In this document: positions 1-31,551 of the stretch, in pieces
How the letters are laid out: each line of letters opens with the position of its first letter
Position numbering within the stretch: the stretch's first letter is position 1
IMG/VR virus record: IMGVR_UViG_3300042541_000378
Span: 1 to 31,551 of that record
Reading direction: 5' to 3' (one strand)
Length of the DNA stretch: 31,551 nucleotides
Source of the DNA: a virus
Notes under the pieces: generated by a model
What the model was told of the DNA's origin: nothing
The model's database searches: none
Seen by the model: the letters and a program-made list of their open reading frames with translations, nothing else
Translations under genes and position numbers: made by a program

Positions 1-127
1 AGGTACAAAAATTATCATTTCTAAATCTTGCAACCATCCAAAACTTGGATTTTGATTCTGTTCGATTTCTTCAATTGAAATAATCCAATTATCGTTATCG
101 TCTTGGATAGGATTAAAATAGCTATCC
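1..127. repeat. terminal direct repeat, copy 1 (circular overlap)
   Basis: The first 127 bases are identical to the last 127 bases of the window. An overlap of exactly this size is what a de Bruijn assembler with k=127 leaves at the ends of a circular contig. One reading frame continues uninterrupted across the join, which supports a circular map or circularly permuted virion DNA rather than a biological terminal repeat. Confidence 0.95.
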
Positions 128-225
128 CCATCAAACATTTGACCTACTAATAAGTCTTTTTGTTCGATTGTCAAAAGACCTACATAAATAGCCTTTTCTT
201 CGGTTGTTAAATCTGTTATTTTCAT
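1..225 (-). CDS. small conserved late protein, 5' part (gene crosses the window ends)
   Basis: The ATG is at 225, only 2 nt after the TAA of the upstream structural gene, so the two are probably translated together. The frame runs off base 1 and continues at 31424 on the circle, ending at a TGA at 31401-31403. The full product is 82 aa. It is acidic with no membrane segment. The N-terminus reads MKITDLTTEEKAIYVG and the middle has a FNPIQDDNDNWIIS stretch. I recall similar small proteins after tail or fibre genes in flavobacterial phages, but their role is not known to me. It sits between two virion structural genes, so a small virion or assembly protein is a fair inference. Confidence 0.85.
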   Translation of the reverse strand, partial: MKITDLTTEEKAIYVGLLTIEQKDLLVGQMFDGDSYFNPIQDDNDNWIISIEEIEQNQNPSFGWLQDLEMIIFVP

Positions 226-227
226 AA

Positions 228-1148
228 TTATACGTTTCTTGATAATGTTGTTTGGAATGCTTGTACTGCAGTGTAATAGTTAGCTGCTTCAGTGTCTGTT
301 AAACCATCTCCTATTGAGTTAAATGCTGTTTGATGTGGCGTATATTGAGATGCTGTTGATGCGTCTATCCAATTAGACGCACCTAGATATACGTTTGCAT
401 TTGGTCTTGTTTTTGTTTCTACATTTGTATTTGTCTGCAATAAAGAATTATTAAAATGTAGTTTTAAGGAGTTATTAGCAGTTCTTGAGTTGATTTGAAG
501 ACCAAGTGTATTTTGATTATTTACCGCTACTGCGTATGTTGGATATTCATAACACGAACCACCCTTAGCATTGATAACATTGTAGTATTGATATAAATTC
601 ATTTCTGAATTAGCTGATGCTGCGTAGCATCCCATTTGAACACCACTAACTGCAATACTTTGAGTTCTTGAGTACATTGAGAGATGTTGACTATATCCAG
701 TTAAGTTTAAAAATGGATTACATTTTGTATCGGCATAAGCATTAATTCCATTCGGTGTACTTCCCGTACTTGAATGTGTCCAACCACCATTAAACACAAG
801 TCTAAATGCAGCATCAGTGTCTAATGGATTTTTCAAGTTAAACTTATGCTGACTTGCCGTACCACCAACAAAAGGATATAACGCTTTCATCTTGCTCCAA
901 ATTCCATAGCCTTTTAAGTCAACAACAAGTGTTTCTATTGCGCTCTTTTGTGTAGGGTTGGTAATTGCTGCTGCTGCTATAAATGCGTTTGCGTCTGCAT
1001 CTCCCGCAGGTGTTCCAACTAAATCAGTATCTCCATAAGGTGAAGAACTATAAATTGTACCCCATCCTATTGTATTATTTGTTTTGCCTTTACCCCAATC
1101 AATGGTATTATTTACCGCTGCTTGTCCCCATCCTATTGTGTTCGCCAT
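228..1148 (-). CDS. virion structural protein with N-terminal NTIGWG repeats
   Basis: The 306-aa product opens with three tandem 10-11-residue units built on NTI(G/D)WG (residues 3-34). An Ala-rich segment follows, then a compact domain containing KGYGIWSKMKALYPFVGG and NGGWTHSSTG. The composition is rich in Asn, Thr, Ser and Gly, as in phage fibres and other surface proteins. I recall homologues with the same KALYPFVGG region in Bacteroidetes phages, annotated as structural proteins and sometimes with a LamG-like sugar-binding fold. It lies after the head completion gene and before the 82-aa gene. A role in the tail tip, a fibre or capsid decoration is an inference. Confidence 0.8.
   Translation of the reverse strand: MANTIGWGQAAVNNTIDWGKGKTNNTIGWGTIYSSSPYGDTDLVGTPAGDADANAFIAAAAITNPTQKSAIETLVVDLKGYGIWSKMKALYPFVGGTASQHKFNLKNPLDTDAAFRLVFNGGWTHSSTGSTPNGINAYADTKCNPFLNLTGYSQHLSMYSRTQSIAVSGVQMGCYAASANSEMNLYQYYNVINAKGGSCYEYPTYAVAVNNQNTLGLQINSRTANNSLKLHFNNSLLQTNTNVETKTRPNANVYLGASNWIDASTASQYTPHQTAFNSIGDGLTDTEAANYYTAVQAFQTTLSRNV
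1047..1142 (-). repeat. three tandem ~33-bp coding repeats (NTIGWG units)
   Basis: Three consecutive units of 33, 33 and 30 bp encode NTIGWGQAAVN, NTIDWGKGKTN and NTIGWGTIYS at the N-terminus of the structural protein at 228-1148. The repeats stay in frame. The unit differs mainly in its last four residues. Confidence 0.85.
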
Positions 1149-1159
1149 ATTTTATATTG

Positions 1160-1660
1160 TTATATATACCAACCAGTATAATTGTTCATTGAATCAGGTG
1201 AAATCTCGTTGTTTGAATTTGTATAGTATTCAGGGAATAACGCATTGTTAAAACTCATATAATCAATGAATCGTTCTGTATAATTCTGCGCTATACTTCG
1301 CTCTTTTTCAATAAGAAAATCTACTTCATTCTTTTCAACGTTAACGCTATTTTCAGAACTATGCTTATACACTCCTTTATTAGCTATTGTATACGCTGCA
1401 AATGGCATATATTCAACCATTGCCCAATGTATCAACATAGGCTTTAAATAAGTAGTTGTAAGCGACAAATAATTGCCTGATAAAGTATTCGCTATAATAT
1501 CAGCTTTAATCTTCTCAAGTAGCTTTGTACCACAGTAATTCTGCATGTGAATGTCCTGTGCAATTTTCACAAACGAAATAAATTTGTCTACATCGACATT
1601 TCCATTTATCGCAGTATATCTTACGATGTCTTCTCGGGTTATTAATAATGCTTCTGCCAT
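1160..1660 (-). CDS. head-tail connector / head completion protein (DUF6712-like)
   Basis: The 166-aa product is mostly helical, begins MAEALLITREDIVRYTAING, and contains the segment LKPMLIHWAMVEYMPFAAYTIANKGVYKHSSENS. It resembles the DUF6712 group of Bacteroidetes phage proteins, which look like gp6-type head completion proteins. It starts 3 nt after the portal stop, in the usual place for an adaptor that docks on the portal ring. The family call rests on pattern memory and position. Confidence 0.7.
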   Translation of the reverse strand: MAEALLITREDIVRYTAINGNVDVDKFISFVKIAQDIHMQNYCGTKLLEKIKADIIANTLSGNYLSLTTTYLKPMLIHWAMVEYMPFAAYTIANKGVYKHSSENSVNVEKNEVDFLIEKERSIAQNYTERFIDYMSFNNALFPEYYTNSNNEISPDSMNNYTGWYI

Positions 1661-1663
1661 ATC

Positions 1664-3391
1664 TTATTTCATATCGTGTGGCGCTTTGTATATTCTTGCG
1701 TCGTTTGTTGGTAAAATTTCACCTGCTTTTCTTGCTTCAGATGGTGTTACTTTTTTAGCTAATGGAGAAGTAATATCCGTACCTATTCTTCTATATGTTT
1801 CACGAGTCCAAAAATGCTTACAAGTTCCGTTTGGATATTCCTCAGAAAGCAAACCGCCGCCTTTCCATAACCAAATTGAATAAGGCTCATTTGGTGTTGG
1901 TCTCATTCCGAAACCAGGATTAACATTTATTTCGCCCATTTTAATAATATCTTCTTTACGATATAGCTTATTTGCAGCCATCATTTTTTGGCAAAACTCA
2001 CGCTCTCCTGCACCACCGCCTGAATATCTGTAACGAGTCCTAAATAATTTAGTATCTTGTTCGGAATTTCTTTTTGGATATGCAACTCCGGTGGATGCTA
2101 AATGCAAAACTTTAGTTAATAAACTTGGATTATTTGCTTTATTAATTAAATTATCGTTTTCCTCTTCCTCTTCATAATCGACCATTCTACTATCGATTAA
2201 CTCCCACTCTTCCAAATCCAAATCACTTGAAAAACTTGTAGGGTCTATTGCATTTAATTCCGTACCCGTTTCTTCCGCTACTTGTTCTTCTGTTTGTGCA
2301 TTTTCTAAATCTGTAAACTCTAAAGGTTGCAATGTTTTGAAATACAATTTTAAACTGATTCCGTTAAAGGCTAAAATGTCATCAAATGCCTCAAGTATTT
2401 CTTCTTGCATTGGTCGAATAACCATATTATCAAATAGTATAGAACTATTCTTTAACTCATCCGCATTACTTGAGAATCCCGTACTTGTTGCAATTCCAAA
2501 TAATAAAGGAGAAGTAACGTTATGCCCAAGCATTATTTTACGCAAACATTCCTCGCTCAAAAATGCGTAATGTTCCGGTGCGTTATCTACAGGAATTGAT
2601 TCTATTGTAGTAGCACTTTCTGCATTACGATTAAATGCAACAATAACTGGATTTCCTTGCGCTCCGGTAAGTTTAGCAGTTATTTTAGATGCAATTTGTT
2701 CTTGCTGTTCCTCCGTAGGTATTCCATTTGAAAAATTTAATAACACTTTTCCGCTAAAACTACGCTTAACATCGTTAATCAAGTAATCCGCAATTTCTTC
2801 TTCCAGCATCGCATACGGCAAACTACCTTGATAATCAGGATAAGAATAGTATTTCATTCCAACTGCATAAGGTTTTGAAAATAATATTTCTACCTTATCT
2901 TTTGACGTGCCAAATGCAGAATATCTTTGCGGCTTAAATTTCTTTACATCTGTCCAATCATCAGAATAATAATAACCTACAATATTTCCTTCTTCATCAC
3001 ACTTTTCTGCACGAATTAAGTTAGTAGGAATGTGGTAAGCCTTAAGTATTTTTGAATGGTCTTCAGAATAATGTACTTGAATCGCAAATTGACCTAACAT
3101 TTTTCTATCCATACAGATTTTACGCACACAATCTTTGTTAAACAAAGCCATCATTTGTGCGTATTCGTTTGGCTTTTTAGAAGCATCTAACGCACTTAAA
3201 CCACGACCGTATATAAGACGTGAGATATTGTTTATAATAGCGTTATTTGTGGTGCTATTTGTATATCTATCTATAAGGAATTGATAGTAATTATTATCTT
3301 CGCCATATTCCACCCACGCATCCCTTTTAGATTCTTGAATAGTTGGTGTAGAATATGCTGCTAAATTTAATATGTGTACGTTATTACTCAT
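1664..3391 (-). CDS. portal protein with extra C-terminal domain
   Basis: The 575-aa product has a portal-like body over about residues 1-350. Supporting segments are the N-terminal YGRGLSALDA region, the GMKYYSYPDYQGSLPYAMLE stretch and the TSPLLFGIATSTGFSSNADE stretch, which is typical of portal clip and stem regions. An acidic linker at about residues 365-415 follows. The last about 150 residues form a separate domain with RYRYSGGGAGEREFC and GTCKHFWTRETYRR, containing Cys/His residues. This could be a MuF-like minor head domain fused to the portal, but I cannot confirm that fold. The portal forms the ring at the capsid vertex through which DNA is packaged. Its start overlaps the upstream stop by 8 bp. 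Confidence 0.85.
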   Translation of the reverse strand: MSNNVHILNLAAYSTPTIQESKRDAWVEYGEDNNYYQFLIDRYTNSTTNNAIINNISRLIYGRGLSALDASKKPNEYAQMMALFNKDCVRKICMDRKMLGQFAIQVHYSEDHSKILKAYHIPTNLIRAEKCDEEGNIVGYYYSDDWTDVKKFKPQRYSAFGTSKDKVEILFSKPYAVGMKYYSYPDYQGSLPYAMLEEEIADYLINDVKRSFSGKVLLNFSNGIPTEEQQEQIASKITAKLTGAQGNPVIVAFNRNAESATTIESIPVDNAPEHYAFLSEECLRKIMLGHNVTSPLLFGIATSTGFSSNADELKNSSILFDNMVIRPMQEEILEAFDDILAFNGISLKLYFKTLQPLEFTDLENAQTEEQVAEETGTELNAIDPTSFSSDLDLEEWELIDSRMVDYEEEEENDNLINKANNPSLLTKVLHLASTGVAYPKRNSEQDTKLFRTRYRYSGGGAGEREFCQKMMAANKLYRKEDIIKMGEINVNPGFGMRPTPNEPYSIWLWKGGGLLSEEYPNGTCKHFWTRETYRRIGTDITSPLAKKVTPSEARKAGEILPTNDARIYKAPHDMK

Positions 3392-3719
3392 AAACTATGA
3401 ATTCGTTTGTTGTTGTGTTGCTTGTATATTGTGCATTGTTTACAGAAAATGTAGATGTACTTTGGTCTGTACAAAATATCTTATCTCTGAAAATTATATC
3501 TGAATTATTCTTTATTTCAATTGTATAAAAATGATTTTCTTTAAGGTTAAAAACACCCCTTAATTGAACGTAATAACCAAAATCAGAAATTACATAACCA
3601 GTTATTTGAGTTGTTACATTTGTCTGCTCATCCGTAACGTATACATTGGTGAAAGTTGTACTTCTTGGAATGAAGAAAACTTGTTGCGTATTTACATTTT
3701 CGGTTGTTAGAATAATCAT
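3384..3719 (-). CDS. conserved small virion protein
   Basis: The 111-aa product is mostly beta strand and rich in Thr, Asn and Val. It ends in SNTTTNEFIVYE and contains LKENHFYTIEI. I recall short proteins with the same ending in several Bacteroidetes phages, but no assigned function. It overlaps the portal start by 8 bp and follows an intrinsic terminator, so it opens a new transcription segment or is reached by read-through. The start at 3719 is preceded at 7 nt by the late box TAATTATA. Neck or tail connector is a guess. Confidence 0.75.
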   Translation of the reverse strand: MIILTTENVNTQQVFFIPRSTTFTNVYVTDEQTNVTTQITGYVISDFGYYVQLRGVFNLKENHFYTIEIKNNSDIIFRDKIFCTDQSTSTFSVNNAQYTSNTTTNEFIVYE

Positions 3720-3726
3720 ATATAAC

Positions 3727-3735
3727 TATAATTAA
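3727..3735 (-). promoter_or_regulatory. late start-site box before the gene at 3384-3719
   Basis: The minus strand reads TTAATTATA ending 7 nt before the ATG. It is the most divergent of five copies of this box found before late genes; the other four have a 5-nt spacing. Confidence 0.5.
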
Positions 3736-3761
3736 CTTTTCGTTATTTTGTTTTTTAAATC

Positions 3762-3790
3762 AAAAAAGGCGACTTATAAAAGCCGCCTTA
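3762..3790 (-). terminator. intrinsic terminator after the tail tube gene
   Basis: On the minus strand, arms AAGGCG at 3789-3784 and CGCCTT at 3771-3766 pair. The stem continues through one G-T wobble and a CTT/AAG stem around a 4-nt loop, and a run of T follows. It lies 25 nt downstream of the tail tube stop codon. Confidence 0.85.
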
Positions 3791-3814
3791 ATTGAATGTA
3801 TTTTTTGTTATTAA

Positions 3815-4375
3815 TTAGTCTTCAACCGCAGTTGCTCCACCATCAAAAAGAGCAAGTAATGTTGCTTGACTTACACAATCCATAAAATTAGCAGGAGAAA
3901 CCTCCATTGATGTAAATGTCAAATTGTAACCATTAAAATCACCCATTGCAGTACCTGAAGAGATACTTCCTGCAGTAACATCAGCGCCTTGGTCAATTCC
4001 CATTAAGAAAAATTGGTGATTTCTTGTTTCAACGATTACTCTTGGTCTACCTGCAGCTAACAATTTTACTTGTTTTGTAGTCGCAGCATCTTGGCTTTTC
4101 AATTGAACAGTTAAAACTTGCTCAAAGAAAGTCGTCCCATTGTCTCTTGACGTTTGGATAGTTTGTTCAAATCCATTTGCACCCTTCAATTCGTACTTGT
4201 ACAAAGGAATAGATGTTGTATTATTCCACGCAGTAATTTGGTCGGTAAATTCACCTGCACCATAAACCACATCAGACGCTTCTAAATCACCATAATTGGC
4301 AAAATATATATTTAATAATCCGGAAACAGAATCTTTACACGATTCAAGTCTTCCCATACTTACTTCACAAGCCAT
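3815..4375 (-). CDS. major tail tube protein-like
   Basis: The 186-aa product begins MACEVSMGRLESCKDSVSGL, which I recall as the usual start of a Bacteroidetes phage tail tube family. An upstream in-frame ATG at 4408 falls inside the preceding terminator hairpin and is unlikely. The body is beta-rich with YKYELKGANGFEQTIQTSRDNG and AMGDFNGYNLTFTSMEVSPA, a pattern fitting a tube subunit with a beta-sandwich core. The gene is flanked on both sides by intrinsic terminators, so its mRNA level can be set apart from capsid and portal. Tube rather than head decoration is inferred from family memory. Confidence 0.75.
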   Translation of the reverse strand: MACEVSMGRLESCKDSVSGLLNIYFANYGDLEASDVVYGAGEFTDQITAWNNTTSIPLYKYELKGANGFEQTIQTSRDNGTTFFEQVLTVQLKSQDAATTKQVKLLAAGRPRVIVETRNHQFFLMGIDQGADVTAGSISSGTAMGDFNGYNLTFTSMEVSPANFMDCVSQATLLALFDGGATAVED

Positions 4376-4387
4376 ATTTTTAAGTAT

Positions 4388-4418
4388 TAAAAAAGGGGAA
4401 AGGAACAACCCAATCCCC
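4388..4418 (-). terminator. intrinsic terminator or attenuator between capsid and tail tube
   Basis: On the minus strand AGGGGATTGG pairs with CCTTTCCCCT, with a 2-nt internal mismatch and a 6-nt loop. Six T follow at 4393-4388. It sits 23 nt after the capsid stop and 12 nt before the tube start, where partial termination would favour capsid mRNA. Confidence 0.8.
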
Positions 4419-4441
4419 TATAAAGTTTATAATTTAATTAA

Positions 4442-5395
4442 TTAGTTTGCAGAGTTAGGAATTCCGTATGTTACTACATCTTCGATTGCTCCAATTTGTA
4501 CACCTGCTGTATAACGCATAATTACTCTTACGTTCTTGTCTCCTAATGTTGAGGAGGTGTCCAAGACCTGTACTTCTGACATATCACTCATCAAACCAGT
4601 ACCGAAATATAAGTTAGCAGTTTGAGCGCAAATTGCAGTATTAGCAGCAAGACCATTAACAACAAACAAAGCAACACCATCGAACATTAATTCTCCGTTA
4701 GTATACCATTGTGTACCTTTTGAATCTGTTCCGTTTCCACCTAAACCTGATGTTCCGAAACCACCCAATGCACGAATGTAAGCACGAGCTATGTTTGGTG
4801 CAACATAGATTTTCAAATCTTCTTTTCCATAGACAGTTTGCGGAATTGCGTCCACAATCTTACCTAATTCTGTTATGCAATTCGCAGCCGTAATAGTTGT
4901 TCCCGCAACTTCTTGAGCAGCTGGCAATAAAGCATCTGTAGAAACGATTGAACCGAATCCTGCAAATGAACCTGAAGTTGCAGTGCCCGTCCAAATAGCA
5001 GTTTCAGTAGCAGCAGCAACTTTCTCGGAAACGTGTGCGATTAAGAAATCAGCAAATGTTTTTGGAAGCACACTAAATGCTGAGTACCCCATTTCGATAG
5101 CAGACCAATCGGATTCAAATGAAGTCTTACAAAGATTAAGATTCACCATTAATTCTTTAGGTTGCAAAATTCTTTCTGTCAAAGAGATTGTCCCCGTTGG
5201 AGCAAAATCACAACCCGCATCTTTAATCAAGTTAGCATCAGATGCTACTTTTTTAACAACTTGCTTGTATTTTACGTTAGGAATAATTGTAACTCCACCT
5301 TTATCGATAGTTGGAGCAGAAAGCAATGCAGCAGCGATGTAACGACCTGCGAATTCTCCGGCGTACGAAGTGCTTATGTTAACTGTTGTCGGCAT
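4442..5395 (-). CDS. major capsid protein (HK97-like)
   Basis: The 317-aa product has an N-terminal arm, a central region with LQPKELMVNLNLCKTSFESDW, and a C-terminal part with LKIYVAPNIARAYIRALGG, ELMFDGVALFVVNGL and VRVIMRYTAGVQIGAIEDVVTYGIPN. The last pattern is typical of HK97-fold capsid P and A domains in Bacteroidetes phages. It follows the prohead protease and a scaffold-like protein in the same order as in many siphophages, and a strong terminator comes directly after. It is Ala- and Thr-rich with few charges, as expected for a very abundant virion protein. Confidence 0.88.
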   Translation of the reverse strand: MPTTVNISTSYAGEFAGRYIAAALLSAPTIDKGGVTIIPNVKYKQVVKKVASDANLIKDAGCDFAPTGTISLTERILQPKELMVNLNLCKTSFESDWSAIEMGYSAFSVLPKTFADFLIAHVSEKVAAATETAIWTGTATSGSFAGFGSIVSTDALLPAAQEVAGTTITAANCITELGKIVDAIPQTVYGKEDLKIYVAPNIARAYIRALGGFGTSGLGGNGTDSKGTQWYTNGELMFDGVALFVVNGLAANTAICAQTANLYFGTGLMSDMSEVQVLDTSSTLGDKNVRVIMRYTAGVQIGAIEDVVTYGIPNSAN

Positions 5396-5425
5396 AATTT
5401 AATTTTTTTTTAGTTTATATTATTA

Positions 5426-5998
5426 TTATTTATTTAATTTCTCATAGATTGAATCCATAATTGTTCTTGAACGATTTTGCGCATATCTCATTCCCTCTAC
5501 AGATGTAGTATTTTCAGGATTAAATGAAATTGGCTTAGGCGTTTCAGCAAGTTCAACTACTTCTTCAACTTTAGATGTTTCAATTTGTGATTTTAACTCT
5601 ACGATTTCAGCTTTCAATGCTTCGATTTCCGAGAAAAAAGATTCTTTAGTTACTGATTCGATAGTCTTTTTTGGTGTAACAGATGCTGTAGGTGCTTCAA
5701 CTTCCGCAGCAACTTCTTCTTCAACAACTGCTTCAGGTGTTTCAACTTCTTCTTCTTCCATTTTCTCTTTGATTTCTGCAATAACACCTTCTGCCATTAC
5801 TACTAAAATACGACCATCTTCCATTTCGTATTCTCCAACCGGAACTGGAATCTTTTGTTCGTCTTCTGTTAGAATAAAAACTTCCATTTCAGGCTCGAAT
5901 GAATCAGCTTCTAATACTGTCATTCCATCAGCAAGTTTCATTTGCTCTAGTTTTACTTCCATATTAAGTAAAGTTTTAATTTGATTTATAATGTTCAT
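5426..5998 (-). CDS. capsid scaffolding-like protein
   Basis: The 190-aa product is very acidic. Residues 1-75 are probably a folded domain (KLADGMTVLEADSFEPEMEVFI). A Glu/Val/Ala-rich stretch and a predicted coiled coil (FFSEIEALKAEIVELKSQIE) follow, then a basic C-terminus with RYAQNRSRTIMDSIYEKLNK. A coiled coil plus a basic tail just upstream of the capsid gene is the classic layout of a scaffolding protein. I recall similar proteins at this position in Bacteroidetes phages. The ATG is preceded at 5 nt by the late start-site box. Confidence 0.75.
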   Translation of the reverse strand: MNIINQIKTLLNMEVKLEQMKLADGMTVLEADSFEPEMEVFILTEDEQKIPVPVGEYEMEDGRILVVMAEGVIAEIKEKMEEEEVETPEAVVEEEVAAEVEAPTASVTPKKTIESVTKESFFSEIEALKAEIVELKSQIETSKVEEVVELAETPKPISFNPENTTSVEGMRYAQNRSRTIMDSIYEKLNK

Positions 5999-6003
5999 AT
6001 ACT

Positions 6004-6013
6004 TATAATTAAA
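6004..6013 (-). promoter_or_regulatory. late start-site box before the scaffold-like gene
   Basis: The minus strand reads TTTAATTATA, ending exactly 5 nt before the ATG at 5998. The same box and spacing occur before the genes starting at 6813, 14123 and 16357. Confidence 0.6.
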
Positions 6014-6041
6014 TTGTTATTATTTTGTTTTAATTTTTTGC

Positions 6042-6230
6042 TTAATTGCTAACGATAACCCTTGTTGTGCTTGTTCTTTCTACGTTATTTATTGTGTTAG
6101 AAATTGCGCTTCCAATACCTTGCGCTTGTAGACTTCCATCGCAACATTTAGAATCGTATGTTCCGTTCTTGCATAAGCATCCTCGTTTGCCACCTTTAGG
6201 ACTTGTTTTGCTTGGTGTTTTATTTTCCAT
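6042..6230 (-). CDS. small cysteine-containing late protein
   Basis: The 62-aa product has a Lys/Pro/Ser-rich N-terminus and then GCLCKNGTYDSKCCDGSLQAQGIGS. The four cysteines are spaced so that metal binding or disulphides are possible. I recall the CCDGSLxAQGIG motif in small proteins between capsid genes in Bacteroidetes phages. Its start overlaps the end of the prohead protease gene by 11 bp, and the next gene is the scaffold-like protein. Role unknown; a minor capsid or assembly protein fits the position. Confidence 0.75.
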   Translation of the reverse strand: MENKTPSKTSPKGGKRGCLCKNGTYDSKCCDGSLQAQGIGSAISNTINNVERTSTTRVIVSN

Positions 6231-6813
6231 TATTAGTTAGTATTTGTTTAATTTTTTCTATTAACTCTTGCTCGTCTTCTATTGCTTTTAATTCCATATT
6301 ATCCGAAAATCTGCCCTCAATGGAATAGCCTTTAATCTTACCGGTTTTAACGTCATTCCAAACATCTTCATTATCTACTTTCATTGCGACCATCCAAGTA
6401 CCTTTAGGAAATGAAAATCCGTACAACTTAGATTTATCCATTTCGCTATCCTCAATAATCCACGATTCCACAACTGACATATCCTTTAGCTTTTGGTTAT
6501 GTTCCATCGTTACTTCATTTTGATAGTTACGCATTAAGAACAATTGACTTGCTTTTTCGATTGTAGCCTCTGAAAACCAAATATCGTATACCTTGTCATT
6601 CTTGTCTAATCTTGGTATTTTCTTATTCGGAATCAATGCAGCACCCATAAGTACTTTTTTCTCCTCGTCAATCACTTTCAATTCCACAACTTGTTCCGAT
6701 AAAGCAATAAAGTCCGATTCGATTGCAGGCTTATTTACAACCGATATTGCGAATACTTCATCTGTTAAATTCGTCTCGTCAATAATTAGTTCAATTAATT
6801 GTCTTTTCTCCAT
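6220..6813 (-). CDS. prohead protease-like protein (XkdF type)
   Basis: The 197-aa product resembles the XkdF family, thought to be prohead maturation proteases. It has MGAALIPNKKIPR near residue 56, YDIWFSEATIEKA, then EVTMEHNQ with a candidate catalytic His, SVVESWIIE with a candidate Ser, and GYSIEGRF near residue 170. The catalytic residues are proposed by analogy and are not proven. The position just before the scaffold-like and capsid genes supports a role in capsid maturation. The ATG is preceded at 5 nt by a late start-site box. Confidence 0.8.
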   Translation of the reverse strand: MEKRQLIELIIDETNLTDEVFAISVVNKPAIESDFIALSEQVVELKVIDEEKKVLMGAALIPNKKIPRLDKNDKVYDIWFSEATIEKASQLFLMRNYQNEVTMEHNQKLKDMSVVESWIIEDSEMDKSKLYGFSFPKGTWMVAMKVDNEDVWNDVKTGKIKGYSIEGRFSDNMELKAIEDEQELIEKIKQILTNNGK

Positions 6814-6818
6814 ATCAC

Positions 6819-6828
6819 TATAATTTAA
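6819..6828 (-). promoter_or_regulatory. late start-site box before the protease gene
   Basis: The minus strand reads TTAAATTATA, one change from TTTAATTATA, ending 5 nt before the ATG at 6813. It overlaps the end of the tape measure gene. Confidence 0.5.
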
Positions 6829-8822
6829 AAACTTGCATTTTGTATTCGATTTCTGTCTAATGCTTGAGCCGATGTAACCTCACCACTTACTACATACGCT
6901 TGTATTGGTTGTCCGCCAAGTTCGGCAAGTTGGTTTATTCCTGAATTACCTACGATGTTAAAGTTAGGCGCAGTTGGTGCGCCGCCGCCACCCATACTAC
7001 CACCGCCACCACCACCGCCACCACTCATCGATGCGCCTTCAAATTTCTGTGATGCTATATTTTTAACTGCAACTAAACCACCAGCAACAGATAATCCTGC
7101 CGCAATACCACCACGAATAGGAGAGGATGGGTCAGGAATTGGTAAGAACTGCGAGAAATAAGCAGACCTTGCTGACATATAAGTATTAATTAATGTACTT
7201 GCAATAGATGCCGCCTTTTGTATTTCAAATGCTTTCTTTGCTCGTTTATTATTTTCGTCTAACAACTTTTGTTTTTGCGCATCCGTTGTTTCTTGATTGC
7301 TTAAAACCGCAGCATTTAAAGCCTTAAATTTATTTTCAGATTGTTGCGCTAAATCACCAATAATATCCAACATTTCTTTTGCTGCATCTAAAGTGAAAGC
7401 CTCATTCCTTTGTTTTTCTCTTTCTTTTAAAGCAGCAGCAACAGCATCTCTTTCTTTATCTCTTGCCTCTTTAGTAATTAACGCTTCTGCATCAACTTGT
7501 TTTTTAAGCATATCCAAAGAAATCTCATTATCAAATTCCTTTATTTTTCTTAACTCAAGACTACCTTCAATAGCATTTTTATTAATTTTTTCAGTTGCGT
7601 CAGTTACTACCTTTGTTTGTTTTTCAACTTGTTCTACATATACTTTTCCGCCTTGAGTTAATCTTGAATCTGTTTCTATAAGTTTCTCTCTTCTACCTAC
7701 GACTTTTTCAGTAGCATCTGCATTTTTTTGTAGAGCTGCTTCTACATCTGTATATGCTTTTCCAAAATCTTGCATTCTCGCTCCAAATGCTTCAATAGAT
7801 TCATTTACATCCCAAGTAACATTTTCTTGTCTTTGTAGTTCTGAGTTATATCTGGTAATAGTTTCGCCGTGTTTAGTAACAGCTTCGCCCGCTTTAAATG
7901 ATTCTTCTCTGTATTCTTTTAATAATTTATTTCTTTTTTCTTCTAAGCCTAATCTTTCCGCTAATTTTCTATCAAATGATTCTTGATTCTTTTCAATTTT
8001 TAATTTGTTGTATTGTAGCTCAATATATTCTTCAACAGATTTGTTTAATTGTGCTTGAAATAAATTCTCATCCGATAAATTCTTTAATGTTGTACCATAT
8101 TTAGAATTTATTTCCTTCATCAAAGTAGAGCGTTCTTTGCTGTTTGCATTGGTTGCTTTCAATTGATAGACCAAACTCACAAATGCAGAACTTTCTTCAG
8201 CTACTTTTTTAGTAGTTTCTTTAGATTCTTCGTTAAACTTTTTGGTTTCTTCGGCTAATTTCTTTTGTTCCTCTACCGCCTTATTTGAACTCGCAGTAAG
8301 ATTATCCCAATTAGCAACTAATAAGCTAACACCTGCTATTAGTAAGCCGATTCCACCAACCATAAAGGCTTTACTTGCGGCAGTCATTTTTCCAAACACA
8401 TCACCGACAACCGCACCTAATCTCGCAAAGTCTTTACGTGCATCAGCTACCGCACTCAAGCCTTGAGATAATGCCATTGCCGATTGCACCTTAAGCATAG
8501 TTTTTTCTAACTGCTCGGATTCAACTCCAACCAATCCCATCGCACCCTCGTACGCACTCATCGCACCGGCAGCAGCAGTAATCGCTCCCGTTGCAACTTG
8601 GAACTTTTTGCCTGGGTCAAACAATGCGGCAGTCTCACTTGCTTCTGCAATTTTATCCTTTAATGCTGCAACATTTTTAGCAGCTTTAATTGCCTCTTGA
8701 GAATAGTCGCCAAAGTTTTCTTGAGCTTTAATTAACTCAATATTTGCCTCTTTGATTTGCGCCTTTAAGGATTTAAAACCCGATTCTTTTACTTCTAATT
8801 CAATCGTTCTTTTTTCCGCCAT
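6825..8822 (-). CDS. tail tape measure protein
   Basis: The 665-aa product has an N-terminal coiled coil (KSLKAQIKEANIELIKAQEN) and an Ala-rich segment with DPGKKFQVATGAITAAAGAM. One hydrophobic segment (VGGIGLLIAGVSLLVANW, about residues 155-172) follows, then long charged helices, and a conserved C-terminal end with QAYVVSGEVTSAQALDRNRI. This is the tape measure pattern of Bacteroidetes siphophages. At the usual 1.5 angstrom per residue it would set a tail of roughly 100 nm, which is an estimate only. A Gly-rich stretch near the C-terminus is encoded by a GC-rich triplet run. The small gene before it overlaps its start by 23 bp. Confidence 0.85.
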   Translation of the reverse strand: MAEKRTIELEVKESGFKSLKAQIKEANIELIKAQENFGDYSQEAIKAAKNVAALKDKIAEASETAALFDPGKKFQVATGAITAAAGAMSAYEGAMGLVGVESEQLEKTMLKVQSAMALSQGLSAVADARKDFARLGAVVGDVFGKMTAASKAFMVGGIGLLIAGVSLLVANWDNLTASSNKAVEEQKKLAEETKKFNEESKETTKKVAEESSAFVSLVYQLKATNANSKERSTLMKEINSKYGTTLKNLSDENLFQAQLNKSVEEYIELQYNKLKIEKNQESFDRKLAERLGLEEKRNKLLKEYREESFKAGEAVTKHGETITRYNSELQRQENVTWDVNESIEAFGARMQDFGKAYTDVEAALQKNADATEKVVGRREKLIETDSRLTQGGKVYVEQVEKQTKVVTDATEKINKNAIEGSLELRKIKEFDNEISLDMLKKQVDAEALITKEARDKERDAVAAALKEREKQRNEAFTLDAAKEMLDIIGDLAQQSENKFKALNAAVLSNQETTDAQKQKLLDENNKRAKKAFEIQKAASIASTLINTYMSARSAYFSQFLPIPDPSSPIRGGIAAGLSVAGGLVAVKNIASQKFEGASMSGGGGGGGGSMGGGGAPTAPNFNIVGNSGINQLAELGGQPIQAYVVSGEVTSAQALDRNRIQNASF
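6981..7028 (-). repeat. glycine-codon run in the tape measure gene
   Basis: A run of GGT/GGC codons encodes two glycine stretches (8 and 4 Gly) separated by SM. It is much richer in G+C than its surroundings and probably arose by slippage or recombination. It would act as a flexible linker before the conserved C-terminus. Confidence 0.75.
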
Positions 8823-8979
8823 TGCCTTTTGTCTTTATCATTATTATTTCTCGTCTTGCTTGTTTCCAATGCGCCTTAATAGACGTTGAAAATTTGTACT
8901 TTCCTTTCGCTATTTCGATGTTTTCCGATACTCCTAAATGTTCGCCAATTTGAAGCATTGCAATAATATTTTTTATCAT
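8800..8979 (-). CDS. small basic protein between tail tip and tape measure genes
   Basis: The 59-aa frame starts at an ATG that shares one base with the TAA of the upstream tail gene (TAATG), a common coupling arrangement. It ends 23 bp inside the tape measure gene. The product starts MIKNIIAMLQIGEHLGV and ends with a Lys/Arg-rich helix. Position and coupling argue that it is expressed. Function unknown. Tail assembly chaperones often sit just before tape measure genes, but the size is small for that. Confidence 0.65.
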   Translation of the reverse strand: MIKNIIAMLQIGEHLGVSENIEIAKGKYKFSTSIKAHWKQARREIIMIKTKGNGGKKND

Positions 8980-11294
8980 TATTCCTGAATTATATATAAG
9001 GTACTATAATCTAAATCTCCATTTTCATATTCTGTTGTAAGCCTAATTGGATATACTTTACCACCTCCTTGTTCACTACGTAATGAAATCAATTCTTCGG
9101 TTGTAATTGTTGAACTATCTTCTGCAGCTATAAGGAAAAAATCGCTTGTATTTTCAGGATAAGTGAATAGCACTTTGTCATCCGTTGTTACGATATATTT
9201 ATCCGCAGTTACTCCCGTTGTCCCCACATAAATAGTTATTTTGGTGACTTGATTTCCTATTAATATAGGCACTGTAATTGTCCCGCTTGGTTTAGGCACT
9301 GGAGATGTTGTAATCGCATTCATTGCCCTAAAATCCAATATCAATACAAATGTAACATCACCGCTTGTAAGTTCGGATTTCATTTCATTTATAATGTACC
9401 GCTTATCTCTAATTATCAGTCTATCGTTTAATTTAAGGCTTGTAAGAATAGAAATCGGCAGTTTAGTCTTGTACGTATACATTCTATTTTTACGTGCGTA
9501 CAAGTTGTTTAAATAACCTGAATAATATACGCTGTAAATGCTATTAGGATTCACCACATTGTACAATGTTGAAATATCCGCACCGAAATTTAGCGACCAT
9601 TTGAAATTATTGTACGTCAAGTCTTGCCCGAATGGTCTATAAGTTGTAAGTGTTGGAACTGTTGAACCATTATCGAACTTAAAACTACACGTTTTAGCTT
9701 CCTCAATGTACATTAAAGACGGCTTCGGAATGTATGGCGCTAAAGTTTTATCCAAATAATAACCTACTTGTAGATTTGTACCGGTAAATTTGTTGAATAA
9801 TAGGTTTTCAAATGGCACTTTAACTTGGTATTCGCTTGATTCATAGTTGTATGCTTGTTGTAAATCACCATATTGTCTGCCAAATGTATCATAAAATTCT
9901 ACATTAGTAACGGATTGCGATACCTCGTGCGTAAATGCAATCTCTTTATATACTTTTATGCGCTCAATATCTACAGAATCTATGTCTGTGTATGGTGTAA
10001 TGTTTAATATTCTGCCTTTCTTATACCAATCCTCTAACGGCTCAACTTGAAATGTATAAGGTGTTAAGCCATAACAAGTAAGGTTGAATTTCTTAAGTAT
10101 ACCCGTAATGAAATCCGCTATCTTCATATCAGGCATTGTAGCAGATAAATCAACTGTGCCGATTAAGGATTGGTTTGTTCCGAATCCGGTATAATTATTA
10201 GTTACCAATATGTCTACCGCTCCACCTGCAGGGTCTGCTTGATAAGATTGTCTTGCATAGTTTAAATTCACCTTCATAGTTAAAGGAAAATCCGAAGATA
10301 TATTTAGTGTAATTTTTTTATCAAGTCCTGAATCATTTGCGTATGTAATAACATCGAATGTTGCTATTCCTTGATTCTCTAAAGTTGTTAAATAAATGCC
10401 GTTTTCATATACATCAATATAGTATTTTATTACTGAACTTGAAACATATGGAACAGTCACTTGTACTTTATGGTAAAACGTATCTAAATCATCTTGTTGA
10501 ATACGCAAAGAATCTTCTACTAAATTAAAATAATCAGCCTCAAGCGTTGGTGCTGGAGTTACGCTAACTAAATTCACCCTTTGAAATGCAGTCCTAAATT
10601 TAAATGTTTCCTTATTTTTCAAGTGCATAAAACACTCGGTAAATCTTTTATCAGTTAAGAATAAGCCTTGAAAATCAATGTCGTATTTTGTCTCTATTGC
10701 TTGGAATAATCTACTAATTTTTATAGCTGGAAACAACTCGGTGTATGCAATTGCGTGTGCAGTTTGTGTAATGTCATTCACTCCACCCCCTGAATTCTCC
10801 CATGCACGCAATGAAGATACTAAAGGATAGCGAACATCTAAATCCGCCGTACTTGTAACTCTACTTTGAACTTCGCTACCCGTATATAAATGTGAATAGG
10901 CTGACAAATCTAATGTATTCATTTTCTCGTCACCTATCAAATCAAATAGCGTAACGATGTCTCCGTAGAATGTCAGCGTGTAACTTTCAACACTACCATT
11001 TTTTAAGTTAGATTTCTCTATTTGAATCTTACCCGTACGAAAATTAGTTAGGTCAATTTCAATCTTTGCATCTCTACGTATTTGATGGTCTATTGTTGCG
11101 TTAACATCTGACTGATAGAAGTGTTGAAATATTTGATTATTAATAGTCGATGCTGGAACTGTAAACGATTGGCTAAAATCCGTAAAAACCTTTGCGATAT
11201 CCTGAATGTTTTGCACCGAAGAATTTATCTCAATCTTCTCATCGTTGAATAATTCTAATCTTTTGCCTTCAATATAAATTTGTACATCTCTCAT
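8979..11294 (-). CDS. tail tip / baseplate protein
   Basis: The 771-aa product begins MRDVQIYIEGKRLELFNDEK, followed by a segment with FTDFSQSFTVPAS that I recall at the N-terminus of Bacteroidetes phage tail tip proteins. The middle is beta-rich with Tyr/Asn/Thr-rich strands. The last 110 residues look like a separate domain (PKPSGTITVPILIGNQVTKI onward) that could bind a surface ligand. It overlaps the upstream tail gene by one base (TAATG) and sits directly before the small gene and the tape measure gene. A distal-tail or tail-lysin-like structural role is inferred; no hydrolase motif was seen. Confidence 0.75.
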   Translation of the reverse strand: MRDVQIYIEGKRLELFNDEKIEINSSVQNIQDIAKVFTDFSQSFTVPASTINNQIFQHFYQSDVNATIDHQIRRDAKIEIDLTNFRTGKIQIEKSNLKNGSVESYTLTFYGDIVTLFDLIGDEKMNTLDLSAYSHLYTGSEVQSRVTSTADLDVRYPLVSSLRAWENSGGGVNDITQTAHAIAYTELFPAIKISRLFQAIETKYDIDFQGLFLTDKRFTECFMHLKNKETFKFRTAFQRVNLVSVTPAPTLEADYFNLVEDSLRIQQDDLDTFYHKVQVTVPYVSSSVIKYYIDVYENGIYLTTLENQGIATFDVITYANDSGLDKKITLNISSDFPLTMKVNLNYARQSYQADPAGGAVDILVTNNYTGFGTNQSLIGTVDLSATMPDMKIADFITGILKKFNLTCYGLTPYTFQVEPLEDWYKKGRILNITPYTDIDSVDIERIKVYKEIAFTHEVSQSVTNVEFYDTFGRQYGDLQQAYNYESSEYQVKVPFENLLFNKFTGTNLQVGYYLDKTLAPYIPKPSLMYIEEAKTCSFKFDNGSTVPTLTTYRPFGQDLTYNNFKWSLNFGADISTLYNVVNPNSIYSVYYSGYLNNLYARKNRMYTYKTKLPISILTSLKLNDRLIIRDKRYIINEMKSELTSGDVTFVLILDFRAMNAITTSPVPKPSGTITVPILIGNQVTKITIYVGTTGVTADKYIVTTDDKVLFTYPENTSDFFLIAAEDSSTITTEELISLRSEQGGGKVYPIRLTTEYENGDLDYSTLYIIQE

Positions 11295-12367
11295 TAAACT
11301 ACAGAATTAATTATATCGTTTGCTATATCAAATGTCATTTCGTAATTAATCATTTTGGTATTTATTGACTTGAATAACTCGGTGCTTTTTGTATTCATTT
11401 TAGCAGGTCTATCGTTAACCAAAATCCTATCTGATAACATTAATTGCTTAATCGTTTCTGCATAGTCTTCGCTTACCCAATCGGTGTTACATTTAATAGT
11501 CTCTTTTCCGTTAGTGTTGAACGTTCTTCTTTGCCCTTCAAATTTTGAGTAGCTAACTAAATTCGTTTGCAGTAAATTATACTCCGATGTTTCTACGTTG
11601 ATATTGGTATTGGATGCTTTGAAGAAAAACTCACGTTGCCATCCACCATATCGGTTTATAAAATCTACTACTACTGGCTCGTATCGGCATTCCGTTTTAG
11701 GTTTAAAAGTTGCAGTCCAAACAACCGCATCTGCTGCCGTTAAAATCTCTAATTTATTCCCAACTGCAAGCCAACCCGGAAACACTCTATATGTATCAAT
11801 AACTGCACTTGTTGTAATAGTGTATACATCCGTTGCTAATGTGGATAAATTCGTTCGTTTAATCTTATAGCCACTCGTTGCATCTAATGTCAAACTTCCT
11901 GCTCGTTTTAAATAGTCAGTTGTTAGATTAGCAGTAGAATCGTAATTATAGTAGTACGTTTTTTGGTCTAATAAATACTCGCCCAAGTTAGGATTGTAAC
12001 CTTGCTCATAATAGCCATATCCATCGAATGCCTTATATGTAGTTGTATCAAGTAAATTCTTTAAGCCACTAACTACTTTATAACGCTTAACCACGACATT
12101 GCAATACTCTAAATAAGGAGTTGCAGCATTGTTTTGATTGTACACATTATTAAACGCATTGTGTTTTATGTACTCACGAACGTACTCTGATATGTCGTAA
12201 GTCGTTTGGAAATTTGTACTTGATGGAATTAATTTCGATAGCTGATAAGTTGGTGTACTTGGTTGCGTATCATTTGCATTCCAAATAAATAGTTGGATAT
12301 AACTTCCTGTTTGTCCTATCTCGTTAACCTCAATTATATAAGGTGATTTTACAAATATATTGCTCAT
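11294..12367 (-). CDS. tail structural protein
   Basis: The 357-aa product contains CRYEPVVVDFINRYGGWQREF near residue 230. I recall this hallmark from Bacteroidetes phage tail proteins encoded next to the tail tip gene. It is beta-rich and Asn/Thr/Tyr-rich throughout, and no enzyme motif is visible. It overlaps its upstream neighbour by ATGA and its downstream neighbour by TAATG, so it belongs to one tightly coupled tail block. A distal tail or baseplate component is likely; the exact part is unknown. Confidence 0.75.
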   Translation of the reverse strand: MSNIFVKSPYIIEVNEIGQTGSYIQLFIWNANDTQPSTPTYQLSKLIPSSTNFQTTYDISEYVREYIKHNAFNNVYNQNNAATPYLEYCNVVVKRYKVVSGLKNLLDTTTYKAFDGYGYYEQGYNPNLGEYLLDQKTYYYNYDSTANLTTDYLKRAGSLTLDATSGYKIKRTNLSTLATDVYTITTSAVIDTYRVFPGWLAVGNKLEILTAADAVVWTATFKPKTECRYEPVVVDFINRYGGWQREFFFKASNTNINVETSEYNLLQTNLVSYSKFEGQRRTFNTNGKETIKCNTDWVSEDYAETIKQLMLSDRILVNDRPAKMNTKSTELFKSINTKMINYEMTFDIANDIINSVV

Positions 12368-12900
12368 TTTTTAGTTAGTGTTTCTTTCATTATTGAATCA
12401 AATAATTGTTCTGCATCAAGTCCGTATTTTGTTATCAATGCGTCAGGTAGGTTTTTAAATGCTTTTTCAAATGGTTTTGTAAAGAATAAACTGCGCTTAA
12501 TACCTTGATGAAAAACTGCATTACTTACCGCAAATGGATTTAATCCTTTTTGCCTTGCCCATTGTTCAAAATGCTTTGCACTTGGTTTTCTACCTACCTT
12601 AAAACTAAATGGACTACCTGCTCCATTTTGCTTCCAAATCTTACCCTTATTGTTTGTTCGTTTAAATTTACTTGTAGTACTTCTAACTCCACCAACTCCT
12701 CGTACACCTTGGTCTTGAAAAAATCCGTATTCCTCCATTTGAAAGTACATACTGATTGAGTTAGGCATTTCCTTAACTTGTCCTTTAATCGATTTAGATA
12801 ACTTTCCAGTGCTATCTTTACCCATTGATTTTAGGTTGGCTCTTGCTTCGTTAATAATAGTATCACGAAACTTAATTAAGGCTTTCTGCGTTTCAGTCAT
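12364..12900 (-). CDS. HK97 gp10-like neck / tail completion protein
   Basis: The 178-aa basic protein begins with a helix containing RDTIINEARANLKSMGKDSTGKLSKSI. EEYGFFQDQGVRGVGG and a helical C-terminal half with HFEQWARQKGLNPFAV follow. The LxxSI...YGxxxDxGxxG pattern is that of the HK97 gp10 neck/tail completion family. It lies one base after the likely tail terminator gene. It would join the head to the tail or cap the tail tube; this is inferred from family resemblance. Confidence 0.75.
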   Translation of the reverse strand: MTETQKALIKFRDTIINEARANLKSMGKDSTGKLSKSIKGQVKEMPNSISMYFQMEEYGFFQDQGVRGVGGVRSTTSKFKRTNNKGKIWKQNGAGSPFSFKVGRKPSAKHFEQWARQKGLNPFAVSNAVFHQGIKRSLFFTKPFEKAFKNLPDALITKYGLDAEQLFDSIMKETLTKK

Positions 12901-12901
12901 T

Positions 12902-13357
12902 TTAACAGATTGTCATTTCGTTAGGAACTAATACATCAAATGTCATTGTCCATCCTGCAAGTAGATTCTCAAATCGTTCTGTAAATGGCTCACAACTTGG
13001 ATTGCCATCTACAACAAAATTATCATCGTACATATCGCCACGTCTCAACATCTCATACGCACGATTTAATACCGCTAATTGTGTATGAAGAACGTCTTGC
13101 TCATTATCGTTTCCTATGAAGATGTCTGTAGCTTCTGACTTTGAAATGTCCACTATGTCCATCGCAATAATAGACACATTAAAACGCACCACATTGCTTT
13201 CAAAGTTAGCAGAATTTACCATGATGTGAATCAAAGGAAATATAGTCTGCTTACCTAAATCAACTTTAAATATATCACCTTCCGTTATTGTATTCACGAT
13301 TACGTCAGCGTCAAAATGCGCTTTTAAATCGTTTAGTACCTTATAGTAATTTGTCAT
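12902..13357 (-). CDS. tail terminator / neck-like protein
   Basis: The 151-aa product starts MTNYYKVLNDLKAHFDADV, is mixed alpha/beta, and ends in GWTMTFDVLVPNEMTIC. I recall the C-terminal pattern (ExFxNxLAGWxxxFxVxxPNxMTxC) in a Bacteroidetes phage family next to gp10-like genes, where tail terminator proteins are normally found. Its ATG shares one base with the TAA of the -1-frame reading frame upstream. That is evidence that the upstream -1 frame is really translated. Confidence 0.7.
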   Translation of the reverse strand: MTNYYKVLNDLKAHFDADVIVNTITEGDIFKVDLGKQTIFPLIHIMVNSANFESNVVRFNVSIIAMDIVDISKSEATDIFIGNDNEQDVLHTQLAVLNRAYEMLRRGDMYDDNFVVDGNPSCEPFTERFENLLAGWTMTFDVLVPNEMTIC

Positions 13358-13642
13358 TATCTTTTATTTAAATGCTTGTTAAGTTGCCTTTGTTCGATTT
13401 CAGTTTTCTGCTTTTCAAAGGTGAGATATGTGAGACATTGAGTAAGTTTGTATCCGGTGACAATGTCAAACTTTGTAATGTCTGATTGAGCGAGGCAAAA
13501 TATTGATTGATACCATCCCCATTGCTTGGCAAATTGAGCTTGCTCTGAAAAGTCGCTTGAAAATCCTTGTTCATCTGAACTTGTAGAGTTAAATAAGTAA
13601 TCGTAGCCTGCAATAATTCTTTTCCTAAAGTCCAAAAAAAAA
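13357..13642 (-). CDS. -1-frame extension of the tail assembly chaperone-like gene
   Basis: This frame has no ATG. The only standard start in it is a TTG at 13635, which lies inside a run of nine T (13642-13634). Reading from the frame of the gene at 13368-14123 and slipping back one base in this run joins residues ...LASSVFF to LDFRKRIIAG... and gives about 90 more residues. The new part contains AQFAKQWGWYQSIF and TQCLTYLTFEKQKTEIE, which I recall as a conserved Bacteroidetes phage family. Its TAA overlaps the next ATG (TAATG). The arrangement resembles the G/GT frameshift pair of lambda-like tails. Separate initiation at TTG is the alternative. Confidence 0.65.
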
Positions 13643-14123
13643 CCGAAGATGCTAACACGATATCAAGTGGTGCAAACTTCATTAATTCCTGCATATCAGG
13701 ATTAGGATTGTAGTCTATTATTTCGTATTTACCTTTGAAATTATTGGTAACTGGACGATACATAACTGCCATTGCCTTGTGATATGTTTCCCAATCGCTT
13801 AAATGGCTTTCTAAATCCACATATTCACCCAATGTTATATCTTCCAAATTGGTTATAAAACCAAACTCCTGATTTCCTATCTTAAATGTTGGTTGGAATT
13901 TAGATTTTGTATCAAATAGTTCTGCAAAATGCACTATCAATTCGTTTATTGTAGTAAGTTTCATCTTAACTACATCCTTAAGTTCAATACCGCAAAATAT
14001 CTCAATCATTTTCTGTGCGATAAATTCCTCATCATTGCTATTTTTCTGCATCTTTAGGAAGTCCTGATAGTGCTTTAATGGAATTTCATTTAAAGAAGTT
14101 GGTATAATTAATTCGACCTTCAT
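13368..14123 (-). CDS. tail assembly chaperone-like protein, zero frame
   Basis: The 251-aa product begins MKVELIIPTSLNEIPLKHYQ. It contains FGFITNLEDITLGEYVDLES and YHKAMAVMYRPV, which I recall as hallmarks of a Bacteroidetes phage protein encoded next to tail genes. The ATG at 14123 is preferred over an upstream in-frame ATG at 14171 because the late start-site box lies 5 nt before it and conserved sequence begins there. The last 89 codons overlap the -1 frame completely. Part of this overlap (LPSNGDGINQYFASLNQTLQ) also looks conserved, so the region may be truly dual-coding. Chaperone function is inferred from the frameshift layout. Confidence 0.7.
   Translation of the reverse strand: MKVELIIPTSLNEIPLKHYQDFLKMQKNSNDEEFIAQKMIEIFCGIELKDVVKMKLTTINELIVHFAELFDTKSKFQPTFKIGNQEFGFITNLEDITLGEYVDLESHLSDWETYHKAMAVMYRPVTNNFKGKYEIIDYNPNPDMQELMKFAPLDIVLASSVFFWTLGKELLQATITYLTLQVQMNKDFQATFQSKLNLPSNGDGINQYFASLNQTLQSLTLSPDTNLLNVSHISPLKSRKLKSNKGNLTSI
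13634..13642 (-). promoter_or_regulatory. candidate -1 slippery site (T9)
   Basis: The minus strand has nine T preceded by GG and followed by GG. It contains the T TTT TTT heptamer in the right register for simultaneous -1 slippage from the zero frame (GTT TTT TTT TGG). The -1 frame then stays open for about 90 codons. Confidence 0.6.
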
Positions 14124-14128
14124 ATATC

Positions 14129-14138
14129 TATAATTAAA
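14129..14138 (-). promoter_or_regulatory. late start-site box before the chaperone-like gene
   Basis: The minus strand reads TTTAATTATA, ending 5 nt before the ATG at 14123. Together with the ATATG at the start this repeats the arrangement found at 16357 and 5998. Confidence 0.6.
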
Positions 14139-14307
14139 TTTTAGGTTTATTGTTGTAAGCAAATGCAACATCGTATGCAGCAGCTAACATTTTGAAGTGT
14201 AAATGCATTCTCATAAGGTCATCGAATATGATTGTTATCCATATTCCTTTCTTATCGAATATGTACTGTTCAACTACTCGTTTCATATGTGGTAAATCAT
14301 CTGTCAT
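14134..14307 (-). CDS. small protein after terminase
   Basis: The 57-aa frame has an ATG overlapping the terminase stop (ATGA). The product is MTDDLPHMKRVVEQYIF... ending in YNNKPKI, with a mixed helix/strand look and the segment KGIWITIIFDDLMRMHLHFK. The coupled start and the absence of a gap argue for a real gene. The stop overlaps the late start-site box of the next gene. I do not recognise the family. Confidence 0.7.
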   Translation of the reverse strand: MTDDLPHMKRVVEQYIFDKKGIWITIIFDDLMRMHLHFKMLAAAYDVAFAYNNKPKI

Positions 14308-15509
14308 CTTATGTGGTATTGTTTATGGAATGGATTATCTAACTGGTAACCTACCGCATATCGAATAGCATCGAGTGCGTGATTATGTTTATCTATTGGA
14401 GTTTTGGATTTGCGCTCAAGCCAAGAATAATTATTCAATTCTTTAATCAAATCTATCGAATCCTCATCCACTATCAAGTCGTAATCCTGCAACAAACTAA
14501 TGCCATACGTTACGCTTCCCTGCCCTTTGATTGCTTCCATTATATTGAGGCCTTTATCACGCAATTCATTTATTAATCTTGGCTCTGCAGAATCCGCTAC
14601 AATTAGGCAGTCATTTGCTATTGATTTATTAAGCCTATAAATATCAGAAGTGGTTAAGCCAGTTTGGTATAGGTGTAACTTTAAATATATAACTTTATTA
14701 ACCGAATCAATTGATGTCGCTACTAATGTTGTAGGGTCTGCGCTAAATCCAAAATCCTGCCCATATACAACGCTTCCAACATCTTTGAATTTACCGATAG
14801 TCCAATTGCTGAAAATCACCCCCTCGGCACGATTCAACCAGCCCCCGAGGATTTGATGTTGATATTTGTCAGGTCTTCTTTCCTTAATCGTATTTATTTG
14901 CGATAAGAATGATTCAGATAAGTTATGTATATTATCGAAGTAGGTTGTATGTATATACGTTGTATCTCCTTTAATCGTATTTGCACCACCTTCTATTCCT
15001 TTACCCTCAAAGAATCGTTGGTAAATGAAATGCTCTTTGGTTGCGGGATTCAAAATAAGTATAACACGATTCTGTTTAGTCTTATGCCGGATGGATAAAT
15101 CTATCTTATCGAATGTATCCTCATCTGTTAGTTCTTCTGCTTCGTCCAATACCCAAGTAGTTACACCTTGCAATGATTTCAAGTTAGCAGTCTGTGTTCC
15201 GCTGCTTGTTTTAATACCCTTAAATATAATCTTACTACCTGTATTAATATTAACTATCTCATCCTTTGTGACTGCAAAATCGTTAGCCATTCCAAGCAGT
15301 TCAATTTTCTCTATAAATTCAGGTATAATACTAATGCTTGCCGATACTAACGTGTAACGTGTAAACAAAATAATATGCCCTGATTCACGAGTAAGTAAAC
15401 TTAAGAATGTAGTTATGCTAAAAGACTTTGAACTACCTCGCCCGCCAGTTATTATAAAGTACCTTGAATCAGAACCTAAATTATCGTACTTATTACTTAT
15501 TGTTACCAA
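14304..15509 (-). CDS. terL: terminase large subunit
   Basis: The 401-aa product has an N-terminal ATPase with Walker A GGRGSSKS (residues 22-29) and Walker B WVLDEAEE (acidic pair at 122-123). Its C-terminal nuclease has candidate metal-binding residues D252 (GQDFGFSADP), D306 (VADSAEP) and D380 (HALDAIRYA). It packages DNA into proheads through the portal and cuts it at headful or site. It resembles PBSX-type terminases. The frame has no ATG before Walker A. The best start is TTG at 15509, 17 bp inside the small subunit gene, giving MVTISNKYDNLG. All other genes here can start with ATG. Confidence 0.93.
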   Translation of the reverse strand: MVTISNKYDNLGSDSRYFIITGGRGSSKSFSITTFLSLLTRESGHIILFTRYTLVSASISIIPEFIEKIELLGMANDFAVTKDEIVNINTGSKIIFKGIKTSSGTQTANLKSLQGVTTWVLDEAEELTDEDTFDKIDLSIRHKTKQNRVILILNPATKEHFIYQRFFEGKGIEGGANTIKGDTTYIHTTYFDNIHNLSESFLSQINTIKERRPDKYQHQILGGWLNRAEGVIFSNWTIGKFKDVGSVVYGQDFGFSADPTTLVATSIDSVNKVIYLKLHLYQTGLTTSDIYRLNKSIANDCLIVADSAEPRLINELRDKGLNIMEAIKGQGSVTYGISLLQDYDLIVDEDSIDLIKELNNYSWLERKSKTPIDKHNHALDAIRYAVGYQLDNPFHKQYHIR

Positions 15510-15783
15510 CTTGGAAGTAGTCTTTAATATTGAAATCGTTTACATTTAATGTCGTTTCAACTGTTTCTTTAGGTTTACCAAAGATATGTTCTGCAACGAA
15601 GATTTGTCCTCGTTGTGAATCTAATAAATCTACTACAAATGCGATTTTATTATCATCATCCGTATCTTGCTTGTAAAGAACTTTAAGTGCATTAATGAAT
15701 ATAGCATTAGCTTTTAACTCATCTACCTTTGTAGGTCTTCCTGCACCTGCTCTTACGCCACCATTCTTCTTCTTTTCTTCCAT
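15493..15783 (-). CDS. terS: terminase small subunit-like protein
   Basis: The 96-aa product begins with a basic, Gly-rich segment GGVRAGAGRPTKVDELK. This is the GRPxK type of N-terminus found on many phage small terminase subunits and related DNA-binding proteins. A helical region and the C-terminal segment HIFGKPKETVETTLNVNDF follow. It lies directly before the large terminase and overlaps it by 17 bp. It would recognise phage DNA and regulate the packaging motor. It is short for a complete small subunit, so a partner role is possible. Confidence 0.75.
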   Translation of the reverse strand: MEEKKKNGGVRAGAGRPTKVDELKANAIFINALKVLYKQDTDDDNKIAFVVDLLDSQRGQIFVAEHIFGKPKETVETTLNVNDFNIKDYFQVGNNK

Positions 15784-15803
15784 CTGATAAAAATGTTGTT
15801 TAT

Positions 15804-15983
15804 TCAGTTCTCACTATAAACCATCTCGTAAAATATCTTACTACTTACCTGATTCAATTCAATTTGTTTTACATTACTATAATAAACCATATAGGCAACA
15901 TCAGCAACTTTCAATGTAGCTTTAAGTTTTGCCCATTCTTGTAAATGCAACTTATCATTTATTACTGCAATGTAATATCTCAT
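15804..15983 (-). CDS. small protein before the terminase genes
   Basis: The 59-aa frame has an ATG overlapping the upstream TGA (ATGA), which favours coupled translation. The product MRYYIAVINDKLHLQEW... ends KIFYEMVYSEN and is mixed alpha/beta. It fills the gap between two late genes, and the next ATG follows after 20 nt. I do not recognise a family. Confidence 0.7.
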   Translation of the reverse strand: MRYYIAVINDKLHLQEWAKLKATLKVADVAYMVYYSNVKQIELNQVSSKIFYEMVYSEN

Positions 15984-16357
15984 TCAGCAGTATCTTCATA
16001 AGTTAGCATTACTGTCTTTAATTGGTCTACCATATCTTTAAGACAACTTGAGCAGTTAGAAGGCTCGTTTCTTTGTTGAAATATTCGGTTATAAATTGCT
16101 AATAGTTGCGCTTGGTCGGATGGTATAACTTGATTTGTTTTCGTTTCAATCCAAGCCTTTAGCCATTCGTACTCGGTTTCGGTTAAGCACAATGGTTTCT
16201 TATATGGAAACAATGCATTTAGTTTTGCTTTACGTTCATCACATTTGCAATCTTCTCCTAATAAGAATTTAGCTACCTTATCTATTCCGGTTGCTTTTAA
16301 AACGGATTCTACTGTGTCACCTAATCCAGTTGCTTGTATTTTTTTCGGTCTTGCCAT
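15980..16357 (-). CDS. conserved late protein with cysteine pairs
   Basis: The 125-aa product begins MARPKKIQATGLGDTVESVL and contains GIDKVAKFLLGEDCKCDERKAKLN, then CLTETEYEWLK and NCSSCLKDM. The CKC and CSSC pairs could bind zinc. I recall the LGEDCxCDERKxKLN segment in proteins encoded before terminase genes in Bacteroidetes phages, without an assigned function. A DNA-binding helper of packaging is an inference from position. It is the first of the late genes to carry the TTTAATTATA box before its start. Confidence 0.75.
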   Translation of the reverse strand: MARPKKIQATGLGDTVESVLKATGIDKVAKFLLGEDCKCDERKAKLNALFPYKKPLCLTETEYEWLKAWIETKTNQVIPSDQAQLLAIYNRIFQQRNEPSNCSSCLKDMVDQLKTVMLTYEDTAE

Positions 16358-16362
16358 ATCTA

Positions 16363-16372
16363 TATAATTAAA
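16363..16372 (-). promoter_or_regulatory. late start-site box before the first late gene
   Basis: The minus strand reads TTTAATTATA, ending 5 nt before the ATG at 16357. It sits just downstream of the sigma factor and lipoprotein genes, at the entry to the late block. Confidence 0.6.
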
Positions 16373-16392
16373 TTTTTGTGTTTTTGTTTATG

Positions 16393-16635
16393 TTATTTTA
16401 ATATTACCGTACCTTCTAAAACTCCAAAATTTGAACGCTCCCTAAAATATGTAAAATCTGATATTGTATCTCGTGTACATATCCACATTTCAGATTTTTT
16501 CCAAGTCACCCCAATAACAATTTCATTTTTTTTCAGCTTAATTATTTCAGTTCCACCAAAATATTTTGTTCGGTCGTTATCAGTACATGAAAACAACGAT
16601 GTGATTGTTATTAGTGTTAATATTATCTTATTCAT
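16393..16635 (-). CDS. small lipoprotein
   Basis: The 80-aa product starts MNKIILTLITITSLFSC, a type II signal peptide with lipobox LFSC and the lipidated Cys at residue 17. TDNDRTKYFGG then leads into a small beta-rich domain ending FGVLEGTVILK. The ATG at 16635 is chosen over a longer frame from 16698 because the signal peptide begins there. It would be anchored in the host envelope, probably the outer membrane. It lies between the sigma factor gene and the late block, 10 nt after the sigma stop. A superinfection-exclusion role is known for other phage lipoproteins and is possible here, but is only inferred. Confidence 0.8.
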   Translation of the reverse strand: MNKIILTLITITSLFSCTDNDRTKYFGGTEIIKLKKNEIVIGVTWKKSEMWICTRDTISDFTYFRERSNFGVLEGTVILK

Positions 16636-16645
16636 ATATTTAATT

Positions 16646-17173
16646 TTAAAGCAGTTCAAAATCTCCGTTGATATAGTCCTCCCAATCTTCTCCAACATTG
16701 TCTTGAATCTTCTCTTTGCAGTTTTTAATGGTGTTAAAGATGCTGGACAAACTTATCTTTGTTTCAGCTGCCATTTTACGCATAGAAGTTTTTTCATTGC
16801 GATAGACTTCAAATAACATCTTATCATACCAATGCCAAGAATCAATTTCCTCTACTATTTTTAGTTCAATGGCATTCTTCGCAACTAACATTTCAGTATT
16901 ATTTTGCATTTCCATCATATAAAGATTTTCTAAAGATACGTATTTGATACGTTTGGTTTTATTTACGTGTTGTAAGAAGGTGTTTTTTAAAGATAGCCAC
17001 ATATAGCCTTTATTTATTTTGCCGTCAGTAAATAGCTTATCTTCGCTGCTCCACTTTAATAGGTTTATGTAGGTTTCCTGAACGATATCTTCAGCAAAAA
17101 AGTACTCGCCAAAAGAGTGAACAAATTTAGTCCACTCCTTATGATTATTTACGATTGGTATTATCCAACTCAT
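16646..17173 (-). CDS. ECF-like sigma factor
   Basis: The 175-aa product has a sigma region 2-like segment, FGEYFFAEDIVQETYINLLK (residues 21-40), then INKGYMWLSLKNTFLQHVNK, with a basic end matching regions 2.3-2.4. A C-terminal region 4-like helix-turn-helix (MLFEVYRNEKTSMRKMAAET, 119-138, then SLSSIFNTIKNCKEKI) follows. It would redirect host RNA polymerase. It is the last gene before the late block and has its own TATATTTG promoter inside an inverted repeat. The natural inference is that it turns on late transcription. I do not see the acidic C-terminal domain of large ECF factors. Confidence 0.75.
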   Translation of the reverse strand: MSWIIPIVNNHKEWTKFVHSFGEYFFAEDIVQETYINLLKWSSEDKLFTDGKINKGYMWLSLKNTFLQHVNKTKRIKYVSLENLYMMEMQNNTEMLVAKNAIELKIVEEIDSWHWYDKMLFEVYRNEKTSMRKMAAETKISLSSIFNTIKNCKEKIQDNVGEDWEDYINGDFELL

Positions 17174-17178
17174 TTGTC

Positions 17179-17210
17179 ATTAGTCTAATTTTAACAAATA
17201 TATGACTAAT
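17179..17210 (-). promoter_or_regulatory. promoter of the sigma factor gene within an inverted repeat
   Basis: The -7 box TATATTTG is at 17202-17195, 21 nt before the ATG at 17173. It is framed by a perfect 7-bp inverted repeat, ATTAGTC and GACTAAT, at 17179-17185 and 17204-17210. A protein bound across these arms would cover the -7 box and start point, so this is a candidate operator, possibly for autoregulation. No clear -33 TTTG is visible. Confidence 0.6.
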
Positions 17211-17240
17211 AAGTATAGGTATGTAAGCATTGTTTATAAG

Positions 17241-17426
17241 TTAATCGGTTAAACCTTGATTTAATTGTGCTTGAGCGTAATTTAACTCTGCTTTGAGTAT
17301 TGCTATTTGCTCAATTAACCTTTGATTTTCTGTTTGCAATTCATCTATATGCGAATCCAAATATTTTTCTAAAGATTCGTATTCCTTGAATCTATTTTCG
17401 AGTGCTTTAAATATATTTCTGTACAT
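17241..17426 (-). CDS. small coiled-coil protein
   Basis: The 61-aa product is almost entirely one helix. Leu/Ile heptads run through LEKYLDSHIDELQTENQRLIEQIAILKAEL, like a leucine zipper, and there are few positive residues. It follows the 72-aa gene by 6 nt and shares its promoter at 17684. It probably forms a dimer or binds a coiled-coil partner. The target is unknown. Confidence 0.7.
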   Translation of the reverse strand: MYRNIFKALENRFKEYESLEKYLDSHIDELQTENQRLIEQIAILKAELNYAQAQLNQGLTD

Positions 17427-17432
17427 AATTTC

Positions 17433-17651
17433 TTAATAATTCATTTGGTCTAAACGCTCATACACTGCGAATGCTATCTTTTCTCTGTGATGCCACATTA
17501 ACTCTGTAATATCATCGTTATGTAGTGTTGTGATTGATTCTATGCGCAATGTTTCTAACTGCTGCTCATCTAAATCGTATGGAGTTTCAAAATAATACTC
17601 AACTTCTAAATCCACACCTTCTAATTCGATTCTAACTGATTGACTTTTCAT
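17433..17651 (-). CDS. small acidic early protein
   Basis: The 72-aa acidic product (MKSQSVRIELEGVDLEVEYYF...) has an N-terminal beta region and a helical C-terminus with HHREKIAFAVYERLDQ. It has no recognised motif. It is the first gene after a TATATTTG promoter, and its ATG follows the early-type start context AAAAAGTATG. It could be a small host-takeover protein, but nothing shows this directly. Confidence 0.7.
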   Translation of the reverse strand: MKSQSVRIELEGVDLEVEYYFETPYDLDEQQLETLRIESITTLHNDDITELMWHHREKIAFAVYERLDQMNY

Positions 17652-17683
17652 ACTTTTTAATTGTTAATTGTTAATAATTTATA

Positions 17684-17711
17684 CAAATATATATTAATTT
17701 TTCAATTGCAA
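17684..17711 (-). promoter_or_regulatory. promoter of the 17.6-17.2 kb small genes
   Basis: The -7 box TATATTTG is at 17691-17684. A TTG at 17711-17709 stands 17 nt upstream, near the place of the Bacteroidetes -33 element. A two-copy 7-bp direct repeat (TTAATTG on the plus strand, about 17658-17671) lies in the leader before the ATG at 17651. Confidence 0.65.
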
Positions 17712-17721
17712 CTATATTATT

Positions 17722-18096
17722 TTAAAAAGATTCTCTTAAATCAAACTCAAAGCAAATTGATTTGTCGTTAATTGCCTTAAATATATCCTCGCATTCAACT
17801 TCCTTTAGCACAAAATTCATTGCATCATCATCATGTTCGTTTATTACGATGTCTTTTTCAACCGAATCTACAACGATTGTTTTTTGTATTCTAATTCTTG
17901 GTCTTGGGCTTATCAATGTTGGCGGTTTTTTAAACTCGTGTAAGCCAATAGTGAATACTGAATCTTCTTTTATTAACCTTACATCCAATCCACCCTCTCT
18001 CATTGTAGAATAATCGTATGGATTTGCGCAAGGAACTAAACCACCTCTCGAATACCTGAATGGTTTGTAGCCGATTGACATTAAATATTGTATCAT
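17722..18096 (-). CDS. hypothetical early protein
   Basis: The 124-aa product starts MIQYLMSIGYKPFRYSRGGLVPCANPYDYS. A strand-rich region with PPTLISPRPRIRIQKTIVV and an acidic C-terminus (HDDDAMNF, FEFDLRESF) follow. It overlaps the upstream gene by 4 bp (ATGA). I do not recognise the family. A minus-strand frame at 17930-18169 that overlaps it has a poor composition and is rejected. Confidence 0.65.
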   Translation of the reverse strand: MIQYLMSIGYKPFRYSRGGLVPCANPYDYSTMREGGLDVRLIKEDSVFTIGLHEFKKPPTLISPRPRIRIQKTIVVDSVEKDIVINEHDDDAMNFVLKEVECEDIFKAINDKSICFEFDLRESF

Positions 18097-18311
18097 TGTT
18101 TAAATGTTCTATTAAAGTATTTTTCAAATTCTTCTGAGTCTCCACTTTCACAATATAACCCTTCAACAAAAGTTTTATTATGTTGTTGCCTCTCTATTTC
18201 TTTGGCTCGGTCTAATACTTCTTGAGGTATTCCAATTAAAGAATCTTTACCAAAATTTTCTATTCTCCATTTGTTTAATTCTTCAAATGCAAATTCTACT
18301 GCTGTTTTCAT
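18093..18311 (-). CDS. small early protein, MKTAV-type paralogue 2
   Basis: The 72-aa product starts MKTAVEFAFEELNKWRIENF and contains VLDRAKEIERQ and an acidic C-terminus. It is clearly related to the protein at 18980-19180 (MKTAVDFLVETL...INQAKEIEE). The ATG at 18311 is preferred to one at 18377 because the paralogue begins here and the longer version would run through a hairpin. Such short helical proteins are common in Bacteroidetes phages; their function is unknown. Confidence 0.75.
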   Translation of the reverse strand: MKTAVEFAFEELNKWRIENFGKDSLIGIPQEVLDRAKEIERQQHNKTFVEGLYCESGDSEEFEKYFNRTFKQ

Positions 18312-18337
18312 AATTTTTTGTCTTGTTAAATTAAAAA

Positions 18338-18391
18338 GAAAGCTGCCAAGTTTCCGCCTGACATTTAACCATCCCACTCTCTGGCACTTTC
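18338..18391 (-). other. hairpin in the gap before the gene at 18311
   Basis: On the minus strand GAAAGTGCCA (18391-18382) pairs with TGGCAGCTTTC (18348-18338) through one bulged G, closing a 33-nt loop. TTTTT follows the stem. It lies 24 nt after the stop of the gene at 18416-18610 and 26 nt before the next ATG. It could be an intrinsic terminator with a large loop or a structured leader. No TATATTTG box lies just upstream. Confidence 0.5.
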
Positions 18392-18415
18392 TAATATTTA
18401 TTTGTTTACAGTAAC

Positions 18416-18610
18416 CTACTTAGTGAAAACATCTTCTGTTTTTTCATTCCAAATAGTTACAATGGAAGCTATCCATAGAACAGCAAAACTAAAACTAACT
18501 GCTCCAAACATCCATTCAGGCGCATTCCAATAGTCCATTGCTAAAAATATAGTTAGCGTTGGTGTTATTGGTAGTCTTGTTGGTAGATTTTTTCTGTGTA
18601 TCTTTCTCAT
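18416..18610 (-). CDS. small membrane protein
   Basis: The 64-aa product has a basic N-terminus (MRKIHRKNLPTRLP) and then two hydrophobic stretches, TPTLTIFLAMDYWN and WMFGAVSFSFAVLWIASIVTIW, ending in a short charged tail. It looks like an inner membrane protein with one or two spans. I recall similar small proteins next to SSB genes in flavobacterial phages. Its role is unknown. It starts 9 nt after the SSB stop and is probably cotranscribed. Confidence 0.7.
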   Translation of the reverse strand: MRKIHRKNLPTRLPITPTLTIFLAMDYWNAPEWMFGAVSFSFAVLWIASIVTIWNEKTEDVFTK

Positions 18611-18619
18611 ATCTCTAAT

Positions 18620-18967
18620 TTAAAATGGTAAATCGTCACCAACTTCGTCTGCAATAGACATCTTCTCACTCGTTGACTTCATTTCATGTTTAGCCATAGC
18701 ATCAATTTTCCATACAACAATCGTGTTAAACCACTTAACCTCACCTTGTGGATTTGTCCAACTTCTTCCACGCAAGTTAAAATGCGCTTCGATTTCTTGA
18801 CCTACTTCGATTGAATCAATAAGACTGCATTTATCCTGTTGTAATTCAACCTCAATTTCTTGTGGATAATCTCCAGCTTCTAAAATCACGAATGTTCTTT
18901 TACTGAACTTTTCTGTCACTTTAACCGTATCTTTTTTAACGATTACTTTTCCTTTAATTGTACTCAT
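18620..18967 (-). CDS. single-stranded DNA-binding protein (DUF3127 family) with SSB-type tail
   Basis: The 115-aa product has a five-strand OB-fold-like body, with KRTFVILEAGDYPQEIEVEL, NLRGRSWTNPQGEVKWFNTI and VVWKID. This matches the DUF3127 family common in Bacteroidetes. The C-terminus is disordered and ends in DDLPF, very close to the DDDIPF tip by which bacterial SSBs recruit partners. It sits next to the exonuclease gene and in the replication region. Coating single-stranded DNA during replication and recombination is therefore likely. The call combines family memory with the visible tail. Confidence 0.8.
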   Translation of the reverse strand: MSTIKGKVIVKKDTVKVTEKFSKRTFVILEAGDYPQEIEVELQQDKCSLIDSIEVGQEIEAHFNLRGRSWTNPQGEVKWFNTIVVWKIDAMAKHEMKSTSEKMSIADEVGDDLPF

Positions 18968-18979
18968 TTTTACTTTGTT

Positions 18980-19180
18980 TTAAATTGTTTTTTCATTATA
19001 CTGTTTAAGCCAATCCTTAAACTTGATTGGATTCATTTCACTTCCATATCGAAGGATTGTAAAAAAAGCATATTGTTCTGCTAAATTTTCTTCTATTTCT
19101 TTGGCTTGGTTAATAACTGAACTATGCAAAATTCCATTTTCTGCTAATGTTTCTACTAAAAAATCTACTGCTGTTTTCAT
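18980..19180 (-). CDS. small early protein, MKTAV-type paralogue 1
   Basis: The 66-aa product MKTAVDFLVETLAENGIL... is helical and related to the gene product at 18093-18311 by the shared MKTAV(D/E)F start and AKEIE core. Its ATG overlaps the exonuclease stop (ATGA), so translation is probably coupled. Function unknown. Confidence 0.75.
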   Translation of the reverse strand: MKTAVDFLVETLAENGILHSSVINQAKEIEENLAEQYAFFTILRYGSEMNPIKFKDWLKQYNEKTI

Positions 19181-19833
19181 ATATACATTTCATTTAATTT
19201 CAACAAAGCCATATTCAACTCGTGATTCAACTTCTCCGCTTCTTCACGTGCAATTCCAACCCACTCCTCAACTGTTTTAATATTAGGCTTGGCTTTCGTG
19301 CCTAAGTCAATTTTAGAATCCTTTGTCAATGCTTTATACCACAATGATTTTTCCTTTGATTCAGGTCGGTAAGATACAAAATACATCGTTTCTAACTTTG
19401 GATTAACTGTGAAATAATGCAAAACTTGGTGAATATTATCGCTTGGAATCTCATTTGCTAATAAAGTCTCTGTATGCTTTTTTGCTCTTGGACATTTAAT
19501 TTCTAACATTATCGTATCATCTTCTGATATACCATCCGGAGATAATCCAAGAATAGGAATAGCAGCGTTCTGAATAAATCCAATCTCTTTGAATGATATG
19601 AATAGTTCATCTGATATTGCTTCTCTCGCATACGGCTCTAATTCAGTACCTCTAACCATATCAGCAGAACTATATGAATCTTCTAATTCCCAATCTTCGA
19701 TGTGTTGTGAAATTAAATCTATGAGTAAAGTATCAGACTTGATAAACAATCCTTTACTTGCAGTTCCAGTTATTTTGCCATGACGCAATTCTAACCAATC
19801 CGCAGTACCTTGTATTATATCGTGTTTAATCAT
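19177..19833 (-). CDS. YqaJ/lambda-type 5'-3' exonuclease
   Basis: The 218-aa product shows the YqaJ nuclease motifs in order: QGTADWLELRHGKITGTAS (residues 8-26), RGTELEPYA with E66, GLSPDG with D100, MLEIKCP with E111 and K113, and NIHQVLHYF with Q136. This is the PD-(D/E)XK core used by phage recombination exonucleases to resect double-strand ends. An annealing protein normally accompanies it. The gene just upstream at 19830-20342 overlaps it by 4 bp and is the best candidate partner, though it is not a recognised RecT. The SSB gene lies one gene downstream. Confidence 0.88.
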   Translation of the reverse strand: MIKHDIIQGTADWLELRHGKITGTASKGLFIKSDTLLIDLISQHIEDWELEDSYSSADMVRGTELEPYAREAISDELFISFKEIGFIQNAAIPILGLSPDGISEDDTIMLEIKCPRAKKHTETLLANEIPSDNIHQVLHYFTVNPKLETMYFVSYRPESKEKSLWYKALTKDSKIDLGTKAKPNIKTVEEWVGIAREEAEKLNHELNMALLKLNEMYI

Positions 19834-20342
19834 AACTGTGCTATTTGTTCTTCCGTTAATATATAATCGTTAATCAATTTATCCTTATCAAATTTACCGC
19901 TTTTAATAGCTTCTAATGCCTTTGTAAATCTTTCTTGGTTAATTGGTTGCTTTTGTTTAATAAGTTGGGTGCTGCGTACCCTAATGCCTCCAACAACTTT
20001 CCCCATCATCTTTATGGACGAATCAAAAGATAACTCTATTTGTATACCAATCCAATTTCCTATATTACGTGCGCTTGCCGAATCTAAAGATTTTTGAATC
20101 TTAACAATATCTGTTATTGTCTTTCGATTAATAGAGTTTATTACCATTGATTTTACATCCTCTTCAAAGTCTATAAAATATGCATCTGTTTTATTACCGC
20201 TTACATCTATACCTCTAGCGTAATAAGCATCTTTAATTGTAAGTATACACTTACCCATTTCGGCTACAATCGTTTCAACATCTATTCCTGCTAAATGAGT
20301 TGATTTACGATACTTTTGACAATCTACATTGTGTTCTTTCAT
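19830..20342 (-). CDS. conserved protein linked to the exonuclease
   Basis: The 170-aa product has YRKSTHLAGIDVETIVAEMG and GKCILTIKDAYYARGIDVSGNKTDAYFIDFEE, then NRKTITDIVKI and IELSFDSSIKMMGKVVGGIRV. I recall this family beside YqaJ-type exonucleases in Bacteroidetes phages, without a proven function. The beta-rich middle could be an OB or ssDNA-binding-like fold. It is the first gene after a promoter with a structured leader RNA, and it overlaps the exonuclease gene by ATGA. It may act in recombination as the missing annealing partner, which is an inference. Confidence 0.75.
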   Translation of the reverse strand: MKEHNVDCQKYRKSTHLAGIDVETIVAEMGKCILTIKDAYYARGIDVSGNKTDAYFIDFEEDVKSMVINSINRKTITDIVKIQKSLDSASARNIGNWIGIQIELSFDSSIKMMGKVVGGIRVRSTQLIKQKQPINQERFTKALEAIKSGKFDKDKLINDYILTEEQIAQL

Positions 20343-20363
20343 ACTTTTATTTTTTAAAGTTAC

Positions 20364-20447
20364 GCAATCACATAAACGAGTGGCCGGAAATTAACTCGTT
20401 TATGCTGATTGCTTATTTAATTTATATCTTTTGGGAGTTTCCGGCTC
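20364..20447 (-). promoter_or_regulatory. kissing-loop leader RNA B
   Basis: In the minus-strand RNA a small hairpin, GAG-CCGGAAA-CUC (20447-20435), is followed 22 nt later by a long hairpin (20412-20364) with a 10-bp inner stem and a 6-8-bp outer stem. The 12-nt loop of the long hairpin contains UUUCCGG (20390-20384), fully complementary to the 7-nt loop of the small hairpin. The element begins 11 nt after the -7 box and ends 21 nt before the ATG, nearly the same as leader A. Confidence 0.75.
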
Positions 20448-20458
20448 TTATTGATACG

Positions 20459-20488
20459 CAAATATAATATTTTTTATTTATTCTACAA
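20459..20488 (-). promoter_or_regulatory. promoter upstream of leader B
   Basis: The -7 box TATATTTG is at 20466-20459, with TTG at 20488-20486 about 19 nt upstream, which fits the Bacteroidetes promoter layout. It overlaps the 3' end of the HNH endonuclease gene and would drive the exonuclease-SSB genes independently of the genes upstream. Confidence 0.7.
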
Positions 20489-21148
20489 TAAAAATAATTG
20501 TTTTTCTATTATTTTATCACTTTTACTTATGTTATCGAACGCCCACAATGGTTGCAGGTTGGTATAGTGAAATAATTTTATTAGTTCTTCTTCGTTTTTA
20601 GCCGATGCACAAGGGATAATATGGTCTACGTGCCACTTTCCTTGGTTGCTCCAATTCATTCCTTTTGTGAATTGTTTTTCTAAATGCGCTTTAGCAGTTT
20701 TCAAATCACAACCTAGCATATCAATTGTATATTGTGACTTAAATAAACTTTTAGATTTAAATGCCTTTAATATTCTACTACTTAAATTACATCTTAATTT
20801 AAATAATGGTTGATTTTGTTTCCTATTTCTTCTATATTCATTAAATTTTTCTTTATTATTTTGATAGTATTTTCTACCTGATATTTTTTTACTTTCTCTT
20901 ATTTTTTCTTTATTGTTTTCATTGTATATTTTTCGTTTTTCTTTGTTTTTTTCTTTGTTTTTTTCTTGCCATAATTTATTTGAAATAACTTTTCTGGCTT
21001 TTATTTTATCTTTGTTTATTTCACTATATAATTTATTATATTTTTCTTTTTGTATTTTTATTTTGGCTTTGTTTTTTTCACGATATAATTTAAAATACTC
21101 AGCTTGTTTAGCTTTTTTTAAAATCAATTGTTCATCTTCTGTTTGCAT
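20483..21148 (-). CDS. HNH endonuclease (lysine-rich, free-standing)
   Basis: The 221-aa product has a long Lys/Asn/Glu-rich N-terminus with repeated NKEKI/NNKEK units (residues 23-105). A C-terminal HNH domain follows: HLEKQFTKGMNWSNQGKWHV then DHIIPCASAKNEEELIKLFH, NLQPLWAFDN. The HNH half is clearly related to the enzyme at 21421-22371. It probably cuts DNA as a selfish or homing-type nuclease. The gene is even more AT-rich than its neighbours, with a very biased Lys content, which suggests separate acquisition. A structured leader precedes it. Confidence 0.85.
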   Translation of the reverse strand: MQTEDEQLILKKAKQAEYFKLYREKNKAKIKIQKEKYNKLYSEINKDKIKARKVISNKLWQEKNKEKNKEKRKIYNENNKEKIRESKKISGRKYYQNNKEKFNEYRRNRKQNQPLFKLRCNLSSRILKAFKSKSLFKSQYTIDMLGCDLKTAKAHLEKQFTKGMNWSNQGKWHVDHIIPCASAKNEEELIKLFHYTNLQPLWAFDNISKSDKIIEKQLFLL

Positions 21149-21182
21149 ATTTTTACAGTTAAATAATGCAGTTAAAAAAGAA

Positions 21183-21242
21183 ACGTGGAAGGTGTAACTG
21201 CTTCACTTTTCAAACGGCTAATTACCTCCGTTCTATCCACGT
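21183..21242 (-). promoter_or_regulatory. structured leader upstream of the HNH gene (element C)
   Basis: On the minus strand ACGTGGA (21242-21236) pairs with TCCACGT (21189-21183), closing a region that holds an AACGG/CCGTT hairpin with a 10-nt loop and a weaker second hairpin. Loop complementarity is only about 4 bp, so it is not clearly the same class as leaders A and B. A near-consensus TATATTTA lies just upstream. Confidence 0.5.
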
Positions 21243-21268
21243 ATATAAATATACAACAAATATTTCAA

Positions 21269-21424
21269 TTAAACTAATTCTATATAATTTATTTCACTAT
21301 CTCTTAAGATTAAACCTAATTTATAAAAACAGTCATCTTTTGCAATCTCAATTGCTTGCTCTTCACTTACTGCAAATGTTTCAATGAAGTATGTTTGCTT
21401 GTATGTTATTCTATATCGTTTCAT
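21269..21424 (-). CDS. small early protein between two HNH genes
   Basis: The 51-aa frame has an ATG overlapping the stop of the upstream HNH gene (ATGA). The product is MKRYRITYKQTYFIETFAVS, then EEQAIEIAKDDCFYKLGLI and ending NYIELV. The strand-helix pattern with an Ala/Ile-rich helix resembles small viral proteins whose name I do not know. The coupling supports translation. Confidence 0.65.
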   Translation of the reverse strand: MKRYRITYKQTYFIETFAVSEEQAIEIAKDDCFYKLGLILRDSEINYIELV

Positions 21425-22371
21425 AATGTATTAATTTTATTTCCCTTTTTTAAATTATCAATTGCCCAAAGTGGTTGGAAGTTAGTGTAATGATTTAACT
21501 CAATTAAATGTTGTTCATCCCTTGCTAAACTTACAGGGTAGATATGGTCTAAATGCCATTTACCATGATTACATAAATTCATTCCATCTGTAAATTGTTT
21601 TTCTAAATGCAATTTAAAAGTTTCAAAATCACACCCTAAAATTTCATGTGTTTTAGATTTTTTAGAATATCCTTGATTTTTAATTGATAATTTAATCAAG
21701 CTTCTAATATTACCCGTTAATTTAAATAATGGGTCTGTTTGTCTTCTTTGCTTTTTTTGAGCATGTTCTTTTTGTCTATTTTCTTTTACACTACGATATT
21801 TTTTACTTTTTATATCACTACAAATTTTGCAATAATAATTAATACCAAAAGGTTTATTTTTGGAAGCGTTAAAAAATTCTTTTGTTGCTGGATACCAATT
21901 AGAACAACAAGAACATTTTTTTTCTTTTTTATGTATATTAATAGATTCTTTACATGAATTACATTTTGGTTTTTTTATTATTTGAGAATTTAGCGTTCCA
22001 AGTGTATTTGTTTTTGATTCAGAACCACAAAAAACACATACTTTTTTAAAATAATGTCTTTCATATTTTGAAGAACCATATTTTAATCTACCTAAATATT
22101 CAATAATTTTATAAGAACCAAATTCAACACCTAAATATTTTTCTTTTAATTTATTTTCATTTTCCTTTTTATAGCAGTCTTTTTTTAATTTATTAATTAT
22201 TACTAATTTATCTTTTTTTTCTTTTAATTTATCACTATTTTTTATTCTATAAAGTTTATCCTGAATTGATTTACACCTTTTGCAGTTTGACCTTACACCA
22301 TCTTTACATCCAGGATGTTTGCCATATTCAATTAAATGCTTTTCTATTTTGCAAGTACTACATATCTTCAT
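21421..22371 (-). CDS. HNH endonuclease with zinc-ribbon modules
   Basis: The 316-aa product starts MKICSTCKIEKHLIEYGKH and has three or four CxxC pairs (CSTC, CKRC, CVFC, CNSC, CSCC, CKIC) forming likely zinc fingers across residues 4-185. A C-terminal HNH domain follows with HGKWHLDHIYPVSLARDEQH, LNHYTNFQPLWAIDNLKKGNK. It probably binds DNA through the zinc modules and cuts with the HNH domain. The C-terminal 110 residues match the enzyme at 20483-21148. The gene is very AT-rich, with long A/T runs. It is likely a free-standing homing-type nuclease. Confidence 0.85.
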   Translation of the reverse strand: MKICSTCKIEKHLIEYGKHPGCKDGVRSNCKRCKSIQDKLYRIKNSDKLKEKKDKLVIINKLKKDCYKKENENKLKEKYLGVEFGSYKIIEYLGRLKYGSSKYERHYFKKVCVFCGSESKTNTLGTLNSQIIKKPKCNSCKESINIHKKEKKCSCCSNWYPATKEFFNASKNKPFGINYYCKICSDIKSKKYRSVKENRQKEHAQKKQRRQTDPLFKLTGNIRSLIKLSIKNQGYSKKSKTHEILGCDFETFKLHLEKQFTDGMNLCNHGKWHLDHIYPVSLARDEQHLIELNHYTNFQPLWAIDNLKKGNKINTL

Positions 22372-22386
22372 AATTTTTTTTCTTTA

Positions 22387-22812
22387 TTATCCGTTAATTT
22401 TACTTGTTAAACTTCTTGTTAATTTATCCACCTTCATTTCTAACTCCATTATCTGAATTTGGTACGGGTCAGCTATTTCTTGTTTATACAATTTAAGATA
22501 CTCTTCTTTGCTGATTGACTCTATGCCTTCATTATCATTTTTAAATGCGTCTAACTCGCTTAAAAGTGCTTTATTTTGCATTGTAAGTTGTAAGTTTACA
22601 TTCTCTGCTTGTCTTAATATATCTTTAAAATTCAAAAAGACTTGTTTTATATCGTAAACGTTCCTATCAAATTCCATTGCAGCCAATAAACTTTCACGAT
22701 TTCCTTGCTTAATCTTCTGCGATATGAATTTATACTTCAATTCGCTTAGGAATGTATCTGATAAATTAATCTTCGTGTCAATGCTGCTATTCCAATATGC
22801 TATTTTTTCCAT
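22387..22812 (-). CDS. coiled-coil protein after the helicase gene
   Basis: The 141-aa product has a strongly helical middle and C-terminus (VNLQLTMQNKALLSELDAF and IQIMELEMKVDKLTRSL) with heptad patterns. No enzyme motif is seen. It starts 10 nt after the helicase stop with the early-type start context AAAAAAGTATG. It could be a helicase loader or partner because of its position, but this is only inferred. Confidence 0.65.
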   Translation of the reverse strand: MEKIAYWNSSIDTKINLSDTFLSELKYKFISQKIKQGNRESLLAAMEFDRNVYDIKQVFLNFKDILRQAENVNLQLTMQNKALLSELDAFKNDNEGIESISKEEYLKLYKQEIADPYQIQIMELEMKVDKLTRSLTSKING

Positions 22813-22822
22813 ACTTTTTTAT

Positions 22823-23857
22823 TTAAAATGGTACAACTTCTATAATCGAATCTCGGTTAAACAAATCCTCCTTATCAAAATTCTCGTTTACTTTTATTGC
22901 ACTTTCAACATTCATTTCTTTGTGTTTAATGTTTAAATCTCCACGATTCGAGTAAATTTCACCTCCAGTAATCGATTTCACATAGTACCGATACGAGCGT
23001 AAATTTAAGAAAAATTTATAAACGCCATTCTTACTTGTTCCTTTTGGTTTTGTTTTAGCTATTCTAACGTGCAATTCGTTATCAGTTGCGTATTCGCTAT
23101 TAAAAGTTAGAAAGTTTACGGGTGGCCTCCAAAAGATAAGCATTGACATTCCCTTACGAAACCAAACTTGTCCACCAGCAAAGTCTCTTGCAGTCGGCAT
23201 TGGATAGTAATAGTCGCCATCCTTTATCTTTTCAGCCTTTTGGTCTCTAACGTGTGTAATTACGCAATGGTGGCGATTGGTTAACTTTGCATTTTTACGC
23301 ACCATTCCTAAAACTCGGCTTAAATATCTATCTTCCCTGCCTAAATCAACCGGTAAATAATCTTCCTTTAATTCATTCCAAGGGTCAACAGTTGTAGTTT
23401 GAATGCTCACGTTATTATCCTTTTCAAACTTATCTACCATTTTGTAAAAGTCATCAATTGTAATATCTGCTTGGTCATCTACTATGAAAAAATGCTTTTC
23501 AACAAACGTTTCAGCTAACAATTTCTCTGATTCACTCATCATATTTGTGTTTTTTACGTATGGTTTTCCTACGAATTTGTGCATTATTTCGGAATAAACA
23601 TCGATATGCGAACCAGTTTCAGGAGAATAGATTACGTGCTTCCATCCATGTAGGCAAGATAAGTTAATTAGCATTTCAAACCAAAACTCACTCTTACCTG
23701 AAGCCGGCGCACCTGCCAAATATGTTGTGCTTCCAAGTCTAATCGTGTACGGAAAAGCATCCCATTGCCAACCAACGCTCTTACCCATCTCAATTCCATC
23801 GGTGTAAAGGTTGTTTAGTTCTTGCGATACATCTGATAGTTTCTTAATCATGGTCAT
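22823..23857 (-). CDS. DnaB-type replicative helicase
   Basis: The 344-aa product is a single RecA-like ATPase domain with Walker A GAPASGKS (residues 49-56), SPETGS, and a Walker B-like TTTVDPWNELKEDY. ITHVRDQK with a sensor/His motif and KTKPKGTSKNGVYKFFLNL near the end follow. This matches the C-terminal domain of DnaB/gp41-type helicases without the N-terminal primase-interaction domain. It would unwind DNA at the phage fork. A second ATG at 23851 (MIKKLSDV) is equally possible. It overlaps the replication protein gene by 14 bp. Confidence 0.85.
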   Translation of the reverse strand: MTMIKKLSDVSQELNNLYTDGIEMGKSVGWQWDAFPYTIRLGSTTYLAGAPASGKSEFWFEMLINLSCLHGWKHVIYSPETGSHIDVYSEIMHKFVGKPYVKNTNMMSESEKLLAETFVEKHFFIVDDQADITIDDFYKMVDKFEKDNNVSIQTTTVDPWNELKEDYLPVDLGREDRYLSRVLGMVRKNAKLTNRHHCVITHVRDQKAEKIKDGDYYYPMPTARDFAGGQVWFRKGMSMLIFWRPPVNFLTFNSEYATDNELHVRIAKTKPKGTSKNGVYKFFLNLRSYRYYVKSITGGEIYSNRGDLNIKHKEMNVESAIKVNENFDKEDLFNRDSIIEVVPF

Positions 23858-24587
23858 GAATTGTGTATGTTCCTACTATGCCTTTTCTCTCGGTTGTTAA
23901 TTCCGTTCCGTGTAAATCCATTGTGTTAGGTCTTGAAAAATAACCTATGCTACAAAACTTAAAATTGTTATCACTATGGAATTTATCTTTCTTGCAATTT
24001 AACATTGCGGTATGGATATTTGATTTTGTGTAACCTTGCTTTAATAAAATTATATATTTTTCTTTAACTTTCTTATTTATAATTACACATTTTTTATTGT
24101 AAATTTTATTGTAAGTCTGTAATAAAATATCAAAATCAATCACCTCCCCTTTAGGGGTTGGGGGTTTTTTTTCCTCTTCTTGTTCTTGTTCTTCTTCTTG
24201 TTCTTCTTGCGATAAAGTATCCATAGAGTATATATACTGTATCAATAGAGTATTCTTTACATTGGAAAGTTCTGATTCTAAACAGCTTAATACCTTTGGA
24301 GATGTAGAACCGTTGTATCTGTCCCAATTTCGTATTGCTATCTCATTTGTACCCTCGGAATACATTATTTTATTCTTATCAATAAAGAAATTTAACATCT
24401 TATTTGCCTTATCTAAATTAATATCTAAATCATAACAAACTTGTTTTTTTGAAATTTCATAAATTCCACATTGCTTTGTTTTTTCATTTGTAAGAAGATA
24501 TAAATAAAATAATTTTTGTTCCATTGTTAGTGATTCTATAAAGACATCCGACCAAAACGATGTGTGTATTTTTCTAAAAATAGCCAT
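23844..24587 (-). CDS. winged-helix replication protein (DnaD/replisome-organizer-like)
   Basis: The 247-aa product begins MAIFRKIHTSFWSDVFIESL, followed by a winged-helix-like region, EQKLFYLYLLTNEKTKQCGI and KKQVCYDLDINLDKANKMLN. This is the pattern of phage replisome organisers that load DnaB-type helicases. A Glu/Gln repeat and PPTPKGE then form a linker at about residues 126-146. A C-terminal DnaD-like domain with ILLKQGYTKSNIHTAMLNC follows. The helicase gene overlaps its end. It probably binds the origin and recruits the helicase. Confidence 0.8.
   Translation of the reverse strand: MAIFRKIHTSFWSDVFIESLTMEQKLFYLYLLTNEKTKQCGIYEISKKQVCYDLDINLDKANKMLNFFIDKNKIMYSEGTNEIAIRNWDRYNGSTSPKVLSCLESELSNVKNTLLIQYIYSMDTLSQEEQEEEQEQEEEKKPPTPKGEVIDFDILLQTYNKIYNKKCVIINKKVKEKYIILLKQGYTKSNIHTAMLNCKKDKFHSDNNFKFCSIGYFSRPNTMDLHGTELTTERKGIVGTYTIHDHD
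24143..24210 (-). repeat. in-frame GC palindrome and GAA/CAA triplet run
   Basis: The plus strand has CCCCTTTAGGGG at 24146-24157, flanked by CCT and TTGGGGG, inside otherwise AT-rich coding DNA. Next to it (24171-24210) is an imperfect run of GAA/CAA/GAG codons. Together they encode the Glu/Gln-rich and PPTPKGE linker of the replication protein. Confidence 0.7.
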
Positions 24588-24588
24588 A

Positions 24589-25098
24589 TCAAAAACCTTT
24601 ATTTTTTAAATTATAATCAAACATCTGAGTAAATTCAACGCCTTCTACGCCATATTTATATGTAAATAATTCAACTTTAGTCTTGTGATGTTCTATTATA
24701 TCACAATCATTAATTTCATTATTAAAAATATCACCTAAAAAAACAAATGAACTATTCGTATCAGCGCCTTTGCCAATTAAAGTTATTTTATAATTAAATA
24801 AATCACCTAACTTTCTATCTTCTAAATACGTTTTAACACCTTGCAAATAATTTAACGCTTGAAAAAAAGTGCTAACACCAATTTTATCTTTTTTTAATTC
24901 GATAATATTAATGCATCCTTTATAAAATCTCTTGTTATGATAATAAGGTTTTTTAATCTCAATTAAATCCGCAATTCCATAATTACCAATCCTTAATTGT
25001 CTTTTTAGCTTTCCAGTTAAATAAAGCCCTCTCTCTTGTAGCTTATCCTTGTCGGATAAATAAATGATTTCTTCCAAATCCTTCTCTAAAAATTCCAT
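24589..25098 (-). CDS. PD-(D/E)XK nuclease-like protein
   Basis: The 169-aa product shows an order of acidic and basic residues typical of this nuclease fold: E9/E10 in an N-terminal helix, D44 in IGNYGIADLIEI, E67 and K69 in INIIELKKDKIG, and Q80 in FFQALNYLQGVKTYL. This resembles NucS-like or NERD-like nuclease cores. It is the first gene after the promoter with kissing-loop leader A and lies one base before the replication protein gene. It could process phage DNA or degrade host DNA. The exact subfamily is uncertain. Confidence 0.7.
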   Translation of the reverse strand: MEFLEKDLEEIIYLSDKDKLQERGLYLTGKLKRQLRIGNYGIADLIEIKKPYYHNKRFYKGCINIIELKKDKIGVSTFFQALNYLQGVKTYLEDRKLGDLFNYKITLIGKGADTNSSFVFLGDIFNNEINDCDIIEHHKTKVELFTYKYGVEGVEFTQMFDYNLKNKGF

Positions 25099-25120
25099 AA
25101 CTTTCCGTTATTTAGTTAAT

Positions 25121-25208
25121 GCAAAAACACCGTTAAGATAGCCACGGTCAAACGGCATTTCTTAACAGATGTTTTGCTTATTAATTTCTTTTTGTAATTG
25201 ACCGTTAC
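25121..25208 (-). promoter_or_regulatory. kissing-loop leader RNA A
   Basis: In the minus-strand RNA a small hairpin, GUAA-CGGUCAA-UUAC (25208-25194), is followed 16 nt later by a long imperfect hairpin (25177-25121). The long hairpin has a GCC/GGC top stem, a GUUAAGA/UCUUAAC middle stem and an outer stem starting GCAAAACA. Its 10-nt loop contains UUGACCG (25151-25145), fully complementary to the 7-nt loop CGGUCAA of the small hairpin. The element begins 11 nt after the -7 box and ends 22 nt before the ATG at 25098. Confidence 0.78.
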
Positions 25209-25219
25209 TTAAGATTATG

Positions 25220-25227
25220 CAAATATA
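25220..25227 (-). promoter_or_regulatory. promoter upstream of leader A
   Basis: The -7 box TATATTTG is in the same TTATATTTGC context as the boxes at 28276 and 20459. No clear -33 TTTG is seen in the AT-rich DNA upstream. It would drive the nuclease, replication protein and helicase genes. Confidence 0.65.
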
Positions 25228-25238
25228 ATAAAATTATT

Positions 25239-25556
25239 CTAATAAAAATCTATTTCAATAAATTCTTCTCCTTTTTTTGTTTTTTCTTTATGTAATACAA
25301 GGTAAATTAAATCTCGGTCATTCACATTATACTTCTTTTGTAGTAAATCCAGCACTAACTTTGTAGGATTATCAATGTCGCTCATCATATTGCTGAATCC
25401 GTACGTTATTTTTAGCTGTTTAAATTGCTTTATTTCAATATCAGGCAGTAATCTCAACACCTGAATCTCGTATTTCTTGTATTCAGGTGACTTGAATCGC
25501 TTACCTTGCCATGCTTTGTTGACTGATAATGGCTTTATGTTTAGATTTATTATCAT
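25239..25556 (-). CDS. rusA: RusA-like Holliday junction resolvase
   Basis: The 105-aa product has the RusA signature: PLSVNKAWQGKRFKSPEY near the N-terminus, then SDIDNPTKLVLDLLQ with D60, D62, K66 and D70 as expected metal-site residues, and NVNDRDLIYLVLHK. It would cut four-way DNA junctions formed during phage replication and recombination before packaging. It follows the acetyltransferase-like gene by 4 nt and is the last gene of its transcription unit before promoter A. Confidence 0.88.
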   Translation of the reverse strand: MIINLNIKPLSVNKAWQGKRFKSPEYKKYEIQVLRLLPDIEIKQFKQLKITYGFSNMMSDIDNPTKLVLDLLQKKYNVNDRDLIYLVLHKEKTKKGEEFIEIDFY

Positions 25557-25560
25557 TTTA

Positions 25561-25947
25561 TTACTTATTAATTCTTAAATCTAATCTCATTCGATTGTGT
25601 TCTCTATTTGGCATTTTTTTAAATTGTAATTTTTTAAAAAATCCTATGGAAACTGATTCAACATCTGCTTCAAAAGCCATACAATTTTGATTTTCAACCA
25701 TATTTTTAATTAAACCTAAAACGTGCATTTTTGCGTATCCTAATTTTCTAAATTTTGGCGGAACATATAGTGTTCTAATATAACAAAAATCGTTATTAAT
25801 TGGTAAAGAATAAGCTATCAAGCATTTTTCATTAGATGTAATTACAATTGTTACATTATCACCTTCATAATGTTCAAGAAATGGATTAGGAATCTTTTTT
25901 CTTATTTGCATATTATGAAGCATTTTCATTTCTTTTTCTATTTCCAT
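25561..25947 (-). CDS. GNAT-family acetyltransferase-like protein
   Basis: The 128-aa product contains CYIRTLYVPPKFRKLGYAKM. The RKLGYA part fits the GNAT acetyl-CoA loop (R/Q-x-x-G-x-A), and the preceding beta strand and following helix match the fold. A later segment, MAFEADVESVSIGFFKKLQF, fits the end of a GNAT domain (FYxkxGF). It probably transfers an acetyl group to an unknown small molecule or host protein. Such genes occur in phages and may protect phage functions or alter the host, which is speculation here. Confidence 0.75.
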   Translation of the reverse strand: MEIEKEMKMLHNMQIRKKIPNPFLEHYEGDNVTIVITSNEKCLIAYSLPINNDFCYIRTLYVPPKFRKLGYAKMHVLGLIKNMVENQNCMAFEADVESVSIGFFKKLQFKKMPNREHNRMRLDLRINK

Positions 25948-25960
25948 TTTGTGATTTTTT

Positions 25961-26395
25961 TTATCCTAATATTAAACTTTCATCCAACTCAAAATACTCA
26001 ACATCACTCTCCACCTTATCCAATACTTTCAATTGAATTTCTCGCAATTCTTTAACATTCGCACAATTAATAACCGCATATTCCAACCAACTTAATGGCT
26101 GCTTTTTTTCTCCGAATATAAAACAATCGTTTAATTGGTCTGCAATTTCTTTGGTGTACATCAAAAACAATTCGTCATTCTTAAAGTTTTGATATGTTTT
26201 GATGTAATGCAATACACTACAATGTTCTTTTCCGCCCAAATAAGAACCTATCTTCTCTAAACTAAACAAAGTATTCTTTCTTAAAAATACCGCTGCGTAC
26301 ATCCGCTTATAGACCATATCTCTTTTGCGTGTAATTTCACAAACTCCGGATGATTTAATTACGGATAGTGTTTTTTCGATGTCTATTTGTTTCAT
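25961..26395 (-). CDS. protein with DnaA domain IV-like DNA-binding region
   Basis: The 144-aa product has RKRDMVYKRMYAAVFLRKNT followed by FSLEKIGSYLGGKEHCSVLH (about residues 23-63). It matches the bacterial DnaA C-terminal helix-turn-helix, where the hallmark is SLxxIGxxFGGRDHxTVxH. The AAA+ ATPase part of DnaA is absent. It may bind DnaA-box-like sites, either to mark the phage origin or to compete with host DnaA. It starts at an ATGA overlap with the upstream gene. Confidence 0.8.
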   Translation of the reverse strand: MKQIDIEKTLSVIKSSGVCEITRKRDMVYKRMYAAVFLRKNTLFSLEKIGSYLGGKEHCSVLHYIKTYQNFKNDELFLMYTKEIADQLNDCFIFGEKKQPLSWLEYAVINCANVKELREIQLKVLDKVESDVEYFELDESLILG

Positions 26396-26649
26396 ATTAT
26401 TTCTTCTTTAGTAATTTGTTCCCATTGCAAATCTAACCATTGCAAAAATGCTCGTTGTATTTGATTTTGTTGGTCGAATATTTCTATATTGCCAACGTCC
26501 ATAAAATGCTTATCTAATCTTCTTATCGCCTTTATTGCTTCGTTCTGCAATTGCTTTGCTTTAAATCTAAACGGAAAGTCTTCCAGTTTATCAGCGCACG
26601 TTGGTAAGATAGATGTTATGGATGTTAAAAAAAATTCTTCTTTAGTCAT
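26392..26649 (-). CDS. hypothetical early protein
   Basis: The 85-aa product MTKEEFFLTSITSILPTCAD... has a helical character with FRFKAKQLQNEAIKAIRRLD and a Trp/Gln-rich C-terminus. No family was recognised. Its ATG overlaps the upstream stop (ATGA) and its stop overlaps the next start, so it is embedded in a coupled series of small genes. Confidence 0.7.
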   Translation of the reverse strand: MTKEEFFLTSITSILPTCADKLEDFPFRFKAKQLQNEAIKAIRRLDKHFMDVGNIEIFDQQNQIQRAFLQWLDLQWEQITKEEII

Positions 26650-26843
26650 AGCTTTTCTATTTCTTGTTTAACTTCTTGCCAAAACTCAGTACCTCTGTCC
26701 GCTCCCATATATCCTAATACTTCATCACACGCAATAAGTGCGCATTGTTTAGTATAATCAAAAGTATAATGATGCTCACCTCTTTTAATTAAAATAATAA
26801 AAAAGTTATCAAATAATTCTTGCGCTTTCTCTTTTGCTGTCAT
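26646..26843 (-). CDS. small early protein (MTAKEKA type)
   Basis: The 65-aa product begins MTAKEKAQELFDNFF and has TKQCALIACDEVLGYMGADR and EFWQEVKQEIEKL. I recall short proteins with this AKELxxxF...KxCALIAVDEI...YWxEVKxEI pattern in many Bacteroidetes phages. No function is known. It overlaps the next gene by 4 bp. Confidence 0.75.
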   Translation of the reverse strand: MTAKEKAQELFDNFFIILIKRGEHHYTFDYTKQCALIACDEVLGYMGADRGTEFWQEVKQEIEKL

Positions 26844-26865
26844 TCTATATTCTTTTACGTATAAA

Positions 26866-27210
26866 TTATTTGATACCCTCGATATTATATTCTTTTAAAT
26901 ATAATTCTATCACTCTAACTGTCTTCTGCAAGTCTTCCTGAAATTGTCCTTTCTTGCGGCAACGTACAATACGTTTAATTATATCAAACTCGTATGCATT
27001 AAGTTCATTTTGTTCTGCGAATAGATACAAGCTGCCGTTTGAATTGTCGTAGTGAGTATCTTTATTTTCTTTGTACCCATCCTTTAAACTCATATAGTTT
27101 TCTGCTCTTTGTTTTGCCATCATATCTTTATATTCTTTGTCAATTGCCACCTTTAACAAATCATTGTATTCTTTCTCAATCTCTTTTGTTCTTGTTCTAA
27201 AATCTTTCAT
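26866..27210 (-). CDS. DUF3310-like protein
   Basis: The 114-aa product has a charged coiled N-terminal half. The C-terminal segment NELNAYEFDIIKRIVRCRKK, then QEDLQKTVRVIELYLKEY, fits the DUF3310 pattern (nuclear helix, then KYxxRxxKKGxxxEDLxKAxxYLxxxI). DUF3310 proteins in phages are sometimes annotated as nucleotide kinases, but this is not proven. A role in nucleotide or DNA metabolism is a weak inference. The start overlaps the upstream gene by 4 bp. Confidence 0.7.
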   Translation of the reverse strand: MKDFRTRTKEIEKEYNDLLKVAIDKEYKDMMAKQRAENYMSLKDGYKENKDTHYDNSNGSLYLFAEQNELNAYEFDIIKRIVRCRKKGQFQEDLQKTVRVIELYLKEYNIEGIK

Positions 27211-27452
27211 ATGTCTAAATTTAAATTGTAGTCGGTTAATGTTTCTCTTATAAATTCTCGTAATTTTTCCGCAACTTCTCTTTCTATTTCTGTTGAGTTT
27301 CCATCATTTGATAATATACTACGACCATATTTAGTTGTTTCTCTTAAATGTTGGTCTAAATCCCATATGGCTAATTTCCACTTGTAGCCATTTAAAGCTA
27401 ATTGTAAATCTTCTCGTTCTTCTTCTCCGTCAAATTCTAATGTTACTTTCAT
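27207..27452 (-). CDS. conserved small early protein
   Basis: The 81-aa product starts MKVTLEFDGEEEREDLQLAL and has WKLAIWDLDQHLRETTKYG. I recall this WKxALWDLDQxLR pattern in a family of short proteins of Bacteroidetes and Firmicutes phages. The function is unknown. The ATGA overlaps at both ends point to translational coupling. Confidence 0.78.
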   Translation of the reverse strand: MKVTLEFDGEEEREDLQLALNGYKWKLAIWDLDQHLRETTKYGRSILSNDGNSTEIEREVAEKLREFIRETLTDYNLNLDI

Positions 27453-27610
27453 TTTTTTTGTTTTTTAGTTTCCCAATACATATTACATTTACCATCTTTA
27501 ACTATTGCTTTCATCCAACTTTGCCAAAAATCGCTTGAGGGAGCAGTAAATCTGTAGCAAGATTCTTTAACCTTGCAATCTTTACCTGTGCATTTTGCTA
27601 TATCTGCCAT
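27449..27610 (-). CDS. small four-cysteine protein
   Basis: The 53-aa product begins MADIAKCTGKDCKVKESCYR and has a last Cys in GKCNMYW, giving C-x4-C-x4-C...C, a possible zinc site. I recall the CxGxDCxxKExCYRFTAP pattern in small Bacteroidetes phage proteins. The ATG at 27610 overlaps the upstream stop as TAATG, and the family starts here. A longer version from 27637 is therefore rejected. Confidence 0.8.
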   Translation of the reverse strand: MADIAKCTGKDCKVKESCYRFTAPSSDFWQSWMKAIVKDGKCNMYWETKKQKK

Positions 27611-27786
27611 TATTTCCCTTGTTGCATTCCGTACCATTCATCAACTCCGTTCAACGACATTTGCTTCTTGCCATTTGGGTATATCGTTTTTGCTATTTTA
27701 AGCGTGTTTAATGGTACATAAGTGTTTTCTAATGTACTTGGTTTAACATCCTTGTTTAACCATGCTGAAATTGCTTTTAAATTCAT
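27610..27786 (-). CDS. hypothetical small early protein
   Basis: The 58-aa frame from an ATG at 27786 has the product MNLKAISAWLNKDVKPSTLE, then YVPLNTLKIAKTIYPNGKKQ and a DEWYGMQQGK end. It fills the gap between the HNH gene and the four-cysteine gene, and it ends in TAATG overlap with the latter. No family was recognised. Confidence 0.7.
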   Translation of the reverse strand: MNLKAISAWLNKDVKPSTLENTYVPLNTLKIAKTIYPNGKKQMSLNGVDEWYGMQQGK

Positions 27787-27797
27787 AGTGTTTTGTT

Positions 27798-28253
27798 TTA
27801 TTTGTTTAAAATTTCTGCTACTAATTTTGCTACTCTACCCGCATCGTCTTCATTTTCAAAAGAACCAAAATATCTTGTTCCTTTTTTAGTTAACATTGAA
27901 ACACTAAATCCCTTATTAGTAGCGTAAACGTAATCATACATAGATGTTTTTGGTATTTGTTTAGCTAATATATTTTGGCTTTGTGTTACAACCTCTAAAT
28001 TTGACAATTTATTATTTGAACGATTACCATCTTTGTGATGAACTACAAGTGAATGACCATTTGGTGTATGATTTAAAAAAGCAATCGCAACTAAAACATG
28101 AACGCCACCACCTGAGCATTGAATATATCCATCTGCAGATATTGTTTTTTTATATAAAAAATATTCTCCACTTGGTTTTAATCTTCTTACGTTACCTAAA
28201 TCACTTATTTCTAATTCAGTGTTTTTAAATGTTATTTGTTTCCAGTTTTCCAT
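27798..28253 (-). CDS. HNH endonuclease (NUMOD4-HNH-AP2-like)
   Basis: The 151-aa product begins with a NUMOD4-like segment (NWKQITFKNTELEISDLGNV). A full HNH_3-type core follows, VHVLVAIAFLNHTPNGHSLV then VHHKDGNRSNNKLSNLEVVT with the HHKDGN active site. A C-terminal AP2-like DNA-binding end is formed by GFSVSMLTKKGTRYFGSF and DDAGRVAKL. It is a homing-type endonuclease, not obviously linked to an intron here. It is the first gene of the early region, directly after a TATATTTG promoter and palindrome. Confidence 0.88.
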   Translation of the reverse strand: MENWKQITFKNTELEISDLGNVRRLKPSGEYFLYKKTISADGYIQCSGGGVHVLVAIAFLNHTPNGHSLVVHHKDGNRSNNKLSNLEVVTQSQNILAKQIPKTSMYDYVYATNKGFSVSMLTKKGTRYFGSFENEDDAGRVAKLVAEILNK

Positions 28254-28275
28254 ATATTTTGTTAATTGATATATG

Positions 28276-28283
28276 CAAATATA
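28276..28283 (-). promoter_or_regulatory. first early promoter (-7 box)
   Basis: The minus strand reads TATATTTG in the context TTATATTTGCAT, the same as the box at 25220, 22 nt before the ATG at 28253. It lies downstream of the late terminator and upstream of the whole early region. Confidence 0.7.
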
Positions 28284-28295
28284 AATATAAATGTG

Positions 28296-28312
28296 ATAAC
28301 TTTAATAGTTAT
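28296..28312. promoter_or_regulatory. 17-bp palindrome over the -33 region of the first early promoter
   Basis: ATAACT and AGTTAT form a perfect 6-bp inverted repeat around a 5-nt AT spacer. It is centred about 25 bp upstream of the -7 box, where the -33 contact would be. It is a candidate operator for a phage or host regulator. Confidence 0.5.
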
Positions 28313-28369
28313 TACGTTTTATTTTTCATTTATTTTCACTTTGTCAATGTTTAGAAGGCTTATAGACGC

Positions 28370-28404
28370 AAAAAAAAATGCCTACTAAATCAATAGTAAG
28401 CATT
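28370..28404 (-). terminator. intrinsic terminator at the end of the late region
   Basis: On the minus strand AATGCTTACTA and TAGTAGGCATT pair over 11 bp with one T-G wobble around a 6-nt loop, followed by a run of T. It lies 36 nt downstream of the metallophosphoesterase stop and just before the first early promoter. Confidence 0.9.
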
Positions 28405-28439
28405 ATCTGAGGAAAAAAGTATGAAAAATCCCCTCTAAT

Positions 28440-29153
28440 TTATAATTCCATTAGTTCATTTATGCAAGTTTTACCGCCTATTATAATTGCACAACCTATA
28501 ATTGGCTTCTTTCCCGCCTTTGCATATGCCATCGCATAACTTTCATGGTCTATTCCGCAACCTACTTGCGCACCGAATACCTTAAAGTTCGCACCTGCAA
28601 ACCATTGCGTATAACATTGCGTGTGTAAATGCCCTTGTACTGTTGACATCATATCCGCACGACATTTAGCAGAAGCAGTACCTGATTCTCCGTGTACATA
28701 TTGAACATTGTCTATTACGACACGCTCGGTAAAATTCCAATTAGGAGTGTTTAATACTTCTTTATAGGCTTTAATCCATTGGCGAGGAATTGCTCCCGTT
28801 TGTGCTTTACGCATTATAAGTCTATCGTGATTACCGATAGTCACATCTGCTACTGGAAAAGCCTTGTACCATTTTGCAATCTTTGAGATAGCCAATTCTA
28901 ATTCGTCACCACCTGATATTCCATTTGGGTCTGTCTCGTGATATGAAGATGCGTGATTATCAATTACATCACCAATGAAGCAAACTCTATTACAGTTATG
29001 CTTCTTATACATAGCAATACAAAACTCTAAATAACCATCCAAACAAAATGGCTCGTGCAAATCACCTATACACAAAACTCGTGTTTCGTTTGAATTACGG
29101 AATTCTTGTATTAGTTTATTTTCTAATTCGGTAAGTCTCGGTCTGTATTGCAT
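28440..29153 (-). CDS. calcineurin-like metallophosphoesterase
   Basis: The 237-aa product has all five metal-site motifs of the family in order: CIGDLH, FIGDVID, IGNHDR, YVHGESG and VQGHLHTQ. ATG at 29153 is the best start; a TTG two codons earlier is unlikely. It would hydrolyse a phosphodiester or phosphomonoester. In phages such genes are proposed for DNA or nucleotide processing, but the substrate here is unknown. It is the last gene of the late region, 2 nt after the endolysin stop, and a strong terminator follows. Confidence 0.9.
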   Translation of the reverse strand: MQYRPRLTELENKLIQEFRNSNETRVLCIGDLHEPFCLDGYLEFCIAMYKKHNCNRVCFIGDVIDNHASSYHETDPNGISGGDELELAISKIAKWYKAFPVADVTIGNHDRLIMRKAQTGAIPRQWIKAYKEVLNTPNWNFTERVVIDNVQYVHGESGTASAKCRADMMSTVQGHLHTQCYTQWFAGANFKVFGAQVGCGIDHESYAMAYAKAGKKPIIGCAIIIGGKTCINELMEL

Positions 29154-29155
29154 AA

Positions 29156-29731
29156 TCAAAATTCCTTTAAGATTACAATTGATAAACTACGCTTATCCAT
29201 ATACTTAAGCCAATCCAAGAACTGCTTTTCGTTATTTCTAACTAAACAAGCCGTAGACCAACCGCCAATAACTGTACTTGCCGCTCCTGCTCTGTGACAA
29301 TTAGCACCTATTACATCTATATATTCCTTGCCGATTTCTTCTGCTTTATTATCCTTGTCGTTATCTCTAAAGTACGGAAATCCTTTCGCTTGACGGTATG
29401 CTGGTTTTCCTTTATGCAACCCGTAAGAATGTGAATTATAAACTATCCAATCCGATTTCAATACCGCACAACCAAGCCCATTATATTCTGCAAACTTTTT
29501 TAAACCAACTGCACCTGCATTAGATGTGCCACTACAAACCATTTTGAATTTAGGCTCTTGTGCAGGAAAACAATCGAATGAATATACTTTATCATCAAAT
29601 CTATCAAACTCATCTTCATCTGAACGTACCCATACATCTAAAACTCCGCTTTTAGGAAATCCTTTGAAATTAGGTAGATTTGCAACCCTCGCAAGTAGTT
29701 GCACATCGGTGTATTCTCTTACATTTGCCAT
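29156..29731 (-). CDS. endolysin-like cell-wall enzyme
   Basis: The 191-aa product has YNSHSYGLHKGKPAYRQ (H106), NCHRAGA (C145, H146) and IGGWSTACLVRNN with C162. The H-x(n)-GWSxxC(L/Q)V arrangement recalls YkuD-type (L,D-transpeptidase-like) catalytic sites. I recall this family at the lysis locus of many flavobacterial phages. It lacks a signal peptide, as expected if a holin releases it. It lies in a cluster with holin-like and spanin genes. Exact bond specificity is not evident. Confidence 0.75.
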   Translation of the reverse strand: MANVREYTDVQLLARVANLPNFKGFPKSGVLDVWVRSDEDEFDRFDDKVYSFDCFPAQEPKFKMVCSGTSNAGAVGLKKFAEYNGLGCAVLKSDWIVYNSHSYGLHKGKPAYRQAKGFPYFRDNDKDNKAEEIGKEYIDVIGANCHRAGAASTVIGGWSTACLVRNNEKQFLDWLKYMDKRSLSIVILKEF

Positions 29732-29743
29732 ACATTTTTGTTA

Positions 29744-30169
29744 TTATTTAAATATTTTATAACCTAAAAATACTAAAACAATTCCACATATAACCATTAA
29801 ATTCCAATTTACCGCCTCTTTTTTATCTACCTTATACTTTACCTTTGTTTTGTAACGTAATAATTCGATTGTATCCCTTACTTTGCGCCATTCTACTTTG
29901 GTTTCATAGCGAGTTTTAGGTATATAAACCGAATTAGTTTGTACAATTGTATCGTATTTCGTTACATAATACGTTTTTTCGCCATTGACAATAACAGAAT
30001 CTATTCTATCTATTGTGATAGTATCATTTATCAACGTGCATTTAAAGCCTTTCTGCGTTGCTTTCTTGTAGTGATATGAAGCATTGCACCCTGAAAGCAA
30101 AAACATAGCGTATATCGACACTAAAAGCGTAAAACACCACGTTAAAAATTGTATATAATTAAACCGCAT
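29744..30169 (-). CDS. candidate one-gene spanin (u-spanin)
   Basis: The 141-aa product has an N-terminal type II signal peptide with lipobox LSGC (lipidated Cys at residue 28) and a C-terminal transmembrane segment (LMVICGIVLVFLGYKIF). A charged, strand/coil-rich periplasmic region of about 90 residues lies between them. A lipoprotein at the outer membrane whose C-terminus spans the inner membrane is the defining layout of unimolecular spanins such as T1 gp11. It lies directly before the endolysin gene and after two small membrane proteins. It would fuse the membranes in the last step of lysis. Confidence 0.8.
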   Translation of the reverse strand: MRFNYIQFLTWCFTLLVSIYAMFLLSGCNASYHYKKATQKGFKCTLINDTITIDRIDSVIVNGEKTYYVTKYDTIVQTNSVYIPKTRYETKVEWRKVRDTIELLRYKTKVKYKVDKKEAVNWNLMVICGIVLVFLGYKIFK

Positions 30170-30380
30170 CCTTTTCTATTTTTTTATTATATACATTTAA
30201 GCCTATTGCTGTGCCTGAATATGCAAGAAATCCCCAAAATACAAACTCCTTAACTTCAAAAGCAAGCCAAAACATAGGAATAAAAGCATAAATAACTGCA
30301 AAATGAAATGAAATAAATGCGGCTATTCGCTTCATTTCATATTTACCTTTAGGCTTTAATGTATCGTTTACGATTTGCAT
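30159..30380 (-). CDS. small membrane protein of the lysis cluster
   Basis: The 73-aa product starts MQIVNDTLKPKGKYEMKRIA and has two hydrophobic spans, AAFISFHFAVIYAFIPMFWL and FVFWGFLAYSGTAIGL, with a Lys-rich end. The ATG at 30380 is preferred to one at 30431 because the conserved-looking part begins there. It overlaps the holin candidate by 32 bp and the spanin by 11 bp. A second holin or antiholin is possible; I recall similar proteins in flavobacterial lysis cassettes. Confidence 0.7.
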   Translation of the reverse strand: MQIVNDTLKPKGKYEMKRIAAFISFHFAVIYAFIPMFWLAFEVKEFVFWGFLAYSGTAIGLNVYNKKIEKDAV

Positions 30381-30597
30381 ACTTGTTTTTTTTATCTTGT
30401 AAAATAGCGAAGTATTGTATTGGTGTTTCATATTGTTTATGTGTTTTATCGTATCTCATTGCTTGTGCTGAATCTTCTAAACAATCAAATAAACGAGTTT
30501 CAATTTCGTTTACTTTCATATTGGTAACAATAAGCCAAAGAAATAATACACCCGTTGCGCCGTGTTTTTTTATTAGGTCAAAAGAGGATTCTGTCAT
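30349..30597 (-). CDS. BhlA/UviB-like holin candidate
   Basis: The 82-aa product has one N-terminal hydrophobic segment (HGATGVLFLWLIVTNMKV) directly followed by a charged helix (NEIETRLFDCLEDSAQAM) and a basic C-terminus. This matches the BhlA/UviB holin-like layout of one span plus a charged coiled region. It is the first lysis-cluster gene, with an ATGA overlap with the upstream structural gene. Holin function is inferred from layout and position. Confidence 0.65.
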   Translation of the reverse strand: MTESSFDLIKKHGATGVLFLWLIVTNMKVNEIETRLFDCLEDSAQAMRYDKTHKQYETPIQYFAILQDKKNKYANRKRYIKA

Positions 30598-31337
30598 ACT
30601 ATAAGTGTTGTAATTAGATTTCCTGCGTTGTTAATTGATACAAGATATTGCTTTGTTAAGTCAGGTGTGCGCATTACGATGCCATCTAAATAGTTTTTAG
30701 GCTTCCAAATACCACCGGTTAAAGCAAGTACATTTCCATCTGTTGCGCCAGTAGTATCAACATCGTGTAATTCACCAAGTTCATATCCATTAACAATTGA
30801 GTACAAAATCTGTCCGGTTGTTGCTGATGTTTCTAAAACCTTACCAATAGATACTAAATTATTCGGTGCAATTGGCTTTACGTTTGTCACATATCCTGCC
30901 GTAATTGGTGACAAATAAAGGTCATCTCCAATAGCTAAAGTTACTGTTGTAAAAGGATGTGTAGCCGTTGTGCGTGTATCTAATAGCGTCAATAAACCAT
31001 TCGTAAGTACATTTCCATTTGCGTTGTTTGCAATGTCAGCAGTTACAACACCTAATGTCTTAGAAGATGTTACCTCACTATCAGCCTTCGCTTTGGAAAT
31101 CAACGCTTTTCCACCACTTGTTCCGGATATGTATACAATTGTACCTTTGTATATTGTTGCGCCAGTTGTATTCCTTACCGCTACTGCAGTTTTAGCAACG
31201 GCATTTAATACCTCATCGCCCGTAATGGACTTGGTCTCGTATAAACCGCCTCCAATATCTTCGGAAATAACAAGCAAATCTGTTGCTATTAAGTTACTTC
31301 CTTTCGGTGTTAAATCACTTATCTTTACTTCTGCCAT
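30594..31337 (-). CDS. virion structural protein (fibre-like)
   Basis: The 247-aa product begins MAEVKISDLTPKGSNLIATD. The segment TAVAVRNTTGATIYKGTIVY, then TLGVVTADIANNANGNVLTN and GLLTLLDTRTTATHPFTTVT follow, which I recall from minor structural or fibre proteins of many phages. A late segment, NGYELGELHDVDTTGATDGN, is typical of repeat units in such fibres. It is rich in Thr, Gly and Val with beta structure. It follows the 82-aa gene after 63 nt and precedes the lysis genes. Receptor-side function is inferred. Confidence 0.8.
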   Translation of the reverse strand: MAEVKISDLTPKGSNLIATDLLVISEDIGGGLYETKSITGDEVLNAVAKTAVAVRNTTGATIYKGTIVYISGTSGGKALISKAKADSEVTSSKTLGVVTADIANNANGNVLTNGLLTLLDTRTTATHPFTTVTLAIGDDLYLSPITAGYVTNVKPIAPNNLVSIGKVLETSATTGQILYSIVNGYELGELHDVDTTGATDGNVLALTGGIWKPKNYLDGIVMRTPDLTKQYLVSINNAGNLITTLIV

Positions 31338-31355
31338 TGTCTATTTTTTTAAGGT

Positions 31356-31378
31356 AGACTTTCAACTTTTGAATGTCT
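31356..31378. other. short hairpin between the 82-aa and fibre-like genes
   Basis: AGAC and GTCT with inner TTCAA and TTGAA stems form a hairpin with a 3-nt loop and one internal mismatch. No T run follows it on the minus strand, so it is probably not a terminator. It may stabilise or process the late mRNA between two genes. Confidence 0.4.
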
Positions 31379-31400
31379 TTAATTTTCGGTTTTGTTAATT

Positions 31401-31551
31401 TCAAAATGGTAAAGGATTTACTTTAGGTACAAAAATTATCATTTCTAAATCTTGCAACCATCCAAAACTTGGATTTTGATTCTGTTCGATTTCTTCAATT
31501 GAAATAATCCAATTATCGTTATCGTCTTGGATAGGATTAAAATAGCTATCC
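31401..31551 (-). CDS. small conserved late protein, 3' part and duplicated overlap
   Basis: This is the 3' part of the 82-aa gene whose start is at 225. Bases 31425-31551 are the redundant copy of 1-127. The part unique to this end is 31401-31424, which adds the C-terminal residues KVNPLPF and a TGA stop. The next gene starts 63 nt downstream at 31337. Confidence 0.8.
   Translation of the reverse strand, partial: DSYFNPIQDDNDNWIISIEEIEQNQNPSFGWLQDLEMIIFVPKVNPLPF
31425..31551. repeat. terminal direct repeat, copy 2 (circular overlap)
   Basis: Exact second copy of bases 1-127. If it is removed, the unique circle is 31,424 bp and the 82-aa gene that crosses the join is restored. Confidence 0.95.

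Follow-up and report, generated by a model that had tools for sequence, protein, structure and literature searches.

The kissing complex formed by the ColE1 RNAs, RNAI and RNAII, consists of two 7-nt loops paired over their full length, and its shape can be read by a protein, Rop. Terminator formation in corrinoid riboswitches is decided by a hairpin, P13, which a kissing loop stabilises (PMC10653944). The phage locus described here possesses two hairpins with mutually complementary loops, located between a putative promoter and the first gene of an operon.

The window, i.e. the whole stretch of DNA analysed, is the virus record IMGVR_UViG_3300042541_000378 (31,551 nt). A 127-nt exact direct repeat is present at its two ends (1-127 and 31425-31551), and the record is therefore probably a complete circular or terminally redundant genome. 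All the likely protein-coding genes of the window are on the minus strand. Two leaders, termed A and B, share the same layout and differ in their loop letters.

Leader B

On the minus strand, leader B is flanked by an endonuclease VII-like gene (20483-21148) and the gene of a 170-aa protein. From the proximal to the distal end, the leader and the genes behind it are as follows.

20488-20486, minus strand: TTG, 19 nt upstream of the -7 box (identified from the sequence)
20459-20466, minus strand: -7 box TATATTTG (identified from the sequence; start site not mapped)
20435-20447, minus strand: hairpin P1, GAG-[CCGGAAA]-CUC, at the predicted 5' end (GAG 20447-20445, loop CCGGAAA 20444-20438, CTC 20437-20435)
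20445-20438, minus strand: kissing strand x, GCCGGAAA
20434-20413, minus strand: 22-nt linker between P1 and P2
20364-20412, minus strand: hairpin P2, long, 18 bp, GCAATCA-GCATAAACGAGT-TAATTTCCGGCC-ACTCGTTTATGTGATTGC
20390-20383, minus strand: kissing strand y, UUUCCGGC, in the P2 apical loop
20390-20384, minus strand: UUUCCGG in the P2 loop
20343-20363, minus strand: 21-nt spacer from P2 to the start codon, GUAACUUUAAAAAAUAAAAGU
19830-20342, minus strand: phrog_21613 product of 170 aa and unknown function, encoded by the first gene behind leader B
19177-19833, minus strand: YqaJ-like exonuclease, second gene behind leader B
18620-18967, minus strand: single-strand DNA binding protein, phrog_4932, DUF3127

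Together with the TTG, TATATTTG fits TTG-N19-TAnnTTTG, which we take to be the Bacteroidota promoter consensus. The -7 box is separated from P1 by 11 nt, the ATG stands at 20342, and the loop-loop match extends to 8 bp when the G of the GAG stem is included. This geometry agrees to the base with that of the original prediction. The latter had placed the leader before exonuclease and SSB genes: the operon does hold both, but its first gene encodes the phrog_21613 protein and the two others come after it. When the plus strand of the region is folded, its energy is 4.4 standard deviations below that of dinucleotide shuffles. No U-run follows P2, the sequence there being GUAACUUU, and the U-run is also missing in close homologs of leader B. 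Leader B hence lacks the feature expected of an intrinsic-terminator attenuator, a hairpin plus U-run between the promoter and the first gene.

Leader A

Leader A precedes a replication operon.

25220-25227, minus strand: -7 box TATATTTG
25194-25208, minus strand: P1, GUAA-[CGGUCAA]-UUAC
25121-25177, minus strand: P2, terminator-like long hairpin
25151-25145, minus strand: kissing strand y, UUGACCG
24589-25098, minus strand: 'A protein' of 169 aa with a predicted PD-(D/E)XK-like fold; its gene opens the replication operon behind leader A
23844-24587, minus strand: replisome organizer / DnaD-like helicase loader, second gene behind leader A
22823-23857, minus strand: replicative helicase-like ATPase, phrog_5482, with DNA primase/helicase profiles

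Here too, 11 nt separate the -7 box from P1. The P2 inner stem, CUGUUAAG/CUUAACGG, is followed by UGUUUUUG, and 22 nt lead from P2 to the ATG at 25098. Leader A does display a hairpin with a U-rich run in the position expected of such an attenuator.

The A protein displays a D44...E67-x-K69 pattern that is invariant in 20 homologs. Its predicted fold (pLDDT 87) has EndoMS/NucS as best PDB match, a weak one (Foldseek E 0.013) that provides no more than a hint; the protein is probably a PD-(D/E)XK nuclease opening the replication operon. At the start of its gene (25097-25113, minus strand), a tiny hairpin with GGAAA has a 3' strand running into the AUG. Many relatives harbor AUAAC-GGAAU-GUUAU(G) or AUAC-GGAAU-GUAU(G) at the same place. 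The stem appears to covary, and this hairpin might serve as an additional control element or as a site for the ribosome.

Comparison with shuffled sequences

A generic detector was used that retrieves pairs of hairpins in which at least 7 nt are matched between the loop of a stable hairpin and that of a small one upstream. In its loose form, this two-hairpin layout yields about 7 hits per dinucleotide-shuffled genome, and the bare layout alone is thus not rare. An accidental loop match between two hairpins in AT-rich DNA could draw on this frequency, but the stability of A and B is reached by a single hit in 40 shuffled genomes, and by none having a -7 box in front. The real genome exhibits two such stable hits, A and B, both with a -7 box about 22 nt before the loop. 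When the leaders alone are shuffled, the layout arises in 16 (B) and 59 (A) of 20,000 sequences, never at the observed stability. The original prediction, which held chance to be unlikely and named a high rate among shuffled controls as a refutation, is borne out by these numbers. With the matched homologs, the loop-blind scans and the covariation reported below, chance can be practically dismissed: the compensatory changes in homologs rule it out.

Homologs of the B and A genes

Some relatives of the B gene carry the same leader as leader B. In six loci (L005, L007, L010, L014, L039, L062), a variant with GGTCGGAA/TTCCGACC replaces GCCGGAAA/TTTCCGGC, which amounts to one compensatory change from C-G to U-A, and the leader of another relative, L006, has ACGACCAA/TTGGTCGT. 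In L005, a 148-aa reading frame (2530-2976) is found between leader B (at about 2425) and the B gene, and a start region, AAAAAAATAAAAGTATGAAC, stands in front of both. The window has, instead of an insertion of this type, the endonuclease-like gene (20483-21148) just upstream of its leader. The start of the leader B operon looks like an insertion hot spot.

An alignment-based scan of IMG/VR for relatives of the A gene returned 57 loci. In most of these loci the element stands immediately upstream of the gene, and every leader has matched loops of its own, for instance GTGAGAG/CTCTCAC, GTCGCAT/ATGCGAC, GTCGGAT/ATCCGAC, GTAGACG/CGTCTAC, GTAGCCG/CGGCTAC, GTAGGAG/CTCCTAC or GTGGTAG/CTACCAC. Two of them, L070 and L072, have an identical loop pair with the strands swapped. 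The genes behind family leaders encode the A protein followed by the replisome organizer, replication initiators, primosomal proteins and DnaD-like helicase loaders, as well as small unknown proteins and a few homing-type nucleases (the nucleases were named by eye).

With a -7 box required, the detector gives 24 hits in 663 kb and 2 in three shuffles of the same DNA. Among 18 near-full-length contigs scanned, most have one credible leader, and the window, with two, is unusual; the background being about 4 chance hits per pass, only hits accompanied by a U-run and the start of a gene were counted as credible. Candidates are present in cultured phages, namely Cellulophaga phage Nekkels_1, Bacteroides phage BF1-TP2 and, more weakly, Flavobacterium phage 11b. 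In Nekkels_1, a 9-bp loop match, CTACCTTAC/GTAAGGTAG, and a terminator of textbook form are located some 100 nt ahead of the portal gene (L064, 13582), and a GTCTAAC/GTTAGAC candidate precedes the A gene homolog (L115). The candidate of phage 11b, CGGGCAGG/CCTGCCCG (L067, 33621), is a weak covariance-model match (E 0.44). A leader in L090 (5229) has a 13-bp perfect match, TTGTCGAAACGTA/TACGTTTCGACAA, beyond the length expected of a kissing loop, and is possibly a different kind of attenuator.

No relative of the A protein was retrieved from a scan of GTDB species genomes, and in cellular genomes the group 2 P1 pattern (see below) has 14 exact matches, all without a -7 box and without a loop match. 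Judged from a single protein and a single exact pattern, the element therefore seems to be carried by phages.

Selection on the loop-loop contact

In 59 leaders of the A gene family, a blind rule that takes no account of complementarity was used to locate the terminator-like hairpin, defined as a stem with a U-rich run. The hairpin and U-rich run were found in 51 of them, leader A included. Among 35 non-redundant leaders, 29 display a Watson-Crick run of at least 7 between the hairpin centre and the 5' segment; permuting the partners gives 2.4 matches on average and 10 at most in 20,000 permutations.

Whole collections were also scanned with patterns in which the P1 stem and the linker were fixed and the loop left as N. 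With the group 1 pattern, GGAATN7ATTCCNAAGTT, 10 promoter-bearing sites were obtained: one is unrelated, one is cut by a contig end, and the other eight all match at 7 of 7 positions, with four loop sequences. The group 2 pattern, AGTTCN10TATAGAACTTAAA, gave 13 such sites, 12 of which match at 8 of 8 positions and one includes a G.U pair, with nine loop sequences. Pattern sites without a -7 box, taken as negative control, mostly have 3-5 matched bases, 4 of 74 in group 1 reaching 7. In these loop-blind scans, matched loops recur before unrelated genes.

Thirteen leaders of the group 2 type, drawn from both the A-gene and the pattern-scan routes, were aligned with MAFFT. Unguided RNAalifold analysis of this alignment yields the loop-loop helix as the only consensus helix. 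It exhibits changes on both sides at 6 of its 8 pairs (20 cells, which count sequences and not independent events), and 99% of cells are paired. Its covariation score is reached by none of 500 shuffles, and sliding the partner strand lowers pairing to 23-50%. The swapped and re-coded loops suggest that there were several independent events. A kissing-loop RNA may be defined by complementary hairpin loops kept by compensatory change, and the family conforms to this definition. The comparative evidence thus shows that the shape, and not the letters, of a predicted intramolecular kissing complex is selected.

Selection on the contact, as originally proposed from leaders A and B alone, is supported by the pairing, the double-sided changes, the shuffles and the permuted partners. 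Homologous leaders without the second hairpin would have refuted it. None of this kind emerged: the blind rule finds that hairpin in 51 of the 59 A-family leaders, and the more distant B homologs (L012-L017, Cellulophaga phages) lack the whole leader, not just half of it. A covariance model built from the group 2 alignment recovers the group 2 leaders and a few others, and neither the leaders of the window nor group 1, because the sequence outside the contact diverges; as built, it contains only the kissing helix.

Proposed mechanism and alternatives

In its common form, P2 has a basal stem such as ACCCC/GGGGU, followed by 5-8 U and mostly 8-30 nt to the start codon. The order of elements is promoter, hairpin at the predicted 5' end, linker, terminator-like hairpin and gene. 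The -7 box is mostly 12-20 nt from P1, the kiss spans about 7-8 bp (7-9 in nearly all), x is mostly 21-29 nt from P2, P2 is about 48 nt long, and the predicted terminated RNA has a median length of about 95 nt. By its sequence, the common-form P2 resembles an intrinsic terminator, placed after the promoter and ahead of the first gene in a replication operon or another early operon; termination itself is inferred. The original prediction had seen the loop contact; it missed the terminator-like character of the long hairpin, evident in most homologs and in leader A, and offered no function.

We consider it reasonably probable that the two leaders represent a single family of cis-acting RNAs which is found in Bacteroidota phages and works by attenuation. 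In the simplest reading, a likely one although it has no data on transcripts, termination or reporters behind it, the element would be a kissing-loop attenuator that lies next to the promoter and controls phage replication and early operons. P1, at the predicted 5' end, would offer about 7-8 bases to the P2 apical loop, and would be complete before that loop is made. As the P2 loop exits the RNA polymerase, the waiting P1 loop would dock, and docking would set whether P2 closes in time for termination after about 95 nt. By default, docking would stabilise P2 and keep read-through low, until the block is lifted by an unidentified factor, which might be a shape-reading protein, a change of the polymerase or an RNA acting in trans. 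The drifting loop letters argue against a ligand pocket in the loops, and for shape recognition or no external factor. P1 and P2 are mutually compatible, alternative antiterminator helices not having been searched systematically. Linker length shows no positive correlation with predicted complex length (Spearman -0.36), and its role as a ruler of a rigid, fully stacked complex is unsupported.

The same contact might act in the opposite sense, P1 grabbing the P2 loop and slowing P2 closure so that the polymerase passes, with termination only when P1 is blocked or absent. This main rival is possible, if rather improbable: P1 is upstream and complete before the P2 loop is made, a helix of 7-8 bp, at about -7 to -12 kcal/mol, could be strong enough to challenge a P2 stem that is imperfect, and the kissing loop of an activating corrinoid riboswitch stabilises an antiterminator (PMC10653944). 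However, P2 keeps in many leaders an apical stem framing the paired bases, which serves no purpose if pairing merely opens P2 and is required only when the kissing helix exists together with P2. With pairing limited to the loop, this framing stem implies that contact and terminator hairpin can coexist. On this ground, and by analogy with corrinoid riboswitches, docking as a stabiliser of P2 is inferred to be slightly favored over anti-termination. Leader B belongs to the family by its structure, and attenuation is unsupported for it: having no U-run after P2, it is not explained by attenuation as it stands. It may be a derived form acting on message 5'-end stability or on translation, or a decayed attenuator. 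If this held throughout the family, the two hairpins and their contact would be a structure at the 5' end serving to protect the message or to tune translation, and the U-run seen in most homologs would be secondary. Leader B, with P1 at the predicted 5' end and P2 without a U-run, fits this account, but a stabiliser would not be expected to have a hairpin and U-rich run right before the gene in 51 of 59 leaders, and the start codon of leader B, 21 nt past P2, is left uncovered; we regard it as unlikely.

The terminated leader of about 95 nt might itself act in trans through its loops as a small RNA, for instance in feedback or superinfection control as in plasmid antisense systems. The predicted short RNA would expose two complementary loops, and those of A and B differ and would not cross-pair. 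Intramolecular pairing should nevertheless win, the loop 8-mers occur in the window solely inside their own leaders, which removes trans targets within the phage as far as the window was searched, and opposite-strand promoters are not enriched. This last, coarse test (-7 boxes within 150 nt in 3 of 30 leaders, background 10.5%) also led to rejection of antisense control from the opposite strand. The trans-acting RNA is accordingly viewed as quite doubtful.

Beyond cis-acting attenuation, a broader proposal is made only tentatively, and is improbable in its entirety: many phages would share a hitherto undescribed RNA family whose self-contained kissing complex would switch the attenuator of the replication operon, fast-evolving loop codes would prevent cross-reaction between leaders of one genome or of co-infecting phages, and the terminated leader may act in trans. 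Bacteroidota phages are abundant in gut, soil and water, and the timing of their genes is little known. The element is a compact control device before replication genes, apparently without a metabolite-binding domain, with loop pairs re-coded many times. Its natural matched and swapped loop pairs constitute a test set for whether and how an intrinsic terminator is driven or blocked by kissing, and they also provide RNA circuits with natural orthogonal parts. The candidates in cultured phages make the idea testable.

Relation to known systems

Rfam 15 gave no match at gathering scores in the window and none at E<=1 in three further loci (L018, L091, L077); membership of a known RNA family, corrinoid and guanidine-II riboswitches included, was rejected for want of a covariance-model match. 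A literature search, mostly without subscription papers and preprints, turned up no account of a leader of this type. Precedents exist for kissing loops, for attenuators in leaders and for attenuators under the control of a kissing contact; there appears to be none for a terminator that kisses within its own RNA, has freely re-coded loops and is common to many phages.

The ColE1 RNAI-RNAII complex resembles the phage leaders in its 7-nt loops paired over their full length, but is intermolecular and belongs to plasmids. The guanidine-II riboswitch (mini-ykkC) is a bacterial leader with two hairpins and kissing loops (PMC9300104); its loops are short and conserved and it binds a ligand, whereas in the phages the loops vary from leader to leader, P2 is long and Rfam gives no match. 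The pT181-type antisense attenuators share attenuation in the leader of a replication gene and a kissing hairpin that can be re-coded into orthogonal pairs (PMC3753616); the phage leaders differ in showing no sign of an opposite-strand promoter and in having both partners in one RNA. The corrinoid (cobalamin) riboswitch L5-L13 contact is similar in that a hairpin controlling terminator or RBS formation is paired with the loop of another hairpin lying upstream of it (PMC10653944). Compared to this riboswitch, the phage leaders have no aptamer and no Rfam match, their contact of 7-8 bp varies freely instead of being short, and the kissed hairpin is itself terminator-like.
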